DNA of 64,000 bases from Solirubrobacterales bacterium (GTDB lineage Bacteria; Actinomycetota; Thermoleophilia; Solirubrobacterales; Solirubrobacteraceae), in NCBI GenBank assembly GCA_027451345.1, contig DAIDJO010000073.1, positions 1 to 64,000 on the forward strand. The letters run 5' to 3'. Position numbers and translations under genes: made by a program. This document shows positions 1-64,000 of this stretch, piece by piece. The notes beneath the pieces were generated by a model that did no database searches, had not been told where the DNA came from, and was given only the letters and a program-made list of their open reading frames with translations. Position 1 is the first letter of the stretch. The number at the start of each line of letters is the position of its first letter.

Positions 1-1
1 C

Positions 2-469
2 GCCGGGCACCCCACCGGCGCCCCCGGCGCCGTCAACGGACGCCGCCCCCAGCGGCCCGAGCCGGAGCGCTCGTTCCTGGCCATGTGCGTCGCCGCGCCG
101 GATCTCGGCGCCGCCGCGCTCGCGCGCATCGACCCCGAGGCGCTGCTCGTCGACGACCTCCTGCGGCGCGCCGCCCGCTTCCTCGCCGTCCACCTGCCCG
201 GCGAGCTCCCCGACCCACCGGGGGAGGACCCGGAGCTCACCTTCGTGCTCGACGATCTCCGCCACCGCGCCGCGCGCGGACGCACGGTGAACGCCGATGA
301 GCTCGAGCACGCCCGCCTCGTCCTCGAGCGAGACCGCCTGAGCCGGGAGATTCGCTACCTGCGCGACCACGGCGGCGGCGGCGGTGCGCTCGCCCGCCTC
401 TCGGCCGAGCACCAGGAGGTGCTCACCACGATTCGGACGGTCGTCTCGCGGCTCGAGCGGCCCGTCTGA
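2..469 (+). CDS. dnaG: DNA primase, C-terminal part (5' end outside window)
   Basis: The reading frame is open from the window edge to a TGA at 467-469 and gives about 155 residues. It contains a segment reading ERSFLAMCVAAPDLG followed by helical, Arg/Glu-rich sequence. This matches the C-terminal helicase-interaction region of bacterial DnaG, whose catalytic zinc-binding and TOPRIM domains would lie upstream, outside the window. DnaG makes RNA primers at the replication fork and docks on the DnaB helicase through this end. The tail carries a glycine run (DHGGGGGALAR). The assignment rests only on the C-terminal pattern and no catalytic motif is visible, so it is good but not certain. A tRNA gene follows 62 bases later. 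Confidence 0.7.
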   Translation, partial: AGHPTGAPGAVNGRRPQRPEPERSFLAMCVAAPDLGAAALARIDPEALLVDDLLRRAARFLAVHLPGELPDPPGEDPELTFVLDDLRHRAARGRTVNADELEHARLVLERDRLSREIRYLRDHGGGGGALARLSAEHQEVLTTIRTVVSRLERPV

Positions 470-531
470 TCAGCGGGGCCGGTACAGTTAGGCGGCGGCG
501 TGCGCGCTGCGACGCCGGACGTCGGGCTCCT

Positions 532-603
532 TGGGGAGTAGCTCAATGGCAGAGCAAACGGCTGTTAACCGTTAGGTTGTGGGTTCGAGTCCCACCTCCC
601 CAG
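532..603 (+). tRNA. tRNA-Asn (anticodon GTT)
   Basis: The 72-nt cloverleaf has a 7-bp acceptor stem (TGGGGAG with CTCCCCA), a D-arm GCTC/GAGC, an anticodon loop CTGTTAA giving GTT, and a T-arm GTGGG-TTCGAGT-CCCAC. The discriminator base is G603 and no CCA is encoded. The anticodon starts with G34, so this tRNA is a normal substrate for queuosine modification. That is relevant because a queuosine-salvage gene lies at 59324-60286. It is also the substrate on which a non-discriminating AspRS would act. Confidence 0.96.
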
Positions 604-762
604 CTTCGACAGTCTTCCCTTCAGTTCTCCGTTGGGTCTGGAGCCGCGTGTCGGCTTGGGCTTCGCGGCCCGACGGGCTGTCGAGAACCCGCCGTCTCGG
701 TACCGAGTCAGCAGGCTGGTGGCCGGGCTTGCCGAGGAGCTACGCGTCCCCGCGGCGGAGAT

Positions 763-797
763 GTGAAGTTGAGCGGTTGACAACCGTCCAGCTTCAC
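763..797. terminator. Long imperfect hairpin between tRNA-Asn and the glycosyltransferase
   Basis: GTGAAG at 763-768 pairs with CTTCAC at 792-797. The inner arm CGGTT (774-778) pairs with AACCG (782-786) around a 3-nt loop, and the bases between the two arms pair with G-U pairs and one mismatch. It sits 29-63 nt past the stop codon of the minus-strand glycosyltransferase and 160 nt after the tRNA, so it could end transcription from either side. There is no clear T-run. I see nothing else in the 222-nt gap 604-825. Confidence 0.45.
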
Positions 798-825
798 GGT
801 GACCCTCGTCGCCCGGGTCGACCGG

Positions 826-2019
826 TCACAACCGGCGCTCGATCAGTTCCGCCGCACGTGTCGGCCCGTCGTTGACCGACGCCCACGCCGAGAGCTCCCG
901 CGCCCCGGCGGTGAGGGCCGCGCGCCGCTCCAGCGCGCGCTCGACGGCGAGGCGCACCGTGGTGGGAGAGACCAGGCGCCACGGAAGTCGCAGGCCCACT
1001 CCCGCCCAGTCGACCCGGGCCGCGTTCTCGGGCATGTCGCCGCTGTGGGGCACGGCGAGCACGGGCACACCCCGCTCGAGCGCCCGCGCCAGCGTGCCGT
1101 GGCCCCCATGGCAGATCACGAGCGCCGCACCGTCCATCGCCGCGGCATAGGACATCCAGTTGACGAGCCGGGCGCGCCGCCCGGCCCGGAGCGGCCGCGG
1201 CGGTGGCCGGCGGTCGAGCGAGGCGAGCACCCGCACCTCTGACCGGGCCAGGCCGGCGAGCGCCGCGCGCACGAGGCGGTGCGGCGGGTCGTGCGAGGTG
1301 GAGGGTGCGACCACCACGAGCGGTCCCTGACCCGGCGGCGGAACCACGTGCGGGCTGCCGGGAGGCTCCCACAGGAGCGGGCCGACGACATGGACCTCGG
1401 GTGGCCAGTCCCGGGGGTACTCGAGCTGCGGGAAGGTCCCGACGAGGCAGAGGTCCGGGCTGATCCCGCCGTGGAGGCGGACGGTGGGGGGAAGGCCGAC
1501 GCGGCGCCTGGCCTCGTTCAGCTCGTCCCGTCCGCGGCGGAGCCCCGTCTCGAGCGCTCGCTCGAGCTGGCGCCAGAGGGTGCGGCCGGCGGCGGTCCTC
1601 GGCAGCCGGACCCCGCTCGAAAAGGCGGGAAGTCCCGGCGCGCCCACGGGGTAGAGATGGGGGATGACCGTCGCGGTCGGGGTCCCCTCCAGTTCCGCCG
1701 CCAGGGCCGGGGCGAGGGTGAGGATGTCGTGGACGACGATGTCCGCGCGCCGCGCGGCGATCGCGGCGCGCGTCGGTGCCGTCGCCCGCGCGGCCGCCTC
1801 ATACGGGCTGAGCGCCCCGCCGAGTGTCGGGACCACGGGATACTCCGGGGCGGGCAGGAACTCCATCCCGGCCGCGGTCACCTGGTCGCGCCAGCGCTCC
1901 CAGGTCTCGTACGTGACCACGTGGCCGCGTTCGACGAGGCGGCGCCCGAGCGCGAGCATCGGGAAGGCGTGGCCCGGCTGACCGAACGCCCCCAGGAAGA
2001 TGCGGTGCGGCGCGCTCAT
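826..2019 (-). CDS. GT1-family (MGT-type) glycosyltransferase
   Basis: This 397-aa protein has the two-lobed GT-B layout of UDP-sugar-dependent family 1 glycosyltransferases. The N-terminus (GAFGQPGHAFPMLALGRRL) matches the acceptor-binding lobe. The C-terminal lobe carries the donor-binding signature CHGGHGTLARALERG followed by PVLAVPHSGDMPENAAR, as in macrolide and calicheamicin-type glycosyltransferases. Those enzymes move a sugar from a nucleotide donor to a small-molecule acceptor in the cytoplasm. The gene starts 16 nt after the stop of the LLM oxidoreductase upstream on the same strand, so the two are probably co-transcribed. The acceptor cannot be read from the sequence. No other secondary-metabolite genes are nearby. 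Confidence 0.85.
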   Translation of the reverse strand: MSAPHRIFLGAFGQPGHAFPMLALGRRLVERGHVVTYETWERWRDQVTAAGMEFLPAPEYPVVPTLGGALSPYEAAARATAPTRAAIAARRADIVVHDILTLAPALAAELEGTPTATVIPHLYPVGAPGLPAFSSGVRLPRTAAGRTLWRQLERALETGLRRGRDELNEARRRVGLPPTVRLHGGISPDLCLVGTFPQLEYPRDWPPEVHVVGPLLWEPPGSPHVVPPPGQGPLVVVAPSTSHDPPHRLVRAALAGLARSEVRVLASLDRRPPPRPLRAGRRARLVNWMSYAAAMDGAALVICHGGHGTLARALERGVPVLAVPHSGDMPENAARVDWAGVGLRLPWRLVSPTTVRLAVERALERRAALTAGARELSAWASVNDGPTRAAELIERRL

Positions 2020-2035
2020 CGGCCCGCGCCGCCGT

Positions 2036-3070
2036 TCAGGCGAGCAGTTCCGGGACCAGGCGCAGCTGCTCGAGCGCCTGTTCGCGCGTCAGCCCGAGCG
2101 GCGAGACGAGCAGCGTCCCCACACCCGCCTCGCGGTAGGCGGTGAGCCGTTCCGCGACCCGCTCCCGCGGTCCGACGAGGCAGACGCGGTCGACCAGGGC
2201 GTCCGGCACGGCGGCCATCGCCTCCTCACGGCGGCCGTCGAGGTAGAGGTCCTGGATCTCCGCCGCGGCGGCCTCGAACCCGTACTCGCGCACGAGCGCG
2301 TTGTAGAAGTTCTGCTCCCGGGAGCCCATCCCCCCGACGTACAGCGCCAGGGCGGGACGCATGAGGTCGCGGGCCGTCTCCAGGTCGTCGCTGATGTGGA
2401 CGCTCACCTGCGGGGCGATGTCGAAGTGCTCGAGCGTCCGGCCCGCAGCCGACGCACCCTCCTGCAGGCGGGCGCGGAAGACGCCGACGTGCTCCGGCGA
2501 GAAGAAGGTGGGCAGCCACCCGTCGGCGATCTCGCCGGCCAGCGCGGTGTTGCGCGGCCCGATGGCCGCGAGGTAGAGGGGGATCCGGTCCTGCACCGGC
2601 GCGATCGTCAGCTTGAGCGGGCGCCCGCGGCCGCCGGGCAGCGGCAGCTGCAGGGTGGTGCCGTCGTAGACCACCCGCTCGCGGGCGAGCGCCAGGCGCA
2701 CCACGTCGAAGTACTCGCGCGTCCGCTGGAGCTGGCGGGCGAACGGCTGGCCGTGCCAGCCCTCGGACACCTGCGGCCCCGAGGTGCCCAGCCCGAGGAT
2801 CATTCGCCCGCCGGAGAGCTGGTCGATCGTCGCGGCGGTCATCGCGGTCATCGCCGCGCTGCGGCCGGGGATCTGGAAGATGGCGGAGCCAAGCCGGATC
2901 CGCGTCGTCTGACCGGCGAGCCAGGCGAGCACCGTCGCCGCGTCGGAGCCGTACGCCTCCGCCGTCCACACCGAGTCGTAGCCGAGATCCTCCGCCGCGC
3001 GGACGGCGGCGAGCTGCTCGCCCGGGCCACCCCAGAGGCCCCAGTAGCCGATGTGAAGGCCGAGCCGCAT
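2036..3070 (-). CDS. LLM-class F420-dependent oxidoreductase
   Basis: This 344-aa protein belongs to the luciferase-like monooxygenase (TIM-barrel) superfamily. The start LGLHIGYWGLWGG, the segment AEDLGYDSVWTAEAYGSDA and the SGGRMILGLGTSGPQVSEGWHG block are typical of actinobacterial F420-dependent members. Such enzymes carry out hydride transfer with reduced deazaflavin F420, though some family members use FMN. The substrate is unknown. It is divergently oriented to the F420-dependent glucose-6-phosphate dehydrogenase gene, with about 46 nt between the starts. That neighbour can supply reduced F420, which supports F420 as the cofactor. The glycosyltransferase follows on the same strand. Confidence 0.85.
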   Translation of the reverse strand: MRLGLHIGYWGLWGGPGEQLAAVRAAEDLGYDSVWTAEAYGSDAATVLAWLAGQTTRIRLGSAIFQIPGRSAAMTAMTAATIDQLSGGRMILGLGTSGPQVSEGWHGQPFARQLQRTREYFDVVRLALARERVVYDGTTLQLPLPGGRGRPLKLTIAPVQDRIPLYLAAIGPRNTALAGEIADGWLPTFFSPEHVGVFRARLQEGASAAGRTLEHFDIAPQVSVHISDDLETARDLMRPALALYVGGMGSREQNFYNALVREYGFEAAAAEIQDLYLDGRREEAMAAVPDALVDRVCLVGPRERVAERLTAYREAGVGTLLVSPLGLTREQALEQLRLVPELLA

Positions 3071-3116
3071 CGGCGACGCAGCCTACTGCCAATCGCGGCC
3101 TGGGAAGATGCTCGTC

Positions 3117-4136
3117 ATGACCTCCTCCAACCACGCAACCGTACGCTACGGCTACAAGGCCTCGGCCGAGCAGTTCCCGCCTCGCCAGCTGGTCGACTTC
3201 GGCGTGAGCGCCGAGCGGCATGGCTTCGACATCGTCGCCGTCTCCGATCACTTCCAGCCCTGGCGCCATCACGGCGGCCACGCGCCCAACGCGCTCGTCT
3301 ACCTGTCGGCGCTGGGCGAGCGGACGGAACGCGTCACGCTCACGACGAGCGTGCTGACGCCGACGCTGCGCTACCAGCCCGCGGTGATCGCGCACGTGTT
3401 CGCCACCCTCGGCTGCCTGAACCCGGGGCGGGTCGTCCTCGGCATCGGCACCGGCGAGGCGCTGAACGAGAACCCGTCGATCGGCATCGAGTGGCCGAAG
3501 TTCAAGGAGCGCTCGGAGCGCCTGGCGGAGGCGGTGGCCCTCATCCGCCGGCTCTGGACCGAGGAGCGCGTGACGTTCGAGGGCCGGTACTACCGCACCC
3601 TCAAGGCGACGATCTACGACCTGCCGGAGCAGCCGATCCCGATCTTCATCGCCGCCGGCGGGCCGATGGCGGCGGCGCTCGTGGGGGAGATCGGCGACGG
3701 GTTCATCGTGACGAGCGGCAAGGGGGAGGACCTCTACCACAACCTGCTCGGGGCGCTCGGCGAGGGTGCGCAGCGCGCCGGCCGTGACCCGGCGGCGATC
3801 GACAAGTTCATCGAGATCAAGGTCTCCTACGACCATGACGTCGCCTTCGCCAAGGACGCCTGCCGACCATGGGCGGCCCTCGCGCTGACGGCCGAGGAGA
3901 AGGGCGGGACCGAGGATCCGATCGAGATGGAGCGCCTCGCCGAAGGGGCCGCCGACCGCGCGCACAACCGCTTCATCGTCTCCGACGACCCCGACGAGGT
4001 GGTCGAGAAGATCGCCTTCTACGTCGACCTCGGCTTCCGGGACCTCGTGTTCCACTTCCCGGGCGATGACCAGGAGCGGGCGATCACCCAGTTCGCCGCG
4101 GACGTCCTGCCGCGGCTGCGGCAGCGCTGGGGCTGA
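3117..4136 (+). CDS. fgd: F420-dependent glucose-6-phosphate dehydrogenase
   Basis: This LLM-fold enzyme of about 339 aa is close in length to mycobacterial FGD (336 aa). It reads VRYGYKASAEQFPPRQLVDF near the start, then SDHFQPWRHHGGHAPNAL, GIGTGEALNENP and PIFIAAGGPMAAALVGEIG, which are hallmarks of FGD. The enzyme oxidises glucose-6-phosphate to 6-phosphogluconolactone and reduces F420 to F420H2, the electron source for F420-dependent reductases. I prefer ATG 3117 because GGGAAG lies about 10 nt upstream. An in-frame ATG at 3108 would add three residues. The gene faces the LLM oxidoreductase gene and converges on the 4200-5030 gene. Confidence 0.9.
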   Translation: MTSSNHATVRYGYKASAEQFPPRQLVDFGVSAERHGFDIVAVSDHFQPWRHHGGHAPNALVYLSALGERTERVTLTTSVLTPTLRYQPAVIAHVFATLGCLNPGRVVLGIGTGEALNENPSIGIEWPKFKERSERLAEAVALIRRLWTEERVTFEGRYYRTLKATIYDLPEQPIPIFIAAGGPMAAALVGEIGDGFIVTSGKGEDLYHNLLGALGEGAQRAGRDPAAIDKFIEIKVSYDHDVAFAKDACRPWAALALTAEEKGGTEDPIEMERLAEGAADRAHNRFIVSDDPDEVVEKIAFYVDLGFRDLVFHFPGDDQERAITQFAADVLPRLRQRWG

Positions 4137-4142
4137 CCTCGC

Positions 4143-4170
4143 GGACCGGACGGGCCCCCGGGGGCGGTCC
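4143..4170. terminator. Hairpin between convergent genes
   Basis: GGACC (4143-4147) pairs with GGTCC (4166-4170), enclosing the perfect 12-bp palindrome GCCCCCGGGGGC (4154-4165). It lies 7 nt after the stop of the FGD gene and 30 nt past the stop of the opposing gene, which is where a bidirectional terminator is expected. It lacks a T-tract. Confidence 0.5.
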
Positions 4171-4199
4171 AGCGGGACCAGCCCCCGGGCGGGGCGGGA

Positions 4200-5030
4200 C
4201 TACGTCAGCTCGTCGAAGTCCCCGCGCACCCAGCCGATGTAGCGCTCGGCGGAGCGCTGCACGGCCGGGGCGGCGTCGCGCTTGGGGCCGCGCCCGAAGT
4301 TGTCGTAGAGCCGCTCGAAGCGCAGGTCGGCGAGCGTCGCGGCCAGCCGCGCCACCACGGCCGCCGAGAGCGGGATGCGGTTCGGGTAGCTGCGCAGGAA
4401 CGTCACCGTCCGGCCGTCGGGGTTGCCGTGGATCGTGTCCGAGGTGAGCAGAACCCCCGCGCCCCCGGCGCCCGCGGCCCAGTGGAGCACCGAGGAGCCT
4501 TGGAAGTGCCCGCCGAGCTCGTGCAGCACGAGCCCGGGGGCGAGCTCGTGCCGGCCGCTCCAGGGGGTGATCGCCGCATCGGGGCGCTGCACCCATTCGA
4601 GCAGCGGTTCGCAGACGAGGATCGGGACCTGCTCGAGCGCGTGGCTCCAGGCGCTCTGCACGCCGAACATGTGCGGGTGGCTCGCGGTGATCGCGAGCAC
4701 GGGACCGAACGAGCGGATGCGATCGACCGCGGCGCGGTCGATGAACGGCGGCACGTCCCAGAGGACGCTGCCCTGCGGGGTCACCACGAGGTGCGCCTGC
4801 TGTCCGATCCCCACGCTCGGCTCGACCGTCACCCCGTGCAGTCCCGCCTCGAGCTCCTCGATCACGACCCGGTGGCCCGCCTCGCGCAGCTCCCGCAGGC
4901 TCGACCAGCGCTGGCCGTCCGCCGGGACCCACTGGCGTTCGTCGGCGCAGATCGCGCAGGTCCCGCTCGGTTCCACGTGCTCGACCCCACAGGTCGCGCA
5001 GAGGACCACCGCGCCAGGTGTGTGAGTCAT
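4200..5030 (-). CDS. MBL-fold hydrolase-like protein with N-terminal zinc ribbon
   Basis: Starting from ATG at 5030 the product is 276 aa. Residues 11-28 carry two CxxC pairs (Cys 11, 14, 25 and 28), a likely small zinc ribbon. The rest resembles the metallo-beta-lactamase fold, with LWDVPPFIDRAAVDRI, then ASHPHMFGVQSAW, HELGGHFQGSSVLHW and LLTSDTIHG. The usual HxHxDH metal motif is reduced to HPHMFG, so either the metal site is altered or activity differs from classical MBL hydrolases. The frame extends upstream to 5189, but that extension has no family-like sequence. Substrate unknown. It converges with the FGD gene. Confidence 0.75.
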   Translation of the reverse strand: MTHTPGAVVLCATCGVEHVEPSGTCAICADERQWVPADGQRWSSLRELREAGHRVVIEELEAGLHGVTVEPSVGIGQQAHLVVTPQGSVLWDVPPFIDRAAVDRIRSFGPVLAITASHPHMFGVQSAWSHALEQVPILVCEPLLEWVQRPDAAITPWSGRHELAPGLVLHELGGHFQGSSVLHWAAGAGGAGVLLTSDTIHGNPDGRTVTFLRSYPNRIPLSAAVVARLAATLADLRFERLYDNFGRGPKRDAAPAVQRSAERYIGWVRGDFDELT

Positions 5031-5137
5031 GGTGTCAGAGGGTACGCGGCGGCGCCGGAGCGTCGAGATGCGGGCGCCGCCCGCCCCGTTGCGGGGTGGG
5101 CCGGACGGAACGCCGCCGGTCGCGTACGCTGGTGGGC

Positions 5138-5380
5138 GTGCCTCGCCTCCGCATCTGGCCCGCTCAGCGTGGGCCGACGGTCCTTCCACCCGGCGGCACG
5201 CTCACCGCGAAGCTGGCCGACGGCCCGCTCGCGGGCTCGACCCGAGAGGTCACGGCGGTCGAAGGTCGCCCGCCCAAGACGATCGAGGTCGACATCGGTG
5301 AGCGCCGGGTCCGCTACTGCCTCGCCGAATGGGAGCAGTCGGGGCACTCCGCGACCTACGGGTTCCTCTATGAGGTGTGA
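5138..5380 (+). CDS. Small hypothetical protein
   Basis: Starting at GTG 5138, an 80-aa product reads PRLRIWPAQRGPTVLPPGGT and ends YGFLYEV. Its beta-rich pattern (KTIEVDIGERRVRYCLAEWE) suggests a compact soluble domain. It has no signal peptide or membrane segment. I do not recognise the family. It is divergent to the MBL-like gene. An 18-bp tandem repeat begins on its stop codon. Confidence 0.5.
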   Translation: MPRLRIWPAQRGPTVLPPGGTLTAKLADGPLAGSTREVTAVEGRPPKTIEVDIGERRVRYCLAEWEQSGHSATYGFLYEV

Positions 5381-5432
5381 CGGCCACCCGGGCCGGGACG
5401 CGCACCCGGGCCGTGACGCCCACCCGGGCCGC
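5379..5432. repeat. Three tandem copies of an 18-bp GC-rich unit
   Basis: Three head-to-tail copies (5379-5396, 5397-5414, 5415-5432) share the core CACCCGGGCCG preceded by GACGsC. They differ only at the flanks. The first copy overlaps the TGA of the upstream small gene, so the array probably arose by slippage and does not affect the coding sequence. Confidence 0.8.
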
Positions 5433-5526
5433 GGTCGGCCCGCCGACCGCCCGGGAGCGGGATCGTGTCCCGGCTGTACTCCGTACCCCGCCCGACGCCG
5501 CTCGGGCCGATCAGAAACGACTGCCC

Positions 5527-5817
5527 ATGACCCTTGGTGACCGAGAGAAACTGCTCAGGCGGATCCGCCAGATTCGCCGCACGGCCACGCCGCCCGACGG
5601 CCCTGCGCCCAGCGATGCGCGCGACTCGCAGCCGGAGCGCCTGCAGGCGCTCGAAGCGCGGGTGGCGCACCTCGAGCAGCTGCTCGAGGCGCTGCAGGAC
5701 TCGGTGCACCGCGAATCGGAACGCCACGCCGATCTGATCGCTGCGCTGCAGGCTCAGGTTGCCCCCGGAGCCATGAGCGCGGCGCTCGCCGAGGACGCAC
5801 GGAACCGCGGCCTGTGA
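5527..5817 (+). CDS. Small coiled-coil protein
   Basis: This 96-aa product starts at ATG 5527 (MTLGDREKLLRRIRQIRR). Residues 35-75 form a strong heptad pattern (LQALEARVAHLEQLLEALQD), so it is probably a coiled-coil oligomer. No membrane segment or catalytic motif is visible and I do not recognise the family. The frame is open further upstream to 5377, but that part is an Arg/Thr-rich translation of the tandem repeat and is unlikely to be real. Confidence 0.55.
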   Translation: MTLGDREKLLRRIRQIRRTATPPDGPAPSDARDSQPERLQALEARVAHLEQLLEALQDSVHRESERHADLIAALQAQVAPGAMSAALAEDARNRGL

Positions 5818-5860
5818 CCGGCCGCCCGTGACGCTCCGGGTAGCGGGGTGCTCTCCGAGC

Positions 5861-5880
5861 GCTCAGCGGTACCGCTGAGC
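5861..5880. terminator. Perfect 20-bp palindrome between convergent small genes
   Basis: GCTCAGCGGT at 5861-5870 is followed directly by its exact reverse complement at 5871-5880. It lies between the 3' ends of the coiled-coil gene (stop 5817) and the minus-strand small gene (stop 5895). A bidirectional transcription stop is the simplest reading. A protein-binding site is also possible because the palindrome has no loop. Confidence 0.45.
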
Positions 5881-5894
5881 CGGGCTGCCGAGCG

Positions 5895-6074
5895 TTACTG
5901 CTCGGCCGCTTCGGCGTCGCGTCGTTCGCGTTCGGCGCGTCGCTCGGCGGCCTCCTGCTTCAGCTGGGCCTGCTTGCCGGCGCTGGCGGCGAACTCGGCG
6001 GCGCGGCGCTCCGAATTGCTCAGGCGGGGCTTCCCGGGCTTCTGGGGCTCGATGGGTGGTTGCTCTGATGGCAT
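5895..6074 (-). CDS. Small highly charged protein
   Basis: From ATG 6074 the product is 59 aa. It reads MPSEQPPIEPQKPGKP, then becomes helical and rich in Arg, Glu and Ala (ERRAAEFAASAGKQAQLKQ). A strong ribosome-binding site AAAGGAGA lies just upstream on the minus strand and fixes this start; the frame runs further upstream to 6206 without support. No known domain. The composition suggests a nucleic-acid- or ribosome-associated small protein, but that is only inference. Confidence 0.65.
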   Translation of the reverse strand: MPSEQPPIEPQKPGKPRLSNSERRAAEFAASAGKQAQLKQEAAERRAERERRDAEAAEQ

Positions 6075-6318
6075 TTCGTCTCCTTTGTTCGGCCTGAGCC
6101 GTCGGCTCCCGCCGGGCGCGCAGACCTGATTCGACGGTACTGCGATCCGCATCTCGCCGCGCTGATGCTCCCGCCGGTGCATCCACCGGCGGCGGGAGGA
6201 TCTCACGGCGACCCGGTCCTGATCGGTGGACGCGGGCCTCCACGGGCCAACCGGCGGCCGACACGATGCGGGCTGGAGGTTCCCCGTCGCCGAATGTCGC
6301 TATGCTCGGTGTGTATCC

Positions 6319-6337
6319 GGTCAAGCCAGGCTTGACC
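6319..6337. promoter_or_regulatory. Inverted repeat upstream of the cold-shock gene
   Basis: GGTCAAGCC (6319-6327), one base, then GGCTTGACC (6329-6337) form a perfect 9-bp inverted repeat. It lies 80 nt before the cold-shock ATG, within the 343-nt gene-free stretch 6075-6417. It could be an operator or a 5'-leader hairpin of the cold-shock mRNA. The remaining part of that stretch shows only a GC-rich imperfect repeat (near 6170-6200) and a TATGCT box at 6301-6306. Confidence 0.4.
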
Positions 6338-6417
6338 ATCAAACAGTGTCAGCGTTCTCGTAGTCGCGCCATCGGTGCCCTCCGCGTTTCGCAGCACATA
6401 CCCCGGAGGGAAGACAA

Positions 6418-6621
6418 ATGGCTACAGGAACCGTCAAGTGGTTCAGCGACGAGAAGGGCTTCGGCTTCATCACTCCCGATGACAGCGGCAAGGATCTGTT
6501 CGTCCACCACAGCGCAATCCTCGGCGGCGGCTACCGGTCGCTTGCTGAAGGCGCGAAGGTGAGCTTTGACGCCGAGCAGGGTCCGAAGGGCCCGGCTGCG
6601 GCGAACGTCCAGCCCGTCTGA
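6418..6621 (+). CDS. Cold-shock protein (CspA family)
   Basis: The 67-aa OB-fold protein starts [18 protein letters not shown] and carries both RNA-binding motifs: KGFGFI (RNP1) and DLFVHHSAI (RNP2). CspA-type proteins bind single-stranded RNA and DNA and melt mRNA structure. A clear ribosome-binding site (CGGAGGGAAG) precedes the ATG. The inverted repeat at 6319-6337 lies in its upstream region. A strong hairpin follows at 6639-6666. Length and motifs are standard. Confidence 0.97.
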
Positions 6622-6638
6622 TCCGCCGACGTTCCCAA

Positions 6639-6666
6639 GCGGTGGGCACGGCCCTGTGCCCACCGC
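6639..6666 (+). terminator. Hairpin after the cold-shock gene
   Basis: GCGGTGGGCAC (6639-6649) pairs perfectly with GTGCCCACCGC (6656-6666) around a 6-nt loop, 17 nt after the stop codon. The downstream sequence ACTCATTCC has only scattered Ts. It may end most cold-shock transcripts or act as a stability hairpin before the next small gene. Confidence 0.6.
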
Positions 6667-6697
6667 ACTCATTCCTACGTAGGACCGAGGAGAACGC

Positions 6698-6919
6698 ATG
6701 GGATCCAGCGGCAAGACGCGAACGACGTTCGCCAAGCTCAATCGCGAGAGCAAACTTCGCGATAAGCGCGCGGAGAAGGAAGCGCGCAAGACCGCCCGCA
6801 AGCTCGATGCCGCGGGCGCTTCCGGCTCCTTCGGCGACGGGCCGGAGGGCTTCTACCCCGCATCCCCTGACCCGGACGACGTGACGTCGGGGGCGGGTGC
6901 GGTGGAACTCCCGCGCTGA
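6698..6919 (+). CDS. Small basic protein downstream of cold-shock gene
   Basis: This 73-aa product starts MGSSGKTRTTFAKLNRESK after a good ribosome-binding site (CGAGGAGAAC). The first 40 residues are strongly basic and helical (KLRDKRAEKEARKTARKL). The tail is acidic and proline-rich (FYPASPDPDD). No domain is recognised. It lies 76 nt after the cold-shock gene and before a second hairpin, so the two may form one small stress-related unit. Confidence 0.6.
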   Translation: MGSSGKTRTTFAKLNRESKLRDKRAEKEARKTARKLDAAGASGSFGDGPEGFYPASPDPDDVTSGAGAVELPR

Positions 6920-6927
6920 CGCCGGTT

Positions 6928-6949
6928 GAGGGTCGCGCGAGCGACCCTC
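6928..6949 (+). terminator. Hairpin with GCGA tetraloop
   Basis: GAGGGTCGC (6928-6936) pairs with GCGACCCTC (6941-6949) around a GNRA-type loop GCGA, 9 nt after the preceding stop codon. The tight stem and position suggest a terminator, though no U-tract follows. Confidence 0.6.
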
Positions 6950-6974
6950 CCCGGTCGGCCCCTGGCGGACCGCC

Positions 6975-7008
6975 GGCCGCGTTGGGTCGCTGGCCGCGTT
7001 GGGTCGCC
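6975..7008. repeat. Two tandem copies of a 17-bp unit
   Basis: GGCCGCGTTGGGTCGCT (6975-6991) is followed directly by a copy differing only in the last base (6992-7008). A third partial unit GGCCGCGT follows. It lies in a noncoding gap between the small basic gene and the tRNA; I see no other function in that gap. Confidence 0.75.
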
Positions 7009-7110
7009 GGCCGCGTGACCGCGGGCGTGTCCCCCGGCGATGCGTCTGGCCGCACCGCTCCGGTGGCAGGACCCCCGGGTAACCACGGGAGGTTCCGACC
7101 GATCGCGAGA

Positions 7111-7184
7111 TGCCGGAGGAGGGACTCGAACCCCCGACACGCGGATTATGATTCCGCTGCTCTAACCGACTGAGCTACTCCGGC
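7111..7184 (-). tRNA. tRNA with CAT anticodon (elongator Met, or Ile if lysidine-modified)
   Basis: The 74-nt cloverleaf on the minus strand has a paired acceptor stem GCCGGAG/CTCCGGC, discriminator A, D-arm GCTC/GAGC, anticodon stem GCGGA/TCCGC with loop ATCATAA, and a normal TTCGAGT T-loop. The anticodon is CAT. The paired first base and the absence of three G-C pairs in the anticodon stem rule out initiator tRNA. Elongator Met and lysidine-modified Ile2 cannot be told apart with confidence by eye. Confidence 0.92.
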
Positions 7185-7260
7185 TGGAGTGGCTGTCGAG
7201 TCTATAGGCTCGCGCCGTCCCGCCGCCGCCCGGCGCGTCGGGGCCGCGGAAACGGCCGTG

Positions 7261-8175
7261 ATGCTGGCGATACCGAACTTCTCAGAGGGGCGCGACCCCC
7301 ACACGATCGCCACGCTGGGCCTCGCTCTGGCGAGCCCGCCCGGGGTGCGGCTGCTCGACATCCACACCGATCCCGACCACAACCGGACGGTGTACACGCT
7401 CGCTGACGCCGCGGACGGCGACCCGACCGTCCCCGGCGCGGCGGCTCATCCGGACCCGCCGCTCGTGGAGGGGCTCGTGGCGGGCGCACGGGCGGCGATC
7501 GCTCGCCTCGACATCACCCGGCACGAGGGGGCGCACCCATATGTGGGGATGCTCGACGTCGCGCCGATCGTGTACATGGACCCGGAGGATCGCGGCCCGG
7601 CGTGCGCGCAGGCGCTCGTGCTCGGGGACCGTCTCGGGAACGAGCTCGAGATCCCGGTCTTCCTGTACGGCGAGCTCACCCAGGGGAGGGTCACGCGCGC
7701 GCACATCCGGCGCGGCGGCCCGGACAATCTGCAGCGCCGGATCGACGCCGGCGAGCTCACACCGGACTTTGGGCCGCGGCGACTGCATCCGCGGGCCGGG
7801 GCGGTGCTCGTCAGTGCTCGGCCGCCGCTGATCGCCTTCAACGCGGAACTCGCCCCTCCGGCCACCCTGGCGACGGCGGAGCGCATCGCCGCACTCATCC
7901 GCGAGGGCGGACCCGAGGGCCTGCCGGCGGTCAAGGCGATCGGCCTGACGCTCCCCCACCGGGACGACGTCGCCCAGGTCTCGACCAATGTGGAGGACTA
8001 CCGCCGCACGAACCTCGCGACACTCGTGGCGGCGATCGCGCGCCACGCCACTCCGGTGCGGGCGGAGATCGTCGGGCTGCCGCCGAGGGCGGCGTTCGCC
8101 GACTTTCCGGAGGACCTGCCCGTGCGCAACCGCCGCTACCTCGAGGACGCTCTGGGCGGCCCAGGTGAGGCGTGA
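7261..8175 (+). CDS. ftcD: Glutamate formimidoyltransferase-type protein
   Basis: From ATG 7261 the product is 304 aa. It starts MLAIPNFSEGRD, the classic beginning of the formiminotransferase N-terminal domain, and continues with HTDPDHNRTVYTLA and the catalytic-histidine region HEGAHPYVGMLDVAPIV. The family transfers the formimino group of formiminoglutamate to tetrahydrofolate at the end of histidine breakdown. There is no cyclodeaminase domain, so it is the monofunctional bacterial form. No other histidine-degradation (hut) genes are visible in the window. A GTG immediately before the ATG is an alternative start. Confidence 0.9.
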   Translation: MLAIPNFSEGRDPHTIATLGLALASPPGVRLLDIHTDPDHNRTVYTLADAADGDPTVPGAAAHPDPPLVEGLVAGARAAIARLDITRHEGAHPYVGMLDVAPIVYMDPEDRGPACAQALVLGDRLGNELEIPVFLYGELTQGRVTRAHIRRGGPDNLQRRIDAGELTPDFGPRRLHPRAGAVLVSARPPLIAFNAELAPPATLATAERIAALIREGGPEGLPAVKAIGLTLPHRDDVAQVSTNVEDYRRTNLATLVAAIARHATPVRAEIVGLPPRAAFADFPEDLPVRNRRYLEDALGGPGEA

Positions 8176-8245
8176 GCGTCGGCCCGGAAAATCCCCCGCT
8201 CAGGCCGTCGGATCGGCCCCGGACCCACTAAAGTCCGTGGCAGCC

Positions 8246-8623
8246 ATGGCCCAGACCAAGCGCAAGCGCCAGACCAAGCATCGTGGGAACGCCGCGGGGT
8301 TCGTCGAGGCGCGCGGGCGCACCGGTCGTCCGCCCACCGCGGAGGAGCGCAAGCGCGCCGATCGCGACACCCGCCGTGAGGAACGGCTCAACCGCAGGCC
8401 GACCTGGAAGGGCTCGGCGCAGCGGGCGCTGCTGGCCGGCGTCTTCATGTTCCTCTTCCTCTACTTCACCTACCACTCCAAGAGTGGGGGCAGCCGGCTC
8501 GTCGCCGCCCTCGTCTACGCCGGTGTGGCGATGCTGCTGTACATCGGGCTCGGCTACTACATCGAGATGTTCCTCTGGCGCCGGCGCATGGCCAAGAAGC
8601 AGACGGCCACCGCGCGGCGATGA
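8246..8623 (+). CDS. Small membrane protein with basic N-terminus
   Basis: From ATG 8246 the 125-aa product begins MAQTKRKRQTKHRGNAAGF. It has about 60 strongly basic residues, then two membrane helices (ALLAGVFMFLFLYFTY and LVAALVYAGVAMLLYIGLGYY) joined by a short loop, and a basic tail. This layout is common in actinobacterial small membrane proteins of unknown role. Its stop overlaps the start of the MBL hydrolase gene by 4 nt, so the two are translationally coupled. Confidence 0.8.
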   Translation: MAQTKRKRQTKHRGNAAGFVEARGRTGRPPTAEERKRADRDTRREERLNRRPTWKGSAQRALLAGVFMFLFLYFTYHSKSGGSRLVAALVYAGVAMLLYIGLGYYIEMFLWRRRMAKKQTATARR

Positions 8624-9267
8624 TCGACGTCCGCGGGTTCACGGTCGGCCCGCTCCAGGAGAACTGCTACGTCGTCCGGCGGCCGGGCGCGACGACGGCG
8701 GTGATCGTCGACCCCGGGGATGAGGCCGAGCGCCTGGTCGAAGCGCTCGAGGTGCTCGGGGTCGACTCGCTCGAGGCGATCCTGTTGACCCACTGCCATT
8801 TTGACCACGTCGGCGCCGTGACGGCCGTCCACGCCGCCACCGGCGCGCCCGTCTGGTGCCCGGAGCTCGAGACCGAGGTGCTGGCGAACATCGACGCGTA
8901 CACGTTCGCGGGCTTCGGACCGTTCGAGAGCTACCGCGCCGACCACACGGTCGCCGGGGGCGAGGCGCTCGGGCTCGCCGATCTGACCTTCGACGTGCGC
9001 TTCACCCCGGGCCACAGTCCCGGTCACGTGACCTTCGCCGTGCGGGACGAGCCCGTGCTCCTCTCCGGAGACGTCCTCTTCCAGGGCTCCGTCGGGCGCA
9101 CCGACCTCCCCGGCGGCGACTGGCCGACGCTGCTCGCCTCGATCGAGTCGCTGATGGACGAGTTCCCGCCGGACACCCGGGTGTACCCGGGGCACATGGG
9201 CCAGACGACGCTCGGGCACGAGCGGGCGACCAATCCGTTCCTCCGCGAGCTCGCCCGCCACTCGTGA
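8620..9267 (+). CDS. MBL-fold metallo-hydrolase (glyoxalase II type)
   Basis: The 215-aa protein has the full dinuclear metal motif THCHFDHVGAV (HxHxDH). It also has FTPGHSPGHV, LLSGDVLFQGSVGRTDL and a C-terminal VYPGHMGQTT. These match glyoxalase II-like hydrolases that cleave thioesters such as hydroxyacylglutathione or bacterial equivalents. The start ATG overlaps the preceding stop (ATGA). It precedes hisS by 28 nt, an arrangement often seen in actinobacteria, and is probably in the same transcript. Confidence 0.93.
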   Translation: MIDVRGFTVGPLQENCYVVRRPGATTAVIVDPGDEAERLVEALEVLGVDSLEAILLTHCHFDHVGAVTAVHAATGAPVWCPELETEVLANIDAYTFAGFGPFESYRADHTVAGGEALGLADLTFDVRFTPGHSPGHVTFAVRDEPVLLSGDVLFQGSVGRTDLPGGDWPTLLASIESLMDEFPPDTRVYPGHMGQTTLGHERATNPFLRELARHS

Positions 9268-9295
9268 GGGGTCACGTGCGCAGGACGGCCCGGCG

Positions 9296-10546
9296 ATGAT
9301 CCAGGCGCCGAAGGGGACCTATGACGTCCTGCCCCAGGAGGTCGAGCGCCGCCGGGTCCTCACCGGCCACGCCGAGCGGATCCTCGGCGCCGCCGGCTAT
9401 CAGCGGATCGAGACGCCCGCCTTTGAGGCGACCGAGCTGTTCGCCCGGGGTGTGGGCGAGGCGACGGACATCGTGCAGAAGGAGATGTACAGCTTCGACG
9501 ATGGCGGTGGGCGCTCACTGACGCTCCGGCCGGAGGGCACCGCCCCGGTCTGCCGGGCCTACATCGAGCACGGCATGCACAAGCTGCCCCAGCCGGTGAA
9601 GCTCTGGTACCTCTCGTCCTTCTTCCGCGCCGAGAACCCGCAGCGGGGCCGCTACCGCCAGTTCTGGCAGGTGGGGGCGGAGGTGATCGGCTGCGCGACC
9701 CCCGAGACCGACGCCGAGCTGATCGTCCTGCTCGCCGAGCTGCTCGAGGCGATGGGCGTCCGGGGCACCCGCCTGCGCCTGGCCAGCCTCGGCCAGCCGG
9801 AGACGCGCGGCGCGTACCGGGACGAGCTTGTGGCGTACCTGCGCGCCCACGAGTCCGAGCTCTCCGACGAGGTGCGCGGGCGCATCGAGCTGAACCCGAT
9901 GCGCGCCTTTGACTCGAGCGATCCGGGCACCCGCGCGGTGATGGCCGGCGCGCCGAAGCTGCTCGACCGATTGAGTCCCGACGACGCGGAGCACTTCGCC
10001 CACGTGCGGTCGCTCCTTGACGCCACCGGCGTCGTCTACGAGCTCGATCCGACACTCGTGCGTGGCCTCGATTACTACACCCGCACCCTGTTCGAGTTCT
10101 CAAGCGACGCGCTCGGCGCCCAGTCGGGCGTCGGCGGCGGCGGGCGCTACGACCGCCTGATCGAGCAGCTCGGCGGTCAGCCGACGCCCGGCATCGGTTG
10201 GGCCGCGGGCCTCGAGCGCATCCTCCTCGCAGCGCCCGAGCCGCCCACGGCGCCGGACGCCGTCGACCTGCTCGTCACCGTCGCGGACCGGGAGAGCCGC
10301 GAGGCCCATCTCGCCGCCTTCGTCATCGCGCGAGAGGCCCGCCGCGCCGGTCTGGCCGCGCAGCTCGAGTTGACCGGCCGGTCGCTGAAGAGCGCGCTCA
10401 AGCACGCGGATCGCATCCAGGCTCGCTACGTTGCCATCGTGAACGATCGTGACCAGGCGACCCTCAAGGACATGACCAGCGGCGAGCAGAAGGAGCTCGG
10501 CGCGGCCGCGGTGATCCCCGAGGTCCTGCGGGGTGACCGGCTGTGA
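9296..10546 (+). CDS. hisS: Histidyl-tRNA synthetase
   Basis: The 416-aa class II synthetase starts with APKGTYDVLPQE. Motif 2 reads FRAENPQRGRYRQFWQVGAE. The histidine-binding signatures are LVRGLDYYTRTLFEF and GGGGRYDRLIEQLGG, and motif 3 contains GIGWAAGLERILL. The last 90 residues are the HGTP anticodon-binding domain. It charges tRNA-His. Its stop overlaps the start of aspS. Confidence 0.98.
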   Translation: MIQAPKGTYDVLPQEVERRRVLTGHAERILGAAGYQRIETPAFEATELFARGVGEATDIVQKEMYSFDDGGGRSLTLRPEGTAPVCRAYIEHGMHKLPQPVKLWYLSSFFRAENPQRGRYRQFWQVGAEVIGCATPETDAELIVLLAELLEAMGVRGTRLRLASLGQPETRGAYRDELVAYLRAHESELSDEVRGRIELNPMRAFDSSDPGTRAVMAGAPKLLDRLSPDDAEHFAHVRSLLDATGVVYELDPTLVRGLDYYTRTLFEFSSDALGAQSGVGGGGRYDRLIEQLGGQPTPGIGWAAGLERILLAAPEPPTAPDAVDLLVTVADRESREAHLAAFVIAREARRAGLAAQLELTGRSLKSALKHADRIQARYVAIVNDRDQATLKDMTSGEQKELGAAAVIPEVLRGDRL

Positions 10547-12327
10547 TGCGACGCTCCCCGCGCGCCAACGGCTTCCGCGACGCCTGGGCCGCCGAGCTCA
10601 CCGCGGCGCGCACCGGCGCGACCGCGCGGGTCGCCGGCTGGGTGCACCGCCGCCGGGATCACGGCGGCCTGATCTTCATCGACCTGCGCGACCGCTCCGG
10701 GCTCGTGCAGCTCGTCTTCCACCCCGAGAGCGCGCCGGACGCGCACGCGGTGGCGCACCGCCTGCGGTCCGAGGACGTCATCACCGCCAGCGGCGCCGTC
10801 GTCGCGCGCGACCCCGGGAACGTCAACCCCAACCTGATCACCGGCGAGATCGAGCTCGACGTGGCGCACGTCGAGATCCTCTCCGACGCGGAGACGCCAC
10901 CGTTCCAGATCGACGACGACGGCCCGGTCGACGAGAACCTGCGCCTGCGCCACCGGACGCTCGACCTGCGCCGCACGCCGATGCGCGAGGCGCTCGAGCT
11001 GCGCCACCGGGTGATCCAGACGATCCGCGGCGTCCTCGACGAGCGGGATTTCCTGGAGATCGAGACCCCGTTCCTCACCCGCTCGACCCCTGAGGGCGCC
11101 CGCGATTTCCTCGTACCCGCCCGGACCGATCCCGGCTCGTTCTACGCCCTGCCGCAGTCCCCGCAGCTGTTCAAGCAGCTGCTGATGGTCGGCGGCCTCG
11201 AGCGCTACTACCAGATCGTCCGCTGCTTCCGTGACGAGGACTCCCGCGCCGACCGCCTGCCCGAGTTCACCCAGCTCGACATCGAGATGGCGTTCGTCGA
11301 CGAGGACGACGTGATCGAGCTGATGGAGGCCGTGTACGGGGCCGTCTTCACGTCCGAGGGCTTCGAGGTCCCCGCCGCACCGTGGCCGCGGGTGACGTGG
11401 GCGGAGGCGATGCGCCGCTGGGGCTCGGACCGGCCCGACCGCCGCTTCGGTCTCGAGCTGGTCGACCTCTCCGACGCGGTGCGCGGCAGCGAGTTCCAGG
11501 TGTTCCGTGGGGCCCTGGAGCGGCAGGACGGCACCGCGCCAGCGGGCGCGGTGCTGGGGATCAACGCCGGATCCCGGGAGCTCCCGCGCTCGGACCTCGA
11601 CGCCCTCACCGAGTTCGCCAAGCAGTACGGCGCCAAGGGGCTCGTGTGGGCGTTCGTCCAGGAGGACGGTTCGCTGCGCTCGCCGATCGCCAAGTTCCTC
11701 TCGGAGCCGGAGATCGACGCGATCAAGGTGGCCCTCTCGGCCCAGGTCGGCGACGTGCTGTTCGTGGTGGCCGACGCGGTCGCCACCGCCCGCACCGTCC
11801 TCGGGGCCCTGCGGCTCGAGCTCGCGCGCCGCTTCTCGCTCATCCCGCCGGACGCGCCGCACGACCTGCACTGGGTCGTCGAGTTCCCGATGTTCGCGGC
11901 GGACGGCGAGGGCGGTTGGACCGCCGAGCACCATCCGTTCACCGCGCCGACCGGCGATCTCTCCGATCCGGCGTCGCTGCTCTCGCGCTCCTACGACCTC
12001 GTGCTCGACGGGTCCGAGATCGGCGGCGGCTCGATCCGCATCCATTCCAGCGACGTCCAGCGCCGCGTGTTCGAGATCATCGGCCTGGACGAGGCGGAGG
12101 CCGAGAAGCGCTTCGGCTTCCTGCTCGACGCGTTCCGCTACGGCACGCCGCCGCACGGCGGCATCGCGATGGGGATCGACCGCCTGATCGCGATCCTCGC
12201 GGGCCGGGAGAACATCCGTGAGGTGATCGCCTTCCCGAAGGCGACCTCCGGGGCCGATCCGCTCACGGGCGCGCCGGCGCCGGTCGATGACCTCCAGCTC
12301 CGCGAGCTGGGCCTCCGGCTGCGCTGA
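10546..12327 (+). CDS. aspS: Aspartyl-tRNA synthetase (bacterial type, possibly non-discriminating)
   Basis: The protein of about 593 aa has an N-terminal OB anticodon domain (HRRRDHGGLIFIDLRDRSG) and a class II core (FLEIETPFLTRSTPEGARDF; YYQIVRCFRDEDSRADRLPE). It also has the bacterial GAD insertion and motif 3, GIAMGIDRLIAILAG. A histidine follows RRRD at residue 39, where E. coli AspRS has leucine. Histidine there is characteristic of non-discriminating enzymes that also charge tRNA-Asn, so asparaginyl-tRNA may be made through GatCAB. A GTG at 10543 directly before the ATG is an alternative start. Overlaps hisS. Confidence 0.97.
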   Translation: MRRSPRANGFRDAWAAELTAARTGATARVAGWVHRRRDHGGLIFIDLRDRSGLVQLVFHPESAPDAHAVAHRLRSEDVITASGAVVARDPGNVNPNLITGEIELDVAHVEILSDAETPPFQIDDDGPVDENLRLRHRTLDLRRTPMREALELRHRVIQTIRGVLDERDFLEIETPFLTRSTPEGARDFLVPARTDPGSFYALPQSPQLFKQLLMVGGLERYYQIVRCFRDEDSRADRLPEFTQLDIEMAFVDEDDVIELMEAVYGAVFTSEGFEVPAAPWPRVTWAEAMRRWGSDRPDRRFGLELVDLSDAVRGSEFQVFRGALERQDGTAPAGAVLGINAGSRELPRSDLDALTEFAKQYGAKGLVWAFVQEDGSLRSPIAKFLSEPEIDAIKVALSAQVGDVLFVVADAVATARTVLGALRLELARRFSLIPPDAPHDLHWVVEFPMFAADGEGGWTAEHHPFTAPTGDLSDPASLLSRSYDLVLDGSEIGGGSIRIHSSDVQRRVFEIIGLDEAEAEKRFGFLLDAFRYGTPPHGGIAMGIDRLIAILAGRENIREVIAFPKATSGADPLTGAPAPVDDLQLRELGLRLR

Positions 12328-12350
12328 CCTGTAACAAAAGCGTGTCGTTC

Positions 12351-12377
12351 TGCCCGCGTGCCGCCGGCCCGCGGGCA
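12351..12377 (+). terminator. Hairpin after aspS
   Basis: TGCCCGCG (12351-12358) pairs with CGCGGGCA (12370-12377) around an 11-nt loop, 23 nt after the aspS stop. It follows a short A-rich stretch (AACAAAAG). A terminator at the end of the hisS-aspS unit is plausible. Confidence 0.4.
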
Positions 12378-12388
12378 AGCTGTGCGGC

Positions 12389-13345
12389 GTGTCGCGCCCC
12401 GAACGTTCGACCTCCGCGTCGCAGAACGCGCACATAACGTCGAAAGTTCGCGTCGGGAGGCTCGCCTCCGGCCAATGCGGCCGGGTGAGTCGCGCCCAGC
12501 TCCGCGCGCTCGGCATCCCCGCCAGCACGGTCGCCCGCTGGATCGCCGCCGGCTACCTGATCCCCACGCTGCCGCGCGTCTACGCGGTCGCCCACACCGC
12601 CGGCGACGAGCGCAGTCGCCTCTTCGCGCTGATCCTCTTCGCCGGGCCGAACGCCGCGCTCAGCCATGGCACGGCGGCGCACTGGCGGGGCTGGCTGCGT
12701 CGGCCCGTCACCCTCACCCACCTGAGCACGCCCCGGCGGATCCGCACCCGCCTGCCCGGCGTGGCTCTGCACGTCGAGCGCGCCGTCGACCGCGAGCTGA
12801 TCGACGCGATCCCGTGCACGACGGTGGTGCAGACCCTGCTCGACGTCGCGGCGAGCGAGCCGCCGCGGCTCGTCCATCGCTGCCTGGCGCAGCTCGACTA
12901 TGAGCGCCGGCTCGACCCGGACGCGATCCGGACCGCCTGCGGCCGGGGACGGCCCGGCAGCGCGCGACTCCTGGACGCGCTCGCGTCCTACCTGCCGCAG
13001 CTGGCGCGCACGCGCAGCGAGCTCGAGGACGCCTTCCTGTATCTGTGTCGGGCCGCCGGGGTCCCGCTGCCGGAGGTGAACGTGATCGTCGACGGCCTCG
13101 AGGTCGACTGTCACTGGCCGGCGCTCGGTCTCGTCGTCGAGCTCGACGGCCACGGCAACCACGGCACGGCGGCCCAGCGCGGACGCGACCATCGGCGCGC
13201 GCTTCGCCTCCGCGCCCGCGGTCTGACGGTCCTCCGTTACACGCCCGACCAGGTCATCCTCGGCGCCTCGGAGGTGATCGCCGATCTCCAGCGTCAGATC
13301 GACCGGTTGCGCGAGCGTGCCGTGGGGCTCACATATCCTCCCTAG
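12389..13345 (+). CDS. DUF559 protein with AbiEi-like N-terminal region
   Basis: This 318-aa protein has an N-terminal winged-helix-like region (VSRAQLRALGIPASTVARWI) resembling the AbiEi antitoxin N-domain. A middle domain follows, then a C-terminal Vsr/DUF559-type nuclease-like domain with VDCHWPALGLVVELDGHGNH and LRARGLTVLRYTPDQV. In related restriction-like folds the D-x-E pair near WPALGLVVELDG coordinates metal. Proteins of this layout are widespread and strain-variable in actinobacteria, and their role is unknown. No toxin partner gene is next to it. It is inserted between aspS and mnmA, unlike its housekeeping neighbours. Confidence 0.75.
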   Translation: MSRPERSTSASQNAHITSKVRVGRLASGQCGRVSRAQLRALGIPASTVARWIAAGYLIPTLPRVYAVAHTAGDERSRLFALILFAGPNAALSHGTAAHWRGWLRRPVTLTHLSTPRRIRTRLPGVALHVERAVDRELIDAIPCTTVVQTLLDVAASEPPRLVHRCLAQLDYERRLDPDAIRTACGRGRPGSARLLDALASYLPQLARTRSELEDAFLYLCRAAGVPLPEVNVIVDGLEVDCHWPALGLVVELDGHGNHGTAAQRGRDHRRALRLRARGLTVLRYTPDQVILGASEVIADLQRQIDRLRERAVGLTYPP

Positions 13346-13348
13346 GAC

Positions 13349-14788
13349 ATGGATCCGCTCGCCTTCGAGCACCACCTCACCTCGCCCCAGGGCGAGGGTC
13401 ACGTCCCGCCCGACGCCTTCACGGTCACCTTCGGCGGCGGTGAGTGCTGCGACGAGGTCACCTTCAGCCTCCAGACCGACGGCCGGCGCGTCACCGACGC
13501 CGGCTTCAGCGCGAACGGCTGCGGCGCCTCGCACGCGGCCGCCTCGGCGGCCGTGACGCTCGTCCGCGGCGCGTCGCTGCTCGACGCCGCGCGGGTCGGC
13601 CCGGACCGGATCGCGGCGGAGCTCGGGGGGCTGAGTCCCGGCAAGCACCACGCCGCCTCGGTCGCCGCCGACGCGCTCGCGCGGGCCCTGGGGGCGGCCG
13701 TCCGAGCGTGTGGCGCGCTGCCCGGTCCCGCTGGACCGGCAGCGCGACGGACGCTGGTGGCGATGTCCGGCGGCGTCGACTCGAGCGTCGCGGCCCTGCT
13801 CTGCCAGCGTGAGGGCGAGGCACTCGCCGTCACGCTCGAGCTCTGGTCCGACCGTGAGAACGATGCGGCGAAGAGCTGCTGCTCGACGAGCGCCGTCGCC
13901 CAGGCCCGTTCCCTCGCGCACTCGCTCGGCCTGCCGCACTTCACGCTCGATCTGCGCGACGAGTTCCGCGCCGGCGTCGTCGAACCGTTCATCGCCGCCT
14001 ACGCCGCGGGCGAGACGCCGAACCCGTGCGTCGGCTGCAACGGGCATGTGCGGCTCGACGCGATGCTCGCCGTCGCCGACCGGCTCGGCTGTGACGCCCT
14101 GGCCACGGGGCACTACGCCCGGGTGCAGGACGGCCTGTTGCGCACCGCGGCCGATCCGGCCAAGGACCAGACCTACATGCTCGCCGCGCTGGCTCCCGGC
14201 ACCCTGGCCCGTCTGCGCTTCCCGCTCGGCGACTACGAGAAGCCGCAGGTTCGGGCGCTCGCCGCCGCCGCCGGCCTCCCGGTCGCCGCCAGGGCCGATT
14301 CGCAGGACCTCTGCTTCCTGGCGGGGACGAGCCGGGCCCGGTTCCTCGAGCGCCACGGCACGCGCGCACCGCGGCCGGGGGAGGTCGTCGACCCGGGCGG
14401 GCGCGTGCTCGGTCACCACGACGGTCACGAGCTGTTCACCGTCGGTCAGCGGCGGGGCCTCGGGGTGCACTCGGGTGAGCCGCTGTTCGTGCTCGACAAG
14501 GACGCGGCGCGCAACCGCGTCGTCGTGGGACCGCGTGAGCGCCTGCTCACCGACCGGGTGCGCGTTCGCGGCGCGCGCCTGCATCGCGAGGCGGCACGGG
14601 TGAATCGGGTGAAGCTCCGCTACCGCTCGCCGGCGCTCCCGGCCCGGATCGCCGGCGCGGCGGCCCCCGGGCACCACCGCGAGCTCACTGTCGAGCTCGA
14701 GCAGCCCGTCGCCGGCGCCGCGCCGGGCCAGCTCGCCTGCCTGATGGACGGGGAGCTGATCGTCGGCTGGGCGACGATCGCTCGCTGA
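13349..14788 (+). CDS. mnmA: IscU-like scaffold domain fused to tRNA 2-thiouridylase MnmA
   Basis: The 479-aa protein is about 120 residues longer than a normal MnmA. Residues 1-120 look like an IscU/NifU N-terminal Fe-S scaffold: GGGECCDEVTFSL (Cys 33/34), ANGCGASHAAASA (Cys 58) and LSPGKHHAASVAADAL. In IscU the last block carries HCS; here the cysteine is Ala, with His 100/101 kept. MnmA follows from about residue 133, with the PP-loop SGGVDSS (140-146), NPCVGC (Cys 227 and 230) and SQDLCF (Cys 322). MnmA makes 2-thiouridine at position 34 of Lys, Glu and Gln tRNAs. The fused scaffold suggests on-board Fe-S or sulfur handling. Confidence 0.93.
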   Translation: MDPLAFEHHLTSPQGEGHVPPDAFTVTFGGGECCDEVTFSLQTDGRRVTDAGFSANGCGASHAAASAAVTLVRGASLLDAARVGPDRIAAELGGLSPGKHHAASVAADALARALGAAVRACGALPGPAGPAARRTLVAMSGGVDSSVAALLCQREGEALAVTLELWSDRENDAAKSCCSTSAVAQARSLAHSLGLPHFTLDLRDEFRAGVVEPFIAAYAAGETPNPCVGCNGHVRLDAMLAVADRLGCDALATGHYARVQDGLLRTAADPAKDQTYMLAALAPGTLARLRFPLGDYEKPQVRALAAAAGLPVAARADSQDLCFLAGTSRARFLERHGTRAPRPGEVVDPGGRVLGHHDGHELFTVGQRRGLGVHSGEPLFVLDKDAARNRVVVGPRERLLTDRVRVRGARLHREAARVNRVKLRYRSPALPARIAGAAAPGHHRELTVELEQPVAGAAPGQLACLMDGELIVGWATIAR

Positions 14789-14848
14789 CGGCACGGACCG
14801 TCCGCGGGCGGTGGTCCGCTCCCCGGCTCCCCCTACACTGGGCCGCTC

Positions 14849-17494
14849 ATGACGATGACCTCGGACGAGATTCGCGACACCTTCCGGCGGTTCTTCGAGG
14901 AGCACGGCCACCTGGCCCAGCGCGGCGCCTCGCTGATCCCTCCGGCGAGCGACACCTCGGCGCTCTTCATCGTCGCCGGCATGCACCCGCTGAAGGCGTA
15001 CTTCGCCGGCACCGAGCAGCCGCCGAGCCGGCGGCTCACCACCTGCCAGCCGGCCTTCCGCACGGTTGACATCGAGAACGTCGGGATGACCGCGCGTCAC
15101 CTGACGATGTTCGAGATGCTCGGCAACTTCAGCTTCGGCGACTACTTCAAACGCGAGGCGATCCGCTTCGCCTGGGACCTCTCCCGCCATGGCTTCGGCC
15201 TGGACGAGAACGACATCTGGGTGACGGTCTTCGGCGGTGACGAGGGGCTCGGGATCGGCCCGGACCAGGAGGCGATCGATCTCTGGCTCGAGGTCGGCAT
15301 GCCACGCGAGCGGATCGTCGAGTGCCCCCGCTCGGAGAACTTCTGGGAGTCAGGGCCGACGGGGCCGTGCGGCCCGGACTCCGAGCTCTACCTCGACCTC
15401 GGCGTCGACCGTGGCGCTCCCGACGATCTGCCGGGCGGCGAGAACGAGCGCTTCCTCGAGTTCTGGAACCTCGTCTTCATGCAGTTCGACCAGAGCCCGC
15501 CCGGCCGGCTCACGCCGCTGCCGAGCCAGAACATCGACACCGGCCTGGGCCTCAACCGCATGGCGGCGATCAAGCAGGGCAAGGAGACGGTGTTCGAGAC
15601 CGACCAGTTCGCGCCCCTGATCGCGCTGGGGGAGGAGCTCTCCGGGCACCGCTACGGCGAGAGCTTCCCGGTCGACCGGGCGCTGCGCATCCTGGTCGAC
15701 CACAGCCGCGCGGCCACCTTCCTGATCGCCGACGGGGTCGTCCCCTCCAACGAGGAGCGCGGCTACGTGCTGCGCCGCATCATGCGCCGCGCCATCCTGC
15801 AGGGCCGCAAGACGCTCGGGCTCGATCCCGGCTTCCTGCAGCGCTACCAGCGGGTCGTGACCGAGATCATGGGCCACGAATACGGCCAGCTCACCCGCAA
15901 CGCCGAGTCGATCGAGCGGTGGCTGGCCGCGGAGGAGGAGGGCTTCGGCCGCACGCTGGAGGAGGGCTCCAAGCTCCTCGACGAGCTGATCGCCCGCGCG
16001 CGGGAGCGCGGTGACGAGGGGATCGCGGCGGCTGACGCGTTCCGTCTGCACGACACGCACGGCTTCCCGATCGATCTGACGCTCGAGCTCGTCACCGAGC
16101 ATGGGCTCGGCGTGGACGAGCACGGTTTCGAGCAGCTGATGGAGCAGCAGCGCCGGCAGTCGCGGGTGAGCGGCGCGCGGGCCACCGACGCCGCCGGGCT
16201 GCGCGAGCACGCCGCCGCCCTGGCCGGGCGCGCCGGCTTCACCACGGAGTTCAGGGGCTACGAGACGACGAGCCTCGAGACGACCGTCGGCGCGGTCACC
16301 GATGAGGACGGCCGGGTCCTCGTCAAGCTGCTCGAGTCCCCGTTCTACCCGACCGGCGGCGGCCAGGTGGCCGATGTCGGCACGATCGAATGCGCGGACG
16401 GGGACTGCCTGGTCCGGGTGGAGGATGTGCTGCGGATCGGGGAGGATCAGGTCGTCGCGGTCACCCCGGAGCGCGGCACGCTCCGCGACGGCGAGCGCGT
16501 GCGTGCCCGCGTCGACCGCTCGGCGCGTCACGCCACGGCCTGCAACCACACGGCGACGCACCTGCTGCACGCCGCGCTCCGCGAGCGCCTCGGCGGGCAC
16601 GTTCATCAGGCCGGCTCCTACGTCGGCCCCGACAAGCTCCGCTTCGACTTCACCCACAACGCGGCGCTCAGCCCCGACGAGCTCATCGATGTCGAGAACC
16701 GGGTCAACGACTGGATCCTCGGCGCCCATGCCGTCCGCGCCCTCACCACCACGCTCGACGAGGCGCGCGCGCTCGGCGCGATGGCGCTCTTCGGCGAGAA
16801 GTATGGGGACATCGTGCGCATGGTCGAGGTCGGCGACGGCTCGTTCTCCCGCGAGCTCTGCGGCGGCACGCATGTGCGCTCGACGGCCGAGATCGGGCTT
16901 TTGGCGATCTTCAGCGAGACCTCGAGCGCCGCGAACGTGCGCCGGATCGAGGCGGTCACCGGCCCGGTGGCGATCCGCCTGGCCCGCCAGCATGGCCACG
17001 CGCTGGCGGAGGCGGCCCGCACGCTGCGCGTCACCCCGGACGGGGTCCCGGGCGCCGTGGCGGAGCTCCGCGACCGCGCCCGGGAGCTCGAGCGCCAGCT
17101 GAAGGCGGGCGGTGGGCAGGGCGGCGTCGACGAGGACGCGCTCGTTGCCGGCGCCGTCCCGCTGGACGGCGCCAGCCTCATCGCGACCACGGTTGACGGG
17201 GTGGCCGGCCAGGCGCTCCTCGACCTGGCCGACCGGCTGAAGGCCCGGCTCGGTGACGCCGCGATCGTGCTCGGGGCCGTGTCCGACGGCAAGGTCGATC
17301 TCGTCGCCTCGGTCGCCCCGGCGCTGATCGAGCGCGGTGTGAGGGCGGGGGAGATCGTGCGCGTGGCGGCGGCCGAGGTCGGTGGCGGCGGTGGCGGGCG
17401 GGATGCCGCGGCCCGCGCCGGCGGGCGACAGGTCGAGAACCTGCCGTCCGCCATCAGCGCCGCGCGCGGCGCGATCGAGGCGATCCTCGGCTAG
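14849..17494 (+). CDS. alaS: Alanyl-tRNA synthetase
   Basis: The 881-aa protein has the full bacterial layout. It has a class II catalytic core (FRRFFEEHGH near the start; GPCGPDSELYLD) and an anticodon-arm helical region. The editing domain carries the zinc ligands HTATHLLHAAL and CGGTHVRSTAEIG, which hydrolyse misacylated Ser- and Gly-tRNA-Ala. The C-terminal C-Ala domain ends VGGGGGGRDAAARAGG. It starts at ATG 14849, with a second ATG two codons on. ruvX follows 15 nt later on the same strand. Confidence 0.98.
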   Translation: MTMTSDEIRDTFRRFFEEHGHLAQRGASLIPPASDTSALFIVAGMHPLKAYFAGTEQPPSRRLTTCQPAFRTVDIENVGMTARHLTMFEMLGNFSFGDYFKREAIRFAWDLSRHGFGLDENDIWVTVFGGDEGLGIGPDQEAIDLWLEVGMPRERIVECPRSENFWESGPTGPCGPDSELYLDLGVDRGAPDDLPGGENERFLEFWNLVFMQFDQSPPGRLTPLPSQNIDTGLGLNRMAAIKQGKETVFETDQFAPLIALGEELSGHRYGESFPVDRALRILVDHSRAATFLIADGVVPSNEERGYVLRRIMRRAILQGRKTLGLDPGFLQRYQRVVTEIMGHEYGQLTRNAESIERWLAAEEEGFGRTLEEGSKLLDELIARARERGDEGIAAADAFRLHDTHGFPIDLTLELVTEHGLGVDEHGFEQLMEQQRRQSRVSGARATDAAGLREHAAALAGRAGFTTEFRGYETTSLETTVGAVTDEDGRVLVKLLESPFYPTGGGQVADVGTIECADGDCLVRVEDVLRIGEDQVVAVTPERGTLRDGERVRARVDRSARHATACNHTATHLLHAALRERLGGHVHQAGSYVGPDKLRFDFTHNAALSPDELIDVENRVNDWILGAHAVRALTTTLDEARALGAMALFGEKYGDIVRMVEVGDGSFSRELCGGTHVRSTAEIGLLAIFSETSSAANVRRIEAVTGPVAIRLARQHGHALAEAARTLRVTPDGVPGAVAELRDRARELERQLKAGGGQGGVDEDALVAGAVPLDGASLIATTVDGVAGQALLDLADRLKARLGDAAIVLGAVSDGKVDLVASVAPALIERGVRAGEIVRVAAAEVGGGGGGRDAAARAGGRQVENLPSAISAARGAIEAILG

Positions 17495-17509
17495 GTCGGG
17501 ACGCGGGGC

Positions 17510-17917
17510 GTGCGCGTGCTCGCGCTTGACTACGGGAGTGCCCGCTGCGGCGTGGCCGTGAGCGACCCCACCGGCGTGCTCGCCACACCGCTTGAGCCGG
17601 TGCGGCGGCCCGCAAGCCGCGAGGGGATGGGTACGCTGCTCGCACTTGTGCGTGAGGTGCAGGCGGAACGGGTGATCGTGGGGCTGCCGCTCAGCCTGTC
17701 GGGTGCTGACTCCGACCAGACGCGGGAGGCGCGGGGTTTCGCCGCGGCGCTCGGCCGACGCCTGCCCGACGTCCCGGTCGAGCTCTACGACGAGCGCTTC
17801 ACCACCCGGCTGGCCCAGCGCGACGGTACGGGTGGCTCCGGCGGCCCGCGCACGAGCGAGGACTCCAGGGCGGCCGCGCATCTGCTCTCCAGCTGGCTGG
17901 ATCGCCATGCCGGCTAG
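17510..17917 (+). CDS. ruvX: Holliday junction resolvase-like protein (YqgF)
   Basis: The 135-aa RNase H-fold protein starts from GTG with RVLALDYGSARCGVAVSDPTG and contains ERVIVGLPLSLSGADSDQTR and YDERFTTRLAQRD. These acidic positions match the YqgF family, which acts in 16S rRNA maturation and on branched DNA. The alaS-ruvX-mltG order is conserved in many bacteria. Its last codons overlap the mltG start. Confidence 0.95.
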   Translation: MRVLALDYGSARCGVAVSDPTGVLATPLEPVRRPASREGMGTLLALVREVQAERVIVGLPLSLSGADSDQTREARGFAAALGRRLPDVPVELYDERFTTRLAQRDGTGGSGGPRTSEDSRAAAHLLSSWLDRHAG

Positions 17918-19055
17918 GTCGAGCCGGCCCCCGTCGCCGCCGCGCGCGACGATCACGCCCCGCCCGCGTTCGCGGCGGCCGGCCTCCTCCCGCGTCCACC
18001 GGCTGCGGCGAGCTGTTGCGGTGCTCGTGCTCGTGGCGGCGGTCGTGCTCGTGTGGTTCCTCGTCTCCCTGTTCCAGCCGTTCGCGGGACGCGGGCACGG
18101 ACGGGTGCGGCTGACGATCCCGCAGGGTGCGGGCGCCGGCGAGATCGGCACGATCCCGCAGCGCGACCATGTGATCTCCTCGGTCTTCTTCTTCAAGCTC
18201 GCGGCGGTGATCGACGGGGACCGCGGCAGGCTGCGGGCCGGTCCGTACGTGATGCGGCTCGACATGAGCTACTCGGCGGCGCTCGATCAGCTCGTCGCCG
18301 GACCGAACATCCAGTCGGCGAACCTGACCATCATCCCGGGGCGCTCCCGCCGCCAGGTCCAGGCGCAGCTCGCCGCCGACGGCGTCCGCGGCAGCTATCT
18401 GCGCGCGACGATCCGTTCGCCGCTGCTCGATCCGACCCGCTACGGCGCGCCCCGTTCGACCCCGACGCTCGAGGGGTTCCTCTGGCCGGACACCTACAGC
18501 CTGCGCAAGCCGGTGAAGCTCGGGCGACTGGTCGCCGACCAGCTCCGGCGGTTCAAGCTCGAGTTCAGGAGGGTGAGGCTCGGCTACGCGCGCTCGAAGC
18601 ACCTCACCCCCTACGACGTGCTGACGATCGCCTCGCTCATCACCGAGGAGGCGATGCGCCGCGGCGACCTGTACCGCGCCGCCTCGGTGATCTACAACCG
18701 GCTGCGGTTGCACATGCAGCTCGGGCTCGACTCGACGGTCGCCTACGCGACGGGCAACTACGGGACCCTGACGGCCCGGGACCTGAGCTCCTCCTCGCCG
18801 TGGAACACGACCAACCACTTCGGACTGCCGCCCACCCCGATCGACAGCCCCGGGCTCGACGCGATCCAGGCCGCCGCGCATCCGGCCCGCACCGGCTACC
18901 TGTACTTCATCAACCGCGTCTGCGGCAACGGCGCGCTGCGCTTCACCGCGAGCTACTCCCAGTTCCTGCAGTGGTCGGCCGAGTGGAACGCGGCGGTGGC
19001 CACCGCCGCCCGTCACCACGGCAGCGCCGAGTTCTGCACGGGCGGCCGGCCGTGA
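17907..19055 (+). CDS. mltG: Endolytic transglycosylase MltG (YceG)
   Basis: From ATG 17907 the product is 382 aa. A cytoplasmic basic proline-rich N-terminus precedes one membrane helix (AVAVLVLVAAVVLVWFLVSLF). The periplasm-facing YceG domain has LEGFLWPDTY, then LTIASLITEEAM, which contains the catalytic glutamate, and GLPPTPIDSPGLDAI. MltG cuts nascent peptidoglycan glycan strands. The ruvX stop lies within the first codons, so translation is coupled. aroE follows 13 nt later. Confidence 0.95.
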   Translation: MPARSSRPPSPPRATITPRPRSRRPASSRVHRLRRAVAVLVLVAAVVLVWFLVSLFQPFAGRGHGRVRLTIPQGAGAGEIGTIPQRDHVISSVFFFKLAAVIDGDRGRLRAGPYVMRLDMSYSAALDQLVAGPNIQSANLTIIPGRSRRQVQAQLAADGVRGSYLRATIRSPLLDPTRYGAPRSTPTLEGFLWPDTYSLRKPVKLGRLVADQLRRFKLEFRRVRLGYARSKHLTPYDVLTIASLITEEAMRRGDLYRAASVIYNRLRLHMQLGLDSTVAYATGNYGTLTARDLSSSSPWNTTNHFGLPPTPIDSPGLDAIQAAAHPARTGYLYFINRVCGNGALRFTASYSQFLQWSAEWNAAVATAARHHGSAEFCTGGRP

Positions 19056-19068
19056 GGCGCGACCGCCC

Positions 19069-19881
19069 GTGATCCGTCTCGGGGTTCTCGGCTGGCCGGT
19101 GGGCCACAGCCGCTCACCCGCGCTCCAGAACGCTGCGCTGGAGGCGGTTGGCCTCGGGGCCGACTGGCGCTACCAGCTCCTGCCGGTGCCGCCGGAGCTC
19201 TTCGAGCCGACGGTCCGGGCGCTGCCCGCCGCCGGTTTCCGCGCGGTGAACGTGACGATCCCGCACAAGGAGGCGGCGCTCGCCCTGGCGAGCGGCGCGA
19301 GCCCGCGCGCCGCCGCGATCGGGGCTGCCAACACCCTCCTCTTTCGCCCCGACGGGGGGATCTGGGCCGACAACACCGACGCGCCCGCCCTGATCGAGGC
19401 ACTCGCGCGGCGGACGAGCCTCGCGGGTGCCTCGGTGCTCGTGCTCGGCGCCGGGGGCAGCGCGCGGGCGGCGGTCTGGGCGCTGCGCGACGCGGGCGCC
19501 GGGGAGGTGGCCGTCTGGAACCGCACCCCGGCGCGCGCCGCGGCGCTGGCGGCGGAGTTCGGCGCCCGGACGGTCCCCGAGCCGCTTGACGCGGCGGACA
19601 TCCTGGTCAACTGCACCTCGGTCGGGCTGCGCCCCGGCGACGAGCTTGGGGCGTTGCTGCCGGCTCCCCACCGGCTGGACAGCCACCGGGTGGTGGTGGA
19701 CTTCGTGTACCGCGAGGGGGGGACCCCGCTGACGCGGGCGGCGCGCGCGAGCGGTGTGCCGACGGTCGACGGGCTCGAGCTGCTCGTCGGCCAGGGCGCG
19801 ATCGGCTTCGAGCTCTTCACCGGCCTGACCGCGCCCGTCGAGGCGATGCGGGGGGCGGTGGGGCTATCCTCGGCCCGGTGA
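19069..19881 (+). CDS. aroE: Shikimate dehydrogenase
   Basis: The 270-aa protein starts at GTG 19069. The substrate site reads GWPVGHSRSPALQN and NVTIPHKEAAL, then GAANTLLF and DNTDAPALIEAL. The NADP-binding Rossmann motif is GAGGSARAAVWAL, with VWNRTPARA after it, and DGLELLVGQGAIGFE is near the end. It reduces 3-dehydroshikimate to shikimate. It begins the aro run that continues with aroC, aroKB and aroQ. The stop overlaps the next gene's GTG. Confidence 0.97.
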   Translation: MIRLGVLGWPVGHSRSPALQNAALEAVGLGADWRYQLLPVPPELFEPTVRALPAAGFRAVNVTIPHKEAALALASGASPRAAAIGAANTLLFRPDGGIWADNTDAPALIEALARRTSLAGASVLVLGAGGSARAAVWALRDAGAGEVAVWNRTPARAAALAAEFGARTVPEPLDAADILVNCTSVGLRPGDELGALLPAPHRLDSHRVVVDFVYREGGTPLTRAARASGVPTVDGLELLVGQGAIGFELFTGLTAPVEAMRGAVGLSSAR

Positions 19882-20084
19882 GCACGGGAGAGGGACAGGC
19901 ACCGGCAAAGGACGGGTTCGACCGCAGCGCGTGCACCGCCTGCCGCGGCACCGGCACGGTGATCTCGGGCAAGGGCGGCACCCCACACCCCGTGACGTGC
20001 CCCTGGTGCGGGGGGGACGGGCGCTTTCATCCCGGCCGGGACGCACAGACCGGCGAGGCGATCCAGACCGCGGCGGCGGACTGA
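19878..20084 (+). CDS. Small zinc-ribbon protein (DnaJ-like CxxCxGxG)
   Basis: The 68-aa product has two cysteine knuckles, CTACRGTGTV and CPWCGGDGRF, which match the paired CxxCxGxG repeats of the DnaJ zinc-binding region. There is no J domain. It probably binds one zinc ion. Its role is unknown. It is translationally coupled to aroE by a GTGA overlap and lies just before the prepilin peptidase. Confidence 0.8.
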   Translation: MSTGEGQAPAKDGFDRSACTACRGTGTVISGKGGTPHPVTCPWCGGDGRFHPGRDAQTGEAIQTAAAD

Positions 20085-20101
20085 CACCGCCCCGTCATCC
20101 C

Positions 20102-20683
20102 GTGGCCAGGCAGATCAACCTCAACCTCACCCGGGAGGGCGGCACCGGGCGCAACGAGCCGCTGCGGGTGGCGGCGACGGTGCTGCTCGTCGCGCTCTGG
20201 GTGCTCGAGCTCTCCCTCCACCGCACGCTCGTCCAGCACGTGCTCGGGCTCGTGCTGATCGCGGTGCTCGTGCGGATCACCGTCACCGACCTGGAGGAGC
20301 GCCGGATCAAGAACCGCGTCACCTTCCCGGCCGCGGCGCTCGCGGTCCTCATCGGCCTCGCCCTGCACCCCTCGGGCGTGCCCGGCCAGGTGGTGGCCGG
20401 TGTGGTCACCGGCGCGTTCCTCTTCCTCTTCGCGCTGCTGTCGCGGGGCGGCCTGGGCATGGGCGACGTCAAGCTCGGGTTCGTCCTCGGCCTGTTCCTC
20501 GGCAGCTGGGTGTTCGCGGCGCTCGTCGTCGGCCTCGTGGCGAGCGCCGTACTGAGCATCGGCGTGCTCCTCGTCCGCGGCCTGCGGGCGGGCCGCCGGA
20601 CCGCCATCCCGCTCGGCCCGTTCCTAGCGCTCGGGGGCGTCGTCGCGCTGATCGCCGGGCCACATTGGCACCTGGCCACGTAA
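20102..20683 (+). CDS. Type IV prepilin peptidase-like protein (A24 family)
   Basis: From GTG 20102 the product is about 193 aa with five to six membrane helices. Both catalytic aspartate motifs are visible: TDLEERRIKNR and GLGMGDVKLGF. These aspartyl proteases cut leader peptides from type IV pilin-like proteins. The N-terminal methyltransferase-type cytoplasmic domain of PilD is absent, as in short CpaA-like forms. No pilin or pilus-assembly genes are in the window. It lies inside the aro cluster, 12 nt before aroC. Confidence 0.9.
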   Translation: MARQINLNLTREGGTGRNEPLRVAATVLLVALWVLELSLHRTLVQHVLGLVLIAVLVRITVTDLEERRIKNRVTFPAAALAVLIGLALHPSGVPGQVVAGVVTGAFLFLFALLSRGGLGMGDVKLGFVLGLFLGSWVFAALVVGLVASAVLSIGVLLVRGLRAGRRTAIPLGPFLALGGVVALIAGPHWHLAT

Positions 20684-20695
20684 TCTGAAGCCGCA

Positions 20696-21859
20696 ATGAC
20701 CCTGAAGCTGATCACGGCCGGCGAGTCGCACGGCCCCGGACTCACGTGCATCGTCGAGGGCCTGCCCGCGGGGCTGACGCTCGACCGCGAGGCGCTCGAC
20801 CGCGACCTTGCGCGGCGCCAGCTCGGCCATGGCCGCGGCGGGCGCATGAAGATCGAGACCGACCGCGCCGACGTCACGGCGGGGGTGCGCCACGGCCGCA
20901 CGCTCGGTGGACCGATCGCCATCCAGGTCCACAACCGCGACTACGCCAACTGGGAGGAGCGCATGAACCCCTGGCCGGTGGAGGCGCCGACCCCGGAGGT
21001 GCACCTGCCGCGTCCCGGCCACGCCGACCTCGTCGGCACCCTGAAGTATGGCCTCACGGACGTGCGCGACATCCTCGAGCGGGCGAGCGCGCGCGAGACC
21101 GCGGCCCGCGTGGCCGGCGGGGCGCTGGCCAAGGCGTTCCTGCGGGCGCTCGGCGTCGAGGTCGTCTCCCACGTGCTGCAGATCACCTCGGTGAGCGCAC
21201 CGCGCCGCGACGATCTGACCCTGGCGGACTTCGCCCATGTCGACGATTCACCGGTCCGCTGCCTGGACCCGGAGGCCTCGCGCGCGATGGTCAACGAGAT
21301 CAACACGCTGCGCAAGCGCAACGAGTCGCTCGGCGGCGTCTTCGAGGTGCGGGCCTTCGGCGTCCTGCCCGGGCTCGGCTCGCACATCTCGTGGGAGGAG
21401 CGGCTCGACGGGCGCCTGGCCATGGCGATCCTGTCGATCCAGGCGATGAAGGCGGTCGCCATCGGCGATGGGTACGAGGTCGCCGGGCTCCCCGGGTCGC
21501 TCGCGCACGACGAGATCTTCTACAGCGACGAGCGCGGCTACTACCGCGAGACCAACCGCGCGGGCGGGATCGAGGGCGGCATGACCACCGGTGATCCGGT
21601 GGTGGTGCGGGGCTCGATGAAACCGCTCCCCACCCTGACCAAGCCCCTGCGCTCGGTCGACATCGACACCCACGAGCCGGCGCAGGCGCTGCGGGAGCGC
21701 ACCGACTCGTGCACCGTCCCGGCCGCCGGGGTGGTGGGCGAGGCGATGGTCGCCTTCGTGCTCGCCGACGCCTACCGGCGCAAGTTCGGGGGCGATCACA
21801 TCGACGACGTCCGCGCGGCCGTCGCCGCCTACCAGGAGCGGATCGGCTGGCGCCGATGA
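20696..21859 (+). CDS. aroC: Chorismate synthase
   Basis: The 387-aa protein starts with KLITAGESHGPGLTCIVEG and has RRQLGHGRGGRMKIETD and the FMN-site region NRAGGIEGGMTTGDPVVVRG. It converts EPSP to chorismate and needs reduced FMN. Length and motifs are standard. The stop overlaps the start of aroKB by 4 nt. Confidence 0.98.
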   Translation: MTLKLITAGESHGPGLTCIVEGLPAGLTLDREALDRDLARRQLGHGRGGRMKIETDRADVTAGVRHGRTLGGPIAIQVHNRDYANWEERMNPWPVEAPTPEVHLPRPGHADLVGTLKYGLTDVRDILERASARETAARVAGGALAKAFLRALGVEVVSHVLQITSVSAPRRDDLTLADFAHVDDSPVRCLDPEASRAMVNEINTLRKRNESLGGVFEVRAFGVLPGLGSHISWEERLDGRLAMAILSIQAMKAVAIGDGYEVAGLPGSLAHDEIFYSDERGYYRETNRAGGIEGGMTTGDPVVVRGSMKPLPTLTKPLRSVDIDTHEPAQALRERTDSCTVPAAGVVGEAMVAFVLADAYRRKFGGDHIDDVRAAVAAYQERIGWRR

Positions 21860-23412
21860 CGCTCGCCGGCGGAGCGCCCCCGACGGTGGAGGCCCCGAAG
21901 CTCGCGCTGATCGGCTTCATGGGCGCCGGAAAGTCGACGGCGGCGCGCGCGCTCGGCCCGGACAGCGCCGACGTGGACGAGGTGATCGCCGCGCGTGAGG
22001 GCCGCAGCGTCCAGCGGATCTTCGAGCAGGACGGCGAGGCCGCCTTCCGGGAGCTCGAGGAGCGTGTGACGCTCGAGCTGCTCGACGACCCGAGCCTGCG
22101 CGCCGTCGCGCTCGGCGGGGGGGCGGTCGGCTCCGAGCGCGTCCGCCGGGCGCTCGGCCGCGCGCGGGTCGTCCTGCTCGATGTCGAGGTCGACGTGGCC
22201 TGGGAGCGGGTGGCGGCGAGCGACGGGGCACGCCCCCTGGCCCGGGACCGCCGAGCCTTCCACGAGCTGCACGAGCAGCGCCGCCCCGTGTACGAGCAGC
22301 TGGCGGACGTGATTGTCCCGGCGAGCCGCTCGGGGGCGATCCGCACGATCCTCCCCGCGCTCGACGGCCTCCCGGCGGACGGTGCGCGGATGCTCTGGGC
22401 GACGACGGCGTCGGCCGACTACCCGGTGTACGTCGGTCGCGGGCTGCTCACCGAGCGCGGCTTCTGGCCGCGGGCGGTCGACGGTCGCCGGGTGGTCATC
22501 AGCGACCATCACGCCGGGCGCCTGTACGGCGAGCGGCTCGAGCCGGCCCTCGCCCAGATCCGGATCATGCCGGGCGAGCAGTCAAAGACGGTGGCGCACG
22601 CCGAGATCATCTGGACCGAGATGGTCCGCGCCGGGGTCACGCGTTCCGACGTCGCGGTGGCGCTCGGGGGCGGGGTGATCGGTGACATCGCCGGCTTCTG
22701 CGCCGCCACCTACCAGCGCGGGATGCGCGTGGTGCAGGTGCCGACGACACTCGTCGCGCAGGTCGACTCCGCCTACGGCGGCAAGACCGGGGTCGACCTC
22801 GCCGAGGCGAAGAACTATGTCGGGGCGTTCCACCAGCCCGCGGCGGTGATCGTCGACACGGCGACGCTCGCCACCCTGCCCGCGGAGGAGCGGGCGGCGG
22901 GGTACGCGGAGGTGGTGAAGACGGGCCTGATCGTCGGCGGCGCCCTGTGGCGGCGGATCAGTGGGGGCGCGCCCGCGGAGGACCCTGAGGTGATCGCCGG
23001 GTGCGCGCTCGCCAAGCTGCGCATCGTCGCCCAGGACGAGCTCGACCTCGGTCTGCGCCAGCTGCTCAACCTCGGCCACACCGTCGGCCACGCCATCGAG
23101 ACGGCGACCGGGTATGCCCGCTACCGCCATGGCGAGGCGGTCGGACTCGGGCTCCTGGCCGAGCTACGCCTCTCCGGCGCCGAGGAGCTGCACGCGGAGG
23201 TGCTCGAGCTGCTCGCCGCCGCCGGCCTGCCGGTGACGCTCGACCGGGCGGTGGACGTCGAGCAGGTGATCTTCGCCACGGCCCGCGACAAGAAGCGGAC
23301 GGGGGAGGGCCCGGTGCCGTTCGTCCTGTGTTCCGCCGCCGGCCGGCCGCAGATCGGACAGGTCGTCGCGCCGGCCGATCTGCGCGCCGCGATCAGGGAG
23401 CTCTACGGATGA
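21856..23412 (+). CDS. aroKB: Bifunctional shikimate kinase / 3-dehydroquinate synthase
   Basis: The 518-aa fusion starts at ATG 21856. Residues 1-165 are shikimate kinase: P-loop GFMGAGKSTAARAL, DVDEVIAAREG and GGGAVG. Two details are non-standard: DEVI replaces the usual D-x-D, and the lid arginine region reads ARPLARDR. Residues 180-518 are AroB with GGGVIGDIAGFCAATYQRG, PTTLVAQVDSAYGGKTGVD and the zinc-site GHTVGHAIE and RHGEAVGLG. It thus joins steps 2 and 5 of the shikimate pathway. It is coupled to aroC and aroQ by 4-nt overlaps. Confidence 0.96.
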   Translation: MTLAGGAPPTVEAPKLALIGFMGAGKSTAARALGPDSADVDEVIAAREGRSVQRIFEQDGEAAFRELEERVTLELLDDPSLRAVALGGGAVGSERVRRALGRARVVLLDVEVDVAWERVAASDGARPLARDRRAFHELHEQRRPVYEQLADVIVPASRSGAIRTILPALDGLPADGARMLWATTASADYPVYVGRGLLTERGFWPRAVDGRRVVISDHHAGRLYGERLEPALAQIRIMPGEQSKTVAHAEIIWTEMVRAGVTRSDVAVALGGGVIGDIAGFCAATYQRGMRVVQVPTTLVAQVDSAYGGKTGVDLAEAKNYVGAFHQPAAVIVDTATLATLPAEERAAGYAEVVKTGLIVGGALWRRISGGAPAEDPEVIAGCALAKLRIVAQDELDLGLRQLLNLGHTVGHAIETATGYARYRHGEAVGLGLLAELRLSGAEELHAEVLELLAAAGLPVTLDRAVDVEQVIFATARDKKRTGEGPVPFVLCSAAGRPQIGQVVAPADLRAAIRELYG

Positions 23413-23861
23413 ACGCCATCGCCCACAACCGCATCGAGGTGATGCACGGGGTCAACCTCGATCAGCTCGGACGCCGCGACCCCGCGCACTACGGGGAGGA
23501 TGACCTGCCCGCCCTGGAGCGGCAGATCGACGCCTGGGCCCAGGCGATGGGGCTCAGCGTGCGGTTCTTCCAGACCAACCATGAGGGGGAGTTCGTCGAG
23601 CACCTCCACGCCCTGCCCGATCTCGCCGACGCGGTCGTGCTCAATCCCGGCGCCTGGACCCATTACTCCTGGGCGATCCACGACGCGCTCGAGCTCGTCC
23701 ACCTGCCCGCCGTCGAGGTGCACCTCTCGGCGGTGAACGAGCGCGAGGAGTGGCGGCGGGTGTCGGTCGTCGCCGATCTCTGCCTGGCGAGCTTCTCGGG
23801 CCAGGGGCCCGATGGCTACCGGGCGGCGCTTGAGCTGCTGGCGCGGGAGCTGGGCGAATGA
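23409..23861 (+). CDS. aroQ: 3-dehydroquinate dehydratase, type II
   Basis: The 150-aa product matches type II DHQase. GVNLDQLGRRDPAHYG holds the catalytic Tyr, NPGAWTHYSWAIHDAL holds the substrate Asn and His, and EVHLSAVNEREEWRRVS holds the catalytic His and Arg. The usual G-P-N of the first motif is G-V-N, but the key residues remain. It makes 3-dehydroshikimate. The ATGA overlap couples it to aroKB. Confidence 0.95.
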   Translation: MNAIAHNRIEVMHGVNLDQLGRRDPAHYGEDDLPALERQIDAWAQAMGLSVRFFQTNHEGEFVEHLHALPDLADAVVLNPGAWTHYSWAIHDALELVHLPAVEVHLSAVNEREEWRRVSVVADLCLASFSGQGPDGYRAALELLARELGE

Positions 23862-24931
23862 GCACGCGCGCCGAGCGGCTGAGCGACGCGCTGGCGGGGG
23901 CCGAGCTCGACCTCCTGCTCGTCACCAACCTCGTGCACGTCCGCTACCTCACCGGCTTCACGGGCTCGAGCGGGCTCGTCCTGATCGGCCCCGACCTGCG
24001 GCTGTTCGTCACGGATTTCCGCTACACCGAGCAGGCGCAGGAGGAGGTGCACGCCGAGTTCGAGCGCCTCACCGCGAGCGGCGGCCTCCTCGAGGAGGCG
24101 ACCGAACGGCTGCCCGACGGTCCGCTGCGGCTCGGTTACGAGTCCGAGACGATGACCGTCGAGGGGTACCGGCAGGCGCGGGAGCTGATCCCGGAGCCCG
24201 TCGAGCTCGTCGCCGCAACGGGCCTCGTGGAGCGCCTGCGCCGGGTCAAGGGGGAGGACGAGCTCGAGCTGATCACCGCCGCCCAGCGGATCGCCGACGC
24301 CGCGCTCGAGGCGCTGCTGGCCGGCGGTCTCGAGGGGCGCACGGAGCGCGAGCTCGCCCTCGCCCTCGAGCACGACATGCGGCTGCGGGGAGCGGACGGC
24401 CCGAGCTTCGCCACGATCATCGCCGGCGGCGCGCACGGAGCGCTGCCGCACGCCACGCCGCGCGAGGTCCCGTTGCAGCGGGGTCAGATGGTCGTCATCG
24501 ACTGGGGTGCGACGTACCGCGGCTACGCCTCCGACTGCACCCGCACGGTGGCCGTCGGCGAGCCCGGGCCCGAGGCGCGCGAGGTCTATGAGCTCGTGCT
24601 CGGCGCCCAGCAGGCGGGCCTGGACGCGATCCGCGCCGGCGGCGACGGGCGGGAGATCGACCGGGTCGTCCGCGACATCATCTACGGCGCCGGTCACGAG
24701 GGCCACTACGGTCACGGCCTCGGCCACGGTGTCGGCCTCGAGATCCACGAGGCGCCGTGGCTCTCGTTCCGCGGCCAGGACGTCCTCGAGGCCGGCAACG
24801 TCGTCACCGTCGAGCCGGGCGTCTACCTGCCCGGACGGTTCGGCATCCGCATCGAGGACCTCGTCGTGGTGACCGACGACGGCTGCCGCATCCTGACGAC
24901 GATCCCCAAGTCGCTGCGGATCGTGCACTGA
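23858..24931 (+). CDS. pepP: M24B metallopeptidase (Xaa-Pro aminopeptidase-like)
   Basis: The 357-aa protein has a creatinase-type N-domain (LLVTNLVHVRYLTGFTGSSG) and a pita-bread catalytic domain. The metal ligands are visible: VVIDWGATYRGYASDCTR (two Asp), GHGLGHGVGLEIHE (His), VVTVEPGVYLPG (Glu) and GIRIEDLVVVT (Glu). It cleaves N-terminal residues before proline. pepP-efp adjacency is common in actinobacteria and Firmicutes. It overlaps aroQ by 4 nt. Confidence 0.93.
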   Translation: MSTRAERLSDALAGAELDLLLVTNLVHVRYLTGFTGSSGLVLIGPDLRLFVTDFRYTEQAQEEVHAEFERLTASGGLLEEATERLPDGPLRLGYESETMTVEGYRQARELIPEPVELVAATGLVERLRRVKGEDELELITAAQRIADAALEALLAGGLEGRTERELALALEHDMRLRGADGPSFATIIAGGAHGALPHATPREVPLQRGQMVVIDWGATYRGYASDCTRTVAVGEPGPEAREVYELVLGAQQAGLDAIRAGGDGREIDRVVRDIIYGAGHEGHYGHGLGHGVGLEIHEAPWLSFRGQDVLEAGNVVTVEPGVYLPGRFGIRIEDLVVVTDDGCRILTTIPKSLRIVH

Positions 24932-25000
24932 CGCGCGCTCCCGGGGCCGGCGGCCAGCGGGCCGACCGGCCCCGCGGAAGCCGCCTACACTGGCAGCCGC

Positions 25001-25561
25001 ATGATTTCCACCAATGAGTTCCGCAACGGTTCCCACATCGACGTCGAGGGGACCATCTACAAGATCATGGAGTTCCAGCACGTCAAGCCCGGCAAGGGCG
25101 GGGCGTTCGTGCGCACGAAGCTGCGCCGCGCCTCCGACGGGAACGTGATCGACCGCACCTTCCGGGCCGGCGAGAAGTTCCGGCCGGTCCGCACCGAGGT
25201 GCGCAGCATGCAGTTCCTCTACAAGGACGGCAGCGACGCGCACTTCATGGACACCGAGACCTACGAGCAGCTGACGATCCCCGAGACGACCCTCGCCGAC
25301 CCGCTGCGCTGGATGAAGGAGTCCGACCAGGTCGAGGTGCTCTACATCGACGGCAACCCGGCCGACGTGCAGCTGCCGAGCGCCGTCGACCTCGAGGTGA
25401 CCGAGACCGAGCCCGGGCTGCGGGGCAACACCGCCTCGGGGGGCGGCACGAAGCCCGCCACGCTGGAGACCGGTGCCCAGATCAACGTGCCGCTGTTCGT
25501 CAACATCGGTGACGTGGTGCGCGTCGACACCCGCTCGGGTGAGTACGTGTCGCGTGCCTGA
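25001..25561 (+). CDS. efp: Elongation factor P
   Basis: The 186-aa protein has three beta-barrel domains. The loop HVKPGKGGAFVRTK carries the lysine that is modified in many bacteria. Domains II and III contain MDTETYEQLTIPE and GDVVRVDTRSGEYVSRA. EF-P frees ribosomes stalled at polyproline stretches. The modifying enzyme genes (epmA/B or rhamnosyltransferase) are not in the window. Its TGA overlaps the nusB ATG by one base. Confidence 0.98.
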   Translation: MISTNEFRNGSHIDVEGTIYKIMEFQHVKPGKGGAFVRTKLRRASDGNVIDRTFRAGEKFRPVRTEVRSMQFLYKDGSDAHFMDTETYEQLTIPETTLADPLRWMKESDQVEVLYIDGNPADVQLPSAVDLEVTETEPGLRGNTASGGGTKPATLETGAQINVPLFVNIGDVVRVDTRSGEYVSRA

Positions 25562-25998
25562 TGGCGCGCCGAACCGAGCAGCGGCGGGCGGCGATCTGGG
25601 CGCTCTACCAGAGTGACCTTCTCGAGCGGCCGCTCGAGGAGACCTTTCCGCGCGACGTCCACCAGTTCACGCGCGTGCTCGCCACCGAGGTGCAGGAGCA
25701 CCAGCCGGAGCTCGACGCGCTGATCACGCGGTACGCGACCGGCTGGTCGCTCGGCCGGATCGCGCCGCTCGAGCGCTCGATCCTGCGCGTCGGGCTGCTC
25801 GAGCTGACGCGTCCGGAGCTGCTGCCGGGGGATCAGGCGATTCCGCCGGAGGGTGCGATCAACGAGGCGGTGCAGACGGCGAAGGAGTTCTGCGGGGCCG
25901 ACGCGCCCGGGTTCGTCAACGGGATCCTCGCCGCGGTCCTGCGCGACGGCCCCGCGGCGGCCGCACCGCCGGGCGGCGAGCGGACAACGGACATCTGA
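25561..25998 (+). CDS. nusB: Transcription antitermination factor NusB
   Basis: The 145-aa helical protein reads RRTEQRRAAIWALYQSDLLE, then GWSLGRIAPLERSILRVGL and AINEAVQTAKEFCGADAPGFVNGIL, which is the NusB pattern. It binds boxA RNA with NusE and supports rRNA transcription. The ATG overlaps the efp stop. The efp-nusB pair is conserved in actinobacteria. Confidence 0.96.
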   Translation: MARRTEQRRAAIWALYQSDLLERPLEETFPRDVHQFTRVLATEVQEHQPELDALITRYATGWSLGRIAPLERSILRVGLLELTRPELLPGDQAIPPEGAINEAVQTAKEFCGADAPGFVNGILAAVLRDGPAAAAPPGGERTTDI

Positions 25999-26012
25999 GG
26001 CACACTGCAACG

Positions 26013-26468
26013 ATGGGCTACACCACCGAAGAGGGACGCACCCAGATCCTCGACGACGCCGCCGCCGCGGTCGACCAGTTGAGCATCGCCATCGCGGCGC
26101 TCGGCGAGGCCTACGAGCACCTCGACGAATCGGCCGGGGACCGGATGGAGGACGGGCTCTTCCGCCCGCTCCAGGCGGCCTACGGGCAGCTGAAGCGGAC
26201 CCTGGCCGAGTTCGCCCAGCGGACCGGGCTGCCCGGCCGGAGCTTTCCGGCCGCGCCGCCGCCCGCCCCCGAGGATCCGCGCGCCTCGCTCGAGCATGCG
26301 GCCGACGCGATCCAGACGGCCGACGAGATGCTCGCCGAGCTCCAGGACTCGCTGCTGCCCGTCGAGGTCGGCGACCAGCAGCTGCGCAGCGGCCTGTCCG
26401 GCACCCGCAGCACGATCGCCCCGCTGCCGGAGCGCTGCGACGAGTTCATCAGAACGCTCGGGCGCTGA
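26013..26468 (+). CDS. Helical hypothetical protein
   Basis: This 151-aa soluble protein is nearly all helical: QILDDAAAAVDQLSIAIAAL, then a proline-rich hinge (FPAAPPPAPEDP), then LEHAADAIQTADEMLAELQD. It looks like two antiparallel helical hairpins. No known domain is recognised. It follows nusB by 14 nt on the same strand and converges on PPK2 with only 7 nt between the stops. Confidence 0.7.
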   Translation: MGYTTEEGRTQILDDAAAAVDQLSIAIAALGEAYEHLDESAGDRMEDGLFRPLQAAYGQLKRTLAEFAQRTGLPGRSFPAAPPPAPEDPRASLEHAADAIQTADEMLAELQDSLLPVEVGDQQLRSGLSGTRSTIAPLPERCDEFIRTLGR

Positions 26469-26475
26469 GCGGCGC

Positions 26476-27246
26476 TCAGAGCGCCGCCTCGACCGAGAGC
26501 GGCTCCTGCCCCGAGGTGCGCATGCCGCGCTCGAGCGCCGCGACGACGGTCTCGATCACGGCGACGCGCGCGTGGCCCTTGCTCTCGCCCGAGATGAGCC
26601 GCCACGGCGCCGGCTCGTGGTCGGTCTCGCGCAGCATGTCGCCGACGGCACGCTCGTAGGCCGGACGCCGGGCGCGGTTGCGCCAGTCGTCCTCGGTGAG
26701 CTTCCACGCCTTCAGCGGATCGCTGGCCCGCGCCTCGAAGCGCTCGAGCTGCTCGCGGGGCGAGATGTGCAGCCACAGCTTCACGATCACGGTGCCCTCC
26801 TCGGCGAGCGCGCGCTCAAATTCGACGATCTCCCGGAAGGCGCGTTTCCACTCGGCCTTCTTGGCCAGTCCCTCGACCCGCTCGACGAGCACCCGGCCGT
26901 AATAGGTGCGGTCGAAGACCGACATCCCGCCCCAACCGGGGATCTCCGGCCAGAACCGCCAGAGGAAGTGGTGGCGCTTCTCGCGCTCGCTCGGCGCGGC
27001 GAACTCCGCCACCGTGTAGTGGCGGGGGTCGAGCGGCGCGGTGAGGCGGCGGATCGCGCCCCCCTTGCCCGACGCGTCCCAGCCCTCGAAGAGGACGAGG
27101 AGCGGTGGCCCGAGCCGGCCGTCGCCGATCAGGCCGCCGCACTGCAGGCGGAGCGCGAGCAGGCGCTTCTGGGCGCGCTCGAGGCGCTCGGCAGCCTCAC
27201 CGGCGGGTAGCTTCAGGGTGAGATCAACGTCGTCGAGCGAGGCCAT
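26476..27246 (-). CDS. ppk2: Polyphosphate kinase 2 family protein
   Basis: From ATG 27246 the product is 256 aa. It carries Walker A FEGWDASGKGGAIRRL, the Walker B region SVFDRTYYGRVLVERVEG, and the lid-module sequence LKAWKLTEDDWRNR. These define PPK2, which uses polyphosphate to phosphorylate nucleotides. Its size, single domain and lid suggest a class I or III enzyme acting on ADP or AMP. The frame continues to 27975 upstream, but that part lies under the LOG gene and is not real. It is divergent to LOG. Confidence 0.92.
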   Translation of the reverse strand: MASLDDVDLTLKLPAGEAAERLERAQKRLLALRLQCGGLIGDGRLGPPLLVLFEGWDASGKGGAIRRLTAPLDPRHYTVAEFAAPSEREKRHHFLWRFWPEIPGWGGMSVFDRTYYGRVLVERVEGLAKKAEWKRAFREIVEFERALAEEGTVIVKLWLHISPREQLERFEARASDPLKAWKLTEDDWRNRARRPAYERAVGDMLRETDHEPAPWRLISGESKGHARVAVIETVVAALERGMRTSGQEPLSVEAAL

Positions 27247-27264
27247 CGCCCTACTCTGACAGCT

Positions 27265-27996
27265 ATGAGGGCCAACCGACATCCGGACGTGGCGCAACCG
27301 CCGCGCCAGCCCACCTTCGACCAGGAGCTCCTCTCGCTGCTCGGCGACGAGAGCCCCGAGGCGCGGGCCAAGGACGCCGATCTGCTGCGAATGATCGCGG
27401 CGGAGTTCGCGATGGGGTTCGACGCGCTGTCGGAGATCGGTCCCGCGGTGACGATCTTCGGGTCCTCGCGGACCGGCCCCGAGCATCCGACCTACCGGCT
27501 CGTTCGCGCCGTCGCGGCCGCGCTCGGCCGCGCCGGCTTCGCGATCATCACCGGCGGCGGCCCCGGGCTGATGGAGGCCGCCAACCGCGGCGCGCGCGAC
27601 GCGGGGGCGCTCTCGATCGGCTGCAACATCGAGCTTCCCCACGAGCAGCACTCGAACCCATATCTCGACATCAGCCTGCGCTTTCACCACTTCTTCGCCC
27701 GCAAGGTGATGTTCGTCCGCTACGCGCAGGCGTTCGTCGTCGCCCCCGGGGGGTTCGGCACGCTCGACGAGCTCTTCGAGGTCCTGACGCTCATCCAGAC
27801 CGGGAACGTGCGGAACTTCCCGGCGGTGCTGATCGGCGACGGGGAGTGGGCCGGGATGCTCGACTGGCTGCGGGAGCGCGCGCTGCCGGACGGCCGGATC
27901 GACTCCGACGATCTCGACGGCCTGCATGTCACCGCCGACCCGGCGGAGGTCGTCCGGATCGTCGAGCAGCACCACCGGATGGCAGAATCGGCGTGA
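27265..27996 (+). CDS. LOG-family protein
   Basis: The 243-aa protein has the Rossmann-like pattern FGSSRTG, ITGGGPGLMEAANRGARDAG and PGGFGTLDELFEVLT. The last is the signature of LOG nucleotide 5'-monophosphate phosphoribohydrolases, which release bases (cytokinins in plants) from their riboside monophosphates. In bacteria the physiological substrate is often unclear. The stop overlaps the next ATG by one base. Confidence 0.9.
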   Translation: MRANRHPDVAQPPRQPTFDQELLSLLGDESPEARAKDADLLRMIAAEFAMGFDALSEIGPAVTIFGSSRTGPEHPTYRLVRAVAAALGRAGFAIITGGGPGLMEAANRGARDAGALSIGCNIELPHEQHSNPYLDISLRFHHFFARKVMFVRYAQAFVVAPGGFGTLDELFEVLTLIQTGNVRNFPAVLIGDGEWAGMLDWLRERALPDGRIDSDDLDGLHVTADPAEVVRIVEQHHRMAESA

Positions 27997-28973
27997 TGCA
28001 GCAGCGTGACGTCCCCCGCCTCGGGCGCAGCCTCAGCGTGATCGGCCTCGGCACCTGGCAGCTCGGGGCCGACTGGGGGGCGGTCGATCCTGACGCCGCC
28101 CGGGCCACCCTCGAAGCCGCGGTGGCCGCCGGGATCACGTTCCTCGACACCGCCGACGTGTACGGCGACGGTCACAGCGAGCAGTTCATCTCCGGCCTGC
28201 TCGCGAGCCACCCGGAGCTGCTCGTCGCCACGAAGATGGGCCGGCGGGTGCCGCAGCGGCTCGAGAACTACTCGCCCGAGCACTTCGCCGAGTGGAACGA
28301 GCGCTCCCGCGCCAACCTCGGTGTGGCCACCCTCGACCTGGTGCAGCTGCACTGCCCGCCGGACGAGGTGTACGCCAGTGACGCGGTGTTCGACGCCCTG
28401 GACGCGATGGTGCGGGACGGACGCCTGCGGGCCTACGGGGTGTCGGTGGAGACCTGCGATCAGGCACTGGCGGCGATCGCGCGCCCGCACGTCGCCACGG
28501 TGCAGATCATCCTCAACTGCTTCCGGCTCAAGCCGCTCGAGCGGGTGCTCCCGGCCGCGGCCGCGGCGGGCGTCGGGATCATCGCCCGCGTGCCGCTCGC
28601 CTCCGGCCTGCTGTCGGGGCGCTTCGACGCGTCAACGACGTTCGCCGCCGATGACCATCGCCGGTACAACCGCCACGGCGAGGCCTTCGACGTCGGCGAG
28701 ACGTTCTCCGGCGTCCCGTACGACGTCGGTCTGGAGGCGGTGGAGGAGCTGAAGGGTCTCGTCGAGCCGGGCATGACCCTCGCCCAGTTCGCGCTGCGCT
28801 GGGTGATCGACCAGCCGGGGGTGAGCACGGTGATCCCGGGCGCCCGCAACCCGGAGCAGGTTCGCGCCAACGCCGCGGTGGCGGCGCTGCCGCCGCTCAG
28901 CGAGGCGCAGCGGCGGGGGGTCAGCGACGTGTACGAGCGCCTGGTGCGCCCGCACGTGCATGACCGCTGGTAG
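27996..28973 (+). CDS. Aldo/keto reductase
   Basis: The 325-aa TIM-barrel protein has GLGTWQLG and the catalytic tetrad Asp and Tyr in LDTADVYGDGHSEQ, Lys in ATKMGRR and His in VQLHCPPDE. The cofactor-binding end is TVIPGARNPEQVRANAAV. It probably reduces a carbonyl with NADPH; the substrate is unknown. It begins at ATG 27996, coupled to LOG, or at GTG 27993. Its last codons are duplicated as a tandem repeat. Confidence 0.92.
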   Translation: MQQRDVPRLGRSLSVIGLGTWQLGADWGAVDPDAARATLEAAVAAGITFLDTADVYGDGHSEQFISGLLASHPELLVATKMGRRVPQRLENYSPEHFAEWNERSRANLGVATLDLVQLHCPPDEVYASDAVFDALDAMVRDGRLRAYGVSVETCDQALAAIARPHVATVQIILNCFRLKPLERVLPAAAAAGVGIIARVPLASGLLSGRFDASTTFAADDHRRYNRHGEAFDVGETFSGVPYDVGLEAVEELKGLVEPGMTLAQFALRWVIDQPGVSTVIPGARNPEQVRANAAVAALPPLSEAQRRGVSDVYERLVRPHVHDRW

Positions 28974-29014
28974 GGCCCCCGCGCGCGGCCGCTGGTAGGG
29001 GCCCCCGCGCGCGG
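28964..29014. repeat. Tandem duplication of a 25-26-bp unit spanning a stop codon
   Basis: The unit CCGCTGGTAGGG-CCCCCGCGCGCGG occurs at 28964-28988 and again at 28989-29014, where it has one extra G. The first copy includes the last codons and TAG of the aldo/keto reductase. It lies between convergent genes and looks like a recent slippage duplication. Confidence 0.85.
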
Positions 29015-29036
29015 CCATCGCGCGCCCACGCCCGCC

Positions 29037-30170
29037 TCAGCCGCGCTGAATGCCGACTGACGTGGCGGTCCCCTCGTACCGGCTCTGGGTCCTCGCGTAG
29101 GGACCGACCGTGTGCCGGTCGAGGAACTTCAGGCCGGTGTCGACGTCGGCCGGCCCGATCAGCCCGTCCGTCGCCCGGTACAGGAACAGCTCGAGGGTGG
29201 CCAGGAAGCCCTGCAGGTACGGCTGCTGGTCGATGGCGAACTGGATCACGCCGTCGGCCAGCAGCGTCGCGGTGTTCGCGGTGAGATCGAAGCCGCCGCC
29301 GACCACCTTGCGGGCCAGGCCGTACTGCTGGATCGCTTGGGCCAGGCCGGCGGTGCTGCCGGCGTCGACGGCGAAATACCCGCGGAAGCGGTGCCGGTGC
29401 GTTCCGATGAAGGCGTCGGTGGCGGTGATCTCCTGCGCCTGGCCGGCGCCGGTGGCCGGGGCGGTGATGTGCAGGTTCGTGCCCGCGAGCGCCTCGCGGA
29501 CGCCGTCGAGCCGCGGCTGCGCTCCGGTCGACCCGGGGACGCCGATGAACACGGCGATGCGGCCCCCGTCGGGCAGCAGCTCGCGGATCCGCTCGCCCAT
29601 CGCCCGTCCGGCCTGCCGGGGGTCCTGTCCGATGTACGCGAGCCGGCGGGTGCCGGGCGCGTCGGCGTTGTAGGCGATGACGGGGATGCCGGCGCGGATC
29701 GCGGCGTCGACCGGCTCGGCGAGCAGCGGTGAGATCAGGCTGGTGGCGATGCCGTCGACGCGCGCGCTGGTGGCGGTGTCGAGCGCGCTCGCCATCTGCC
29801 GGGCGTTGCTCGACGTCGACCCGGTCCACGCGTAGGAGCAGTTGAGCAGCCGGCAGGCGTCCTGGATGCCGTTGATCGTCGGGATGAAGAAGGCGTTCTC
29901 GGTCGCATGGTTGACGAAGGTGAAGCGGTAGCCCCCCTTGACACCGAAGATCGCGGGGACGGGGTTGCCGGGCGTCTGGATCGTCGTCGTCCCGGTGCCG
30001 CTCGCGCGCCCGCACGCGTCGAGCAGCGCGGCGGCGAGGCCGGCCGCTCCGCCGGTGAGCGCGCTGCGGCGCGTCAGCCGGAGCGCGGGGGAGACGCGGT
30101 CCGCGCGCGTGTCGCCCCACTCGAGGCGCTCAAGCGCGTCCTCGACGGCGTCCGGCTCACTCTGGTTCAT
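29037..30170 (-). CDS. Second sugar-binding lipoprotein (periplasmic-binding family)
   Basis: The 377-aa protein has an unusual start: 33 soluble residues precede a twin-arginine sequence TRRSALTGG, a hydrophobic stretch and a lipobox LLDAC with Cys 53. This fits a Tat-exported, lipid-anchored binding protein. The mature part resembles RbsB/LacI-type binding proteins (VDGIATSLISPLLAEPVDAA; NADAPGTRRLAYIGQDPRQA). It lies downstream of the permease but after a strong hairpin, so it may be expressed separately. It may give the transporter a second ligand range. Confidence 0.87.
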   Translation of the reverse strand: MNQSEPDAVEDALERLEWGDTRADRVSPALRLTRRSALTGGAAGLAAALLDACGRASGTGTTTIQTPGNPVPAIFGVKGGYRFTFVNHATENAFFIPTINGIQDACRLLNCSYAWTGSTSSNARQMASALDTATSARVDGIATSLISPLLAEPVDAAIRAGIPVIAYNADAPGTRRLAYIGQDPRQAGRAMGERIRELLPDGGRIAVFIGVPGSTGAQPRLDGVREALAGTNLHITAPATGAGQAQEITATDAFIGTHRHRFRGYFAVDAGSTAGLAQAIQQYGLARKVVGGGFDLTANTATLLADGVIQFAIDQQPYLQGFLATLELFLYRATDGLIGPADVDTGLKFLDRHTVGPYARTQSRYEGTATSVGIQRG

Positions 30171-30335
30171 GTTCTCTCATCCGCTCTGGCGCGACCCTGG
30201 CGCGTCACGCCGAGGGTACGCAACGCCGCTGCCGGAGGTCTCCACGCCGGGGCGCGGACGGCGAGCGGCCCATCGCCGACGGCGCCGGTGAGGGGCCCCA
30301 TGTGCGACCGCGCCCGCTGACGGGCGGGACGGCCG

Positions 30336-30375
30336 CCTCCGGGTGGGCCGGCGCACGGCCGGGCCCACCCGGAGG
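30336..30375 (-). terminator. Strong hairpin between the permease and the second binding protein
   Basis: CCTCCGGGTGGGCC (30336-30349) pairs perfectly with GGCCCACCCGGAGG (30362-30375) around a 12-nt loop that can fold further. It begins 12 nt after the permease stop on the minus strand. The 216-nt gap 30171-30386 holds nothing else obvious. It may limit read-through into the second binding-protein gene. Confidence 0.65.
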
Positions 30376-30386
30376 GAGCGATACGG

Positions 30387-31694
30387 CTAGCGAACCACCG
30401 CCCGGCGCCGCACGAGGGCGTCGAGCGAGACCGCGGCGATCAGCACGACGGCGGTGGAGATGTCCTGCACGGCCGGGCTGACGCCCATCAGGGCGAGGCC
30501 GTTGTACACCACCGAGATGACGAAGCCGCCGAGCAGCGCGTTGACCATCCGCCCGCGGCCGCCGAACAGCGCGGTTCCGCCGACGACCGCCGAGGCGACG
30601 GCGTAGAGCACCAGGGTGCCGCCGTCGATGGCGGTGGAGACGCTGCCCTGCTGGGAGATGTAGATCAGGCCGGCCAGCGCGGAGGTCGCGCCGGACATGA
30701 TGAAGCCGAACGTGACGATCCACTTGACGTTGATGCCCGCGCGGCGCGCCGCCTCCGGGTTGTTGCCGACCGCGTAGATGTAGCGTCCGGTCCGGGTGTG
30801 CGAGAGCAGCCACGAGTACGCCAGGATGATGAGCAGCACGAACGGGATCACCCACGGCACGCCCTCGACCACGCCGAGGTTGCTGCGGTTGGCGTTGCAG
30901 ATGTAGAGCAGCACGACTCCGGCGGCCGCCACGGCGCCGATCGTGATCACGGTGACCCCGATGGGCTTGGTGTGCAGCCCGCGCGCCCGACGGGACCGGT
31001 TGCGGCTCAGGGTCAGCGCGGCGAACAGCGCGACACAGGCCACCATCACGATCCAACCGAGGGTGGGGCTCATCTGGCTGCCGGCGAGCTTGGCGATCGG
31101 GGTCGAGGGATCGATCTGGATGACGCCGCCGACGGCGGTCTTGTCGAAGTTGGCGAGCTCGAGCATGATCCCGAGGAAGCCGAGCTGCCCACCGAGCGTC
31201 ACGATGAAGGAGGGCAGGCCGAGCCGCGTGATCAGCGTGCCCTGGATCAGGCCCAGGAAGCCCATGACCAGGACGCCGCCGACGATGCCGAGCCACCAGG
31301 GGAAGTTGACGGGCGGGGCGATCAGCTCCGCGATCACGAACCCGCCGATCCCGACCCCGTAGCCGAGGCTCAGGTCGATCTCGGACAGCAGCAGGATGAA
31401 CGTCTCAGCCGCGCCGATGACGATGAAGATCGCCGACTCGATGAAGAGGTTGACGAGGTTTCCGTCGCTCAGGAACGCGGAGCTCTCGATCTGGAAGAAG
31501 ATGCCGATCAGGATGAGCGCCGCCAGCACCGGCAGCGCGCCGCTCTCGCCGCCCTTGATCCTGCGCCACCACGCCTGGACGTATTCGCCGAGCGTGTTGG
31601 CGAGCGCCTCGGGGGCGACGGTGGTCAGCTCGGCCTCGCTGAGCGCGGACTCAGAGCCTTCGTCGGGTTCGATCTGAGCTTGGGGGGTACTCAC
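30387..31694 (-). CDS. Sugar ABC transporter permease (RbsC/XylH type)
   Basis: The 435-aa protein from GTG 31694 has a 60-residue cytoplasmic N-terminus, then about ten membrane helices. It carries motifs of the branched RbsC/XylH permease family: EIDLSLGYGVGIGGFV, AVGNNPEAARRAGINVK and GGTALFGGRGRMVNALLGG. It forms the channel through which pentoses or related sugars enter. It follows the ATPase gene by 21 nt. Its length exceeds RbsC (about 320 aa) and fits XylH-like permeases. Confidence 0.93.
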   Translation of the reverse strand: MSTPQAQIEPDEGSESALSEAELTTVAPEALANTLGEYVQAWWRRIKGGESGALPVLAALILIGIFFQIESSAFLSDGNLVNLFIESAIFIVIGAAETFILLLSEIDLSLGYGVGIGGFVIAELIAPPVNFPWWLGIVGGVLVMGFLGLIQGTLITRLGLPSFIVTLGGQLGFLGIMLELANFDKTAVGGVIQIDPSTPIAKLAGSQMSPTLGWIVMVACVALFAALTLSRNRSRRARGLHTKPIGVTVITIGAVAAAGVVLLYICNANRSNLGVVEGVPWVIPFVLLIILAYSWLLSHTRTGRYIYAVGNNPEAARRAGINVKWIVTFGFIMSGATSALAGLIYISQQGSVSTAIDGGTLVLYAVASAVVGGTALFGGRGRMVNALLGGFVISVVYNGLALMGVSPAVQDISTAVVLIAAVSLDALVRRRAVVR

Positions 31695-31715
31695 CTGTTT
31701 CCCTTTCGGAGCGCG

Positions 31716-32489
31716 TCAGGCCACGCTGGCGGCCGCGCTCGCCCTGCCGGTGGTCATGTACTCGACCGCGTTCTGGCGGTTGAAGTCTGAGGCCGGCCCG
31801 TTCACCACCAGGTGCCCGAGGTAGAGCACCGCGATCCGGTCGGCGACCTCGAAGATGTCGTTGAGGTTGTGCGAGATCACGAGCACGGCCACGCCGCGCC
31901 CGGAGAGGCGCTTGATCAGGTCGAGCACCATCCGCGTCTGGGCGACGCCGAGGGCCGCGGTCGGCTCGTCCATGATCACGAGCTTCGCCTCGTTGACCAG
32001 CGCCTTGGCCACGGCGACCGACTGGCGCTGGCCGCCGGACAGCGAGGCGACCGGCTGGCGGATGGAGCGGACCGTCGTCACCGACAGCTCCTTGAGCGTC
32101 TGCCGTGCCGCGGTCTCCATCGCGTCCTCGTCGAGCTGCCGCAGCCGCATGGGCTCGTGCCCGAGGAACATGTTCTGGACGATGTCGAGGTTGTCGCAGA
32201 GCGCGAGGTCCTGGTAGATCGTCTTGATGCCCATCTCCTCGGCCTCGCGCGGACCGCTGTGGTGGACGGGCTTGCCCCGCCAGAGCATCTGTCCCGCATC
32301 GGGGGACCAGAGGCCGGCGATGGTCTTGATCAGCGACGACTTGCCGGCGCCGTTATCCCCAATCAGCGCGGTGACCTGTCCGGCCGGAATGTCGAAGGTG
32401 ACGTCCGTCAGGGCCTGGACGGGGCCGAACCGCTTGGTGATCCCGCGCAGCGACAGCAGCGCTTGGTCGGTGGCTTCACTTGTGCTCAT
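31716..32489 (-). CDS. Sugar ABC transporter ATP-binding protein
   Basis: From ATG 32489 the product is 257 aa with a single ABC domain: Walker A GDNGAGKSSLIK, Q-loop IYQDLALCDNLDI, signature LSGGQRQSVAVA, Walker B KLVIMDEPTAALG and H-loop VISHNLNDIF. Only one ATPase domain is present, unlike RbsA/XylG, which carry two, so it must dimerise. The fused sensor kinase upstream has a closely similar ATPase domain (CENLDV against CDNLDI) but lacks the H-loop His. The frame extends to 32579 without support. Confidence 0.93.
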   Translation of the reverse strand: MSTSEATDQALLSLRGITKRFGPVQALTDVTFDIPAGQVTALIGDNGAGKSSLIKTIAGLWSPDAGQMLWRGKPVHHSGPREAEEMGIKTIYQDLALCDNLDIVQNMFLGHEPMRLRQLDEDAMETAARQTLKELSVTTVRSIRQPVASLSGGQRQSVAVAKALVNEAKLVIMDEPTAALGVAQTRMVLDLIKRLSGRGVAVLVISHNLNDIFEVADRIAVLYLGHLVVNGPASDFNRQNAVEYMTTGRASAAASVA

Positions 32490-32598
32490 GTGCTTCGCGG
32501 TGTCCGTGGGGGTGACGAGGGTAGGGGACGGGTTCCGCCCGCCGGTCATCTTCGACCGGCGGGCGGATTCTCCCGCCATCAGCGCACTATTGCTAGGG

Positions 32599-33822
32599 CT
32601 AGTGGATGTGGAACTTCGTGCAGTCGGCCTTGTAGCTGCCGGTGCAGAGCTGCTTGGCGGTGACGAAGCCGTCCTTGACGACCGTCTTGCCCATGGTGGA
32701 GGCGGTGACCCACTCGGGGGTCTCCAGCACCGACGGAACCGCCTTGTGGCTGCTCGGGTCGATGGTCTTGCCGTTCAGGAGGCTCGCCGGGGCCTTCTTG
32801 CCCGCGCGCAGGTAGATCGCGAGCGCGACGGCCGCACCGGCCTCCTTGTAGATCGGCTTGTAGACGGTGCCGCACTGGTAGCCCGAGATGATGTTCTGCA
32901 GGCCGGTCAGCGTGGCGTCCTGACCCGTCATCGGGAACGTGTACGGCTTGACGCCCTGGGTCTTCAGCCAGTTGATGATGGGGGCGCCGTTCTCGTCGTT
33001 GGGGATGACGGCCGAGTTGGCCTTCTTCCCGGTCGCCTGGTAGGCGGCCTCGAACTCGTCAAGCGCGTCCGGCTTGGGAGTCGTCGGGTTCCACGTACCG
33101 GCGGTGTTCTTGAGGAGCTTGATCTTGCCCGCCTTCTCGAGCGGCTTGAGCACGCTGTCGTAACCCTTGGTGAAGAGGGTCGCGTTGTTGTCCGTCGGCG
33201 CGCCGTGCATCTCGATGAACTGCGGCTGCTTGCCCTTCAGCCAGGAAGCGGCGCAGGACACGAAGCCCTTGCCGATCAGCTTGCCGACCGTGACGTTGTT
33301 GAAGCTCACGTACGGAGCGGAGTCGTTGGCGCCCTGGCCGGAGCTCAGACGGTCGTACTGCACGATCTGAGCGCCGTGAGCCTTCGCGTACTTCATCGCC
33401 TGCACGCCGGCGCCGGGATCCTCGGGGTCGATGAGGATGACGGTCGCGCCGTTCGAGATGTCGGCCTCGACGTCGGTCAGGAACGTCGTGTCCGAGCCCT
33501 GGGCGTTCTGCGGCGTGATGATGTCCGACGCCGGCATGCCGGCGGCGAGCAGCGCCTTCTTGATGTCAGGCTGGTCGAACTCGACATACCGGGTCGAGCT
33601 CGTCGTGTCCGGCATGATCGCCGCGATCTTGCCCTTGCCGGCGGCGACGATCGGCTTCAGCACCTTCAGTCCGCTGAAGTTGTTGGTGAACGAGTTGATC
33701 GAAATGGCTGCCGCGTGGGCGTCCGTCTTGGCCGATGCGGTGGCGCTCATACTGGCAACGCCAACGCTCGCCGCAACCGCGCACGAGACAATTCCGACCT
33801 TGCTGTTGCGCAGCAAGCTCAC
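32599..33822 (-). CDS. Sugar-binding periplasmic protein (xylose-binding-like)
   Basis: The 407-aa protein starts at GTG 33822 with AGGAGGT six bases upstream. It has a Sec signal peptide (VGIVSCAVAASVGVASMSATASA) with cleavage near residue 31. The mature part matches XylF-like binding proteins: IAAIMPDTTSSTRYVEFDQP, VILIDPEDPGAGVQAMKYAK, VPNDE-like AVIPNDENGAPIINWL and TGQDATLTGLQNIISG. It captures sugar for the ATPase/permease pair. It is the first gene after the two-component pair and has its own promoter-like sequence. Confidence 0.92.
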   Translation of the reverse strand: MSLLRNSKVGIVSCAVAASVGVASMSATASAKTDAHAAAISINSFTNNFSGLKVLKPIVAAGKGKIAAIMPDTTSSTRYVEFDQPDIKKALLAAGMPASDIITPQNAQGSDTTFLTDVEADISNGATVILIDPEDPGAGVQAMKYAKAHGAQIVQYDRLSSGQGANDSAPYVSFNNVTVGKLIGKGFVSCAASWLKGKQPQFIEMHGAPTDNNATLFTKGYDSVLKPLEKAGKIKLLKNTAGTWNPTTPKPDALDEFEAAYQATGKKANSAVIPNDENGAPIINWLKTQGVKPYTFPMTGQDATLTGLQNIISGYQCGTVYKPIYKEAGAAVALAIYLRAGKKAPASLLNGKTIDPSSHKAVPSVLETPEWVTASTMGKTVVKDGFVTAKQLCTGSYKADCTKFHIH

Positions 33823-33921
33823 AGAGGTACCTCCTAGATGGCCTCTCTCCTGGGCGAGGACCAGCCCAGTCGGGCATGGGACCTCCCCCCTTTACGGAGA
33901 CTGATGGTATGGGCGCCGTTA

Positions 33922-33949
33922 TGAATAAGGCGTGAACAAAGCCTGTCAA
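33922..33949 (-). promoter_or_regulatory. Putative promoter of the sugar-transport genes
   Basis: On the minus strand TTGACA (33949-33944) is followed after 16 nt by TATTCA (33927-33922), about 100 nt before the GTG of the binding-protein gene. The surrounding 33823-34016 is AT-rich against the genome average and also contains the palindrome CGTTAACG (33963-33970), a possible regulator site. The -10 match is weak. Confidence 0.45.
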
Positions 33950-34016
33950 TGCATAAATACGGCGTTAACGGTTGTTGTTACGCGGTCCTCCGCGGGAAAG
34001 GCGCAACTCCCGTCGA

Positions 34017-34718
34017 TCACTCCGGCGCGAACCGGTAGCCGGCTCGCGGCGCGGTGAGGATCAGCTGGGCGCCGTCGTCGCCGAGCTTGGCCCGCAGGCG
34101 CCGGACGTAGACCCGAAGGTACTCGGTCTCGGTCTGGTACGCCGAGCCCCAGACGCGCCGGAGCAGGTGCGCGTGGGTGAGCAGCTTGCCCCGGTTGAGG
34201 GCGAGTTCGCGCAGCAGCGCGAACTCCGTCGGCGTGAGATGGATCGCCTCGCCGGCGCGGGTCACCTGCTGGCGGGCGAGGTCGATGACCACGTCGCCGG
34301 CCGCGATCGTCAGGGCCTGTGGCTCCGCGGCCGCCGCCGTGCGGGTGCGGCGCAGCGTCGCGGTGATCCGCGCCAGCAGCTCCTCGACGCTGAACGGCTT
34401 GGTCATGTAGTCGTCCGCACCCATGTTGAGCGCCGTCACCTTGTCGCGCTCGCCCCCGCGGGCCGAGACGACGATGACGGCCACCGTGGAGCGCTCGCGG
34501 ATCTGGCGGCAGAGCTCCATCCCGTCGGCGTCGGGCAGCATCAGGTCGAGCAGGACGATGTCCGGTGCCTCGGTCTCGAGCAGGCGCAGCGCGCGGTCCG
34601 GGTCGGCCGACACGAGCATCTCGAACCCGCGCACGGACAGGTTCGAGCGGATCAGGTCGACGATGTTCGGATCGTCCTCGACCAGCAGCGCCCGCGTCGC
34701 CTCCCGCGCCTCAGGCAT
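34017..34718 (-). CDS. OmpR/KdpE-family response regulator
   Basis: From ATG 34718 the product is 233 aa. The receiver domain has acidic ED (14-16), phospho-acceptor Asp 58 in VLLDLMLPD, and Lys 107 in MTKPFS. A winged-helix DNA-binding domain follows (LTPTEFALLRELALNRGKLL; YVRRLRAKLGDD). It overlaps the sensor-kinase gene by 8 nt, so the two are coupled and very likely partners. The next gene downstream is the sugar-binding protein, the probable target. Confidence 0.95.
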   Translation of the reverse strand: MPEAREATRALLVEDDPNIVDLIRSNLSVRGFEMLVSADPDRALRLLETEAPDIVLLDLMLPDADGMELCRQIRERSTVAVIVVSARGGERDKVTALNMGADDYMTKPFSVEELLARITATLRRTRTAAAAEPQALTIAAGDVVIDLARQQVTRAGEAIHLTPTEFALLRELALNRGKLLTHAHLLRRVWGSAYQTETEYLRVYVRRLRAKLGDDGAQLILTAPRAGYRFAPE

Positions 34719-36600
34719 CGATCCCCACCCTCCGCTCGCTCGCCGGGGCTGACCGCTCGCGTGACGCCGCCCGTTCCGTCGGCCGCGCCGCACGGGCGAC
34801 CGCGGGCGCCGGGTGGGCCGGCTCGGGCGTCGCCTCGGGCCGCTCGGGCGTCAGCACGATCCGGAAGCTCGTGCCCCGGCGGCTGTCGGCCAGCTCGAGC
34901 GAGCCGTGGTGCGCCAGCATGATGCCGCGGGCGATCGAGAGGCCGAGGCCCGCGCCGGAGGTGCTGGATCGGTGACGCCGCGGCCCGTCGAAGGGGGAGT
35001 CACGCAGCTCCGGGGGCAGCCCCTGGCCGTCATCGGAGACGGTGATCTCGAGCTGGCCGCCGCTCAGGCGGCGGGCGGCGATCGCGACGCTCGTCCCCGG
35101 CGGGTTGTGCTGGAGCGCGTTGTTCAGCAGGTTGACGAAGACCTGCTCGAGCCGGTCGTGGTCGGCCCAGATCGGGGGGATGTCCCCGCCCGGGGAGTAG
35201 CTGACCGCGTCGCGCCAGCTCGCGGGCAGGCACGCGATCGCCGCCTCGATCACGAGGTCGAGCTGACACCAGTCGAACTGCATGCGCATCACCCCGGAGT
35301 CGATCGCCGAGAAGTCGAGCAGGTCGTCCACGAGGCGGCCGAGCCGCGAGGATTCGGCCGCGATCGTCTCGAGGAAGCGCTGCTGGGACTCCTCGTCCCA
35401 GACGATGTCGGGGGCCAGCAGGCTCGTGGCGTACCCGCGGATGGCGGTGAGGGGCGTGCGCAGCTCGTGGCTGAGGCGCGAGAGGAACTGGCGCTGGAGC
35501 TCACGCGAGCGCCGCAGCGCCGCCGCCTCCGTGCGCGCCTGCTCGGCGTCCTGGCGCTCGATCGCCGCCGCGGCATAGCCCGCGTACAGCCCGAGGAGGT
35601 CCTCCTCGTCGCGGGTCGGCGCCTCGGCGCCCGCTCGCCGGATGGTGATCAGGGCGCCCGGGCCCCCCGCGCCGGCGACCGGAACGAGCCAGCGGCCGTC
35701 CGTGACGATCACCCGCTCGACGGGGGCGCTGTGCGGATCGGCGCGGATCACGTCGACGGCGCTCCGGTCGACGTTCAGCGCGGCGGCGAGCGCGCCGACG
35801 ATCAGGGCGAGCCCGGAGCTCGGATCGGACACGGCGAGGCTGTCGGCCAGGCCGTGCAGGCGGGTCAGCTGGCGGCGGGCCGATCCGTCCACCGTGCCGC
35901 CGGCGAGCAGGGTGGCGACGTCGTCGGGATGGGAGTCCTGCGGCCGGATCTCCGTCACGACCCGCCCGTCGCGGAGCACGACGATGCGGTCGGCGATCCG
36001 GAACATCTGCCCGACGTCACGCGTGGCGAGGACGAGCGCCACCCCCTCGTGGCGGAGCCGCATCAGCTGCTGCTCGAGTTGGGAGGTCTCCAGGATGCCC
36101 ATCGCGGCGGTCGGCTCGTCGAGCACGAGCACCCGGGGCTGGCGGACGATCGCCATGGCGAGCGCGAGCAGGCCGCGCTGGCCGCCGCTCAGCGTGTCGG
36201 CCCGCTGCATCACGTTCTGGATGGGAACCTCCAGCCGATCGAGCACCTCCCGCGCGTGCTCGTAGAGACGGTTGACCGAGAACATCTGGTTCGGCCGCTC
36301 CTGGCCGAGCAGAAGGTTGCCGGCCACGTCGAGGTTCTCGCACAGCGAGATCTCCTGCCAGACGACCGCGACGCCCTGGCGCTCCGCCGCGCGCAGCGTT
36401 CCGCCGAGCGGGACTCCGTCGACGCGGATCGTCCCGGTGCTGGGGGGAAGGTCCCCACCGATGCAGCGCACGAGCGCGGTCTTACCGGCCCCGGGCTCGC
36501 CGCAGACCGCGACGAGCTCCCCCGCCCCGACGCGCAGGTTGATGCCCTCGAGCGCGGGTACCGACTCGAAGCTGACCCCAACATCGCAAACGTCGAGCAC
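34711..36600 (-). CDS. ABC-ATPase domain fused to a sensor histidine kinase
   Basis: The 629-aa protein joins two systems. Residues 1-225 form a sugar-type ABC ATPase: Walker A GEPGAGKT (34-41), Q82, signature LSGGQ (137-141), Walker B VLVLDE (157-162). The H-loop position reads ATRD with Arg 194 in place of His, so full hydrolysis is doubtful. Residues 245-350 look like a GAF-type sensor region. A histidine kinase follows: H-box RLSHELRTPL with His 378, N-box near 490-497, G1 DDGQGLP and G2 GAGLGLSIARG (549-559). There are no membrane segments. It overlaps the response-regulator gene and sits among genes of one transporter, so it may read transporter state. Confidence 0.9.
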   Translation of the reverse strand: MLDVCDVGVSFESVPALEGINLRVGAGELVAVCGEPGAGKTALVRCIGGDLPPSTGTIRVDGVPLGGTLRAAERQGVAVVWQEISLCENLDVAGNLLLGQERPNQMFSVNRLYEHAREVLDRLEVPIQNVMQRADTLSGGQRGLLALAMAIVRQPRVLVLDEPTAAMGILETSQLEQQLMRLRHEGVALVLATRDVGQMFRIADRIVVLRDGRVVTEIRPQDSHPDDVATLLAGGTVDGSARRQLTRLHGLADSLAVSDPSSGLALIVGALAAALNVDRSAVDVIRADPHSAPVERVIVTDGRWLVPVAGAGGPGALITIRRAGAEAPTRDEEDLLGLYAGYAAAAIERQDAEQARTEAAALRRSRELQRQFLSRLSHELRTPLTAIRGYATSLLAPDIVWDEESQQRFLETIAAESSRLGRLVDDLLDFSAIDSGVMRMQFDWCQLDLVIEAAIACLPASWRDAVSYSPGGDIPPIWADHDRLEQVFVNLLNNALQHNPPGTSVAIAARRLSGGQLEITVSDDGQGLPPELRDSPFDGPRRHRSSTSGAGLGLSIARGIMLAHHGSLELADSRRGTSFRIVLTPERPEATPEPAHPAPAVARAARPTERAASRERSAPASERRVGIDA

Positions 36601-36626
36601 GCTCAGAGGCTAGACGGAACCGCAAC

Positions 36627-37661
36627 TCATGTGAGCCGGCGCGCGCCCGGACCGGGCAGCACCGTGGTCGCGCCGGCGGGCGCGACCACGCGCGGGGGCA
36701 GCAGCGCCAGCACGTGGCCGCCGAAGCCGCCGCCGAGCAGGCGGGCGCCGAGCGCGCCCCCCTGCTTGAGGGCGCCCACCGTTCGCTCCACCGCGGGCGT
36801 GGAGACCTCGAAGTCGTCGCGCAGGCTCGCGTGGGAGAGGTCGAGCAGCCGGCCGAGCCGGTCGAAGTCGCGCCGGCGCAGCGCCGTGGCGGCGCCGAGC
36901 ACGCGCCCGTTCTCGCTGATGACGTGATGGGCGCGGCGGGCGAGCACGTCGGGCAGCATGTGGAGATCCTGGATGAGCGCGTCGCGCAGCGACTCGACCC
37001 CCATGCGATGCGCCGCCTCGACGCACTCCTCGCGGCGCCGGTTGTAGCCGGAGGCCGCGAGCTCGCGGGGCTCGCCCGTGGGCACCGTCACCAGGCGGTG
37101 CTCTCCCAGGTCGAGGGGGAGCGGCTCGAGCTCGAGGCTGCGAATGTCGATCAGGACCGCGTGGCCGGCCCGCCCGCTGAGCGAGGCGAGCTGGTCCAGG
37201 AGGCCGGTCTGGGCGCCCACCCAGCGGTGCTCGATCCGCTGGCCGAGACGGGCGAGCTCGACCAGCGCGGGAGGCTCCGCGCCCGCGAGCCCGAGCAGGG
37301 CCAGGCAGAGGGCGATCTCGAGCGCCGCGGAGGAGGCGAGGCCGGCGCCGCGGGGGAGGTCACTGGAGATCTCGACGCGGGCGGCCGGAGGGGGGTGGCC
37401 GAGCGCGGCGAGCTCGGCGTAGGCGCCGCGGACGAAGGCCGGCCAGCCCGCGACGCGCCCGGATTCGCCGAGCGCAAAGCGGTGCCGCTCACCGAGGTCG
37501 TGCGCCACCGCCTCCACGACCGCGCCATCCATCCGTGTCGCGGTCACCGTGACGCCGGCCGTCACCGCGAACGGCAGCGCCAGTCCGTCGTTGTAGTCGG
37601 TGTGCTCGCCGATCAGGTTGACGCGACCGGGAGCGAAGGCTCGTGCGACGTGCTCGGTCAA
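36627..37661 (-). CDS. galK: Galactokinase (GHMP family)
   Basis: The protein carries the galactokinase signature APGRVNLIGEHTDYNDG, the ATP-binding LPRGAGLASSAALEIAL and the GHMP motif GGGFGGHVLAL. It phosphorylates galactose at C1. The start is uncertain: the TTG at 37661 avoids overlap with the divergent gene, but the frame stays open to ATG 37718 and ATG 37742. It precedes the sensor-kinase gene by 26 nt on the same strand, linking galactose use to this transporter. No galT or galE is present. Confidence 0.88.
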   Translation of the reverse strand: MTEHVARAFAPGRVNLIGEHTDYNDGLALPFAVTAGVTVTATRMDGAVVEAVAHDLGERHRFALGESGRVAGWPAFVRGAYAELAALGHPPPAARVEISSDLPRGAGLASSAALEIALCLALLGLAGAEPPALVELARLGQRIEHRWVGAQTGLLDQLASLSGRAGHAVLIDIRSLELEPLPLDLGEHRLVTVPTGEPRELAASGYNRRREECVEAAHRMGVESLRDALIQDLHMLPDVLARRAHHVISENGRVLGAATALRRRDFDRLGRLLDLSHASLRDDFEVSTPAVERTVGALKQGGALGARLLGGGFGGHVLALLPPRVVAPAGATTVLPGPGARRLT

Positions 37662-37683
37662 GGTCGGGTAGGTTGACAGGTCC

Positions 37684-38652
37684 GTGACCAGCTGGGGTCT
37701 GCTCTCCACCGCGCGCATCAACGACGCCCTGTTGCGCGGCATCGCCGGGGTGCCGGACGCGCGGGCCGTGGCGGTGGCCAGCCGTGACGCCGAGCGGGCC
37801 AGGGCGTACGCCGCCCCGCGCGGGATCGGTCGCGCTCACGGCGACTACGAGGCACTCCTCGCCGATGATGAGGTCGAGGTCGTCTATGTCTCCCTGCCCA
37901 ACGGCCTGCACGTCGAGTGGACCCGCCGGGCGCTCGAGGCGGGCAAGCACGTCCTCTGCGAGAAGCCGCTCAGCCGTTCGCCCGCCGAGGTCGAGGCGCT
38001 CTTCGACCTCGCCGAGCGCCGCGGCCTCGTGCTCAGCGAGGCGTTCATGTACCGCCACCACCCGCAGACGGTGCGGCTCGGCGAGCTCGTGCGCTCCGGG
38101 GCGATCGGCGAGCTGCGCTTCATCCGCGCCACGTTCAGCTTCACCTGCGATCCGGCCGACCCGCGCATGCGCCCCGAGCTCGCCGGAGGCGGGCTGATGG
38201 ACGTGGGCTGCTACCCGGTGAGCATGGCCCGTCACCTCGCCGGCGAGCCGCTGCGGGTGAGCGCCGAGCAGCGGCTCGGCGGCGGGGGCGTCGACGTCGT
38301 CATGGCCGGGACGCTGCGCTTTCCCGGGGAGGTGATCGCCCAGTTCGACAGCGGGCTGGCCCTGCCCACGCGCTACGGGCTGGAGGTCGTCGGCTCGAGC
38401 GCGACGCTTCGCGTCGCGCACCCCTGGCACCCGCCGGTGGACGGGATCGAGCTGTGGCCGGAGGGAGCGCGGACGCCGGAGATCGTGCCGGTGCCGGCGG
38501 CCGACGCCTACGTGCTCGAGGTGGCGAACCTGGGCGCCGCGATCACCGGCGCGGCCGCGCCGCTGCTCGGCCGCGCCGACGCGGTCGGGCAGGCGCGAAC
38601 GCTGGCGGCGCTCTACGCGTCAGCCGAGTCGGGCGCCTTCATGGCCCTCTGA
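37684..38652 (+). CDS. Gfo/Idh/MocA-family oxidoreductase
   Basis: From GTG 37684 the product is 322 aa. The Rossmann start SWGLLSTARINDALL, the EKPLS motif with its catalytic Lys, and the second-domain sequence GGGLMDVGCYPVSMARHL are typical. The family oxidises or reduces sugars and cyclitols with NAD(P). It is divergent to galactokinase and may act on the same sugars. Its 3' end overlaps the opposing SulP gene by 33 nt. Confidence 0.9.
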   Translation: MTSWGLLSTARINDALLRGIAGVPDARAVAVASRDAERARAYAAPRGIGRAHGDYEALLADDEVEVVYVSLPNGLHVEWTRRALEAGKHVLCEKPLSRSPAEVEALFDLAERRGLVLSEAFMYRHHPQTVRLGELVRSGAIGELRFIRATFSFTCDPADPRMRPELAGGGLMDVGCYPVSMARHLAGEPLRVSAEQRLGGGGVDVVMAGTLRFPGEVIAQFDSGLALPTRYGLEVVGSSATLRVAHPWHPPVDGIELWPEGARTPEIVPVPAADAYVLEVANLGAAITGAAAPLLGRADAVGQARTLAALYASAESGAFMAL

Positions 38653-40321
38653 CAGCGCCCGGACCGCCGCGTCGACGTCGGGGAAGTACCGCTCCTCGGG
38701 AATCCGCTCCGGGGTCAGGCCGGCGCGGTGGAGCTCGCCGCGGACCCGCTGACCCGCCCGGGCGATGGCGACGGCGATCCCCGCGGCGTCGAGTTCGTCG
38801 AGCACGCGGCGCAGGATCGTCACCCCGGTGTAGTCGACGTCCGTCATCCCGAGCGCGTCGAGCACCACCCCTCGCACCGGCGAGCCATCCGCCGGCGGCG
38901 TCACCACGGCGTGCAGCTGATCGCGGAAGTGGGTCGCGTTCGCGTACCAGAGCGGTGTGGCGAAGAGCACGGCCACGATGCCCGGAACCGCCACCGGCCG
39001 CTCGGTGCGCCCGTCCGTCTGTGGCGTGTGCAGCGGCGCCCAGCTCGTCGTCCCGGGGATCCGGCCGAGCACATGCATGTGCGGCTGAGCGCTGATGCGC
39101 GTGCGATCGAGGATGGCGAGCGCCACGGCGACCCCGATCCCCTGCTCGACGCCGACGAGGGCGACGGTGACGAGGGTGACGAGGGCGAGACCGAGCTCGA
39201 CCCGGTCGAAGCGGGCGATCGCCCGCAGGTCGCCGACATGCACGATCCGCGTGGCGATGAACAGCAGCACCCCGGCGAGCCCGGCGACGGGCACGTCGTG
39301 GAGGATCCCGGCGGCGGGGATGAGTGCGATCACGGCCACCGCGGCGAGCAGCCCGGCCAGCCGGGTGCGGCCGCCCGCCTCGACCACCGCGGCCGTTCGC
39401 GGGGGGGCTCGCGTCGACGGGAAAGGCCCCGGCGAGCCCCGCCACGACGCTGCCCATCCCCACGGCGAGGAGATCCCGGCCGACGTCGGCGGCGTCCTCG
39501 GAGCCGCCGGCGGGGGCGAAGGCCCGGGCTGTCGCCGCGGTTTGGGTCACGATCACGAGCGCGACGATCGCCGCCACCGGCGCCAGGTGCTCGATCGCGC
39601 CGAGGGAGAGCCCGCGCAGCCCGAGGTGCGGCGCGCCGTGCGCGACATGGCCGAGGATCGCGACCCCGCGATGCTCGAGGCCGAGCGCGGCCACGAGGGC
39701 CGTGGCGGCCGCCAGCGCGATGAGCGCGCTCGGGAGGCGGCGCGAGACCCGCTCGCCCAGGCTGATGAGCGCGAACACGCCGAGCCCGATCCCCACCGTC
39801 CAGGCGCACGTGCCGGGCAGCTCGTCGACGAGGTGACGCAGGCGGCCGAGGGTGGTGCCTCCGCCGCCGGCCACCCCGAGCAGGTCGGGGAGCTGATGGA
39901 TCACGATGACGACGCCGATGCCGGCGAGGAACCCCGTGATGATCGGGGTGGAGAGGAGGGCGGCGACCGAGCCGAGTCGCAGCAGCCAGACGGCGGCCAC
40001 GATCGCCCCGGCCATCACCGCGAGGATCCCGACCAGGGCGGCGTAGCGCGCGCTGCCCACCGCCGCGTAGACGCCGATCCCGGCGGCGAAGAGCGGCGCG
40101 ATGGTCGAGTCGGCGCCGACCGAGAGCTGTGGGCTGCGGCCGAGCAGCGCGAAGACGACGCTCCCGGCGATGAACGCGTAGAGGCCGGTGATCGGCGGCA
40201 TCCCGGCCAGGCGTGAGGTGGCGAGCTGCTCGGGCACGGCGATCGCGAGCAGCGTCGCGGCGGCCACCAGGTCCGCCCCCCAGCGCTCGTGCCGGCGAGG
40301 GGTGAGCGGGAGGGCGGGCAC
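38620..40321 (-). pseudogene. SulP-family anion permease with a frameshift
   Basis: Two reading frames together make one SulP protein of about 567 aa. The first frame (from 40321) holds the membrane part: AAATLLAIAVPEQLATSRLAG, ITGLYAFIAGSVVFALLG, TPIITGFLAGIGVVIVIHQL, up to GAFPVDASPP. The second frame continues from AVVEAGGRTRLAGLLAAVAV to the C-terminal STAS domain (VVLDALGMTDVDYTGVTIL). They join at a run of seven C on the minus strand (39401-39407). Removing one C restores SPPRTAAVVEAGG, a conserved SulP stretch. It is therefore either inactivated, phase-variable or a sequencing error. Confidence 0.85.
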
Positions 40322-40332
40322 GGGATCGTGGG

Positions 40333-41778
40333 TCAGCTGGGGGCGTGCTCCGGCTGCAGCCGGGCCGCGGTGTCACGCGCGCTGGCGAAGGCCCGCTGGG
40401 TCGTCGTGAGCGCGCCGGCGCTGAGCAGTATCGCGGCAAAGCCGACGATCATCCACCAGCCGGCGTGCGTGGCCTGGGCAAAGGCGGGCCCGAAGCTCTC
40501 CCCGGCGCGGGCCCCGACGATCGCGCCCACGAGGGCGATCCCGATCGTCGAGCCGACCTGCCGGCTCGACGAGGCGATCGCACCGGCCACACCGGCCTGG
40601 GCCGGGGGCATGCCGGAGATGGCCGTGTTCGTGATCGGCGGGTTCACGAGACCGAGGCCGGCGCCGAAGATCACGTAGGCGCCGAGCAGGAGCCACAGGC
40701 TCGTGTGCGGTGTGATCCCCGTCAGCAGCAGCGGGCCGATGCCGATGCCGAGGCTGGCCAGCAGCAGCGGTCGGCGGGTGCCGATCCGGGCGACGAGGCG
40801 TCCGGTGAGCGGTGCGAAGATGATGTTGGCGAGCGCCAGCGGGAGGGTGTACAGGCCCGCATCGAGGGCGGAGAGCCCGCGCGCGTCCTGCAGGTAGAGG
40901 GTGTTGAGGAACAGGAACGCTCCGTAGGCGCCAAACGCGCACACCGCGCACACGGCCGCCCCGCTGAACGGCCGGCTGCGGAAGAAGCGGACGTCAATCA
41001 GCGGCTGGGGGCGGCGCAGCTCGTACCGGGTGAGCGTGGCGAACGACAGCACGGCGACGGTGAGGACGCCGAGGATCGTCGGCGAGGTCCAGCCGTCGGC
41101 CTTGCCCTCGATGATCCCGTAGGTGAGGCTGGCCAGCCCGAGGACCACGAGCAGCTGGCCGACGGGGTCGAGCCGCCGGGCGTGCGCGGCGCGCGACTCG
41201 GGGACGTAGCGTGCGGTGAGCGCGCAGGCGAGCAGCCCGACGGGGACGTTCACCAGGAAGATGTAGCGCCAGCCGACGGTGGTGACGAGGACGCCGCCGA
41301 GCACCGGCCCCAACCCGAGGCTCAGGCCGAAGGCGGCGCTCCACAGGCCGATGGCGCGCGCCCGCTCCCGCGGGTCGTGGAAGACGTTGCGCACGATGGA
41401 GAGCGCCACCGGGTTGAGCATCGCGCCGCCGAGCGCCTGGAACGCACGCGCCGCGATGAGCACGCCGGCGCTCGGGGCGGCGGCGCAGAGCGCCGACCCG
41501 ACGACGAACGTGAGCAGGCCGGTCTGGAACACGCGCTTGCGCCCGAGCCGGTCGGCGGTCGACCCGCCGAGCATCAGGAAGCTCGCGAGCACGAGCGTGT
41601 ACGCGTCGACGATCCACTGCAGGCCGGAGAGCGCCGTGTGCAGCGAGCGGTGGATCGCGGGCAGCGCGACGTTGACGATGGTGGTGTCGATGCCGACGAT
41701 CAGCAGGCTGAGGCAGCAGATGGCCAGGACCAGCCAGCGGTGCTCGTCGACCTCCTCGCGGGCGTCGACGAAGGTCAC
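40333..41778 (-). CDS. MFS drug exporter, DHA2 (EmrB/QacA) family
   Basis: The 481-aa protein has about 14 membrane helices. It has the family motifs DTTIVNVALPAIHRSL (motif D1), GGSTADRLGRKRVF (motif A) and GPVLGGVLVTTVGWRYIFLV (motif C). DHA2 proteins use the proton gradient to export drugs and other small compounds; the substrate cannot be read. It is separated by 11 nt from the SulP gene downstream. There is no adjacent TetR-type regulator. Confidence 0.92.
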   Translation of the reverse strand: MTFVDAREEVDEHRWLVLAICCLSLLIVGIDTTIVNVALPAIHRSLHTALSGLQWIVDAYTLVLASFLMLGGSTADRLGRKRVFQTGLLTFVVGSALCAAAPSAGVLIAARAFQALGGAMLNPVALSIVRNVFHDPRERARAIGLWSAAFGLSLGLGPVLGGVLVTTVGWRYIFLVNVPVGLLACALTARYVPESRAAHARRLDPVGQLLVVLGLASLTYGIIEGKADGWTSPTILGVLTVAVLSFATLTRYELRRPQPLIDVRFFRSRPFSGAAVCAVCAFGAYGAFLFLNTLYLQDARGLSALDAGLYTLPLALANIIFAPLTGRLVARIGTRRPLLLASLGIGIGPLLLTGITPHTSLWLLLGAYVIFGAGLGLVNPPITNTAISGMPPAQAGVAGAIASSSRQVGSTIGIALVGAIVGARAGESFGPAFAQATHAGWWMIVGFAAILLSAGALTTTQRAFASARDTAARLQPEHAPS

Positions 41779-41824
41779 CGCCTGAGCGTAGCCACCGCCG
41801 GGGCGCCCTCCTAGACTCGAGCCG

Positions 41825-42061
41825 GTGTGGGTCGTCCTGCAGCACCACCATCGCCCGCCGAGCGGCCCGCTGCTCGCCGCGCTGATCGTGCTGGCCGCGC
41901 TGTACGTGGGGGCGCGGACGGGACGGCTCGGCCGTCTCCGGTCCGGACTGCGGGCGTTTCGCGTCCGTCAGGAGATGCGCGGGGTGCACGTGAGCCCGCT
42001 CAGCCTCGTGCCGCTCGCGGTGCTGGTGGTGGTCGTGGTCGTGCTCGTCACCGCCCACTGA
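41825..42061 (+). CDS. Small two-helix membrane protein
   Basis: Starting at GTG 41825, a 78-aa product has a first membrane helix (PLLAALIVLAALYVGA), a basic cytoplasmic loop (RTGRLGRLRSGLRAFRVRQ) and a second helix (LVPLAVLVVVVVVLVTAH) at the very C-terminus. No family is recognised. It lies between the minus-strand MFS and TauE genes. Confidence 0.6.
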   Translation: MWVVLQHHHRPPSGPLLAALIVLAALYVGARTGRLGRLRSGLRAFRVRQEMRGVHVSPLSLVPLAVLVVVVVVLVTAH

Positions 42062-42116
42062 TCCGCGCCGGCCGGCGTCGGCCCGGACGCGGTGGGAGAG
42101 GCCGCCAGGCGGCCGC

Positions 42117-42866
42117 TCAGATCAGGCGGACGATCGCGACGACCCCGACGACCACGATCACCGCCCGCAGCGCCCGGGGGGAGAGGCGTCGGCCGTACCG
42201 GGCGCCGAGCACGCCGCCGAGGATCGAGCCGCCCGCGATCAGTCCAGCGACATCCCACGCGACGTGGGCGGCGATCACGAACACGACGCCGGCCACCAGG
42301 TTCGTCAGGCCGGTGGTGACCACCTTCACCGCGTTGAGCCGCTGGAGGGTGTCGTCGAGGCTGAGGCCGAGCACCGACATCATCAGGATGCCCTGGGCGG
42401 CGCCGAAGTAGCCGCCGTAGATCCCGCAGGCGAAGGCGCCGGCGAGCGCTCCGACCGGCACGCCCTCACCGTGCCCGCGGCGGCGGTCGCCGAGCGCGCG
42501 GTTGATCGGTCCCTGCAGCACGATCAGGATGAGGGCGACGGCGATGAAGAACGGCACGATCGCCCGGAAGGCGGAGGCCGGCAGCACGAGCAGCAGGATC
42601 GAGCCCAGGACGCCGCCGCAGACGGCCGCCAGGCCGAGGGCGAGCGCTCGGTCGCGCTGCCCGCGCAGCTCGGCGCGGTAGCCGGCGGCGCCCGAGACCG
42701 AGCCGGGGACGAGCCCGATCGTGTTCGAGACGTTCGCCGTGACCGGCGCGTACCCGAAGGCCAGGAGCGTCGGGAAGGTGATGAGCGTGCCGCTGCCGAC
42801 GACGGTATTGATCGTCCCGGCCGCGATCCCGGCGGCGATGATGGCGATGGCGTGCCAGGCGCTCAC
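42117..42866 (-). CDS. TauE/SafE-family permease
   Basis: The 249-aa protein has about eight membrane helices and the family's start pattern AAGIAAGTINTVVGSGTLITFP. A second half carries GIYGGYFGAAQGILMMSVLG. This repeat of glycine-rich helices defines TauE/SafE transporters, which move sulfite, sulfoacetate or other organic anions. It is 25 nt downstream of kup on the same strand. A sulfur role would fit with the nearby SulP gene but is only inference. Confidence 0.92.
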   Translation of the reverse strand: MSAWHAIAIIAAGIAAGTINTVVGSGTLITFPTLLAFGYAPVTANVSNTIGLVPGSVSGAAGYRAELRGQRDRALALGLAAVCGGVLGSILLLVLPASAFRAIVPFFIAVALILIVLQGPINRALGDRRRGHGEGVPVGALAGAFACGIYGGYFGAAQGILMMSVLGLSLDDTLQRLNAVKVVTTGLTNLVAGVVFVIAAHVAWDVAGLIAGGSILGGVLGARYGRRLSPRALRAVIVVVGVVAIVRLI

Positions 42867-42891
42867 GGCGGCCCGAATGCTCGCAGCGAAC

Positions 42892-45009
42892 TCAGAGGCT
42901 GACCTGCGAGCCCATCAGCACGGTGCGTTCGACCGGCAGGCCGAAGTGCTCGATCGGGCTGGCGGCGTTGCGCGCCATCAGCAGGAACAGCTTCTTGCGC
43001 CAGCGCGCCATCTCGCGGGTGTTGCTCTCGGTGATCGTCATGCGCGAGATGAAGTACGAGGCGCCCTCGAGGTCGAGGTTGCGCTCGAGGTAGCCGAGTT
43101 TGCGCGCGAGCTGCAGGAGCACCGGGATGCTGGTCGTGTCCCGGTATCCGCTGCGCACGACGACGTGCAGAACCGGGCAGCGGCCGGGGCCGATGCGTTT
43201 GACCGAGAAGAGGCGGTCGCGCGGCACGTGCGGGACGCTGCGCGAGACGATCGAGACGATCAGCAGCCGATCGGGCACCGAGTGGGTGTGTTCCACGAGG
43301 CTGCGCAGGGCGAGCGGGGTGGTGGAGCCGGTCGGATTGAGGAACACGGCCGTCCCGGGCACCCGGACGATCGCGGGCCGGGCGCCCGCGAGCGCCTCCA
43401 GGAAGGCGTCGAGGTCACCCTCCTGCTCGATCCGGTTGCGGCTGACGATCACCTGTCCGCTGCGCCACGTCAGCATCACGGCCGAGCAGGCCAGGCCGAC
43501 GGCGAGTGGCAGCCACGCCCCATGGAAGAGCTTGGCGATGTTGGCCAGGAAGAACGCGAGCTCGACGGTGAGGAAGAGGGCGCCGAGCAGCGCCAGGCGC
43601 CACCGCGGCGTGTGCCACATCGCCCGGGCCACCGACAGGAACAGGACCGTGTTGAGGACGAAGGTGCCCGTCACGGCCACGCCGTAGGCGTTGGCCAGGC
43701 CGTTGGAATTCCGGAAGATCAGGACGAGCGCGAGCACCCCCGCGCCGAGGATCCAGTTGATGATCGGGACGTAGATCTGACCCTCCATCTCGCTCGTGTG
43801 CACGACCTTCAGGCGCGGGAGGTAGCCGAGCTGCATCGCCTGCCGGGCGACGGTGTAGGAGCCGGAGATCACCGCCTGGGAGGCGATCACGGTCGCGGCG
43901 GTGGCGAGCACCACCTCGGGCAGCTGAAACCAGCTCGGGACGACGGAGAAGAACGGGTTGAACGTGCTGTAGTGCCCGGGCGCCGCGGCGTGCGGATGAT
44001 CGAGGATCCACGCCGCCTGTCCCATGTAGTTGAGCATCACGGCGGGCCAGACGACGGCGAACCACGCCAGGCGGATCGGCGCGGGTCCGAAGTGCCCGCG
44101 GTCGGCGTAGAGCGCCTCGGCGCCGGTGACGCAGAGGACGACGCCGCCGAGCGTGAGGAAGGCCTCGAACCCGTGGTCGAGGAAGAAGCGCGCCCCCCAC
44201 GTGGGCGAGAGGGCCTGGAGCACGCCGGGGTGCGAGACCACCTCGGGCAGGCCGATCGCCGCGATCGAGGCGAACCAGACGAGTGTCACGGGCCCGAACA
44301 GCCAGCCCACGGTGCCGGTGCCGCGGCGCTGGATGGCGAACAGGCCGACGAGGATAACGATCGAGATGGGCACGATCAGATGGGTCACTCCCGGGGTCGC
44401 CACCGACAGGCCCGACACGGCCGAGAGCACCGAGATGGCCGGCGTGATCATGCCGTCGCCGAAGAACAGCGAGGCGCCGAAGATGCCGAGTGTGACGAGC
44501 AGCGTGGCGTGGGCCACCCGGTTGCGGCGCACGAGCGCGGCGAGCGCCATGATCCCGCCGTCACCGCGGTTGTGCGCGCGCATGATGAACCCGGCGTACT
44601 TCACCGAGACGACGATCGCCAGCGACCAGAAGATGAGCGAGACGATCCCGTAGACCCCGACCGGCGTGATGTGCCGGGTCGCATGGAAGCCGAACGTCAC
44701 CTGCTCGGCGTAGAGCGGGCTCGTCCCGATGTCCCCGTAGACGACGCCGAGCGCGCCGAGGGCGAGCACCGCCCGGCCCGCGTGGGCGACGACGTCGTGC
44801 TGGGCCTCCTCCTCGTCGGTGGGCTCCGAGGCCTCGTCGGCGTCGTGATCCTCGGCCTCCCAGCGGCTGGGGCGGCTCTGCGGCATCTTGTGCGCCGCCT
44901 CGTGGTAGCTGCGCCGGCGGGTGGGGTCCGGCTCGGCGGTGGCGGATGGGGCGGCCGCCCTCGATGAGGGATCGCCCTGGTCAGGGCGGTTCGGAGTCGA
45001 GCCGGCCAT
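42892..45009 (-). CDS. kup: Kup-family potassium transporter
   Basis: The 705-aa protein has a 70-residue acidic cytoplasmic N-terminus, then about 12 membrane helices. It starts the membrane part with LALGALGVVYGDIGTSPLYA, the Kup signature, and has KYAGFIMRAHNRGDGGIMAL and GSYTVARQAMQLGYLPRL. A cytoplasmic C-terminal domain of about 150 residues follows. Kup proteins bring in K+ with protons. The N-terminus is longer than in E. coli Kup, and the true start may be the internal methionine of KMPQSRPSR. Confidence 0.95.
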   Translation of the reverse strand: MAGSTPNRPDQGDPSSRAAAPSATAEPDPTRRRSYHEAAHKMPQSRPSRWEAEDHDADEASEPTDEEEAQHDVVAHAGRAVLALGALGVVYGDIGTSPLYAEQVTFGFHATRHITPVGVYGIVSLIFWSLAIVVSVKYAGFIMRAHNRGDGGIMALAALVRRNRVAHATLLVTLGIFGASLFFGDGMITPAISVLSAVSGLSVATPGVTHLIVPISIVILVGLFAIQRRGTGTVGWLFGPVTLVWFASIAAIGLPEVVSHPGVLQALSPTWGARFFLDHGFEAFLTLGGVVLCVTGAEALYADRGHFGPAPIRLAWFAVVWPAVMLNYMGQAAWILDHPHAAAPGHYSTFNPFFSVVPSWFQLPEVVLATAATVIASQAVISGSYTVARQAMQLGYLPRLKVVHTSEMEGQIYVPIINWILGAGVLALVLIFRNSNGLANAYGVAVTGTFVLNTVLFLSVARAMWHTPRWRLALLGALFLTVELAFFLANIAKLFHGAWLPLAVGLACSAVMLTWRSGQVIVSRNRIEQEGDLDAFLEALAGARPAIVRVPGTAVFLNPTGSTTPLALRSLVEHTHSVPDRLLIVSIVSRSVPHVPRDRLFSVKRIGPGRCPVLHVVVRSGYRDTTSIPVLLQLARKLGYLERNLDLEGASYFISRMTITESNTREMARWRKKLFLLMARNAASPIEHFGLPVERTVLMGSQVSL

Positions 45010-45107
45010 TGATGCAGAGCTTATGCCTCCGCGTGCGTGGGCGACGCTCGGCGCGCCGTCGGGACGGCCGTGCAGGAATGCGCGGCGAGGGGGCGAAAGC
45101 CGGACCC

Positions 45108-45665
45108 ATGCTGCTACGTCACCGCGCCCCGACCATCGACAACACGTCCGTCCGGGCCGCGGAGGGCTTCGAGCACGTCCCGGCCTCCTCGATCGCGGTC
45201 ATCCGCTGGCTCACCGCGGCCGGCGTCGACTTCGTCCTGGTCGGCGCCGTGGCTCGAGCCATCCGCGGCGAGTCCCACGCCCGTGGTCCCGTCGACGTGG
45301 TGCCCGCGCCGTACGGGCGCAACCTCGACCGTCTCGCCCTCGCCCTCACCGCCGTGCGGGCGTGCCGGCGCTCACCCGGCGAGCTGATCGGCGCGGCGCC
45401 CATCACCTCGACCGCGGCCCTGAAGCTGACGGCGGAGATGCTCGTGGGCACGGAGCGCTGGGAGCTCCGCTGCGGTGAGCACGACCTGGACATCGAGGGG
45501 CGGCCCCCGGGGTCACCGAGCTACCAGGAGCTGCTTTACGAGGCGGTCCGCTTCCGTGTCTCACCCGAGGTGTCGGTCGAGGTCGCCGCGCCCGAGGACA
45601 TCGAGCATTACGACCACGTGCGGCGCACCGGTCTCTCCCCGGAGATCACCGTCACCCGCCTCTGA
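45108..45665 (+). CDS. Nucleotidyltransferase-fold protein (degenerate)
   Basis: From ATG 45108 the product is 185 aa. The sequence IRWLTAAGVDFVLVGAVARAIRGE resembles MNT-type nucleotidyltransferases (VLVGG-x-A), but the D-x-D pair is reduced to PVDVVPAPYG. A later block reads RCGEHDLDIEGRPPG. It may be an antitoxin- or sensor-type relative without activity. The frame extends upstream to 44946, overlapping kup, without support. It converges on the adenosyltransferase gene. Confidence 0.6.
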   Translation: MLLRHRAPTIDNTSVRAAEGFEHVPASSIAVIRWLTAAGVDFVLVGAVARAIRGESHARGPVDVVPAPYGRNLDRLALALTAVRACRRSPGELIGAAPITSTAALKLTAEMLVGTERWELRCGEHDLDIEGRPPGSPSYQELLYEAVRFRVSPEVSVEVAAPEDIEHYDHVRRTGLSPEITVTRL

Positions 45666-45669
45666 GCCG

Positions 45670-45715
45670 GCGCCCGGGCGATCGGCCGCCGCGCGGTCGA
45701 TCAGCCGCCGGGCGC
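45670..45715. terminator. Nested hairpin between convergent genes
   Basis: GCGCCCGG (45670-45677) pairs with CCGGGCGC (45708-45715). Inside it GATCG and CGATC also pair. It spans the short gap between the nucleotidyltransferase-like gene and the end of the adenosyltransferase gene, overlapping the last codons of the latter. It may serve both strands. No T-run. Confidence 0.4.
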
Positions 45716-46273
45716 GTCCGCGTCGCGAAAGCGGCCGGGCTGCCACAGCGGCTCATCGCCGGCGTTGGCGCCGCGCGCGAGGATGAAGAGCAGGTCCGAG
45801 AGGCGGTTCAGGTAGCGGACCACCTCCGGGCTCACCGCCTCGCCGCAGCCCACGGCCAGCCGCTCCGCCCGCCGGCAGATCGTGCGGGCGACGTGCAGAC
45901 GGGCCGCGGCGGCGGAGCCGCCCGGCAGCACGAACGATCGCAGCGGCGGCAGCGTCGCGTTGACCTCGTCGCAGCGTCGCTCGAGCCACTCGGTCTGCGC
46001 CGGCAGGACCCGGAGGCGTTCCCGCTGCGGGTCCTCGGGCGCGGCGATGTCGGCGCCGACGTCGAAGAGGTCGTTCTGCACGCGCTGGAGCCACTCCCGG
46101 TAGGCGTCGGGCAGCCCGGCCTCGGCGAGCACCAGGCCGATCCACGAGTTCAGCTCATCGACCGTCCCGTACGCCTCGATGCGGGGGTGGGTCTTGGCCA
46201 CGCGGCTCATGTCGCCGAGATGGGTCTCGCCGCCGTCGCCGAGCTTCGTGTAGATGCGCGTCAGGTTCACCAT
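45701..46273 (-). CDS. mmaB: Cob(I)alamin adenosyltransferase (PduO type)
   Basis: The 190-aa helical protein has RIYTKLGDGGETHLGDMSRV, then EAYGTVDELNSWIG, RSFVLPGGSAAAARLHVART and RYLNRLSDLLFILAR. These are the ATP- and corrinoid-binding motifs of PduO/MmaB enzymes, which attach the 5'-deoxyadenosyl group to cobalamin. It is divergent to the cobalamin-riboswitch operon, which supports a B12-handling locus. Confidence 0.95.
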   Translation of the reverse strand: MVNLTRIYTKLGDGGETHLGDMSRVAKTHPRIEAYGTVDELNSWIGLVLAEAGLPDAYREWLQRVQNDLFDVGADIAAPEDPQRERLRVLPAQTEWLERRCDEVNATLPPLRSFVLPGGSAAAARLHVARTICRRAERLAVGCGEAVSPEVVRYLNRLSDLLFILARGANAGDEPLWQPGRFRDADAPGG

Positions 46274-46370
46274 CGCCGAGCGCGAGTCTAGGCGCCGCGC
46301 CGCGCGACGCGGGTTTGACCCAGGTTCGGCCCAGCCGTCCCGCCTTCCGGGTAGGATCGGGAGCGTCCAA

Positions 46371-46517
46371 GGTCGGCAGCGATGGGAAGCCGGTGAGAAT
46401 CCGGAGCGGACCCGCCACTGTGATCGGGGAGGACGGCGAAGAGCACGCCACTGGCGCCGACGAGGCGCTGGGAAGGCATCGCCGTTGGGCCCGACAGCCA
46501 GGAGACCACCTCCGACC
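46371..46517 (+). ncRNA. Cobalamin riboswitch
   Basis: The region holds the conserved core GATGGGAAGCCGGTGAGAAT followed by CCGCCACTGTGAT, then GCCACTGG and a B12 box CAGCCAGGAGACCACC (46494-46509). The outer stem is GGTCGG (46371-46376) with CCGACC (46512-46517). Such RNAs bind adenosylcobalamin and repress the genes they precede. The first ATG is 34 nt after the outer stem, so control could be at translation or transcription. Exact ends are estimates. Confidence 0.93.
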
Positions 46518-46551
46518 AGAAAGCCGAAGCCCTCGTGGAAAGGGGTGGCTC

Positions 46552-47007
46552 ATGCAGATCAAGCACGCAATCACGGCCGGCGCGGCAGCGCTCGGCACCA
46601 CCGCGGCGTTCGCCGCAGCGCAGGCGGCGGTGGCCGCCACGGCGCATCCGGCCGCCGTGGCCGGTCCCAGGGTGACGATCACCGTCCGGGGCAGGCAGGG
46701 CACGCTGCTCGCAACACGGCCCGTCCGGGGCCGCTCGGGGTGGATCACCCGGGGCGGGGCCCCGAAGGGCAAGTGCCCGGCCGACAGCGTGCAGGGCGCG
46801 CTGAACGTGGCGACGCGTGGCCACTGGAAGGGCACGTGGTACGCGAGCTACCACGAGTACTACATCACCTCGATCCTCGGCGACAGCGAGACGACGAAGA
46901 AGGCGTACTGGGGCCTCTATGTCAACGGCAAGCTGGCGTCGAAGGGCGCCTGCGACATCCCGCTGCGGGCCGGTGATCGCCTGCTCTTCAAGGTGACGCG
47001 GTCCTGA
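46552..47007 (+). CDS. Secreted DUF4430 protein
   Basis: From ATG 46552 the product is 151 aa, with a signal peptide (AITAGAAALGTTAAFAAAQA) and a mature region like DUF4430: VTITVRGRQGTLLATRPVRG, YHEYYITSILGDSETTKKAY, WGLYVNGKLASKGACDIPLR and AGDRLLFKVTRS. DUF4430 is the small beta-domain that also forms the C-terminus of transcobalamin and intrinsic factor. Ribosome binding is at AAAGGGG. It is the first gene after the riboswitch, and its TGA overlaps the next ATG. A direct corrinoid role is inferred. Confidence 0.83.
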   Translation: MQIKHAITAGAAALGTTAAFAAAQAAVAATAHPAAVAGPRVTITVRGRQGTLLATRPVRGRSGWITRGGAPKGKCPADSVQGALNVATRGHWKGTWYASYHEYYITSILGDSETTKKAYWGLYVNGKLASKGACDIPLRAGDRLLFKVTRS

Positions 47008-47942
47008 TGCCTCGCCGCACCCGCCCTGTCGCGCTGCTCGCCGCCATGGTCGCGGCCGCGGTGCTGCTCGGCGGGTGCGGCATCGGGGGCGGCCCGGGCA
47101 CGCGGAACGCCCAGCTGCTCGTCACCGCCGACTTCGGCACGCGGCAGTACGGGAGCGCCGTGGAGCGTCGCGTGCCGGGCTCCGAGACCGTCCTCTCGCT
47201 GCTCGAGCGCCACTTCAGGGTCTCGACCCGCTACGGCGGCGGTTTCGTCGAGTCGATCGCCGGACACTCCGGCAGCTCCGACCATCGCGACTGGTTCTAC
47301 TACGTCAACGGGATCGAGGCGGCGGACGGCGCCGGCGTCACGGACGTGCACGCCGGCGACCACGTCTGGTGGGACCTGCACGACTGGACGGCGACCGACT
47401 CGATCCCGGCCGTCGTCGGCTCCTATCCCGAGCCGTTCACGAGTGGCCTCGGCGGACGCCGGTTCCCGACCCTGCTCGATTGCGGCTCCGGCACCCAGAC
47501 GGCGTGCGACGAGGTGGGCGTCGCGCTGCGCCGCCAGGGCGTCAAGGCGGCCGATCAGTCACTCGGCACCGGCTCGGGCTCGGAGTCGCTCTCGGTCGTG
47601 ATCGGCGTCTGGAGCCAGATCAGGGCGGTGATCGCCGCCGAGCTGATCGCCGCCGGGCCACGCAGCAGCGGTGTGTACGCGCAGTTCGTCGATCACGGCA
47701 CCGCGCTGGCGCTCGAGAACCCGCGCGGCCGTGTCGTCCGCACGCTGCACGGGAGCGTCGGCCTGATCGCCGCGACGGGCCAGCCCTCGATCGGCCAGCC
47801 GATCTGGTTTGTCACCGGCACGGATCCCGCGGGCGTCCTCGCGGCGGCGCACGCGTTCACCGTCGCGAAGCTCGCGCACCATTTCGCGGTGGCCGTGTCC
47901 GGGGGCTCGGTCATCCCGGTCCCCGTCGCGCCCGGCACATGA
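47007..47942 (+). CDS. DUF4430 lipoprotein
   Basis: The 311-aa protein begins with a lipoprotein signal, LLAAMVAAAVLLGGC, Cys 24. Residues 33-130 form a DUF4430 domain: LLVTADFGTRQYGSAVERRV, ETVLSLLERHFRVSTRYGGG, DWFYYVNGIEAADGAG and AGDHVWWDLHDW. The last 170 residues are a second domain with no recognised family (VVIGVWSQIRAVIAAELIAA). It would be anchored outside the membrane and could present corrinoid to the transporter. It overlaps both neighbours. Confidence 0.83.
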   Translation: MPRRTRPVALLAAMVAAAVLLGGCGIGGGPGTRNAQLLVTADFGTRQYGSAVERRVPGSETVLSLLERHFRVSTRYGGGFVESIAGHSGSSDHRDWFYYVNGIEAADGAGVTDVHAGDHVWWDLHDWTATDSIPAVVGSYPEPFTSGLGGRRFPTLLDCGSGTQTACDEVGVALRRQGVKAADQSLGTGSGSESLSVVIGVWSQIRAVIAAELIAAGPRSSGVYAQFVDHGTALALENPRGRVVRTLHGSVGLIAATGQPSIGQPIWFVTGTDPAGVLAAAHAFTVAKLAHHFAVAVSGGSVIPVPVAPGT

Positions 47943-48817
47943 TCTACCGGCGCCGGGCCAGTCCGCTGCACGCGGCCCGGGCCGCGGTGGCGATCGCCTG
48001 GTGCGCGGCGCTCGGCGTGGCGTCGATGCTCGAGTCCAATCCGGTGCTCCTGGGCGCCACCGCCGTCACGGTGCTCGGCGCCGCCGCGCTCGCCGGCGTC
48101 GGCCGCGAGCTGCGCCGCAGCCTGCGCTGGTCGGTCCCGCTCTGGCTCGGCATCGCGCTCGTCAACGCGCTCGTCACCCGCAACGGCCTCACGGTGATCT
48201 GGCGGTTCGGCGACCTGCCGCTGCTCGGCCAGACGAACGTGACGCTCGAGGCGACCGTCTACGGGGCGCTGCTCGGGCTGCGCGCCGTCGTCCTCATCCA
48301 GATCGGCACGCTCTACTCGGTCGCCGTCGACCCCGACGCGGTCCTGCGCCTGTTCCGCGGGCTCTCCTTCCGCTCGGCGCTCTCGGCCACGATCGCCACC
48401 CGCATGGTCCCGGTGCTCGTCCGCGACTCCCGCCGCCTCGCCGAGGCCCAGCGCTGCCGCCCCGGCGACCCGCCCGGCCGCGCCCAGCTGCTGCGGGCCA
48501 CGACGGCGAGCGTGATCGACCGTGCGCTCGACGTCGCCGCGACGCTCGAGGTCCGCGGCTACGGTGCCGCCCGCCGCGCCCCCCGTCGCCGCGACTCGAT
48601 CTGGGAGCGTGGCTGGTCCCGGCATGACCTCGCCTTCCTGGCCTCGGCGGGCGGCCTCCTCGTGATCGTGCTCGCCGCCCGGCTGGGGGGCTGGGACGCC
48701 TTCACGGCGTATCCGCTGTTGCGCGCGCCCGCTGGCGCGCGCACGCTCGGCGCGGCCGGCGCTCTGCTCCTCGTCGCACTGCTGCCGTTCCTCGACCGCC
48801 GGGGGATCGAGGCGTGA
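47939..48817 (+). CDS. ecfT: ECF transporter T component (EcfT)
   Basis: From ATG 47939 the product is 292 aa with about six membrane helices. It has the EcfT/CbiQ pattern and the two Ala-Arg-Gly-like coupling helices near RALDVAATLEVRGYGAARRA. The central domain includes TRMVPVLVRDSRRLAEAQRC. EcfT links the ATPases to the substrate-binding S component. ATGA overlaps couple it to both neighbouring genes. Confidence 0.9.
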   Translation: MIYRRRASPLHAARAAVAIAWCAALGVASMLESNPVLLGATAVTVLGAAALAGVGRELRRSLRWSVPLWLGIALVNALVTRNGLTVIWRFGDLPLLGQTNVTLEATVYGALLGLRAVVLIQIGTLYSVAVDPDAVLRLFRGLSFRSALSATIATRMVPVLVRDSRRLAEAQRCRPGDPPGRAQLLRATTASVIDRALDVAATLEVRGYGAARRAPRRRDSIWERGWSRHDLAFLASAGGLLVIVLAARLGGWDAFTAYPLLRAPAGARTLGAAGALLLVALLPFLDRRGIEA

Positions 48818-50457
48818 GCCTCGTGCGGATCACCGATCTGACGTATCGCTTCCCGGGCGCGGCGCGGCCGGCGCTCGAGGCGGTCTCGCTGACGATCGAG
48901 CCGGGGGAGTTCGTGGTGGTGGCCGGGCTCTCCGGTTCGGGCAAGAGCACGCTGCTGTGCGCGGTCAGCGGACTGGTCCCGCACTTCCACGGCGGCACGT
49001 TCGCCGGGAGCGTCGCCGTCGCGGGCCGGGACACCCGCGAGCACGGGCCGGGTGAGCTGGCCGCGAGCGTCGGCTCGCTCTTCCAGGACCCGGAGACCCA
49101 GGTGGTGCTCGGCACGCCGCGCGCCGAGCTCGCCTTCGCCGCCGAGAACCGCGGGTGGTCGGCGCCCGAGGTCGCCCGCGCCGTCGAGGAGACGGCGCTC
49201 GCGCTCGCCATCGACGGGCTGCTCGACCGCCCGGTCGAGGAGCTGAGCGGCGGGGAGCTGCAGCGGGTCGCGCTCGGCGCGACGCTCTCCGCCCGCCCCG
49301 CGCTCGTGTGTCTGGACGAGCCGACCTCACAGCTGGACCCGGTGGCCGGCGACGAGCTGATCGGCCTGCTGCGGCGCCTGAACGAGGACGGCGACACCGC
49401 CGTGCTGCTCGCCGAGCACCGGCTCGAGCGCTGCCTCGGCGCGGCGGACCGCGTGCTCGCCCTCGCCGGGGGGCGGCTCGCCTTCGACGGGCCGCCGGCG
49501 GACTTCCTGGCCTGGGCGCTGACGGCGGCGCCGTCCCTCGTGCCCCCGGGCGCGGCCCTGCTCGCGGGACTCGGGCTCGCGCCCGCCGCCGGGGTCAAGC
49601 GCGCGCGGGCGGCTCTGCGGGCCGCCCGTCTGGCCCCCGCCACGGGCGCGAGCGCCCTCGGGCGGGGCGCTGAGGCCGACGCTCGGGGGGAGCTGGGTCG
49701 TTGGGACGCGATTCTCCCGCGGCGTCGGGGTGGCCGCTGCGCATCGCAGGCCGCGCTCGAGCTGCGCGGCGTCTGGCATGAGATCGCGGGCGGCGCGGCG
49801 ATCCTCCGCGGCGTCGACCTCAGGCTCCGGGCCGGTGAGCGCGTCGCGCTGATGGGCCGCAACGGCGCGGGCAAGTCGACGCTGCTGCGCCATGCCGCCG
49901 GGCTGATGGCGCCGACCCGCGGGCGGGTCCAGGCGGCGGGCCGGGTCGCGCTGCTCCTGCAGCACCCGGGGGACTACCTCGTGCACGAGACGGTGGGGGA
50001 GGAGGCGGGGGAGCGCGCGCTCGCCACGGTCGGGCTCGGGCAGCTCGCCGGTCGCCACCCGCGCGACCTGAGCGGGGGGGAGCGGCAGCGCCTCGCCCTT
50101 GCCATCGTGCTCGGGGAGCCCGACGGGGCGGCGCCGGCGGCGGTGGTCTGCCTCGACGAGCCGACCCGCGGCATGGACCGGGCGGCGAAGGATGCGCTCG
50201 CGCGCCTGCTCGACGGGCTGCCGGCCGCGGTGCTCGTCGCCACCCACGACCCGGAGTTCGCCGCCGCGTTCGCGCAGCGCGTCGTCCTGCTCGCGGACGG
50301 CCGGGTGATCGCGGACGGCGCCACGGCGGAGGTCCTCTGTGGCGGGACGTACTTCGCCACCGAGACGGCCCGCATCCTCGGCGGGGCCGGCGGGGCCCTG
50401 TTGCCGGCGGACGGTGTCGCGCTGCTCGGCCGCGAGCCGGCGGGGCTGCGGGCGTGA
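48814..50457 (+). CDS. ecfA: ECF transporter double ATPase (fused EcfA-EcfA')
   Basis: The 547-aa protein contains two ABC domains. The first has GLSGSGKSTLL, signature LSGGELQRVALG, Walker B LVCLDEPTSQLD and H-loop LAEHRLE. The second, after a 60-residue low-complexity linker, has GRNGAGKSTLLR, LSGGERQRLALA, VVCLDEPTRGMD and VATHDPE. All key residues are present in both, so each half should be active. The two halves are usually separate proteins in ECF systems. Confidence 0.94.
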   Translation: MSLVRITDLTYRFPGAARPALEAVSLTIEPGEFVVVAGLSGSGKSTLLCAVSGLVPHFHGGTFAGSVAVAGRDTREHGPGELAASVGSLFQDPETQVVLGTPRAELAFAAENRGWSAPEVARAVEETALALAIDGLLDRPVEELSGGELQRVALGATLSARPALVCLDEPTSQLDPVAGDELIGLLRRLNEDGDTAVLLAEHRLERCLGAADRVLALAGGRLAFDGPPADFLAWALTAAPSLVPPGAALLAGLGLAPAAGVKRARAALRAARLAPATGASALGRGAEADARGELGRWDAILPRRRGGRCASQAALELRGVWHEIAGGAAILRGVDLRLRAGERVALMGRNGAGKSTLLRHAAGLMAPTRGRVQAAGRVALLLQHPGDYLVHETVGEEAGERALATVGLGQLAGRHPRDLSGGERQRLALAIVLGEPDGAAPAAVVCLDEPTRGMDRAAKDALARLLDGLPAAVLVATHDPEFAAAFAQRVVLLADGRVIADGATAEVLCGGTYFATETARILGGAGGALLPADGVALLGREPAGLRA

Positions 50458-51923
50458 GCTGGCCGCTCGCCGCCTTCACGGTGCTCGGGCTCGGCCTGCT
50501 CGCCGGGTTCGCCTGGTATGAGCGCACCCGCCCGGACGCCCGGATCGTCGCGCTCGTCGGGACCCTCGCGGCGTTCGCCGCGCTCGGGCGGATCGCCTTC
50601 GCCGCGGTGCCGAACGTGAAGCCGACCAGTGACATCGTGCTGATCTCGGGCTTCGCCCTCGGGGGGGCGCCCGGCTATGTCGTCGGCGCCGTCGCGGCGC
50701 TCACCTCGAACGTCTTCTTCGGGCAGGGTCCCTGGACCCCGTGGCAGATGGCCGGCTGGGGGCTCACCGGGCTGGCCGGCGCGCTGCTCGGGCGCCTCAC
50801 CCGCGGCCGCATCGGGCGCCTGCCGCTCGCCCTGGTGAGCTTCGTGCTCGGCTTCGCCTTCACCGCGCTGCAGGATTGCGGGGACTGGGTCACCTACAGC
50901 GATCACAGCCTCGCCCAGCTCGGCGTCTACGTCGGCCGCGGGGTCGGGTTCGATTTCGTCCATGCCGCCGGCTGCTTCGGCTTCGCGATGGCCTTCGGTC
51001 CCGCGCTGATCCGGACGCTCGCCCGCTTCCGCACCCGCATCCAGGTGCGGTGGCTGCCCGCCCCGGGCGCCTGCGCCCTGCTCGTGACGGGACTGCTCGT
51101 CAGCGTGGCCGCGCTCCGGCCGGCCCGGGCGCTCGCCCACCCGCGCCGATCCCCGGTCGCCTTTCTGCGCGGCGCCCAGAACCGCGACGGCGGCTTCGGC
51201 CCGGCGCCGGGACAGCCGTCGGACCCGATGGTGAGCGGCTGGGCGACGTTGGCGCTCGCCGACGCGGGCGACCGGTCGCCCGCCGCCGTCCGCTACGTCC
51301 TGCGGGTGCAGCGGCCCGGCGACCGCAACCCCGGGGATCTCGAGCGGACGCTCCTGGCCGCCGGCCCGGCCGCGGGCCCGGCGCTGCGCCGCGCGCTGCG
51401 CGCGCTCGTCCACCGCGACGGTGACGTCGCCGGCCAGACGAACCTCACCGCCTTCGCCATCCTTGCCCTGCGGGCCGCCCGGATGCCGGTGGCCCCCGCG
51501 ATGTACCGCTGGCTCGCCCGCCAGCAGGACCGTGACGGCGGCTTCAACTACGCCACCCGCGGCGGGGTGAGCGACGCCGACGACACCGGGGCGGCGCTCG
51601 CCGCGCTCGCCGGTGTCGCCCCGCAAGGGGTCGTCCGGCGCGCCGTGGCGTACCTGCGCGCGGATCAGAACCGCGACGGCGGCTTCCCGGCCACGCCGGG
51701 CGCCGGCTCAAACGCCCAGTCGACGGCGTTCGCCGTCTGCGGGCTGATCGCCGCGCGGGTGGCGCCGGGGACGGTGCGCCGGCGGGGCGGCGCGACGCCG
51801 CTCGCGTACCTGCGCTCGCTCGTGCAACCGGACGGCGCCGTCGATTACGCTCGCGCGAACCCGCAGACCCCGGTGTGGGTCACTGCGGAGGCCGAGATCG
51901 CGCTGTCCGGCCAGACTCTGTGA
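50454..51923 (+). CDS. ECF S-component fused to an alpha/alpha-barrel repeat domain
   Basis: The 489-aa protein has a membrane part (about 1-200, six helices: GRIAFAAVPNVKPTSDIVLI and FALGGAPGYVVGAVAALTSN) like an ECF substrate-binding S component. After a seventh helix (CALLVTGLLVSVAALRPA), residues 230-489 hold six repeats: FLRGAQNRDGGFGPAPG, LARQQDRDGGFNYATRGG, LRADQNRDGGFPATPGAG, LRSLVQPDGAVDYARANP and two weaker ones. The Q-x-x-DGGF pattern is that of alpha/alpha-barrel terpene cyclase/prenyltransferase folds and of the N-domain of transcobalamin and intrinsic factor. This domain should face outside. Substrate inferred as a corrinoid. Confidence 0.85.
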   Translation: MSWPLAAFTVLGLGLLAGFAWYERTRPDARIVALVGTLAAFAALGRIAFAAVPNVKPTSDIVLISGFALGGAPGYVVGAVAALTSNVFFGQGPWTPWQMAGWGLTGLAGALLGRLTRGRIGRLPLALVSFVLGFAFTALQDCGDWVTYSDHSLAQLGVYVGRGVGFDFVHAAGCFGFAMAFGPALIRTLARFRTRIQVRWLPAPGACALLVTGLLVSVAALRPARALAHPRRSPVAFLRGAQNRDGGFGPAPGQPSDPMVSGWATLALADAGDRSPAAVRYVLRVQRPGDRNPGDLERTLLAAGPAAGPALRRALRALVHRDGDVAGQTNLTAFAILALRAARMPVAPAMYRWLARQQDRDGGFNYATRGGVSDADDTGAALAALAGVAPQGVVRRAVAYLRADQNRDGGFPATPGAGSNAQSTAFAVCGLIAARVAPGTVRRRGGATPLAYLRSLVQPDGAVDYARANPQTPVWVTAEAEIALSGQTL

Positions 51924-51977
51924 GCCGGGGCGGCGGACGTCGGTGGGACGGATCGGTAAACGGTAGATTGGGGCGCG

Positions 51978-53510
51978 ATGCGGATCGGGGTCGTGAAGGA
52001 GGGGCAGACGGGGGAGACCCGGGTCGCGGCGACGCCGAACACCGTGACGCAGCTGCTCAAGCTCGGGTACGAGGTTGTCGTGGAGCCCGGGGCGGGCGCC
52101 CTGGCGAGCTTCACCGACGCCGCCTACGTGGCGGCCGGGGCCTCGATCGGGGATCCGCTGGAGGCGGAGGTCGTCTTCGCGGTCAACGCCCCGGCGAGCG
52201 ACCGGCTCGATCGCCTGCGGCCGCACGCCACCCTCATCAGCTGGCTCTCGCCGATGCTCGACCAGGCGCTCGTCGATGACCTCGCCCGCCGCCCGGTCAC
52301 GGCGCTCGCTCTCGACGCCGTGCCGCGCATCAGCCGCGCGCAGTCGATGGACGTGCTCAGCTCGATGGCGAACATCGCCGGCTACCGGGCCGTCGTCGAG
52401 GCGGCCAACGAGTTCGGCCGCTTCTTCACCGGCCAGGTGACCGCCGCCGGCAAGGTCCCGCCGGCCAAGGTGCTCGTGGCCGGGGCCGGTGTGGCCGGGC
52501 TGGCGGCGATCGGCGCCGCCGGCAGCCTCGGCGCGATCGTCTACGCCACGGATCCGCGACCGGAGGTGGCCGACCAGGTGAAGTCGCTCGGCGGCCAGTA
52601 CCTGAAGGTGGACACCGGGGAGGAGGAGCAGGCGTCGGCCACCGGCTATGCCCGCGAGATGGGGCAGGACTACAACCGCCTCGCCGCCGAGCTCTACGCC
52701 CGCACGGTGCCGGACATCGACATCCTGATCACCACCGCGCTCATCCCGGGCCGCCCCGCGCCCCAGCTGATCAGCGCCGAGATGGTGGCGAGCATGCGGC
52801 CCGGCAGCGTGATCGTCGACCTCGCCGCCGCCAACGGCGGCAACGTCGCCGGGACCGTGAAGGGGGAGCGCACGGTCACCGAGAACGGGGTGGTGATCCT
52901 CGGCTACACCGACCTGCCCGGCCGCCTGCCCACCCAGGCCTCGCAGCTCTACGGCCAGAACCTCGTCAACCTGATGAAGCTCCTCACCCCGGGCAAGGAC
53001 GGGCAGCTCGTGCTCGACTTCGACGACGTGGTGCAGCGCTCGATCACCGTCGTGCGCGACGGGGAGCTGACCTGGCCGCCGCCCCCGGTGCAGGTCTCGG
53101 CGGCGCCCGCCGCGGCCGGGCCGGCGCTCGAAGCAGCGGCGAGAGCGCCGGAGAAACAGCCGATGTCCGCCTCGCGCCGCTACGCGCTCACCGGGCTGGG
53201 CGCGCTGCTCTTCTTCGCGCTGGTGGCGATCGCGCCGGTCGCGCTCGTCCCGCACCTGACCGTCTTTGCGCTGGCCATCGTCATCGGGTACTACGTGATC
53301 GGCAACGTCCACCACGCGCTGCACACCCCGCTCATGTCGGTCACCAACGCGATCTCCGGGATCATCCTGGTCGGCGGGATCCTCGAGGTCGGCCGGTACG
53401 GGACGCTCGTCACGATCATCTCGACGGTCGGCATCCTGCTCGCCAGCATCAACATCTTCGGCGGCTTCGCGGTGACCCGCCGCATGCTCTCGATGTTCAC
53501 CAGGAGCTGA
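51978..53510 (+). CDS. pntA: NAD(P) transhydrogenase subunit alpha
   Basis: The 510-aa protein joins the NAD-binding domain I ([59 protein letters not shown]) to the alpha2 membrane part near residues 400-500 ([20 protein letters not shown] and three more helices). PntAB uses the proton gradient to make NADPH from NADH. pntB follows 5 nt later. This is the fused PntA form, not the split alpha1/alpha2 form. Confidence 0.95.
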
Positions 53511-53515
53511 CGGCG

Positions 53516-54934
53516 TTGAGCGTCACCACCGCGGCCGATGCCGCCTACCTGATCGCCGCGCTGCTCTTCATCCGCGCGCTCGCCGGCCTCTCCAAGCACG
53601 AGACGGCCCGGGCGGGGAACTTCTTCGGCATCGCCGGGATGGCGGTGGCGCTGATCGCCACGGTCGTGCTCGCGGCGGATGAGCGGATCAACACGCTCGG
53701 CGTCGCGCTGCTCGTCGCGGCGGTGATCGCCGGGGCGCTGATCGGCCTGCACCGCGCGCGCGTGGTGGAGATGACCGGCATGCCGGAGCTGATCGCGCTG
53801 TTCCACAGCTTCGTCGGCCTCGCCGCCGTGCTCGTCGGCTGGGACGGCTACCTGAGCGTCGAGCGGATGCCGTTCGGACACGAGGCGTTCACCTTCCGGG
53901 CGGTCGGCACCTACGGGATCCACCACGCCGAGGTGTTCATCGGGGTGTTCATCGGCGCGGTGACCTTCACCGGCTCGATCATCGCCTTCCTGAAGCTCTC
54001 GGCGCGCATCAAGTCCGCGCCGCTGATGCTGCCGGCCCGCAACTGGCTGAACCTCGGCGCCCTGGCCGTCTTCGCCGGTCTCACCACCTGGTTCATCGTC
54101 TCGCCGCAGCTCGCCCTGCTGATCGTCGTCACGGTCCTCGCGCTCGCGCTCGGGCTGCACCTGGTGGCGAGCATCGGCGGCGGGGACATGCCGGTCGTCG
54201 TCTCGATGCTGAACAGCTACTCGGGGTGGGCGGCCGCGGCGTCCGGCTTCCTGCTCAACAACGACCTGCTGATCGTCACCGGCGCGCTCGTCGGCTCCTC
54301 CGGCGCCTACCTCAGCTACATCATGTGCCAGGCGATGAACCGCTCGTTCCTCTCGGTGATCGCGGGCGGGTTCGGGCTCGAGGCGCCGACGAGCGGTGAG
54401 CGGGATTACGGGGAGCACCGCGAGGTGACCGCCGAGGAGACCGCCGAGCTGCTCCGGGAGGCGCAGTCGGTGATCATCACCCCCGGGTACGGGATGGCGG
54501 TCGCCCAGGCCCAGCACGGCGTGGCCGAGCTGACGGCGAAGCTGCGCGAGCGCGGCGTGCAGGTCCGCTTCGGCATCCACCCGGTGGCCGGGCGCCTGCC
54601 GGGCCACATGAACGTCCTGCTCGCCGAGGCGAAGGTCCCCTACGACATCGTGCTCGAGATGGACGAGATCAACGACGACTTCCCCGACACCGATGTCGTC
54701 CTCGTCATCGGCGCCAACGACACGGTCAACCCGGCGGCGATGGACGATCCCACGAGCCCGATCGCCGGCATGCCGGTCCTCCACGTGTGGGAGGCCAAGC
54801 AGGTGATCATCTTCAAGCGCTCGATGGCCTCCGGGTACGCGGGCGTACAGAACCCGCTGTTCTTCCGCGAGAACAGCGCGATGCTGTTCGGCGACGCCAA
54901 GGCGCGGGTCGAGGACCTGCTGCGGGCGCTCTGA
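53516..54934 (+). CDS. pntB: NAD(P) transhydrogenase subunit beta
   Basis: The 472-aa protein starts at TTG 53516, with AGGAG nine bases upstream. Eight or nine membrane helices ([20 protein letters not shown] onward) are followed by the NADPH-binding domain [43 protein letters not shown] and [14 protein letters not shown]. It completes the proton-translocating transhydrogenase with pntA. The end reads [19 protein letters not shown] as in the family. Confidence 0.96.
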
Positions 54935-55004
54935 GGGCGCCGGTTGCGGCGGCTACGGCCGCGCGGCGTGCGGCCGGTGGCCATGGTCGCCGTGTGGACG
55001 CGCG

Positions 55005-55287
55005 GCCAGGCAGAGCGCAGTGCTCGTCGACCGCGAGCACCTCAAGCTCGGACTCGGCGATCTGTAGCCGGGACATACGGCTCGCCCGCAGGGCCGGGTC
55101 GTCGGGCGCCGCCGGTCCGGCGGCGAGCTCCGCGAGGGTGAGGGAGGCGTATCGGCTTCAGCTCCCCGACCGGAACGCCGTTGCGGGTAACGATGAACTC
55201 CTCGCCGGGATCGAGCCGGCGCGTGATCTCACACTCCCCCAGGGGGGCGCTCAGGTCCGGCGGGGTGCTGCCGATCACTCGGTGTGT
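55005..55287 (-). pseudogene. Remnant of a VapBC-type toxin-antitoxin pair
   Basis: On the minus strand an antitoxin-like piece (CEITRRLDPGEEFIVTRNG, then VPVGELKPI, about 55287-55150) resembles Phd/VapB antitoxins. It runs directly, in another frame, into a PIN-toxin piece (YASLTLAELAAGPAAPDDPA, then LQIAESELEVLAVDEHCAL, 55151-55005). The start of the toxin, with its first catalytic Asp, and its C-terminal third are gone. A deletion seems to have fused the two halves. It fills the otherwise empty 431-nt gap 54935-55365. Confidence 0.7.
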
Positions 55288-55365
55288 GCTCGCAACGGTC
55301 CGGGAGTGTGACGACGGTGACGCCCATCCCGGCTCGGGGGCGGGCGCGTACGGCCCCATCGGCGT

Positions 55366-57375
55366 GTGAGCGCGTGTTCGGTCGCCGATCCGAACCCCCA
55401 GATGCCGATGCTTGACGATCTGCTCATCGACGACGGTCCGCCGTGGAGCTCCGGCGGGCTGAGCCAGGCGGCGTCACCGGATCGACGCCCGGGCGCGGGT
55501 GATGAGGTCTGGCAGGCGGTGGCCAACACGACGGACGCCCACGTCGCCATCCTCGACCGACGGGGCCGCATCCTTGCCGTCAACGACGCCTGGCGGAGCT
55601 TCGGGCGGGCGAACGGCGCCACGTCCGACCATGTCGGCGACAGCTACCTGCGGGTCTGCGATGAGGCGGACGATCCCATCGCCACCGAGGTGGTCGCCGC
55701 GCTGCGCGCCATGTTGAGCGGGGACCGCGAGGGCTTCGACATGGTCTACCCCTGTCACGCACCGTGGGAGCAACGGTGGTTCCGGGTTCGAGCGCGGTGG
55801 GCCGAGGACCCCAGACCCCTCATCGTGGTGAGTCACCGATGCGTGACCGACCTCCACCTGAGCGCCGTCGCGGCGCGCCGTCGCGGGTTCGTGCTCGACG
55901 CGGTCAATCTGGCCGTGGTCACGACCGACGTGCGCGGCGTCATCCTCACGTGGAACCCCGCGGCGACGCGGCTGTTCGGCTGGACGTGGGATGAGAGCGC
56001 GGGCCGCCCGTTCCAGGAGCTGCTCGCCCCCGGGCTGCCCCCGGGCGCCCTCGGTGAGGTCGGGGAGGACGGCTGGGAGCGCGATCTCACCCTCGTGCGC
56101 CGTGACGGCTCGGTGGTTCCCGCCTACGTGCAGGCTCGGCTCATGCGCGACCACGACGGTCAGGACGACATGATCGTCCTGACGTTCCTGGACATCACCC
56201 GCCGCGTGGAGTCGGCGCGGGCCCTCGAGCGGGCGCGCAACCACCTGCTGGCCGTGACCGACAGCATGGGGGAGGGGATGTACACCCTGGACCTCGAGGG
56301 ACGCCTGACCTTCATGAACCGCGCGGCACAGCAACTGCTCGGCTGGACCTTCGATGAGCTCGCCGGCCAGGTGATGCACGACATCATCCAGCCGTCCCCG
56401 CCGCCCACCGCAGCGGATGCACCGCGACAGCGGCCCATCGCCCGCGCGACCGATGATGGCGAGGCGGTGCGGTGCGAGGATGACCTCTTCCTGCGAGCCG
56501 ACGGTACGCCGCTGCCGGTGGCCTACACCGCGACGCCGCTGCAGACCGAGGCGGGTGCCGAGGGGTGTGTCGTGGTGTTCGAGGACATCACCGAGCGCAA
56601 GGCCGAGGCGGAGCGCCTGCTCGTCAAGGCGGAGAAGCTCGAGTGGGTGCGGCGCATCCGCGAGGCGCTCGACCGTGACCTGTTCGAGCTCTACGCCCAG
56701 CCCGTTGCCCGGCTCGCTGATGACGCCATCGTGCAGCACGAGCTGCTGCTGCGGATGCACGACGCCGCGCACGACGGGGGTGTCATCAGCCCGCACCGCT
56801 TCCTGCCCATCGCCGAGGAGCTCGGGTTCGTGCGGGAGATCGACCGGTGGGTCATCGACCGCGCGGCCGCTCTGGCGGCGGAGGGGCGGACGGTGCACGT
56901 GAACATCTCCGCGCTCTCGGTCGGCGAGCCGTGGCTCATGCCGCACATCGGGCGGGCGATCGAGCGTCATGGGTTGGACCCGTCATCGATGGTGTTCGAG
57001 ATCACCGAGACCGCCCTCGTCCAGGACGAGCGGGAGAGCCGCCGGTTTGCCGAGCGTCTGCACGAGCTCGGTTGCCGCGTCGCCCTCGATGACTTCGGCG
57101 CCGGCTACAGCGGGTTCCGCTACCTCAAGCAGCTCCCGCTCGACTACCTCAAGATCGACATCGAGTTCGTGCGTGACCTGGCCGAGAATCCGGCGAGCCG
57201 CAGCGTCATCGAGGCGGTCGTCAGCCTCGCGCGGAAGTTCCACCTCCAGACCGTGGCCGAGGGCGTGGAGGACGCCGCAACCTACGCCCTCGTGCGGGAA
57301 CTCGGGGTGGATTACGCTCAGGGCTACCACATCGGTCGACCGGCCTCGATCGAGCCGCTGGCCGAGGCCGCATGA
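55366..57375 (+). CDS. PAS-EAL cyclic-di-GMP phosphodiesterase
   Basis: The 669-aa protein has three PAS-like domains (about 40-140, 165-285, 290-410: HVAILDRRGRILAVNDAWRS; VTTDVRGVILTWNPAATRLF; MYTLDLEGRLTFMNRAAQQL) and a C-terminal EAL domain from about 425. It has HELLLRMHD at the EAL position, VHVNISALS, FEITETAL, DDFGAGYSGF, DYLKID and VAEGVED. The metal and catalytic residues appear intact, so it should cut c-di-GMP. No GGDEF domain or membrane segment is visible. GTG 55366 is assumed; ATG 55402 is possible. Confidence 0.92.
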   Translation: MSACSVADPNPQMPMLDDLLIDDGPPWSSGGLSQAASPDRRPGAGDEVWQAVANTTDAHVAILDRRGRILAVNDAWRSFGRANGATSDHVGDSYLRVCDEADDPIATEVVAALRAMLSGDREGFDMVYPCHAPWEQRWFRVRARWAEDPRPLIVVSHRCVTDLHLSAVAARRRGFVLDAVNLAVVTTDVRGVILTWNPAATRLFGWTWDESAGRPFQELLAPGLPPGALGEVGEDGWERDLTLVRRDGSVVPAYVQARLMRDHDGQDDMIVLTFLDITRRVESARALERARNHLLAVTDSMGEGMYTLDLEGRLTFMNRAAQQLLGWTFDELAGQVMHDIIQPSPPPTAADAPRQRPIARATDDGEAVRCEDDLFLRADGTPLPVAYTATPLQTEAGAEGCVVVFEDITERKAEAERLLVKAEKLEWVRRIREALDRDLFELYAQPVARLADDAIVQHELLLRMHDAAHDGGVISPHRFLPIAEELGFVREIDRWVIDRAAALAAEGRTVHVNISALSVGEPWLMPHIGRAIERHGLDPSSMVFEITETALVQDERESRRFAERLHELGCRVALDDFGAGYSGFRYLKQLPLDYLKIDIEFVRDLAENPASRSVIEAVVSLARKFHLQTVAEGVEDAATYALVRELGVDYAQGYHIGRPASIEPLAEAA

Positions 57376-57391
57376 ACGCTCGGAGGGGCGA

Positions 57392-57934
57392 ATGAGCCAC
57401 GAGGACTGGGACGGCGAGGCGAGGCAGCAACGCGAACTCGAGCAGGAGCAGGCGATGCTCGATCTGGACCAGAGCATCACCATCCGCGAGCAGGTGCGCG
57501 CCGACCAGGAGCAGGACGCTCTCGATCGGCGCCAGCGGGGGCTGGACCGTGACCTCGCCGGCGCCGGCCCGGACGAGCTCGCCCAACGCGCCCGCCTCGC
57601 CCAGCGCCAGGTCGAGCTGTTCAACGCCCAGGCGCGCCGGGATGCGCATCAGGCGCACCTCGACGAGAGCCAGCGGGGCCTCGAGGCGCGCCAGGACGTG
57701 CTCGACGGCCAGCAGCAGGCGCTCGACGCTCCGGCGCCGCGTCCGGCGGCTGCGACGGGGTCCGGGCTGGCCGAGGAGGCCCAGGCCCGCCGCCAGGCGG
57801 CTCGCCGACGGGCCGAGGCCGCCCTCACCCGCGCGCAGGAGGCGCAGCGGCGGGCCGAGAGTGCCCTGTGGCGGGCCGAAGCGGCCGAGCAGCGGGCACA
57901 GGCGTCCGGCGACGAGCCGACGCCGGGCGCCTAG
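57392..57934 (+). CDS. Coiled-coil protein rich in Gln, Ala and Arg
   Basis: The 180-aa product from ATG 57392 is almost all charged helix: QRELEQEQAMLDLDQSITIR, then LDESQRGLEARQDVLDGQQQ, and near the end a repeated pattern RRAEAALTRAQEAQRRAESA. This is a long coiled coil. It has no signal or membrane segment. It starts 16 nt after the EAL gene and may be co-transcribed. No family is recognised. Confidence 0.75.
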   Translation: MSHEDWDGEARQQRELEQEQAMLDLDQSITIREQVRADQEQDALDRRQRGLDRDLAGAGPDELAQRARLAQRQVELFNAQARRDAHQAHLDESQRGLEARQDVLDGQQQALDAPAPRPAAATGSGLAEEAQARRQAARRRAEAALTRAQEAQRRAESALWRAEAAEQRAQASGDEPTPGA

Positions 57935-58051
57935 CGCCGGGCTGCGCCGCCGCTGTCGCCGGGCCCTGTGCTTCACTGGGTGTCGCAAAGGCGATTGCCG
58001 ACCGCTGCCTCCACGCGGCCGGAGCCAACCGATCCATCAGAAGGAGAACCG

Positions 58052-59314
58052 ATGTCCATACTTGACCGCGCGACGCTCGAGGAGAGCACGCTCGCCGACC
58101 TCCACGCGATTGCCTCCGAGCTCTCGATCGACGGCTACCGCCGTCTGCGCAAGGGCGATCTGATCGACACGATCATCACCCGCCAGGGTGGTGATGTGGC
58201 CGCCGCCGCGCCCGCCGCCGACGAGGAGGACGAGGAGGGCGGCGCGAGTCGCCGCCGTCGCGGCCGCCGCGGGGGGCGGGGCCGGTCCGGGTCCCGTGCC
58301 GGCAACGGCGAGGCCGACGAGCCCGCGGAGGAGGAGTCACCGGCACCGGCCGCGGCCGCGCCGAGCGACCGCGCCACGCGCGGACGGCGGGGCGGCGAGC
58401 CCCGGGAGGAGGCCGCCGAGACCGTCGAGGGCGTCGTCGAGCTGCTGCCCAACGGCTCGGGATTCGTGCGCCTCTCGCCGCCCGAGCCCTCCGACGCCGA
58501 CGTCTACATCTCGGCCGCGCAGGTGAAGCGCTGTGAGCTCGTCAACGGTGACCGCGTCAGCGGCCCCCGCCGGCCCCCGCACCGCTCCGAGCGCTTCCCG
58601 TCGCTCGTCCGCATCGACACCGTCAACGGGCGTCCCGCCGAGGAGCTCGCCGACCGGGGCCGGTTCGATGACCTGCCCGCCGAGTTCCCGACCCAGCGCT
58701 TCGAGCTCGGCGCCGAGGACCCGACGCTGAAGGCGGTTGACCTGCTGACGCCGTTCGGCCGCGGCTCGCGCGTGACGATCACGGGCGGCAGCTGGGCGGG
58801 GAAGTCCCATCTGCTGCGCCAGCTCGCGGAGGTGCTCGCCGCCCAGGAGGACGTGAGCGTCCATGTCGCCCTCGCGGGCGTGCGCCCCGAGGAGCTCAGC
58901 GAGTGGGCGCAGGCGCCGGTCCGGCCGGCCGCCGCCGTCAGCTTCGCCGCCTCGGCGGAGGCGCAGGACAACGCCGTCGAGCTCGTCGTGGACCAGGCCC
59001 GGCGCCTGGCCGCCCGCGGCGCCGATGCCGTCGTCCTCATCGACAGCCTGGACGGTCTGCACCCGCTCAGCGCGCGCAAGGCGCTCGCCGCCGCGCGCAA
59101 GCTGCGGGACGGCGGCTCGCTGACGGTGATCGCGACGAGCGCCAAGCCGCTCGGTGGCGAGACGACGGTGATCGCCCTCGACGCCACCCTGGCCATGAGC
59201 GGGCGCCACCCCGCCCTCAACCTCCTCGCCAGCGGCACGCTGCGCCCGGAGCTCCTCGTCGGCGCCAAGGGCGCCCAGGTGATCACCAAGGAGCGGGTGA
59301 AGGCGGCGAAGTAG
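58052..59314 (+). CDS. Rho-like protein, reduced
   Basis: From ATG 58052 (AAGGAGA upstream) the product is 420 aa. Residues 10-45 resemble the Rho N-domain. A basic disordered region follows (GRRGGRGRSGSRAG), then an OB/cold-shock-like RNA-binding domain (125-190: VELLPNGSGFVRLSPPEPSD). The ATPase part has a P-loop GGSWAGKS (245-252), and IDSLDGLHPL and GGSLTVIATSAKPLG in Rho-like order. The catalytic DERPEEV is reduced to AGVRPEEL, the Q-loop SGK-LTGG is missing, and the C-terminal third is short. It may bind RNA without terminating transcription like Rho. Confidence 0.85.
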   Translation: MSILDRATLEESTLADLHAIASELSIDGYRRLRKGDLIDTIITRQGGDVAAAAPAADEEDEEGGASRRRRGRRGGRGRSGSRAGNGEADEPAEEESPAPAAAAPSDRATRGRRGGEPREEAAETVEGVVELLPNGSGFVRLSPPEPSDADVYISAAQVKRCELVNGDRVSGPRRPPHRSERFPSLVRIDTVNGRPAEELADRGRFDDLPAEFPTQRFELGAEDPTLKAVDLLTPFGRGSRVTITGGSWAGKSHLLRQLAEVLAAQEDVSVHVALAGVRPEELSEWAQAPVRPAAAVSFAASAEAQDNAVELVVDQARRLAARGADAVVLIDSLDGLHPLSARKALAAARKLRDGGSLTVIATSAKPLGGETTVIALDATLAMSGRHPALNLLASGTLRPELLVGAKGAQVITKERVKAAK

Positions 59315-59323
59315 GACGCCGGG

Positions 59324-60286
59324 TCAGTAGGCGGTGCTGCGCGAGCGATGCCGCGGCACCGCCTTGTACTCCGGCCCCTGGCCGCGGTTCCAGAGGAGCT
59401 CGTCGATCCGCGCGGCGGTGAGGCCCGCCTCGGGGCGAAGCTCGGCGGCGGCGGCGACCAGCCGCTCGACCGCGTGCACCGCGCAGGCGCGGATCTCGAC
59501 CTCCTCGGGTGAGCCGTGCTCGAGCAGCTCGCCACGCTCGATGCGCTCGACGAGCTCCGGGTCGAACCACAGGAGCCCGTCGAGGCGCAGGACGTGGGGG
59601 ACGAGGTTGTCCGCGAACATCGTCAGCCGGTCGAGGTCGTCAAACTGCGCGACGCCATTGCGGTGCAGGTCGGCCGCCGCGATCTGCGCGCGCTTGAGAA
59701 ATGGGATGCGCCGCCCCTCGTAGGTTGAGGTGTCGGCGAAGCACCGCCAGCCCGCGAGCGTCTCGACGAGCGCGACGGCCGAGCCCGCGGCGGCGTCGAT
59801 CACCGCCGCGAATGAGCGCCCGTAGAGCCGCTGCACGTTGTCGCCGAGGTCACGCAGCGACGCGGCCATCAGCCCGATCAGCTCGTGCGCTGGGTCCTGG
59901 TCGAGCCAGCGGGCGAGCTCCTGCGCCGTCAGCTCCGTGAGCTGCGGCGCGGTCCAGCGGCCGTCCGCCGCGAAGCGCTTGTTGATGCCCGCCGCGATTG
60001 TGCGGTAGCCGGTCGGCTGGTCGCGCTTTCTGAGCGTGGGGAACCAGCCGGAGCCGAAGTTGACGGCGTCGAGGGTGAGCCAGAAGGCGGCGGTCGTCTC
60101 GCGGTCGGCCGGCGCGGGGGGGTGCCGGGTGGACGCCGGCTCGGCGCCGCTCGCCGCCGCGGCCAGCTGCAGGGCGTACGGCCGGAGCGGCTCGTCCAGC
60201 ACCCGGACCATCGTCGAGCGCGCGGCCACCCAGGCGCAGGCCGAGCGGAGCTCGTCCGGGAGCGCGGGTGCGGAGGTGTCCGTCAC
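59324..60286 (-). CDS. Queuosine 5'-phosphate N-glycosylase (DUF2419, Qng1-type)
   Basis: The 320-aa protein matches DUF2419 queuosine-salvage enzymes: FWLTLDAVNFGSGWFPTLRK, then EGRRIPFLKRAQIAAADL and LDRLTMFADNLVPHVLRL. In eukaryotes and some bacteria this enzyme frees queuine from queuosine 5'-phosphate so it can be inserted again into tRNA. The host may thus recycle queuosine from outside. No queuosine-synthesis or tgt genes are visible here. It overlaps the next NTase gene by 4 nt. Confidence 0.88.
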   Translation of the reverse strand: MTDTSAPALPDELRSACAWVAARSTMVRVLDEPLRPYALQLAAAASGAEPASTRHPPAPADRETTAAFWLTLDAVNFGSGWFPTLRKRDQPTGYRTIAAGINKRFAADGRWTAPQLTELTAQELARWLDQDPAHELIGLMAASLRDLGDNVQRLYGRSFAAVIDAAAGSAVALVETLAGWRCFADTSTYEGRRIPFLKRAQIAAADLHRNGVAQFDDLDRLTMFADNLVPHVLRLDGLLWFDPELVERIERGELLEHGSPEEVEIRACAVHAVERLVAAAAELRPEAGLTAARIDELLWNRGQGPEYKAVPRHRSRSTAY

Positions 60287-61308
60287 CGGTCACCAGGGGT
60301 TGGGCCGCCACCGGACGGCGCCGATGCCCCATCGGCCCGGCCGCCCGCTCGGGGCACCGGGGTCGCGGCCGGCCGCTGCGCATCGTTCCACGCCCGGAGC
60401 GCCGCCGGGCTCCGGCGCAGGATCCAGATGGGGCGATACAGGTAGGCGAGCAGCAGCCCGGCGCGCCCGCGGCGCGCGAGCGGAGACCACTTCCGCATGA
60501 AGGTCGGGGGCGGAACGACCTTGTGGCGGACGAACGACGCGCGCGCCCGGACCCCTCGAGTCCGGTGGAAGCGCTCGACGCTGAGCGCTTCCACCGCGCG
60601 CTCGGCGCGGAGCCTCACCGCCACCGCCGTCACGGGCGGCAGGCCGAGACGGTCGGCGAGCGCCGCGCCGGCCGGCAGCATGCTGAGGCCCTGGGTGAAG
60701 GCGTCCTCCGCCCGGAGGGTCGACGCCAGGGCCGCCGCCGCGCGCCAGGTGTCCTCGTCCACCCGATCGAGCGCACGCGCGAGGACGTCGAGGTCGCGCG
60801 CGGAGCCTCCGTGCTGGGCCGCGTGCAGGGCCGCGTGCATCACCCTCCCCGGCTTGGCCAGCGTGCGGGCCGTGACCTCGCCGACCGTCACCGTCTCCGC
60901 GTCGGCTGAGAGCGTCAGCCACAGCCGTTCGGCATTCACCTCCACTCCGGGGATGCTCCGGTGCAGGTCGACCATCGCGCCGTCCCGCGTGCGCCACGTC
61001 GTCAGGGCGTGCTCGCGCCACCAGCTCGGCATCCGCGACTCCTCGAGCTCGGGCTCGAAGCCGACCCCGGTGAGCGCCCGAACCGCCGAATCGAACGCGT
61101 GCGGTGGGACGAGCAGGTCGCAATCGGCGTAGGACCGCGCATCCTCGGGTTCGTAGAGCCAGCGCGCGATGCTCGGCCCCTTCAGGATCAGGCTGGGAAT
61201 CCCGGCTGCCTCGAGCGCCCCGATCGCCTTCGCCCCCGCGTGGTCGATGCGGAGGCGTGCCGCGGCGGCGCTGATCGCCGCTACGCGGCGCGGGTCGTCT
61301 CGATCCAC
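60283..61308 (-). CDS. Nucleotidyltransferase-family protein (NTP_transf_5-like)
   Basis: The 341-aa protein has an NTase-like start, AGIPSLILKGPSIARWL, and ARSYADCDLLVPP with a DxD pair. A helical C-terminal half follows, ending in a basic region (YLYRPIWILRRSPAALRAW). Proteins of this family often accompany PqqD and HprK-like genes in peptide-modification clusters, as here. Enzyme activity is not established. It overlaps both neighbours (4 nt and 28 nt), so the three are probably an operon. Confidence 0.8.
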   Translation of the reverse strand: MDRDDPRRVAAISAAAARLRIDHAGAKAIGALEAAGIPSLILKGPSIARWLYEPEDARSYADCDLLVPPHAFDSAVRALTGVGFEPELEESRMPSWWREHALTTWRTRDGAMVDLHRSIPGVEVNAERLWLTLSADAETVTVGEVTARTLAKPGRVMHAALHAAQHGGSARDLDVLARALDRVDEDTWRAAAALASTLRAEDAFTQGLSMLPAGAALADRLGLPPVTAVAVRLRAERAVEALSVERFHRTRGVRARASFVRHKVVPPPTFMRKWSPLARRGRAGLLLAYLYRPIWILRRSPAALRAWNDAQRPAATPVPRAGGRADGASAPSGGGPTPGDR

Positions 61309-62288
61309 GGCGTAGGCATCGGCTCGTCGCGGTGGAGAGTTGAACGGATCAGATCCTCGATCGCGTCCGCCCCGATCGCCGGGCCACCGCTGACGGTTCC
61401 GTCGGGAGCGAGCACGACGGCGGAGGGGGTGGCCGCGATGCCATAGCTGCGCGAGACCGACACCTCGGGATCGGCGAGCACCCGCGTGATGCTGTGCTCC
61501 CGGGAGACCGCGAGCGCCTGCTCGCCGTCGGCGCCGAGCACGAGCGCGACGCCGAGGCGCTCCGCGAGCGTCGCCTCCCAGCGCGCGAGGTGGGGGAGCA
61601 GGTCACGGCACGGGCGGCATGTGGTGCTCCCGAACACCATGAGGAGGGGCAGCCCCGGGGACAGAAGCGAACGAAGGTCCTGGAGCTCCGCCCCGGCGTC
61701 GGGCAACGCAAAGGAGGGGGCGGGCTGGCCCACCCTCACCCTTGGTGTCACGCTCGCCGGCGCGGGGGCCTCGTCGAGGGCCAGCGGGGAGGACCGATAC
61801 ACGACGGCGCTGAGGGCGGCCAGGACCACGAAGATCGTCAGCAGCACCGTCTCGGTGCTCTGGGTGCTGGCCCAGCGGTCGAGCGCTGGGCCCGGTCCCC
61901 CCGCGATCACGGCCAGGGCGACGATCAGGAGCACCCCGTTTCGCGCCAGCGTCGCGCGCCCGATCGGGGTCGGGCGGAACGCTCCAAAGCAGCCGCAATC
62001 CGGGGTCCGGCCCTGGCGCAGCGCGTTGGCGATCCCGGCGATGAACGCGGCCAGCAGCAGGGCGGCGCCGACCGCCGCCCAGCGGGCGGTGGGGACGAGC
62101 AGCAGCCCGATCGCGACGAGCAGCTCGGCGGGGGCGAGCGCGAACGAGCCGAGTCGCGCGAGCCGGGCGGGAACGCCGAATCCCTCGAGCGTCTCGAGGT
62201 TGGCCGACGGGCGTGTCAGCTTCGTCAGCGCGGCCACCGCGAAGACCACGCCGAGCAGCGTGCGTGCGCCGAGGGTGACGGTCCCCAT
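61281..62288 (-). CDS. MauE-type membrane domain fused to thioredoxin-like domain
   Basis: From ATG 62288 the product is 335 aa. The N-terminal half has about four membrane helices and the MauE/DoxX signature TPDCGCFGAFRPTPIG. The C-terminal half is a thioredoxin/TlpA-type domain facing outward: VGQPAPSFALPDAGAELQDL, FGSTTCRPCRDLLPHL with the CxxC pair, and YGIAATPSAVVLAPDG. It probably handles disulfides during secretion or modification. It is divergent to the HprK-like gene, only 39 nt apart. Confidence 0.9.
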   Translation of the reverse strand: MGTVTLGARTLLGVVFAVAALTKLTRPSANLETLEGFGVPARLARLGSFALAPAELLVAIGLLLVPTARWAAVGAALLLAAFIAGIANALRQGRTPDCGCFGAFRPTPIGRATLARNGVLLIVALAVIAGGPGPALDRWASTQSTETVLLTIFVVLAALSAVVYRSSPLALDEAPAPASVTPRVRVGQPAPSFALPDAGAELQDLRSLLSPGLPLLMVFGSTTCRPCRDLLPHLARWEATLAERLGVALVLGADGEQALAVSREHSITRVLADPEVSVSRSYGIAATPSAVVLAPDGTVSGGPAIGADAIEDLIRSTLHRDEPMPTPWIETTRAA

Positions 62289-62327
62289 GGGCAGATAGTA
62301 CCCGTGGGCCGGTAGCATCCCGGCCCT

Positions 62328-63095
62328 GTGAGAGTCGTCGCACGCGCCCCAGCGCAGGCCACGGTGAGCGAACCATACGGGGCGACGTTCACCGTCAGCG
62401 CCCCCGACGCCGAGCTGCTGGGTCGGGTGGTCGGGGGGTTGCCGAGGGGGTGGGGGCGAGCCGACGCCGGTGGGTCGTCCGCCCCGGCGGCGGGGCGATT
62501 CGAGCTCCTGCAGGACGAGCGCGGCTACCGGATCCGGCTTCCGGGGGGCGCTGAGAGCGCCTCCGTCGACCTCGAGCTGGCCGTCTCGATGCTCCGGACG
62601 AGGCTGCGCCGTGCCGCGGCCGCCCACCACGGCGAGGCGGTCTGCCTGCGCGCCGGCGTCGTCACCCACCTGGGGAGGGCGATCCTGCTGCCCGGTCCCG
62701 CCCTCGTCGGCACGAGCACGCTGGTCGATGCGCTCGTGCGAGCCGGCGCCGAGTACCGGTCCGATGAGCTGGCGATGCTCGATGCCGACGGGATGGTCTC
62801 GGCGGGCGCAGGCGCGCCGTCCAGCGGACCGGTCGCGAGCCCCGGCGTGTCGGTGGGGCTCGTGGCGTTTGCCGTCTACCGGCCGGGGGCGTCGTGGTCG
62901 CCGCGGCGCCTGACCGGAGGCGAGGCCCTGGTCGCGCTCCTCGGCGCAGCGGTCTCCGCCCAGGACCGGCCGGCGGAGACGCTCGCGACACTGCGGCGCG
63001 CGCTCGCCGCCGCCGACGTTCTGGAGGGGGCGCGGGGCGCGGCCGACGAGACCGCCCCGTCGCTGCTGCGCGCGGCACCGGCGACCGGCCGCTGA
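62328..63095 (+). CDS. HprK-like protein with altered P-loop
   Basis: The 255-aa protein from GTG 62328 matches the HPr kinase-like domain of peptide-modification clusters: CLRAGVVTHLGRAILLPGPA, AGAEYRSDELAMLDADG and the later GGEALVALLGAAVSAQDRP. In these proteins the nucleotide site is usually GKST. Here it reads GPALVGTSTL (123-132) with Thr where Lys is expected. It may bind nucleotide weakly or serve as a scaffold. The neighbours are NTase, thioredoxin and PqqD genes. Confidence 0.75.
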   Translation: MRVVARAPAQATVSEPYGATFTVSAPDAELLGRVVGGLPRGWGRADAGGSSAPAAGRFELLQDERGYRIRLPGGAESASVDLELAVSMLRTRLRRAAAAHHGEAVCLRAGVVTHLGRAILLPGPALVGTSTLVDALVRAGAEYRSDELAMLDADGMVSAGAGAPSSGPVASPGVSVGLVAFAVYRPGASWSPRRLTGGEALVALLGAAVSAQDRPAETLATLRRALAAADVLEGARGAADETAPSLLRAAPATGR

Positions 63096-63169
63096 CCGCA
63101 TCTGGCCGCGGTCCGGAGAGGGTGTGCGACGGCAGCCAATCGCCCGCGCCCAGCCTGTGCTTTGGAAAG

Positions 63170-63198
63170 TTGCAGTTTGCGTGCGGAGCGGATATATT
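63170..63198 (+). promoter_or_regulatory. Putative promoter of the PqqD-Tat gene
   Basis: TTGCAG (63170-63175) and TATATT (63193-63198) are separated by exactly 17 nt, close to the sigma-70 consensus. The gap 63096-63327 is AT-rich for this genome. A leader of about 120 nt would follow before ATG 63328. Nothing else is evident in the gap. Confidence 0.6.
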
Positions 63199-63327
63199 CC
63201 CGGGCTGTCATTAAGCGTCGTCGTCGGCAGCAGGGGGTTAAGGACGTTGCCTCGACGGTCGATATTCGGCTTGCAGACCGAATACTCAATGGGATTGGGG
63301 AACCAACGGAATCATGGAATGTGTCCG

Positions 63328-64000
63328 ATGACTAAGCAATCATTGAATGGGTGCCCCGAGGCACGGAGCGAAGGTCTGCTCATCGAGAGCGTCGGCGACG
63401 AGTTGGTCGTCTACGACACCACGACCAACAAGGCGCATGCGCTCAAGCCGCTCGCCGCCGCTGTGTTCGAGGCGGCCGACGGTCAGACGCCGTTGGACGG
63501 GCTCGCGCAGTCCGCGGCCGCCAAGCTCGGACACGAGGTGACGGTTCCCGAGATCGAGGCGGCGCTCGTCGAGCTGGAGGGCGTGGGGCTGCTCAGCTCC
63601 GACCCAATTGAGGCTGACGGCGTCTCTCGCCGGCGCCTGCTCCAGGTGGGCGGAGCCGTGGCCGCGGGCGCCCTGGTGACGAGCGCGCTCGCGCCGGCCA
63701 TGGCCGCGGCGTCGGTGACCTGCAACATCTCCGGTCTGTCGCAGTTCGGAATCCTGATCTACGACGGAACGAACTACTACTTCGTCACCGCCGGTCTCGC
63801 CGGGGTTGCCTCCGGTTCCAGCGTGACGGGAGCGTGCGGCAACAGCCTCGGTGGAAACTCGGGAGGGACGGGTTCCAACGGCGTGTGCTGGCATAACGCG
63901 ACACAGCTGCCGGGACCGGATGGGGTCGATCATTCCCTGGCTTCCTGCAGCACCTTCTCCGAGACGATCAACTTCACGGTCAGTGGTTCCGATCTCGTGT
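63328..64000 (+). CDS. PqqD-like domain fused to a Tat-exported domain (3' end outside window)
   Basis: The frame from ATG 63328 is open to the window end. Residues 15-92 look like PqqD: GLLIESVGDELVVYDTTTNK, AHALKPLAAAVFEAADG and EIEAALVELEGVGLLS. A twin-arginine signal follows (SRRRLLQVGGAVAAGALVTS, about 100-128). The exported part begins SVTCNISGLSQFGILIYDG, with spaced cysteines (TCNIS, GACGN, GVCWHN, ASCST). PqqD-type domains bind leader peptides for modifying enzymes, so an N-terminal PqqD on an exported protein is unusual. Confidence 0.8.
   Translation, partial: MTKQSLNGCPEARSEGLLIESVGDELVVYDTTTNKAHALKPLAAAVFEAADGQTPLDGLAQSAAAKLGHEVTVPEIEAALVELEGVGLLSSDPIEADGVSRRRLLQVGGAVAAGALVTSALAPAMAAASVTCNISGLSQFGILIYDGTNYYFVTAGLAGVASGSSVTGACGNSLGGNSGGTGSNGVCWHNATQLPGPDGVDHSLASCSTFSETINFTVSGSDLV

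Follow-up and report, generated by a model that had tools for sequence, protein, structure and literature searches.

The window analysed here, a stretch of 64,000 nucleotides (64 kb) from a Solirubrobacterales bacterium, holds the gene of a sensor histidine kinase whose N-terminal part is an ABC ATPase domain (NBD), and this gene lies in a cluster with the genes of an ABC sugar importer. The locus thus raises the question of what an importer-type ATPase domain does in a histidine kinase, and whether the kinase, its response regulator (RR) and the importer form a single circuit.

The fusion protein and its domains

The kinase gene (34711-36600; like all features of the window given below, on the minus strand) starts with GTG and encodes a product of 629 amino acids in which no membrane segment was found, so that the protein is predicted to be soluble. 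Pfam detects ABC_tran at residues 17-165 (9.4e-27), HisKA at residues 369-436 (5.2e-21; 35293-35496) and HATPase_c at residues 480-584 (2.7e-22; 34849-35163), which bears out the complete HisKA/HATPase kinase described in the first-pass annotation. The phospho-acceptor His378, assigned by Pfam and alignment, lies in SHELRTPL, HATPase_c carries its N and G boxes, and both SHELRTPL and GAGLGLSI are invariant or almost so among the relatives of the kinase. The NBD covers residues 1-235 (35896-36600). Its Walker A motif GEPGAGKT (residues 34-41, 36478-36501), Q-loop glutamine Q82, signature LSGGQ (residues 137-141, 36178-36192) and Walker B LDEPT are intact, and the H-loop reads LATRD, with Arg194 (codon at 36019-36021) replacing the histidine; for Walker A, signature, Walker B and H-loop this is as had been claimed, and motifs and alignment confirm it. 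It therefore departs from a working CUT2 ATPase at Arg194, the remaining motifs being conserved. The stretch comprising the Q-loop and the start of the helical subdomain, VVWQEISLCENLDVAGNLLLG (residues 79-99, 36304-36366), which we take from ABC importer structures to be the expected permease contact, is the best conserved of the NBD.

In the predicted structure the NBD adopts a complete ABC domain fold (pLDDT ~93), with LptB as its closest PDB match (TM 0.83, by target length), the GAF position is occupied by a small sheet and helices, and a single long helix (residues 330-395) leads into the kinase part. The resemblance to the neighbouring transporter ATPase also held, at 32% identity over residues 9-236. 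The best NCBIfam models for the NBD are those of the XylG, YtfR and AraG N halves, every one of them scoring below its cut-off. The region between NBD and kinase (residues 236-355, 35536-35895), which had been called GAF-like, does align with the Pfam-detected GAF domains of longer relatives (best 2.7e-15), but is a remnant some 50 core residues short, itself without a Pfam GAF match, so that the protein is not a sensor kinase with a complete GAF domain.

Distribution, descent and decay of the ATPase domain

The survey of the architecture across actinobacteria that had been suggested as a check covered 855 genomes sampled from one phylum and found the fusion in 22, either complete or as a fragment at the end of a contig. 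Genomes were searched with the kinase protein or with an alignment, in sets that overlap (family, 146; order, 232; class sample, 399; phylum sample, 396; and 5 and 42 genomes from two additional families) and that together make up handles G000-G854; in the class and phylum samples just two candidates were scored per genome, which limits sensitivity. Twelve carriers make up the clade to which the window belongs (G000, G027, G060, G062, G074-G076, G078-G082), and ten lie outside it (G085-G088, G603, G690, G813, G528, G814, G834). All further class and phylum matches span the NBD alone and are therefore ordinary ATPases. A pattern scan of genome contigs yielded 80 loci, all of them ordinary CUT2 ATPases, with no fusion as judged by match span. 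No match was found on plasmids at 1e-60, nor any relative on viral contigs, and the phylum of an Anaerolineae MAG (L099) rendered none in 350 genomes at 1e-80, a weak indication of absence with two candidates scored per genome. In G060, the kinase frame on contig C71 (L171) stops shortly past the NBD and a permease fragment comes next, at the edge of the contig; a deletion or a misassembly may be the cause.

Since it recurs in 22 genomes and its NBD folds as a complete ABC domain, the architecture exceeds chance. The 22 relatives rule out a chance reading frame, and a pseudogene is ruled out by purifying selection, the dN/dS values of NBD and kinase part being 0.17 and 0.18 for G079/G082, 0.18 and 0.19 for G000/G076, and 0.35 and 0.31 for G080/G062. 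Values of 0.17-0.35, comparable to those of the kinase part, indicate that the NBD is maintained. They also bear on the reading in which the fusion left the NBD behind as a passive relic, while the true input comes through the GAF region or does not exist. Decay of catalytic motifs in one clade could be taken in that sense, but it is the GAF region that erodes or disappears: the longest members have two GAF-like regions, the kinase of the window has its remnant, and the two short ones, of G080 and G062, have none, whereas the NBD is invariably present. We regard a passive relic as hardly credible.

In a FastTree phylogeny of 126 NBDs, the 22 kinase NBDs are monophyletic (support 0.986), and their sister group is that of the single-NBD CUT2 sugar-importer ATPases (support 0.935), within which the operon ATPases are placed; by this grouping the kinase NBD belongs to the CUT2 sugar-importer ATPase family. 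By this topology there was a single fusion event and no repeated copying of the neighbouring ATPase; that the NBD was copied locally from the operon ATPase was likewise discarded, since the tree places it outside the operon-ATPase clade. Some of the loci from the contig scan served as outgroups, namely the tandem ATPases of L038-L069, except L041, L044, L063 and L068, together with single NBDs from L049 and L054. Non-operon ABC matches in L026, L033 and L034 were left out, as were the ATPase fragments of G027 (cut) and G814 (split over two frames), which are also absent from the motif count; the kinases of G074, G075 and G060, which stop at contig edges, were included in the tree and excluded from the operator count.

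The loss of the H-loop histidine, which the first-pass annotation had taken as the defining trait of the protein, is not shared by the whole family. Ten of the 22 kinase NBDs retain the histidine, together with the catalytic Glu, the Walker A Lys and the Q-loop Gln, and the 12 that lack it form one subclade (support 0.929), so that on the tree the loss is secondary, one later event in one clade. In that clade the position is held by Arg in 11 members and Gly in one, the signature is decayed in nine and reads LSGGQ in three, and the catalytic Glu is replaced by Asp in two. The Walker A Lys and the Q-loop Gln are present in all 12, as in all 22. Canonical motifs are found throughout in the 15 complete operon ATPases. 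No segment of the His-lacking NBDs, among 213 compared, is more conserved than the one starting at residue 78, at the Q-loop (0.84, against a mean of 0.69), although conservation of the Q-loop is high in the ATPases too and could in part be inherited.

Gene neighbourhood and a putative operator

The kinase gene is followed by that of an OmpR/PhoB-type RR (34017-34718), whose ATG overlaps the kinase stop codon. The overlap that had been claimed for the two genes is of 8 bp, ATGCCTGA. With a receiver and winged-helix RR adjoining the kinase, the two would constitute an OmpR/PhoB two-component pair. Further along lie the genes of a XylF/ChvE-like sugar-binding protein (32599-33822), a single-NBD importer ATPase of 257 amino acids with all motifs intact (31716-32489), a GguB-like permease of the BPD_transp_2 type (30387-31694) and a second sugar-binding protein (29037-30170), and a galactokinase gene (36627-37742) is located immediately upstream of the kinase gene. 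No close solved structure was found for the permease, and for the importer ATPase the structure matches were to ABC proteins in general.

The RR and the binding protein adjoin the kinase in all 19 clusters with readable sequence past the kinase, the importer genes being divergent in G834. The importer ATPase follows in 17 of them (cut in G027, in two frames in G814); in G076 the contig ends first, and in G690 the ATPase is missing. A permease was found in every cluster on a long enough contig (17/17). The split of the G814 ATPase (L178, 11406-12255) is either a genuine frameshift or an artefact of assembly. As controls, 13 importer loci with no match to the kinase or the RR were considered (L180-L192), in which the order binding protein, single-NBD ATPase, permease is kept in 12 and an ATPase of the same kind is present in all. 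This shared gene order suggests an older transporter unit that has gained, or alternatively lost, the kinase-RR cassette. The comparison supports considering kinase, RR and importer as one functional set.

These controls bear on the proposal that the ATPase domain pairs with the 257-amino-acid ATPase. In such a heterodimer, the kinase NBD would replace one ATPase subunit on the permease, and the cycling of the resulting asymmetric importer would drive the kinase. Asymmetric pairs are normal in CUT2 transporters, where the C half of tandem ATPases lacks the H-loop His in 29 of 30 cases and the Walker A Lys in all 30, and a single-NBD ATPase does share the operon with the kinase. The tandem C half, however, has LSGGN in all 30 cases. 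Kinase NBDs without the His instead retain the Walker A Lys and the Gln and in nine of 12 lose the signature, so that they are not simply a displaced tandem C half. In those nine, with the signature decayed as well, a heterodimer would have no fully canonical ATP site. Moreover, kinase-less importers with the same single-NBD ATPase are common (13/13 control loci), which indicates that this ATPase needs no kinase partner, and the cluster of G690 has no ATPase at all. The catalytic pairing that had been proposed is thereby weakened, and we consider a heterodimer unlikely.

The G690 cluster (L168) comprises contiguous genes for kinase, RR, binding protein and permease, with no ATPase and no recognisable operator; a separate, kinase-less binding protein-ATPase-permease set is found on another contig of this genome, and its ATPase, 58% identical, could serve the permease of the cluster. 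The arrangement points to the permease as the docking partner of the kinase. It can also be asked whether, in the His-retaining lineages, the kinase NBD might itself be a working ATPase that powers the permease. The ten relatives with both H-loop His and catalytic Glu, and the lack of any other NBD in the G690 cluster, would fit such a double function, but an importer ATPase is also present in nine of the ten His-retaining clusters (that of G814 in two frames), and no motor role is expected of the H-loop-less clade, which makes it a very improbable solution.

Between the RR and binding-protein genes, four TTyAyR half-sites at relative positions 0, 11, 32 and 43 make up a putative operator (33920-33968), and the sequence TACCAT, a putative -10 element (33904-33909), is located 16 nt past the start of the last box. 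The box-pair pattern occurs twice in the 64-kb window, against 0.01 times in shuffled sequences. A search for the full 49-bp operator with up to two mismatches rendered one perfect match in each of four genomes of the genus (G000, G079, G080 and G082), always between the RR and binding-protein genes, and in G080 also two imperfect matches, one of which is the same site on the opposite strand. The perfect pattern is absent from G813, where the spacing is 31. Under a strict pattern, L033-L035 and L037 had shown no pair, and L029 and L169 one. With a scored half-site and the best placement taken, four boxes at 0, 11, 31-32 and 42-43 were found in 18 of the 19 clusters, in a weaker form in G085-G088, with TAnnnT exactly 16 nt past the start of the last box in all 18, counts that have to be read bearing in mind that the motif and the -10 position were picked after viewing the sequences and that related genomes are not independent. 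G690 scored 10.5 of 21.6 and was counted as having none. Box pairs were found in 0 of the 13 kinase-less control loci. Four boxes at this distance from a -10 element correspond to the layout of a PhoB-type activator site. The operator and -10 element are consistent with the claim that the system controls expression of the uptake genes, the RR probably activating those of the importer.

Similar half-sites are found elsewhere. Pairs of GTTCACA spaced by 11 bp are located near PstS-like, DUF47 and PhoU genes (L195, L196, L208) in the genome of the window and in a relative. Actinobacterial PHO boxes are given as GTTCACC in 11-nt repeats in PMC6283541, and the GTTCACA pairs, whose half-sites are similar to those upstream of the importer genes, are probably PHO boxes. 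Given this likeness, and since 11-bp pairs occur near genes of the PhoU type, the operator could also be bound by a phosphate regulator and be subject to cross-talk with phosphate control. In addition, two boxes with half-sites of this type are located upstream of a gene for GTP-dependent phosphoenolpyruvate carboxykinase in G000 (contig C43, 9288-9305; L199) and G079 (contig C1, 273957-273974; L194). This gene is a possible second target of the RR, which would tie sugar uptake to gluconeogenesis.

A proposed sensor derived from an importer motor subunit

We favour, with some reservation, a reading in which the kinase is the sensor of a dedicated circuit, its input being a domesticated CUT2 ATPase subunit that docks on the permease and its RR an activator of the importer genes. 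The circuit of kinase, RR and importer is well supported by comparison; docking of the NBD on the permease as a mimic of the motor is what we infer from sequence, and both the stoichiometry and the sign of the signal are conjecture. A kinase without a membrane segment requires a membrane partner in order to sense an external sugar, and a sensing part that is a worn copy of the importer's motor subunit suggests that sugar is sensed by docking on the importer. The two NBDs of a kinase dimer, or one of them opposite a true ATPase, would bind the permease by way of the Q-loop groove and close round ATP once the sugar-loaded binding protein engages the permease. Without the H-loop His, such a pair would hydrolyse ATP slowly or never, acting as a latch and not as a motor. 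Its closure would be relayed along the long helix to the HisKA helices and set kinase activity, and the phosphorylated RR would bind the four boxes beside the -10 element and activate the genes of the binding protein, ATPase and permease, in a positive feedback on sugar uptake. The kinase would report sugar occupancy. As a more tentative extension, a sugar importer may have become a receptor once a histidine kinase acquired its own copy of the motor subunit. Permease and binding protein may then be shared by a working ATPase, for transport, and the motor-mimic kinase, for signalling, and in the G690 lineage, where the motor would have departed from the cluster, the remaining binding protein, permease and kinase would represent a receptor kinase derived from an ABC importer.

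It could also be the case that the NBD senses cytosolic nucleotides or energy status, its dimer closing with ATP and gating the kinase without touching the importer. The intact Walker A motif of all 22 relatives, the solubility of the protein and the putative nature of the permease link are compatible with this, but the one-to-one link to a CUT2 permease, the conservation of the Q-loop segment and the descent of the NBD from the importer's own ATPase family would then be left unexplained, and we find a nucleotide sensor improbable.

A sensor docking on its importer, as we favour, has partial parallels in known systems. MalK, the working ATPase of a sugar importer, binds the one-component activator MalT, the regulator of the importer's operon. 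The likeness lies in a sugar-importer NBD that controls the regulator of its own operon, as proposed here, and the difference in that here a second, dedicated copy of the NBD belongs to the kinase. Tandem CUT2 ATPases of the RbsA/XylG/MglA type belong to the same ATPase family and have a pair of NBDs one of which lacks the H-loop, but the kinase NBDs retain Walker A and fall into a clade of their own, with the single-NBD ATPases as sister group. In the BceAB-BceS/BceR system, as presented in PMC10314905 and PMC8534201, the signal of the kinase depends on an ABC transporter and the RR raises transporter expression, as is proposed here; according to the same papers, BceS is a membrane kinase that touches BceB through membrane helices and serves peptide-antibiotic resistance, whereas the kinase of the window is soluble and bears its own importer-type NBD. 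Neither the BPD_transp_2 permease nor a kinase without a membrane segment corresponds to a Bce-type module. The PstSCAB-PhoU-PhoR/PhoB system resembles the present one in that an ABC importer informs a kinase, with a PhoB-type RR and, in our operator, 11-bp box repeats; as described in PMC6978683, the signal passes via PhoU to a separate kinase, while in the present case a paralogue of the ATPase forms one protein with the kinase, whose input, unlike that of PstSCAB, is probably sugar. Transporter-coupled kinases are therefore already known, but in the open-access literature (titles and abstract openings) no fusion of an ABC ATPase with a histidine kinase was found described, nor any kinase that uses an importer NBD for sensing.

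Signalling of the status of an ABC importer is mostly known from transporters that touch a separate kinase or regulator. With a copy of the motor subunit fused to the kinase, the Q-loop groove can be predicted as the contact surface, and in one clade sensing is set apart from driving by the loss of hydrolysis motifs. Since operator and neighbourhood are fixed and there are lineages with and without the H-loop, whether such a kinase senses occupancy or flux becomes directly testable.

What the first reader, a model, noticed from the sequence alone, without database searches (positions are those of the whole stretch)
46371..51923. A cobalamin-riboswitch operon that encodes both halves of an intrinsic-factor-like B12 binder together with an ECF transporter
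Seen: a cobalamin riboswitch, then two exported DUF4430 proteins, EcfT, a double EcfA and an S-component carrying six DGGF-type alpha/alpha-barrel repeats outside the membrane. All five genes overlap by 1 to 4 nt. Known: vertebrate intrinsic factor and transcobalamin consist of an alpha/alpha barrel plus a C-terminal DUF4430-like beta-domain that close around B12. Inference: here the two folds are split between separate parts of one transporter, which would capture corrinoid outside the cell and hand it to the S-component. The adjacent adenosyltransferase gene supports B12 as cargo. Cobalt is the main alternative, since cobalamin riboswitches also control cobalt transporters.
Basis: partly seen in the sequence, partly recalled or inferred. 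Interest (0 to 1): 0.93.

Follow-up and report, generated by a model that had tools for sequence, protein, structure and literature searches.

The report
B12 importer with intrinsic-factor-like outer parts
A bacterium that probably cannot make vitamin B12 carries a B12-controlled import system whose outside parts look like the two halves of the human B12 carriers (intrinsic factor and transcobalamin), one half tethered to the transporter and the other made as separate exported proteins.

Summary
In detail: a cobalamin riboswitch precedes five overlapping genes (two exported DUF4430 proteins, EcfT, a double EcfA, and an S-component fused to an alpha/alpha barrel). B12, not cobalt, is the likely cargo. 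The S-component is related to CbrT, the proven B12 S-component (PDB 6FNP, E 2e-10 alone, 2e-26 as profile). In the 85%-complete genome I found no CbiC, CobS, CbiM, BtuC-type permease or MetE, but did find MetH, and this is its only B12 riboswitch. The operon occurs in 28/31 related genomes without CbiC and 4/10 with it. DUF4430's best solved match is haptocorrin, with intrinsic factor and transcobalamin close behind. In Bacillota the same operon encodes barrel and DUF4430 in one chain; a model of one has B12 carriers as its top 14 Foldseek hits, though its domains are not closed as in them. In sister lineages the barrel is a separate secreted protein, so the tether here is probably a former signal peptide. 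The general idea was published in 2007 (Burroughs et al.); the CbrT link, the S-barrel fusion and the comparative evidence appear new. B12 binding and hand-off by the outer parts are untested.

The parts
46383..46508 (+). cobalamin riboswitch aptamer (RF00174), the only one found in this genome
   Evidence: cmscan 73.4 bits, E 3.3e-16; only match in G000
46552..47007 (+). D1: secreted DUF4430 (transcobalamin C-terminal-like) protein, 151 aa, signal peptide, no lipobox
   Evidence: Pfam PF14478 3.9e-12; translation
47007..47942 (+). D2: DUF4430 lipoprotein, 311 aa, with a conserved C-terminal domain (about residues 145-305) of no known family
   Evidence: Pfam PF14478 8.7e-13; lipobox cysteine C24 nearly invariant in 36 homologues
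47939..48817 (+). EcfT (CbiQ family)
   Evidence: PF02361 3.2e-13; ATGA overlap with D2
48814..50457 (+). EcfA-EcfA', two ATPase domains in one chain
   Evidence: PF00005 two stretches, 1.4e-43; TIGR04520/TIGR04521 best NCBIfam matches, below their cut-offs
50454..51050 (+). CbrT-like S-component domain, residues 1-199, six predicted membrane segments
   Evidence: PDB 6FNP chain A: 2.1e-10 single sequence, 1.9e-26 profile; helices in model
51060..51137 (+). seventh hydrophobic segment and linker (residues 203-228, ends ARALA), probably a former signal peptide, now a tether or a cleavage site
   Evidence: hydropathy and positive charge before it; separate secreted barrel genes in sister lineages
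51138..51923 (+). extracellular alpha/alpha barrel (residues 229-489)
   Evidence: PF00432 1.6e-8; model pLDDT mostly above 90; VIA Z 23.7, rmsd 2.8 over 243 residues to squalene-hopene cyclase
45701..46273 (-). PduO-type cob(I)alamin adenosyltransferase, divergent neighbour
   Evidence: PF01923 2.3e-63, TIGR00636 over cut-off

Best explanation
This is a dedicated (group I) ECF importer for cobalamin, switched off by a cobalamin riboswitch when B12 is plentiful. A CbrT-type S-component with EcfT and a double EcfA moves the vitamin across the membrane. Outside the membrane, an alpha/alpha barrel tethered to the S-component and one or both DUF4430 proteins (secreted D1, lipoprotein D2) act as the two halves of a transcobalamin/intrinsic-factor-like binder that captures corrinoid and delivers it to the S-component. 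PduO then adenosylates it for B12-dependent enzymes. Shown by sequence: parts, gene order, families, riboswitch, apparent auxotrophy. Supported by homology: B12 as cargo (about 0.9), transcobalamin-like nature of the outer domains. Inferred only: the two halves bind B12 jointly and hand it over.
For: Riboswitch, the genome's only one; in 41 genomes it lies 0.6-5.3 kb upstream of S in 25 of 32 cases. The S-component matches CbrT 6FNP, and no other S-component below E 1; ECF-CbrT transport of cobalamin and cobinamide was shown in PMC5997447. Own genome: no CbiC, CobS, CbiM, FecCD over cut-off or MetE; MetH and a B12-binding/MeaB/mutase fusion present. Operon present in 28/31 genomes without CbiC against 4/10 with it, Fisher p 0.003. 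DUF4430 profile: transcobalamin-1 4.6e-7, intrinsic factor 0.0016, transcobalamin-2 0.0023. Barrel and DUF4430 in one chain in 27 of 57 related operons. A combined profile aligns with haptocorrin across both domains (2.9e-8, positions 32-372 of 377). The single-chain model (pLDDT 91.9, pTM 0.80) has transcobalamin, haptocorrin and intrinsic factor as its top 14 Foldseek hits.
Against: No binding data. The single-chain model superposes on the B12 carriers domain by domain only (rmsd about 23 A over both, TM about 0.43). By sequence the barrel profile finds terpene cyclases and prenyltransferases, not transcobalamin, and the window barrel retains a DXDD motif. Some related operons, including archaeal ones, have DUF4430 but no detected barrel (L029, L038, L069, L073, L078), so the barrel is not essential to every version. 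CbrT of L. delbrueckii transports B12 in proteoliposomes without such parts (PMC5997447).
Confidence: 0.66

Rival explanations
1. A B12 importer of the ECF-CbrT type whose outer parts do not form an intrinsic-factor-like pair: D2 alone (or D1) serves as extracellular partner, and the barrel does something else, such as binding a wall polymer or another ligand, or keeping a terpene-cyclase-like activity.
For: The core set found everywhere is DUF4430-T-A-S; the barrel is not detected in 5 of 57 loci where a contig end does not explain it. Nearest barrel relatives by sequence are squalene-hopene and drimenyl diphosphate synthases. The window barrel has DXDD at residues 374-377. The modelled domains are not closed.
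Against: Barrel and DUF4430 occur in one chain in 27 of 57 loci, and the best structural matches of one such chain are the B12 carriers. DXDD is broken in 7 of 18 S-fused barrels, which is not expected of a catalytic motif.
Confidence: 0.24
2. The cargo is an incomplete corrinoid such as cobinamide, which the cell finishes.
For: ECF-CbrT also transports cobinamide (PMC5997447). A few operon-bearing genomes have CobS (3 of 32).
Against: CobS and CbiC were not found in this genome and both are missing in 28 of 32 operon-bearing genomes; those cells could not finish cobinamide by the known route. The genome is only 85% complete.
Confidence: 0.06
3. A cobalt importer under a cobalamin riboswitch.
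For: EcfT falls in the CbiQ family, and cobalamin riboswitches do control some cobalt transporters (PMC2667541).
Against: S is CbrT-like and no CbiM was found. No CbiC, a marker of the corrin ring synthesis that would use cobalt. The operon is rarer in genomes that have CbiC.
Confidence: 0.03

Closest known systems
ECF-CbrT, B12 transporter of Lactobacillus delbrueckii (PDB 6FNP; PMC5997447)
   Same: S-component family, ECF mechanism, adenosyltransferase gene nearby
   Different: Here dedicated T and A genes, a cobalamin riboswitch, exported DUF4430 partners, and an extracellular barrel fused to S
Bacterial transcobalamin-like SLBB proteins in CbiO/CbiQ operons (Burroughs et al. 2007, PMC1796856)
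   Same: DUF4430/SLBB domain, alpha/alpha toroid, CbiQ- and CbiO-like genes, predicted B12 scavenging
   Different: That work described toroid and SLBB fused to each other; here the toroid is fused to the S-component and the SLBB proteins are separate. The sections read do not name the S-component or CbrT
Vertebrate intrinsic factor, haptocorrin and transcobalamin
   Same: alpha/alpha barrel plus DUF4430-type beta-domain
   Different: Animals use one soluble chain and receptor-mediated uptake; here the halves are on different proteins and one is tethered to a transporter
CbiMNQO cobalt ECF transporter
   Same: CbiQ-type EcfT, ECF ATPases, riboswitch control in some cases
   Different: No CbiM; CbrT-type S-component
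SCO2321 family membrane protein (NCBIfam NF053823)
   Same: Partial match of the barrel (88 bits, cut-off 300)
   Different: Below cut-off; the best matched stretch lies in the barrel (residues 334-459)

Membership tests
CbrT-type B12 S-component | sequence homology to characterised CbrT | tested here: met
   6FNP_A 2.1e-10 single sequence, residues 32-195; profile 1.9e-26
CbrT-type B12 S-component | six-helix membrane S-component | tested here: met
   Model helices 3-24, 29-48, 58-89, 95-115, 122-148, 153-196, pLDDT mostly over 85; this half was not fold-searched by itself
CbrT-type B12 S-component | binds and transports cobalamin | not testable with these tools
   needs a transport or binding assay
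Group I ECF transporter | S, T and two ATPase domains encoded together | tested here: met
   T, A and S together in 56 of 57 loci
Transcobalamin / intrinsic factor / haptocorrin | alpha/alpha barrel domain | tested here: met
   window barrel model Z 23.7, rmsd 2.8 over 243 residues to an alpha/alpha barrel enzyme; barrel of the single-chain relative to intrinsic factor Z 20.2, rmsd 3.1 over 235 residues
Transcobalamin / intrinsic factor / haptocorrin | DUF4430-like beta-domain | tested here: met
   profile to transcobalamin-1 4.6e-7, intrinsic factor 0.0016
Transcobalamin / intrinsic factor / haptocorrin | both domains in one chain | tested here: not met
   separate genes in the window; one chain in 27 of 57 related loci
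Transcobalamin / intrinsic factor / haptocorrin | domains closed around B12 | tested here: inconclusive
   ligand-free single-chain model differs in domain orientation, rmsd 22.8 over 323 residues; the window's complex could not be modelled
Cobalamin riboswitch RF00174 | score above gathering cut-off, upstream on the same strand | tested here: met
   73.4 against 31.5 bits
CbiMNQO cobalt transporter | CbiM S-component | tested here: not met
   no PF01891 in the genome or 40 relatives; S is CbrT-like
Class II terpene cyclase | conserved DXDD motif | tested here: inconclusive
   present in the window but broken in 7 of 18 S-fused barrels
Class II terpene cyclase | cyclase activity | not testable with these tools
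   needs an assay

The most novel reading that the evidence does not exclude
An importer with a built-in, two-chain vitamin trap: an intrinsic-factor-type barrel is covalently tethered to an ECF S-component through a former signal peptide, and exported DUF4430 lids close over it, so the S-component carries half of its own external binding protein. ECF transporters are generally described as using the S-component alone to capture substrate.
Probability: 0.42. Interest if true: 0.75.

Novelty: new variant of a known kind. Interest (0 to 1): 0.58.

Why it matters
It links two lines of work that I did not find joined in the papers available: the biochemically proven ECF-CbrT B12 transporter, and the 2007 prediction that animal intrinsic factor and transcobalamin derive from bacterial B12 scavenging proteins. 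If the outer parts bind B12, it would show how the ancestral carrier worked before animals took it over, and it would give an ECF transporter with an external binding protein. It also gives a testable marker for B12 auxotrophy in Thermoleophilia.

Tried and rejected
Cobalt as cargo: no CbiM, no CbiC, S is CbrT-like. Signal peptidase cleavage after TM7: AxA in 21 of 23 homologues against 29 of 138 after other membrane segments, but the linker is alanine-rich and composition-matched shuffles give p 0.07 (AxA) and 0.027 (AxA with a preceding helix breaker), so cleavage is left open. A single-sequence search of a barrel+DUF4430 protein (L057) against PDB found nothing meaningful; profiles were needed. 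Transcobalamin is not among the listed rows for the window S+barrel model, which proves nothing about the fold. D2's C-terminal domain: no Pfam family and no solved relative (an S-layer protein at E 0.22 only). Literature: no experimental study of DUF4430 with ECF transporters found; Rodionov et al. 2009 was not read here, so a prior mention of this gene order there cannot be excluded.

Full report
The riboswitch lies at 46383-46508, and five genes follow with overlaps of 1, 4, 4 and 4 nt. D1 probably begins at ATG 46552, 44 bases after the end of the aptamer; the longer open frame from 46315 overlaps the riboswitch and is unlikely to be the start. D1 has a signal peptide and D2 a lipobox whose cysteine is nearly invariant among 36 homologues. 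Pfam finds DUF4430 in both, CbiQ, two ATPase domains, and a prenyltransferase/squalene-cyclase-type toroid. A PduO-type adenosyltransferase is divergently encoded next door.

Cargo. The membrane half of the S-component gave only weak Pfam hits, but against solved structures its best match is 6FNP chain A, CbrT of Lactobacillus delbrueckii (2.1e-10 alone; 1.9e-26 as profile). ECF-CbrT was shown to carry cobalamin and cobinamide (PMC5997447). The window's genome (85% complete) has one cobalamin riboswitch, this one. In it no CbiC, CbiM, CobS, MetE or FecCD-type permease over cut-off was found. It does have cobalamin-dependent methionine synthase and a B12-binding/MeaB/mutase fusion. Among 41 genomes of the order, the S-component occurs in 28 of 31 without CbiC and in 4 of 10 with it (p 0.003; in high-quality genomes 17 of 18 against 3 of 8, p 0.0045). 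The genomes are related, so these p-values overstate independence. One genome without the operon (G004) has a FecCD gene beside its riboswitch instead. Together this fits import of finished B12 and not of cobalt.

Outer parts. A DUF4430 profile from this operon family finds transcobalamin-1 (haptocorrin), intrinsic factor and transcobalamin-2 among its solved relatives, together with 3U7Z, a bacterial protein of unproven function; the remaining rows are at chance level. The barrel of the window is modelled with high confidence and is an alpha/alpha barrel; its closest solved relatives are squalene-hopene and drimenyl diphosphate synthases. Elsewhere, mainly in Bacillota, the same operon (same T, A and S genes) carries barrel and DUF4430 in one chain (27 of 57 loci). 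A profile over such chains plus single parts aligns with human haptocorrin over nearly its whole length (2.9e-8). A confident model of one, from Cohnella endophytica (L074:1927-3123), has transcobalamin, haptocorrin and intrinsic factor as its first 14 Foldseek matches. However, the two domains are not placed as in the B12-bound carriers: only one domain superposes at a time. Whether this reflects an open, empty state or a real difference cannot be told.

How the fusion arose. In other families of the class the barrel is a separate gene just after the S gene. In the five loci read (L088-L092) it can start within a few bases of the S stop codon, overlapping it, and begins with a hydrophobic, signal-peptide-like stretch. 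In the window and its closer relatives S and barrel are one frame, joined by a seventh hydrophobic segment preceded by a positively charged stretch. The simplest reading is that two overlapping genes fused and the signal peptide became the tether. This also places the barrel outside the cell. Whether the tether is cut is open.

Regulation elsewhere. Rfam finds a cobalamin riboswitch upstream of the operon in 8 of 9 further Thermoleophilia loci scanned (not L004) and in 3 of 8 loci from other groups scanned (L041, L057 with two in tandem, L061). Some of the other five loci may be cut before the promoter.

Mechanism, graded. Shown by sequence: the parts, gene order, riboswitch and apparent auxotrophy. 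Supported by homology: B12 transport by S-T-A-A'; transcobalamin-like outer domains. Inferred: joint capture by barrel and DUF4430, and hand-off to S. D2-type DUF4430 proteins were found even in archaeal operons without a detected barrel (L073, L078), so D2 may be the core partner, and barrel and D1 an added capture layer.

Prior knowledge. Burroughs et al. 2007 (PMC1796856) recognised the transcobalamin C-terminal domain in bacteria, its fusion to alpha/alpha toroids and its operons with CbiO- and CbiQ-like genes, and predicted B12 scavenging. What is added here: the S-component is CbrT-like, the barrel is fused to it in this lineage, sister lineages show the unfused state, and the operon tracks loss of B12 synthesis. 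Limits: the related loci were chosen by similarity to the S-barrel protein, so barrel frequencies are biased upward (DUF4430 frequency is not selected for); the genome is incomplete; no multi-chain structure prediction was possible.

Noticed in passing
window 47007-47942, residues about 145-305: C-terminal domain of D2, conserved from Thermoleophilia to Bacillota and partly in archaea, with no Pfam family or solved relative.
   Followed up: partly
L034:9116-10585, L049:3622-4989: Separate exported barrels end in S-layer homology domains or a copper amine oxidase N-terminal-like domain, which may be surface anchors.
   Followed up: no
L075:3488-6127: One open frame joins two EcfA domains and the S-component (880 aa), another apparent fusion within this transporter family.
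   Followed up: no
L036, L063, L067: Clostridium loci with two S-components and several DUF4430 and barrel genes in one cluster, suggesting duplication or different corrinoids.
   Followed up: no
L007:3153-4721: A contig labelled Chlamydiae carries a Solirubrobacterales-like S-barrel fusion; possibly a mis-binned contig.
   Followed up: no
window 51573-51584 (S protein residues 374-377): The barrel keeps the DXDD motif of class II terpene cyclases; it is intact in 11 of 18 S-fused barrels.
   Followed up: partly
G004:C64:1351-3525: A relative lacking the operon has a FecCD permease gene beside its cobalamin riboswitch, an apparent alternative B12 importer.
   Followed up: no
window 44946-45665: Open frame beside the adenosyltransferase without any Pfam match.
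   Followed up: no
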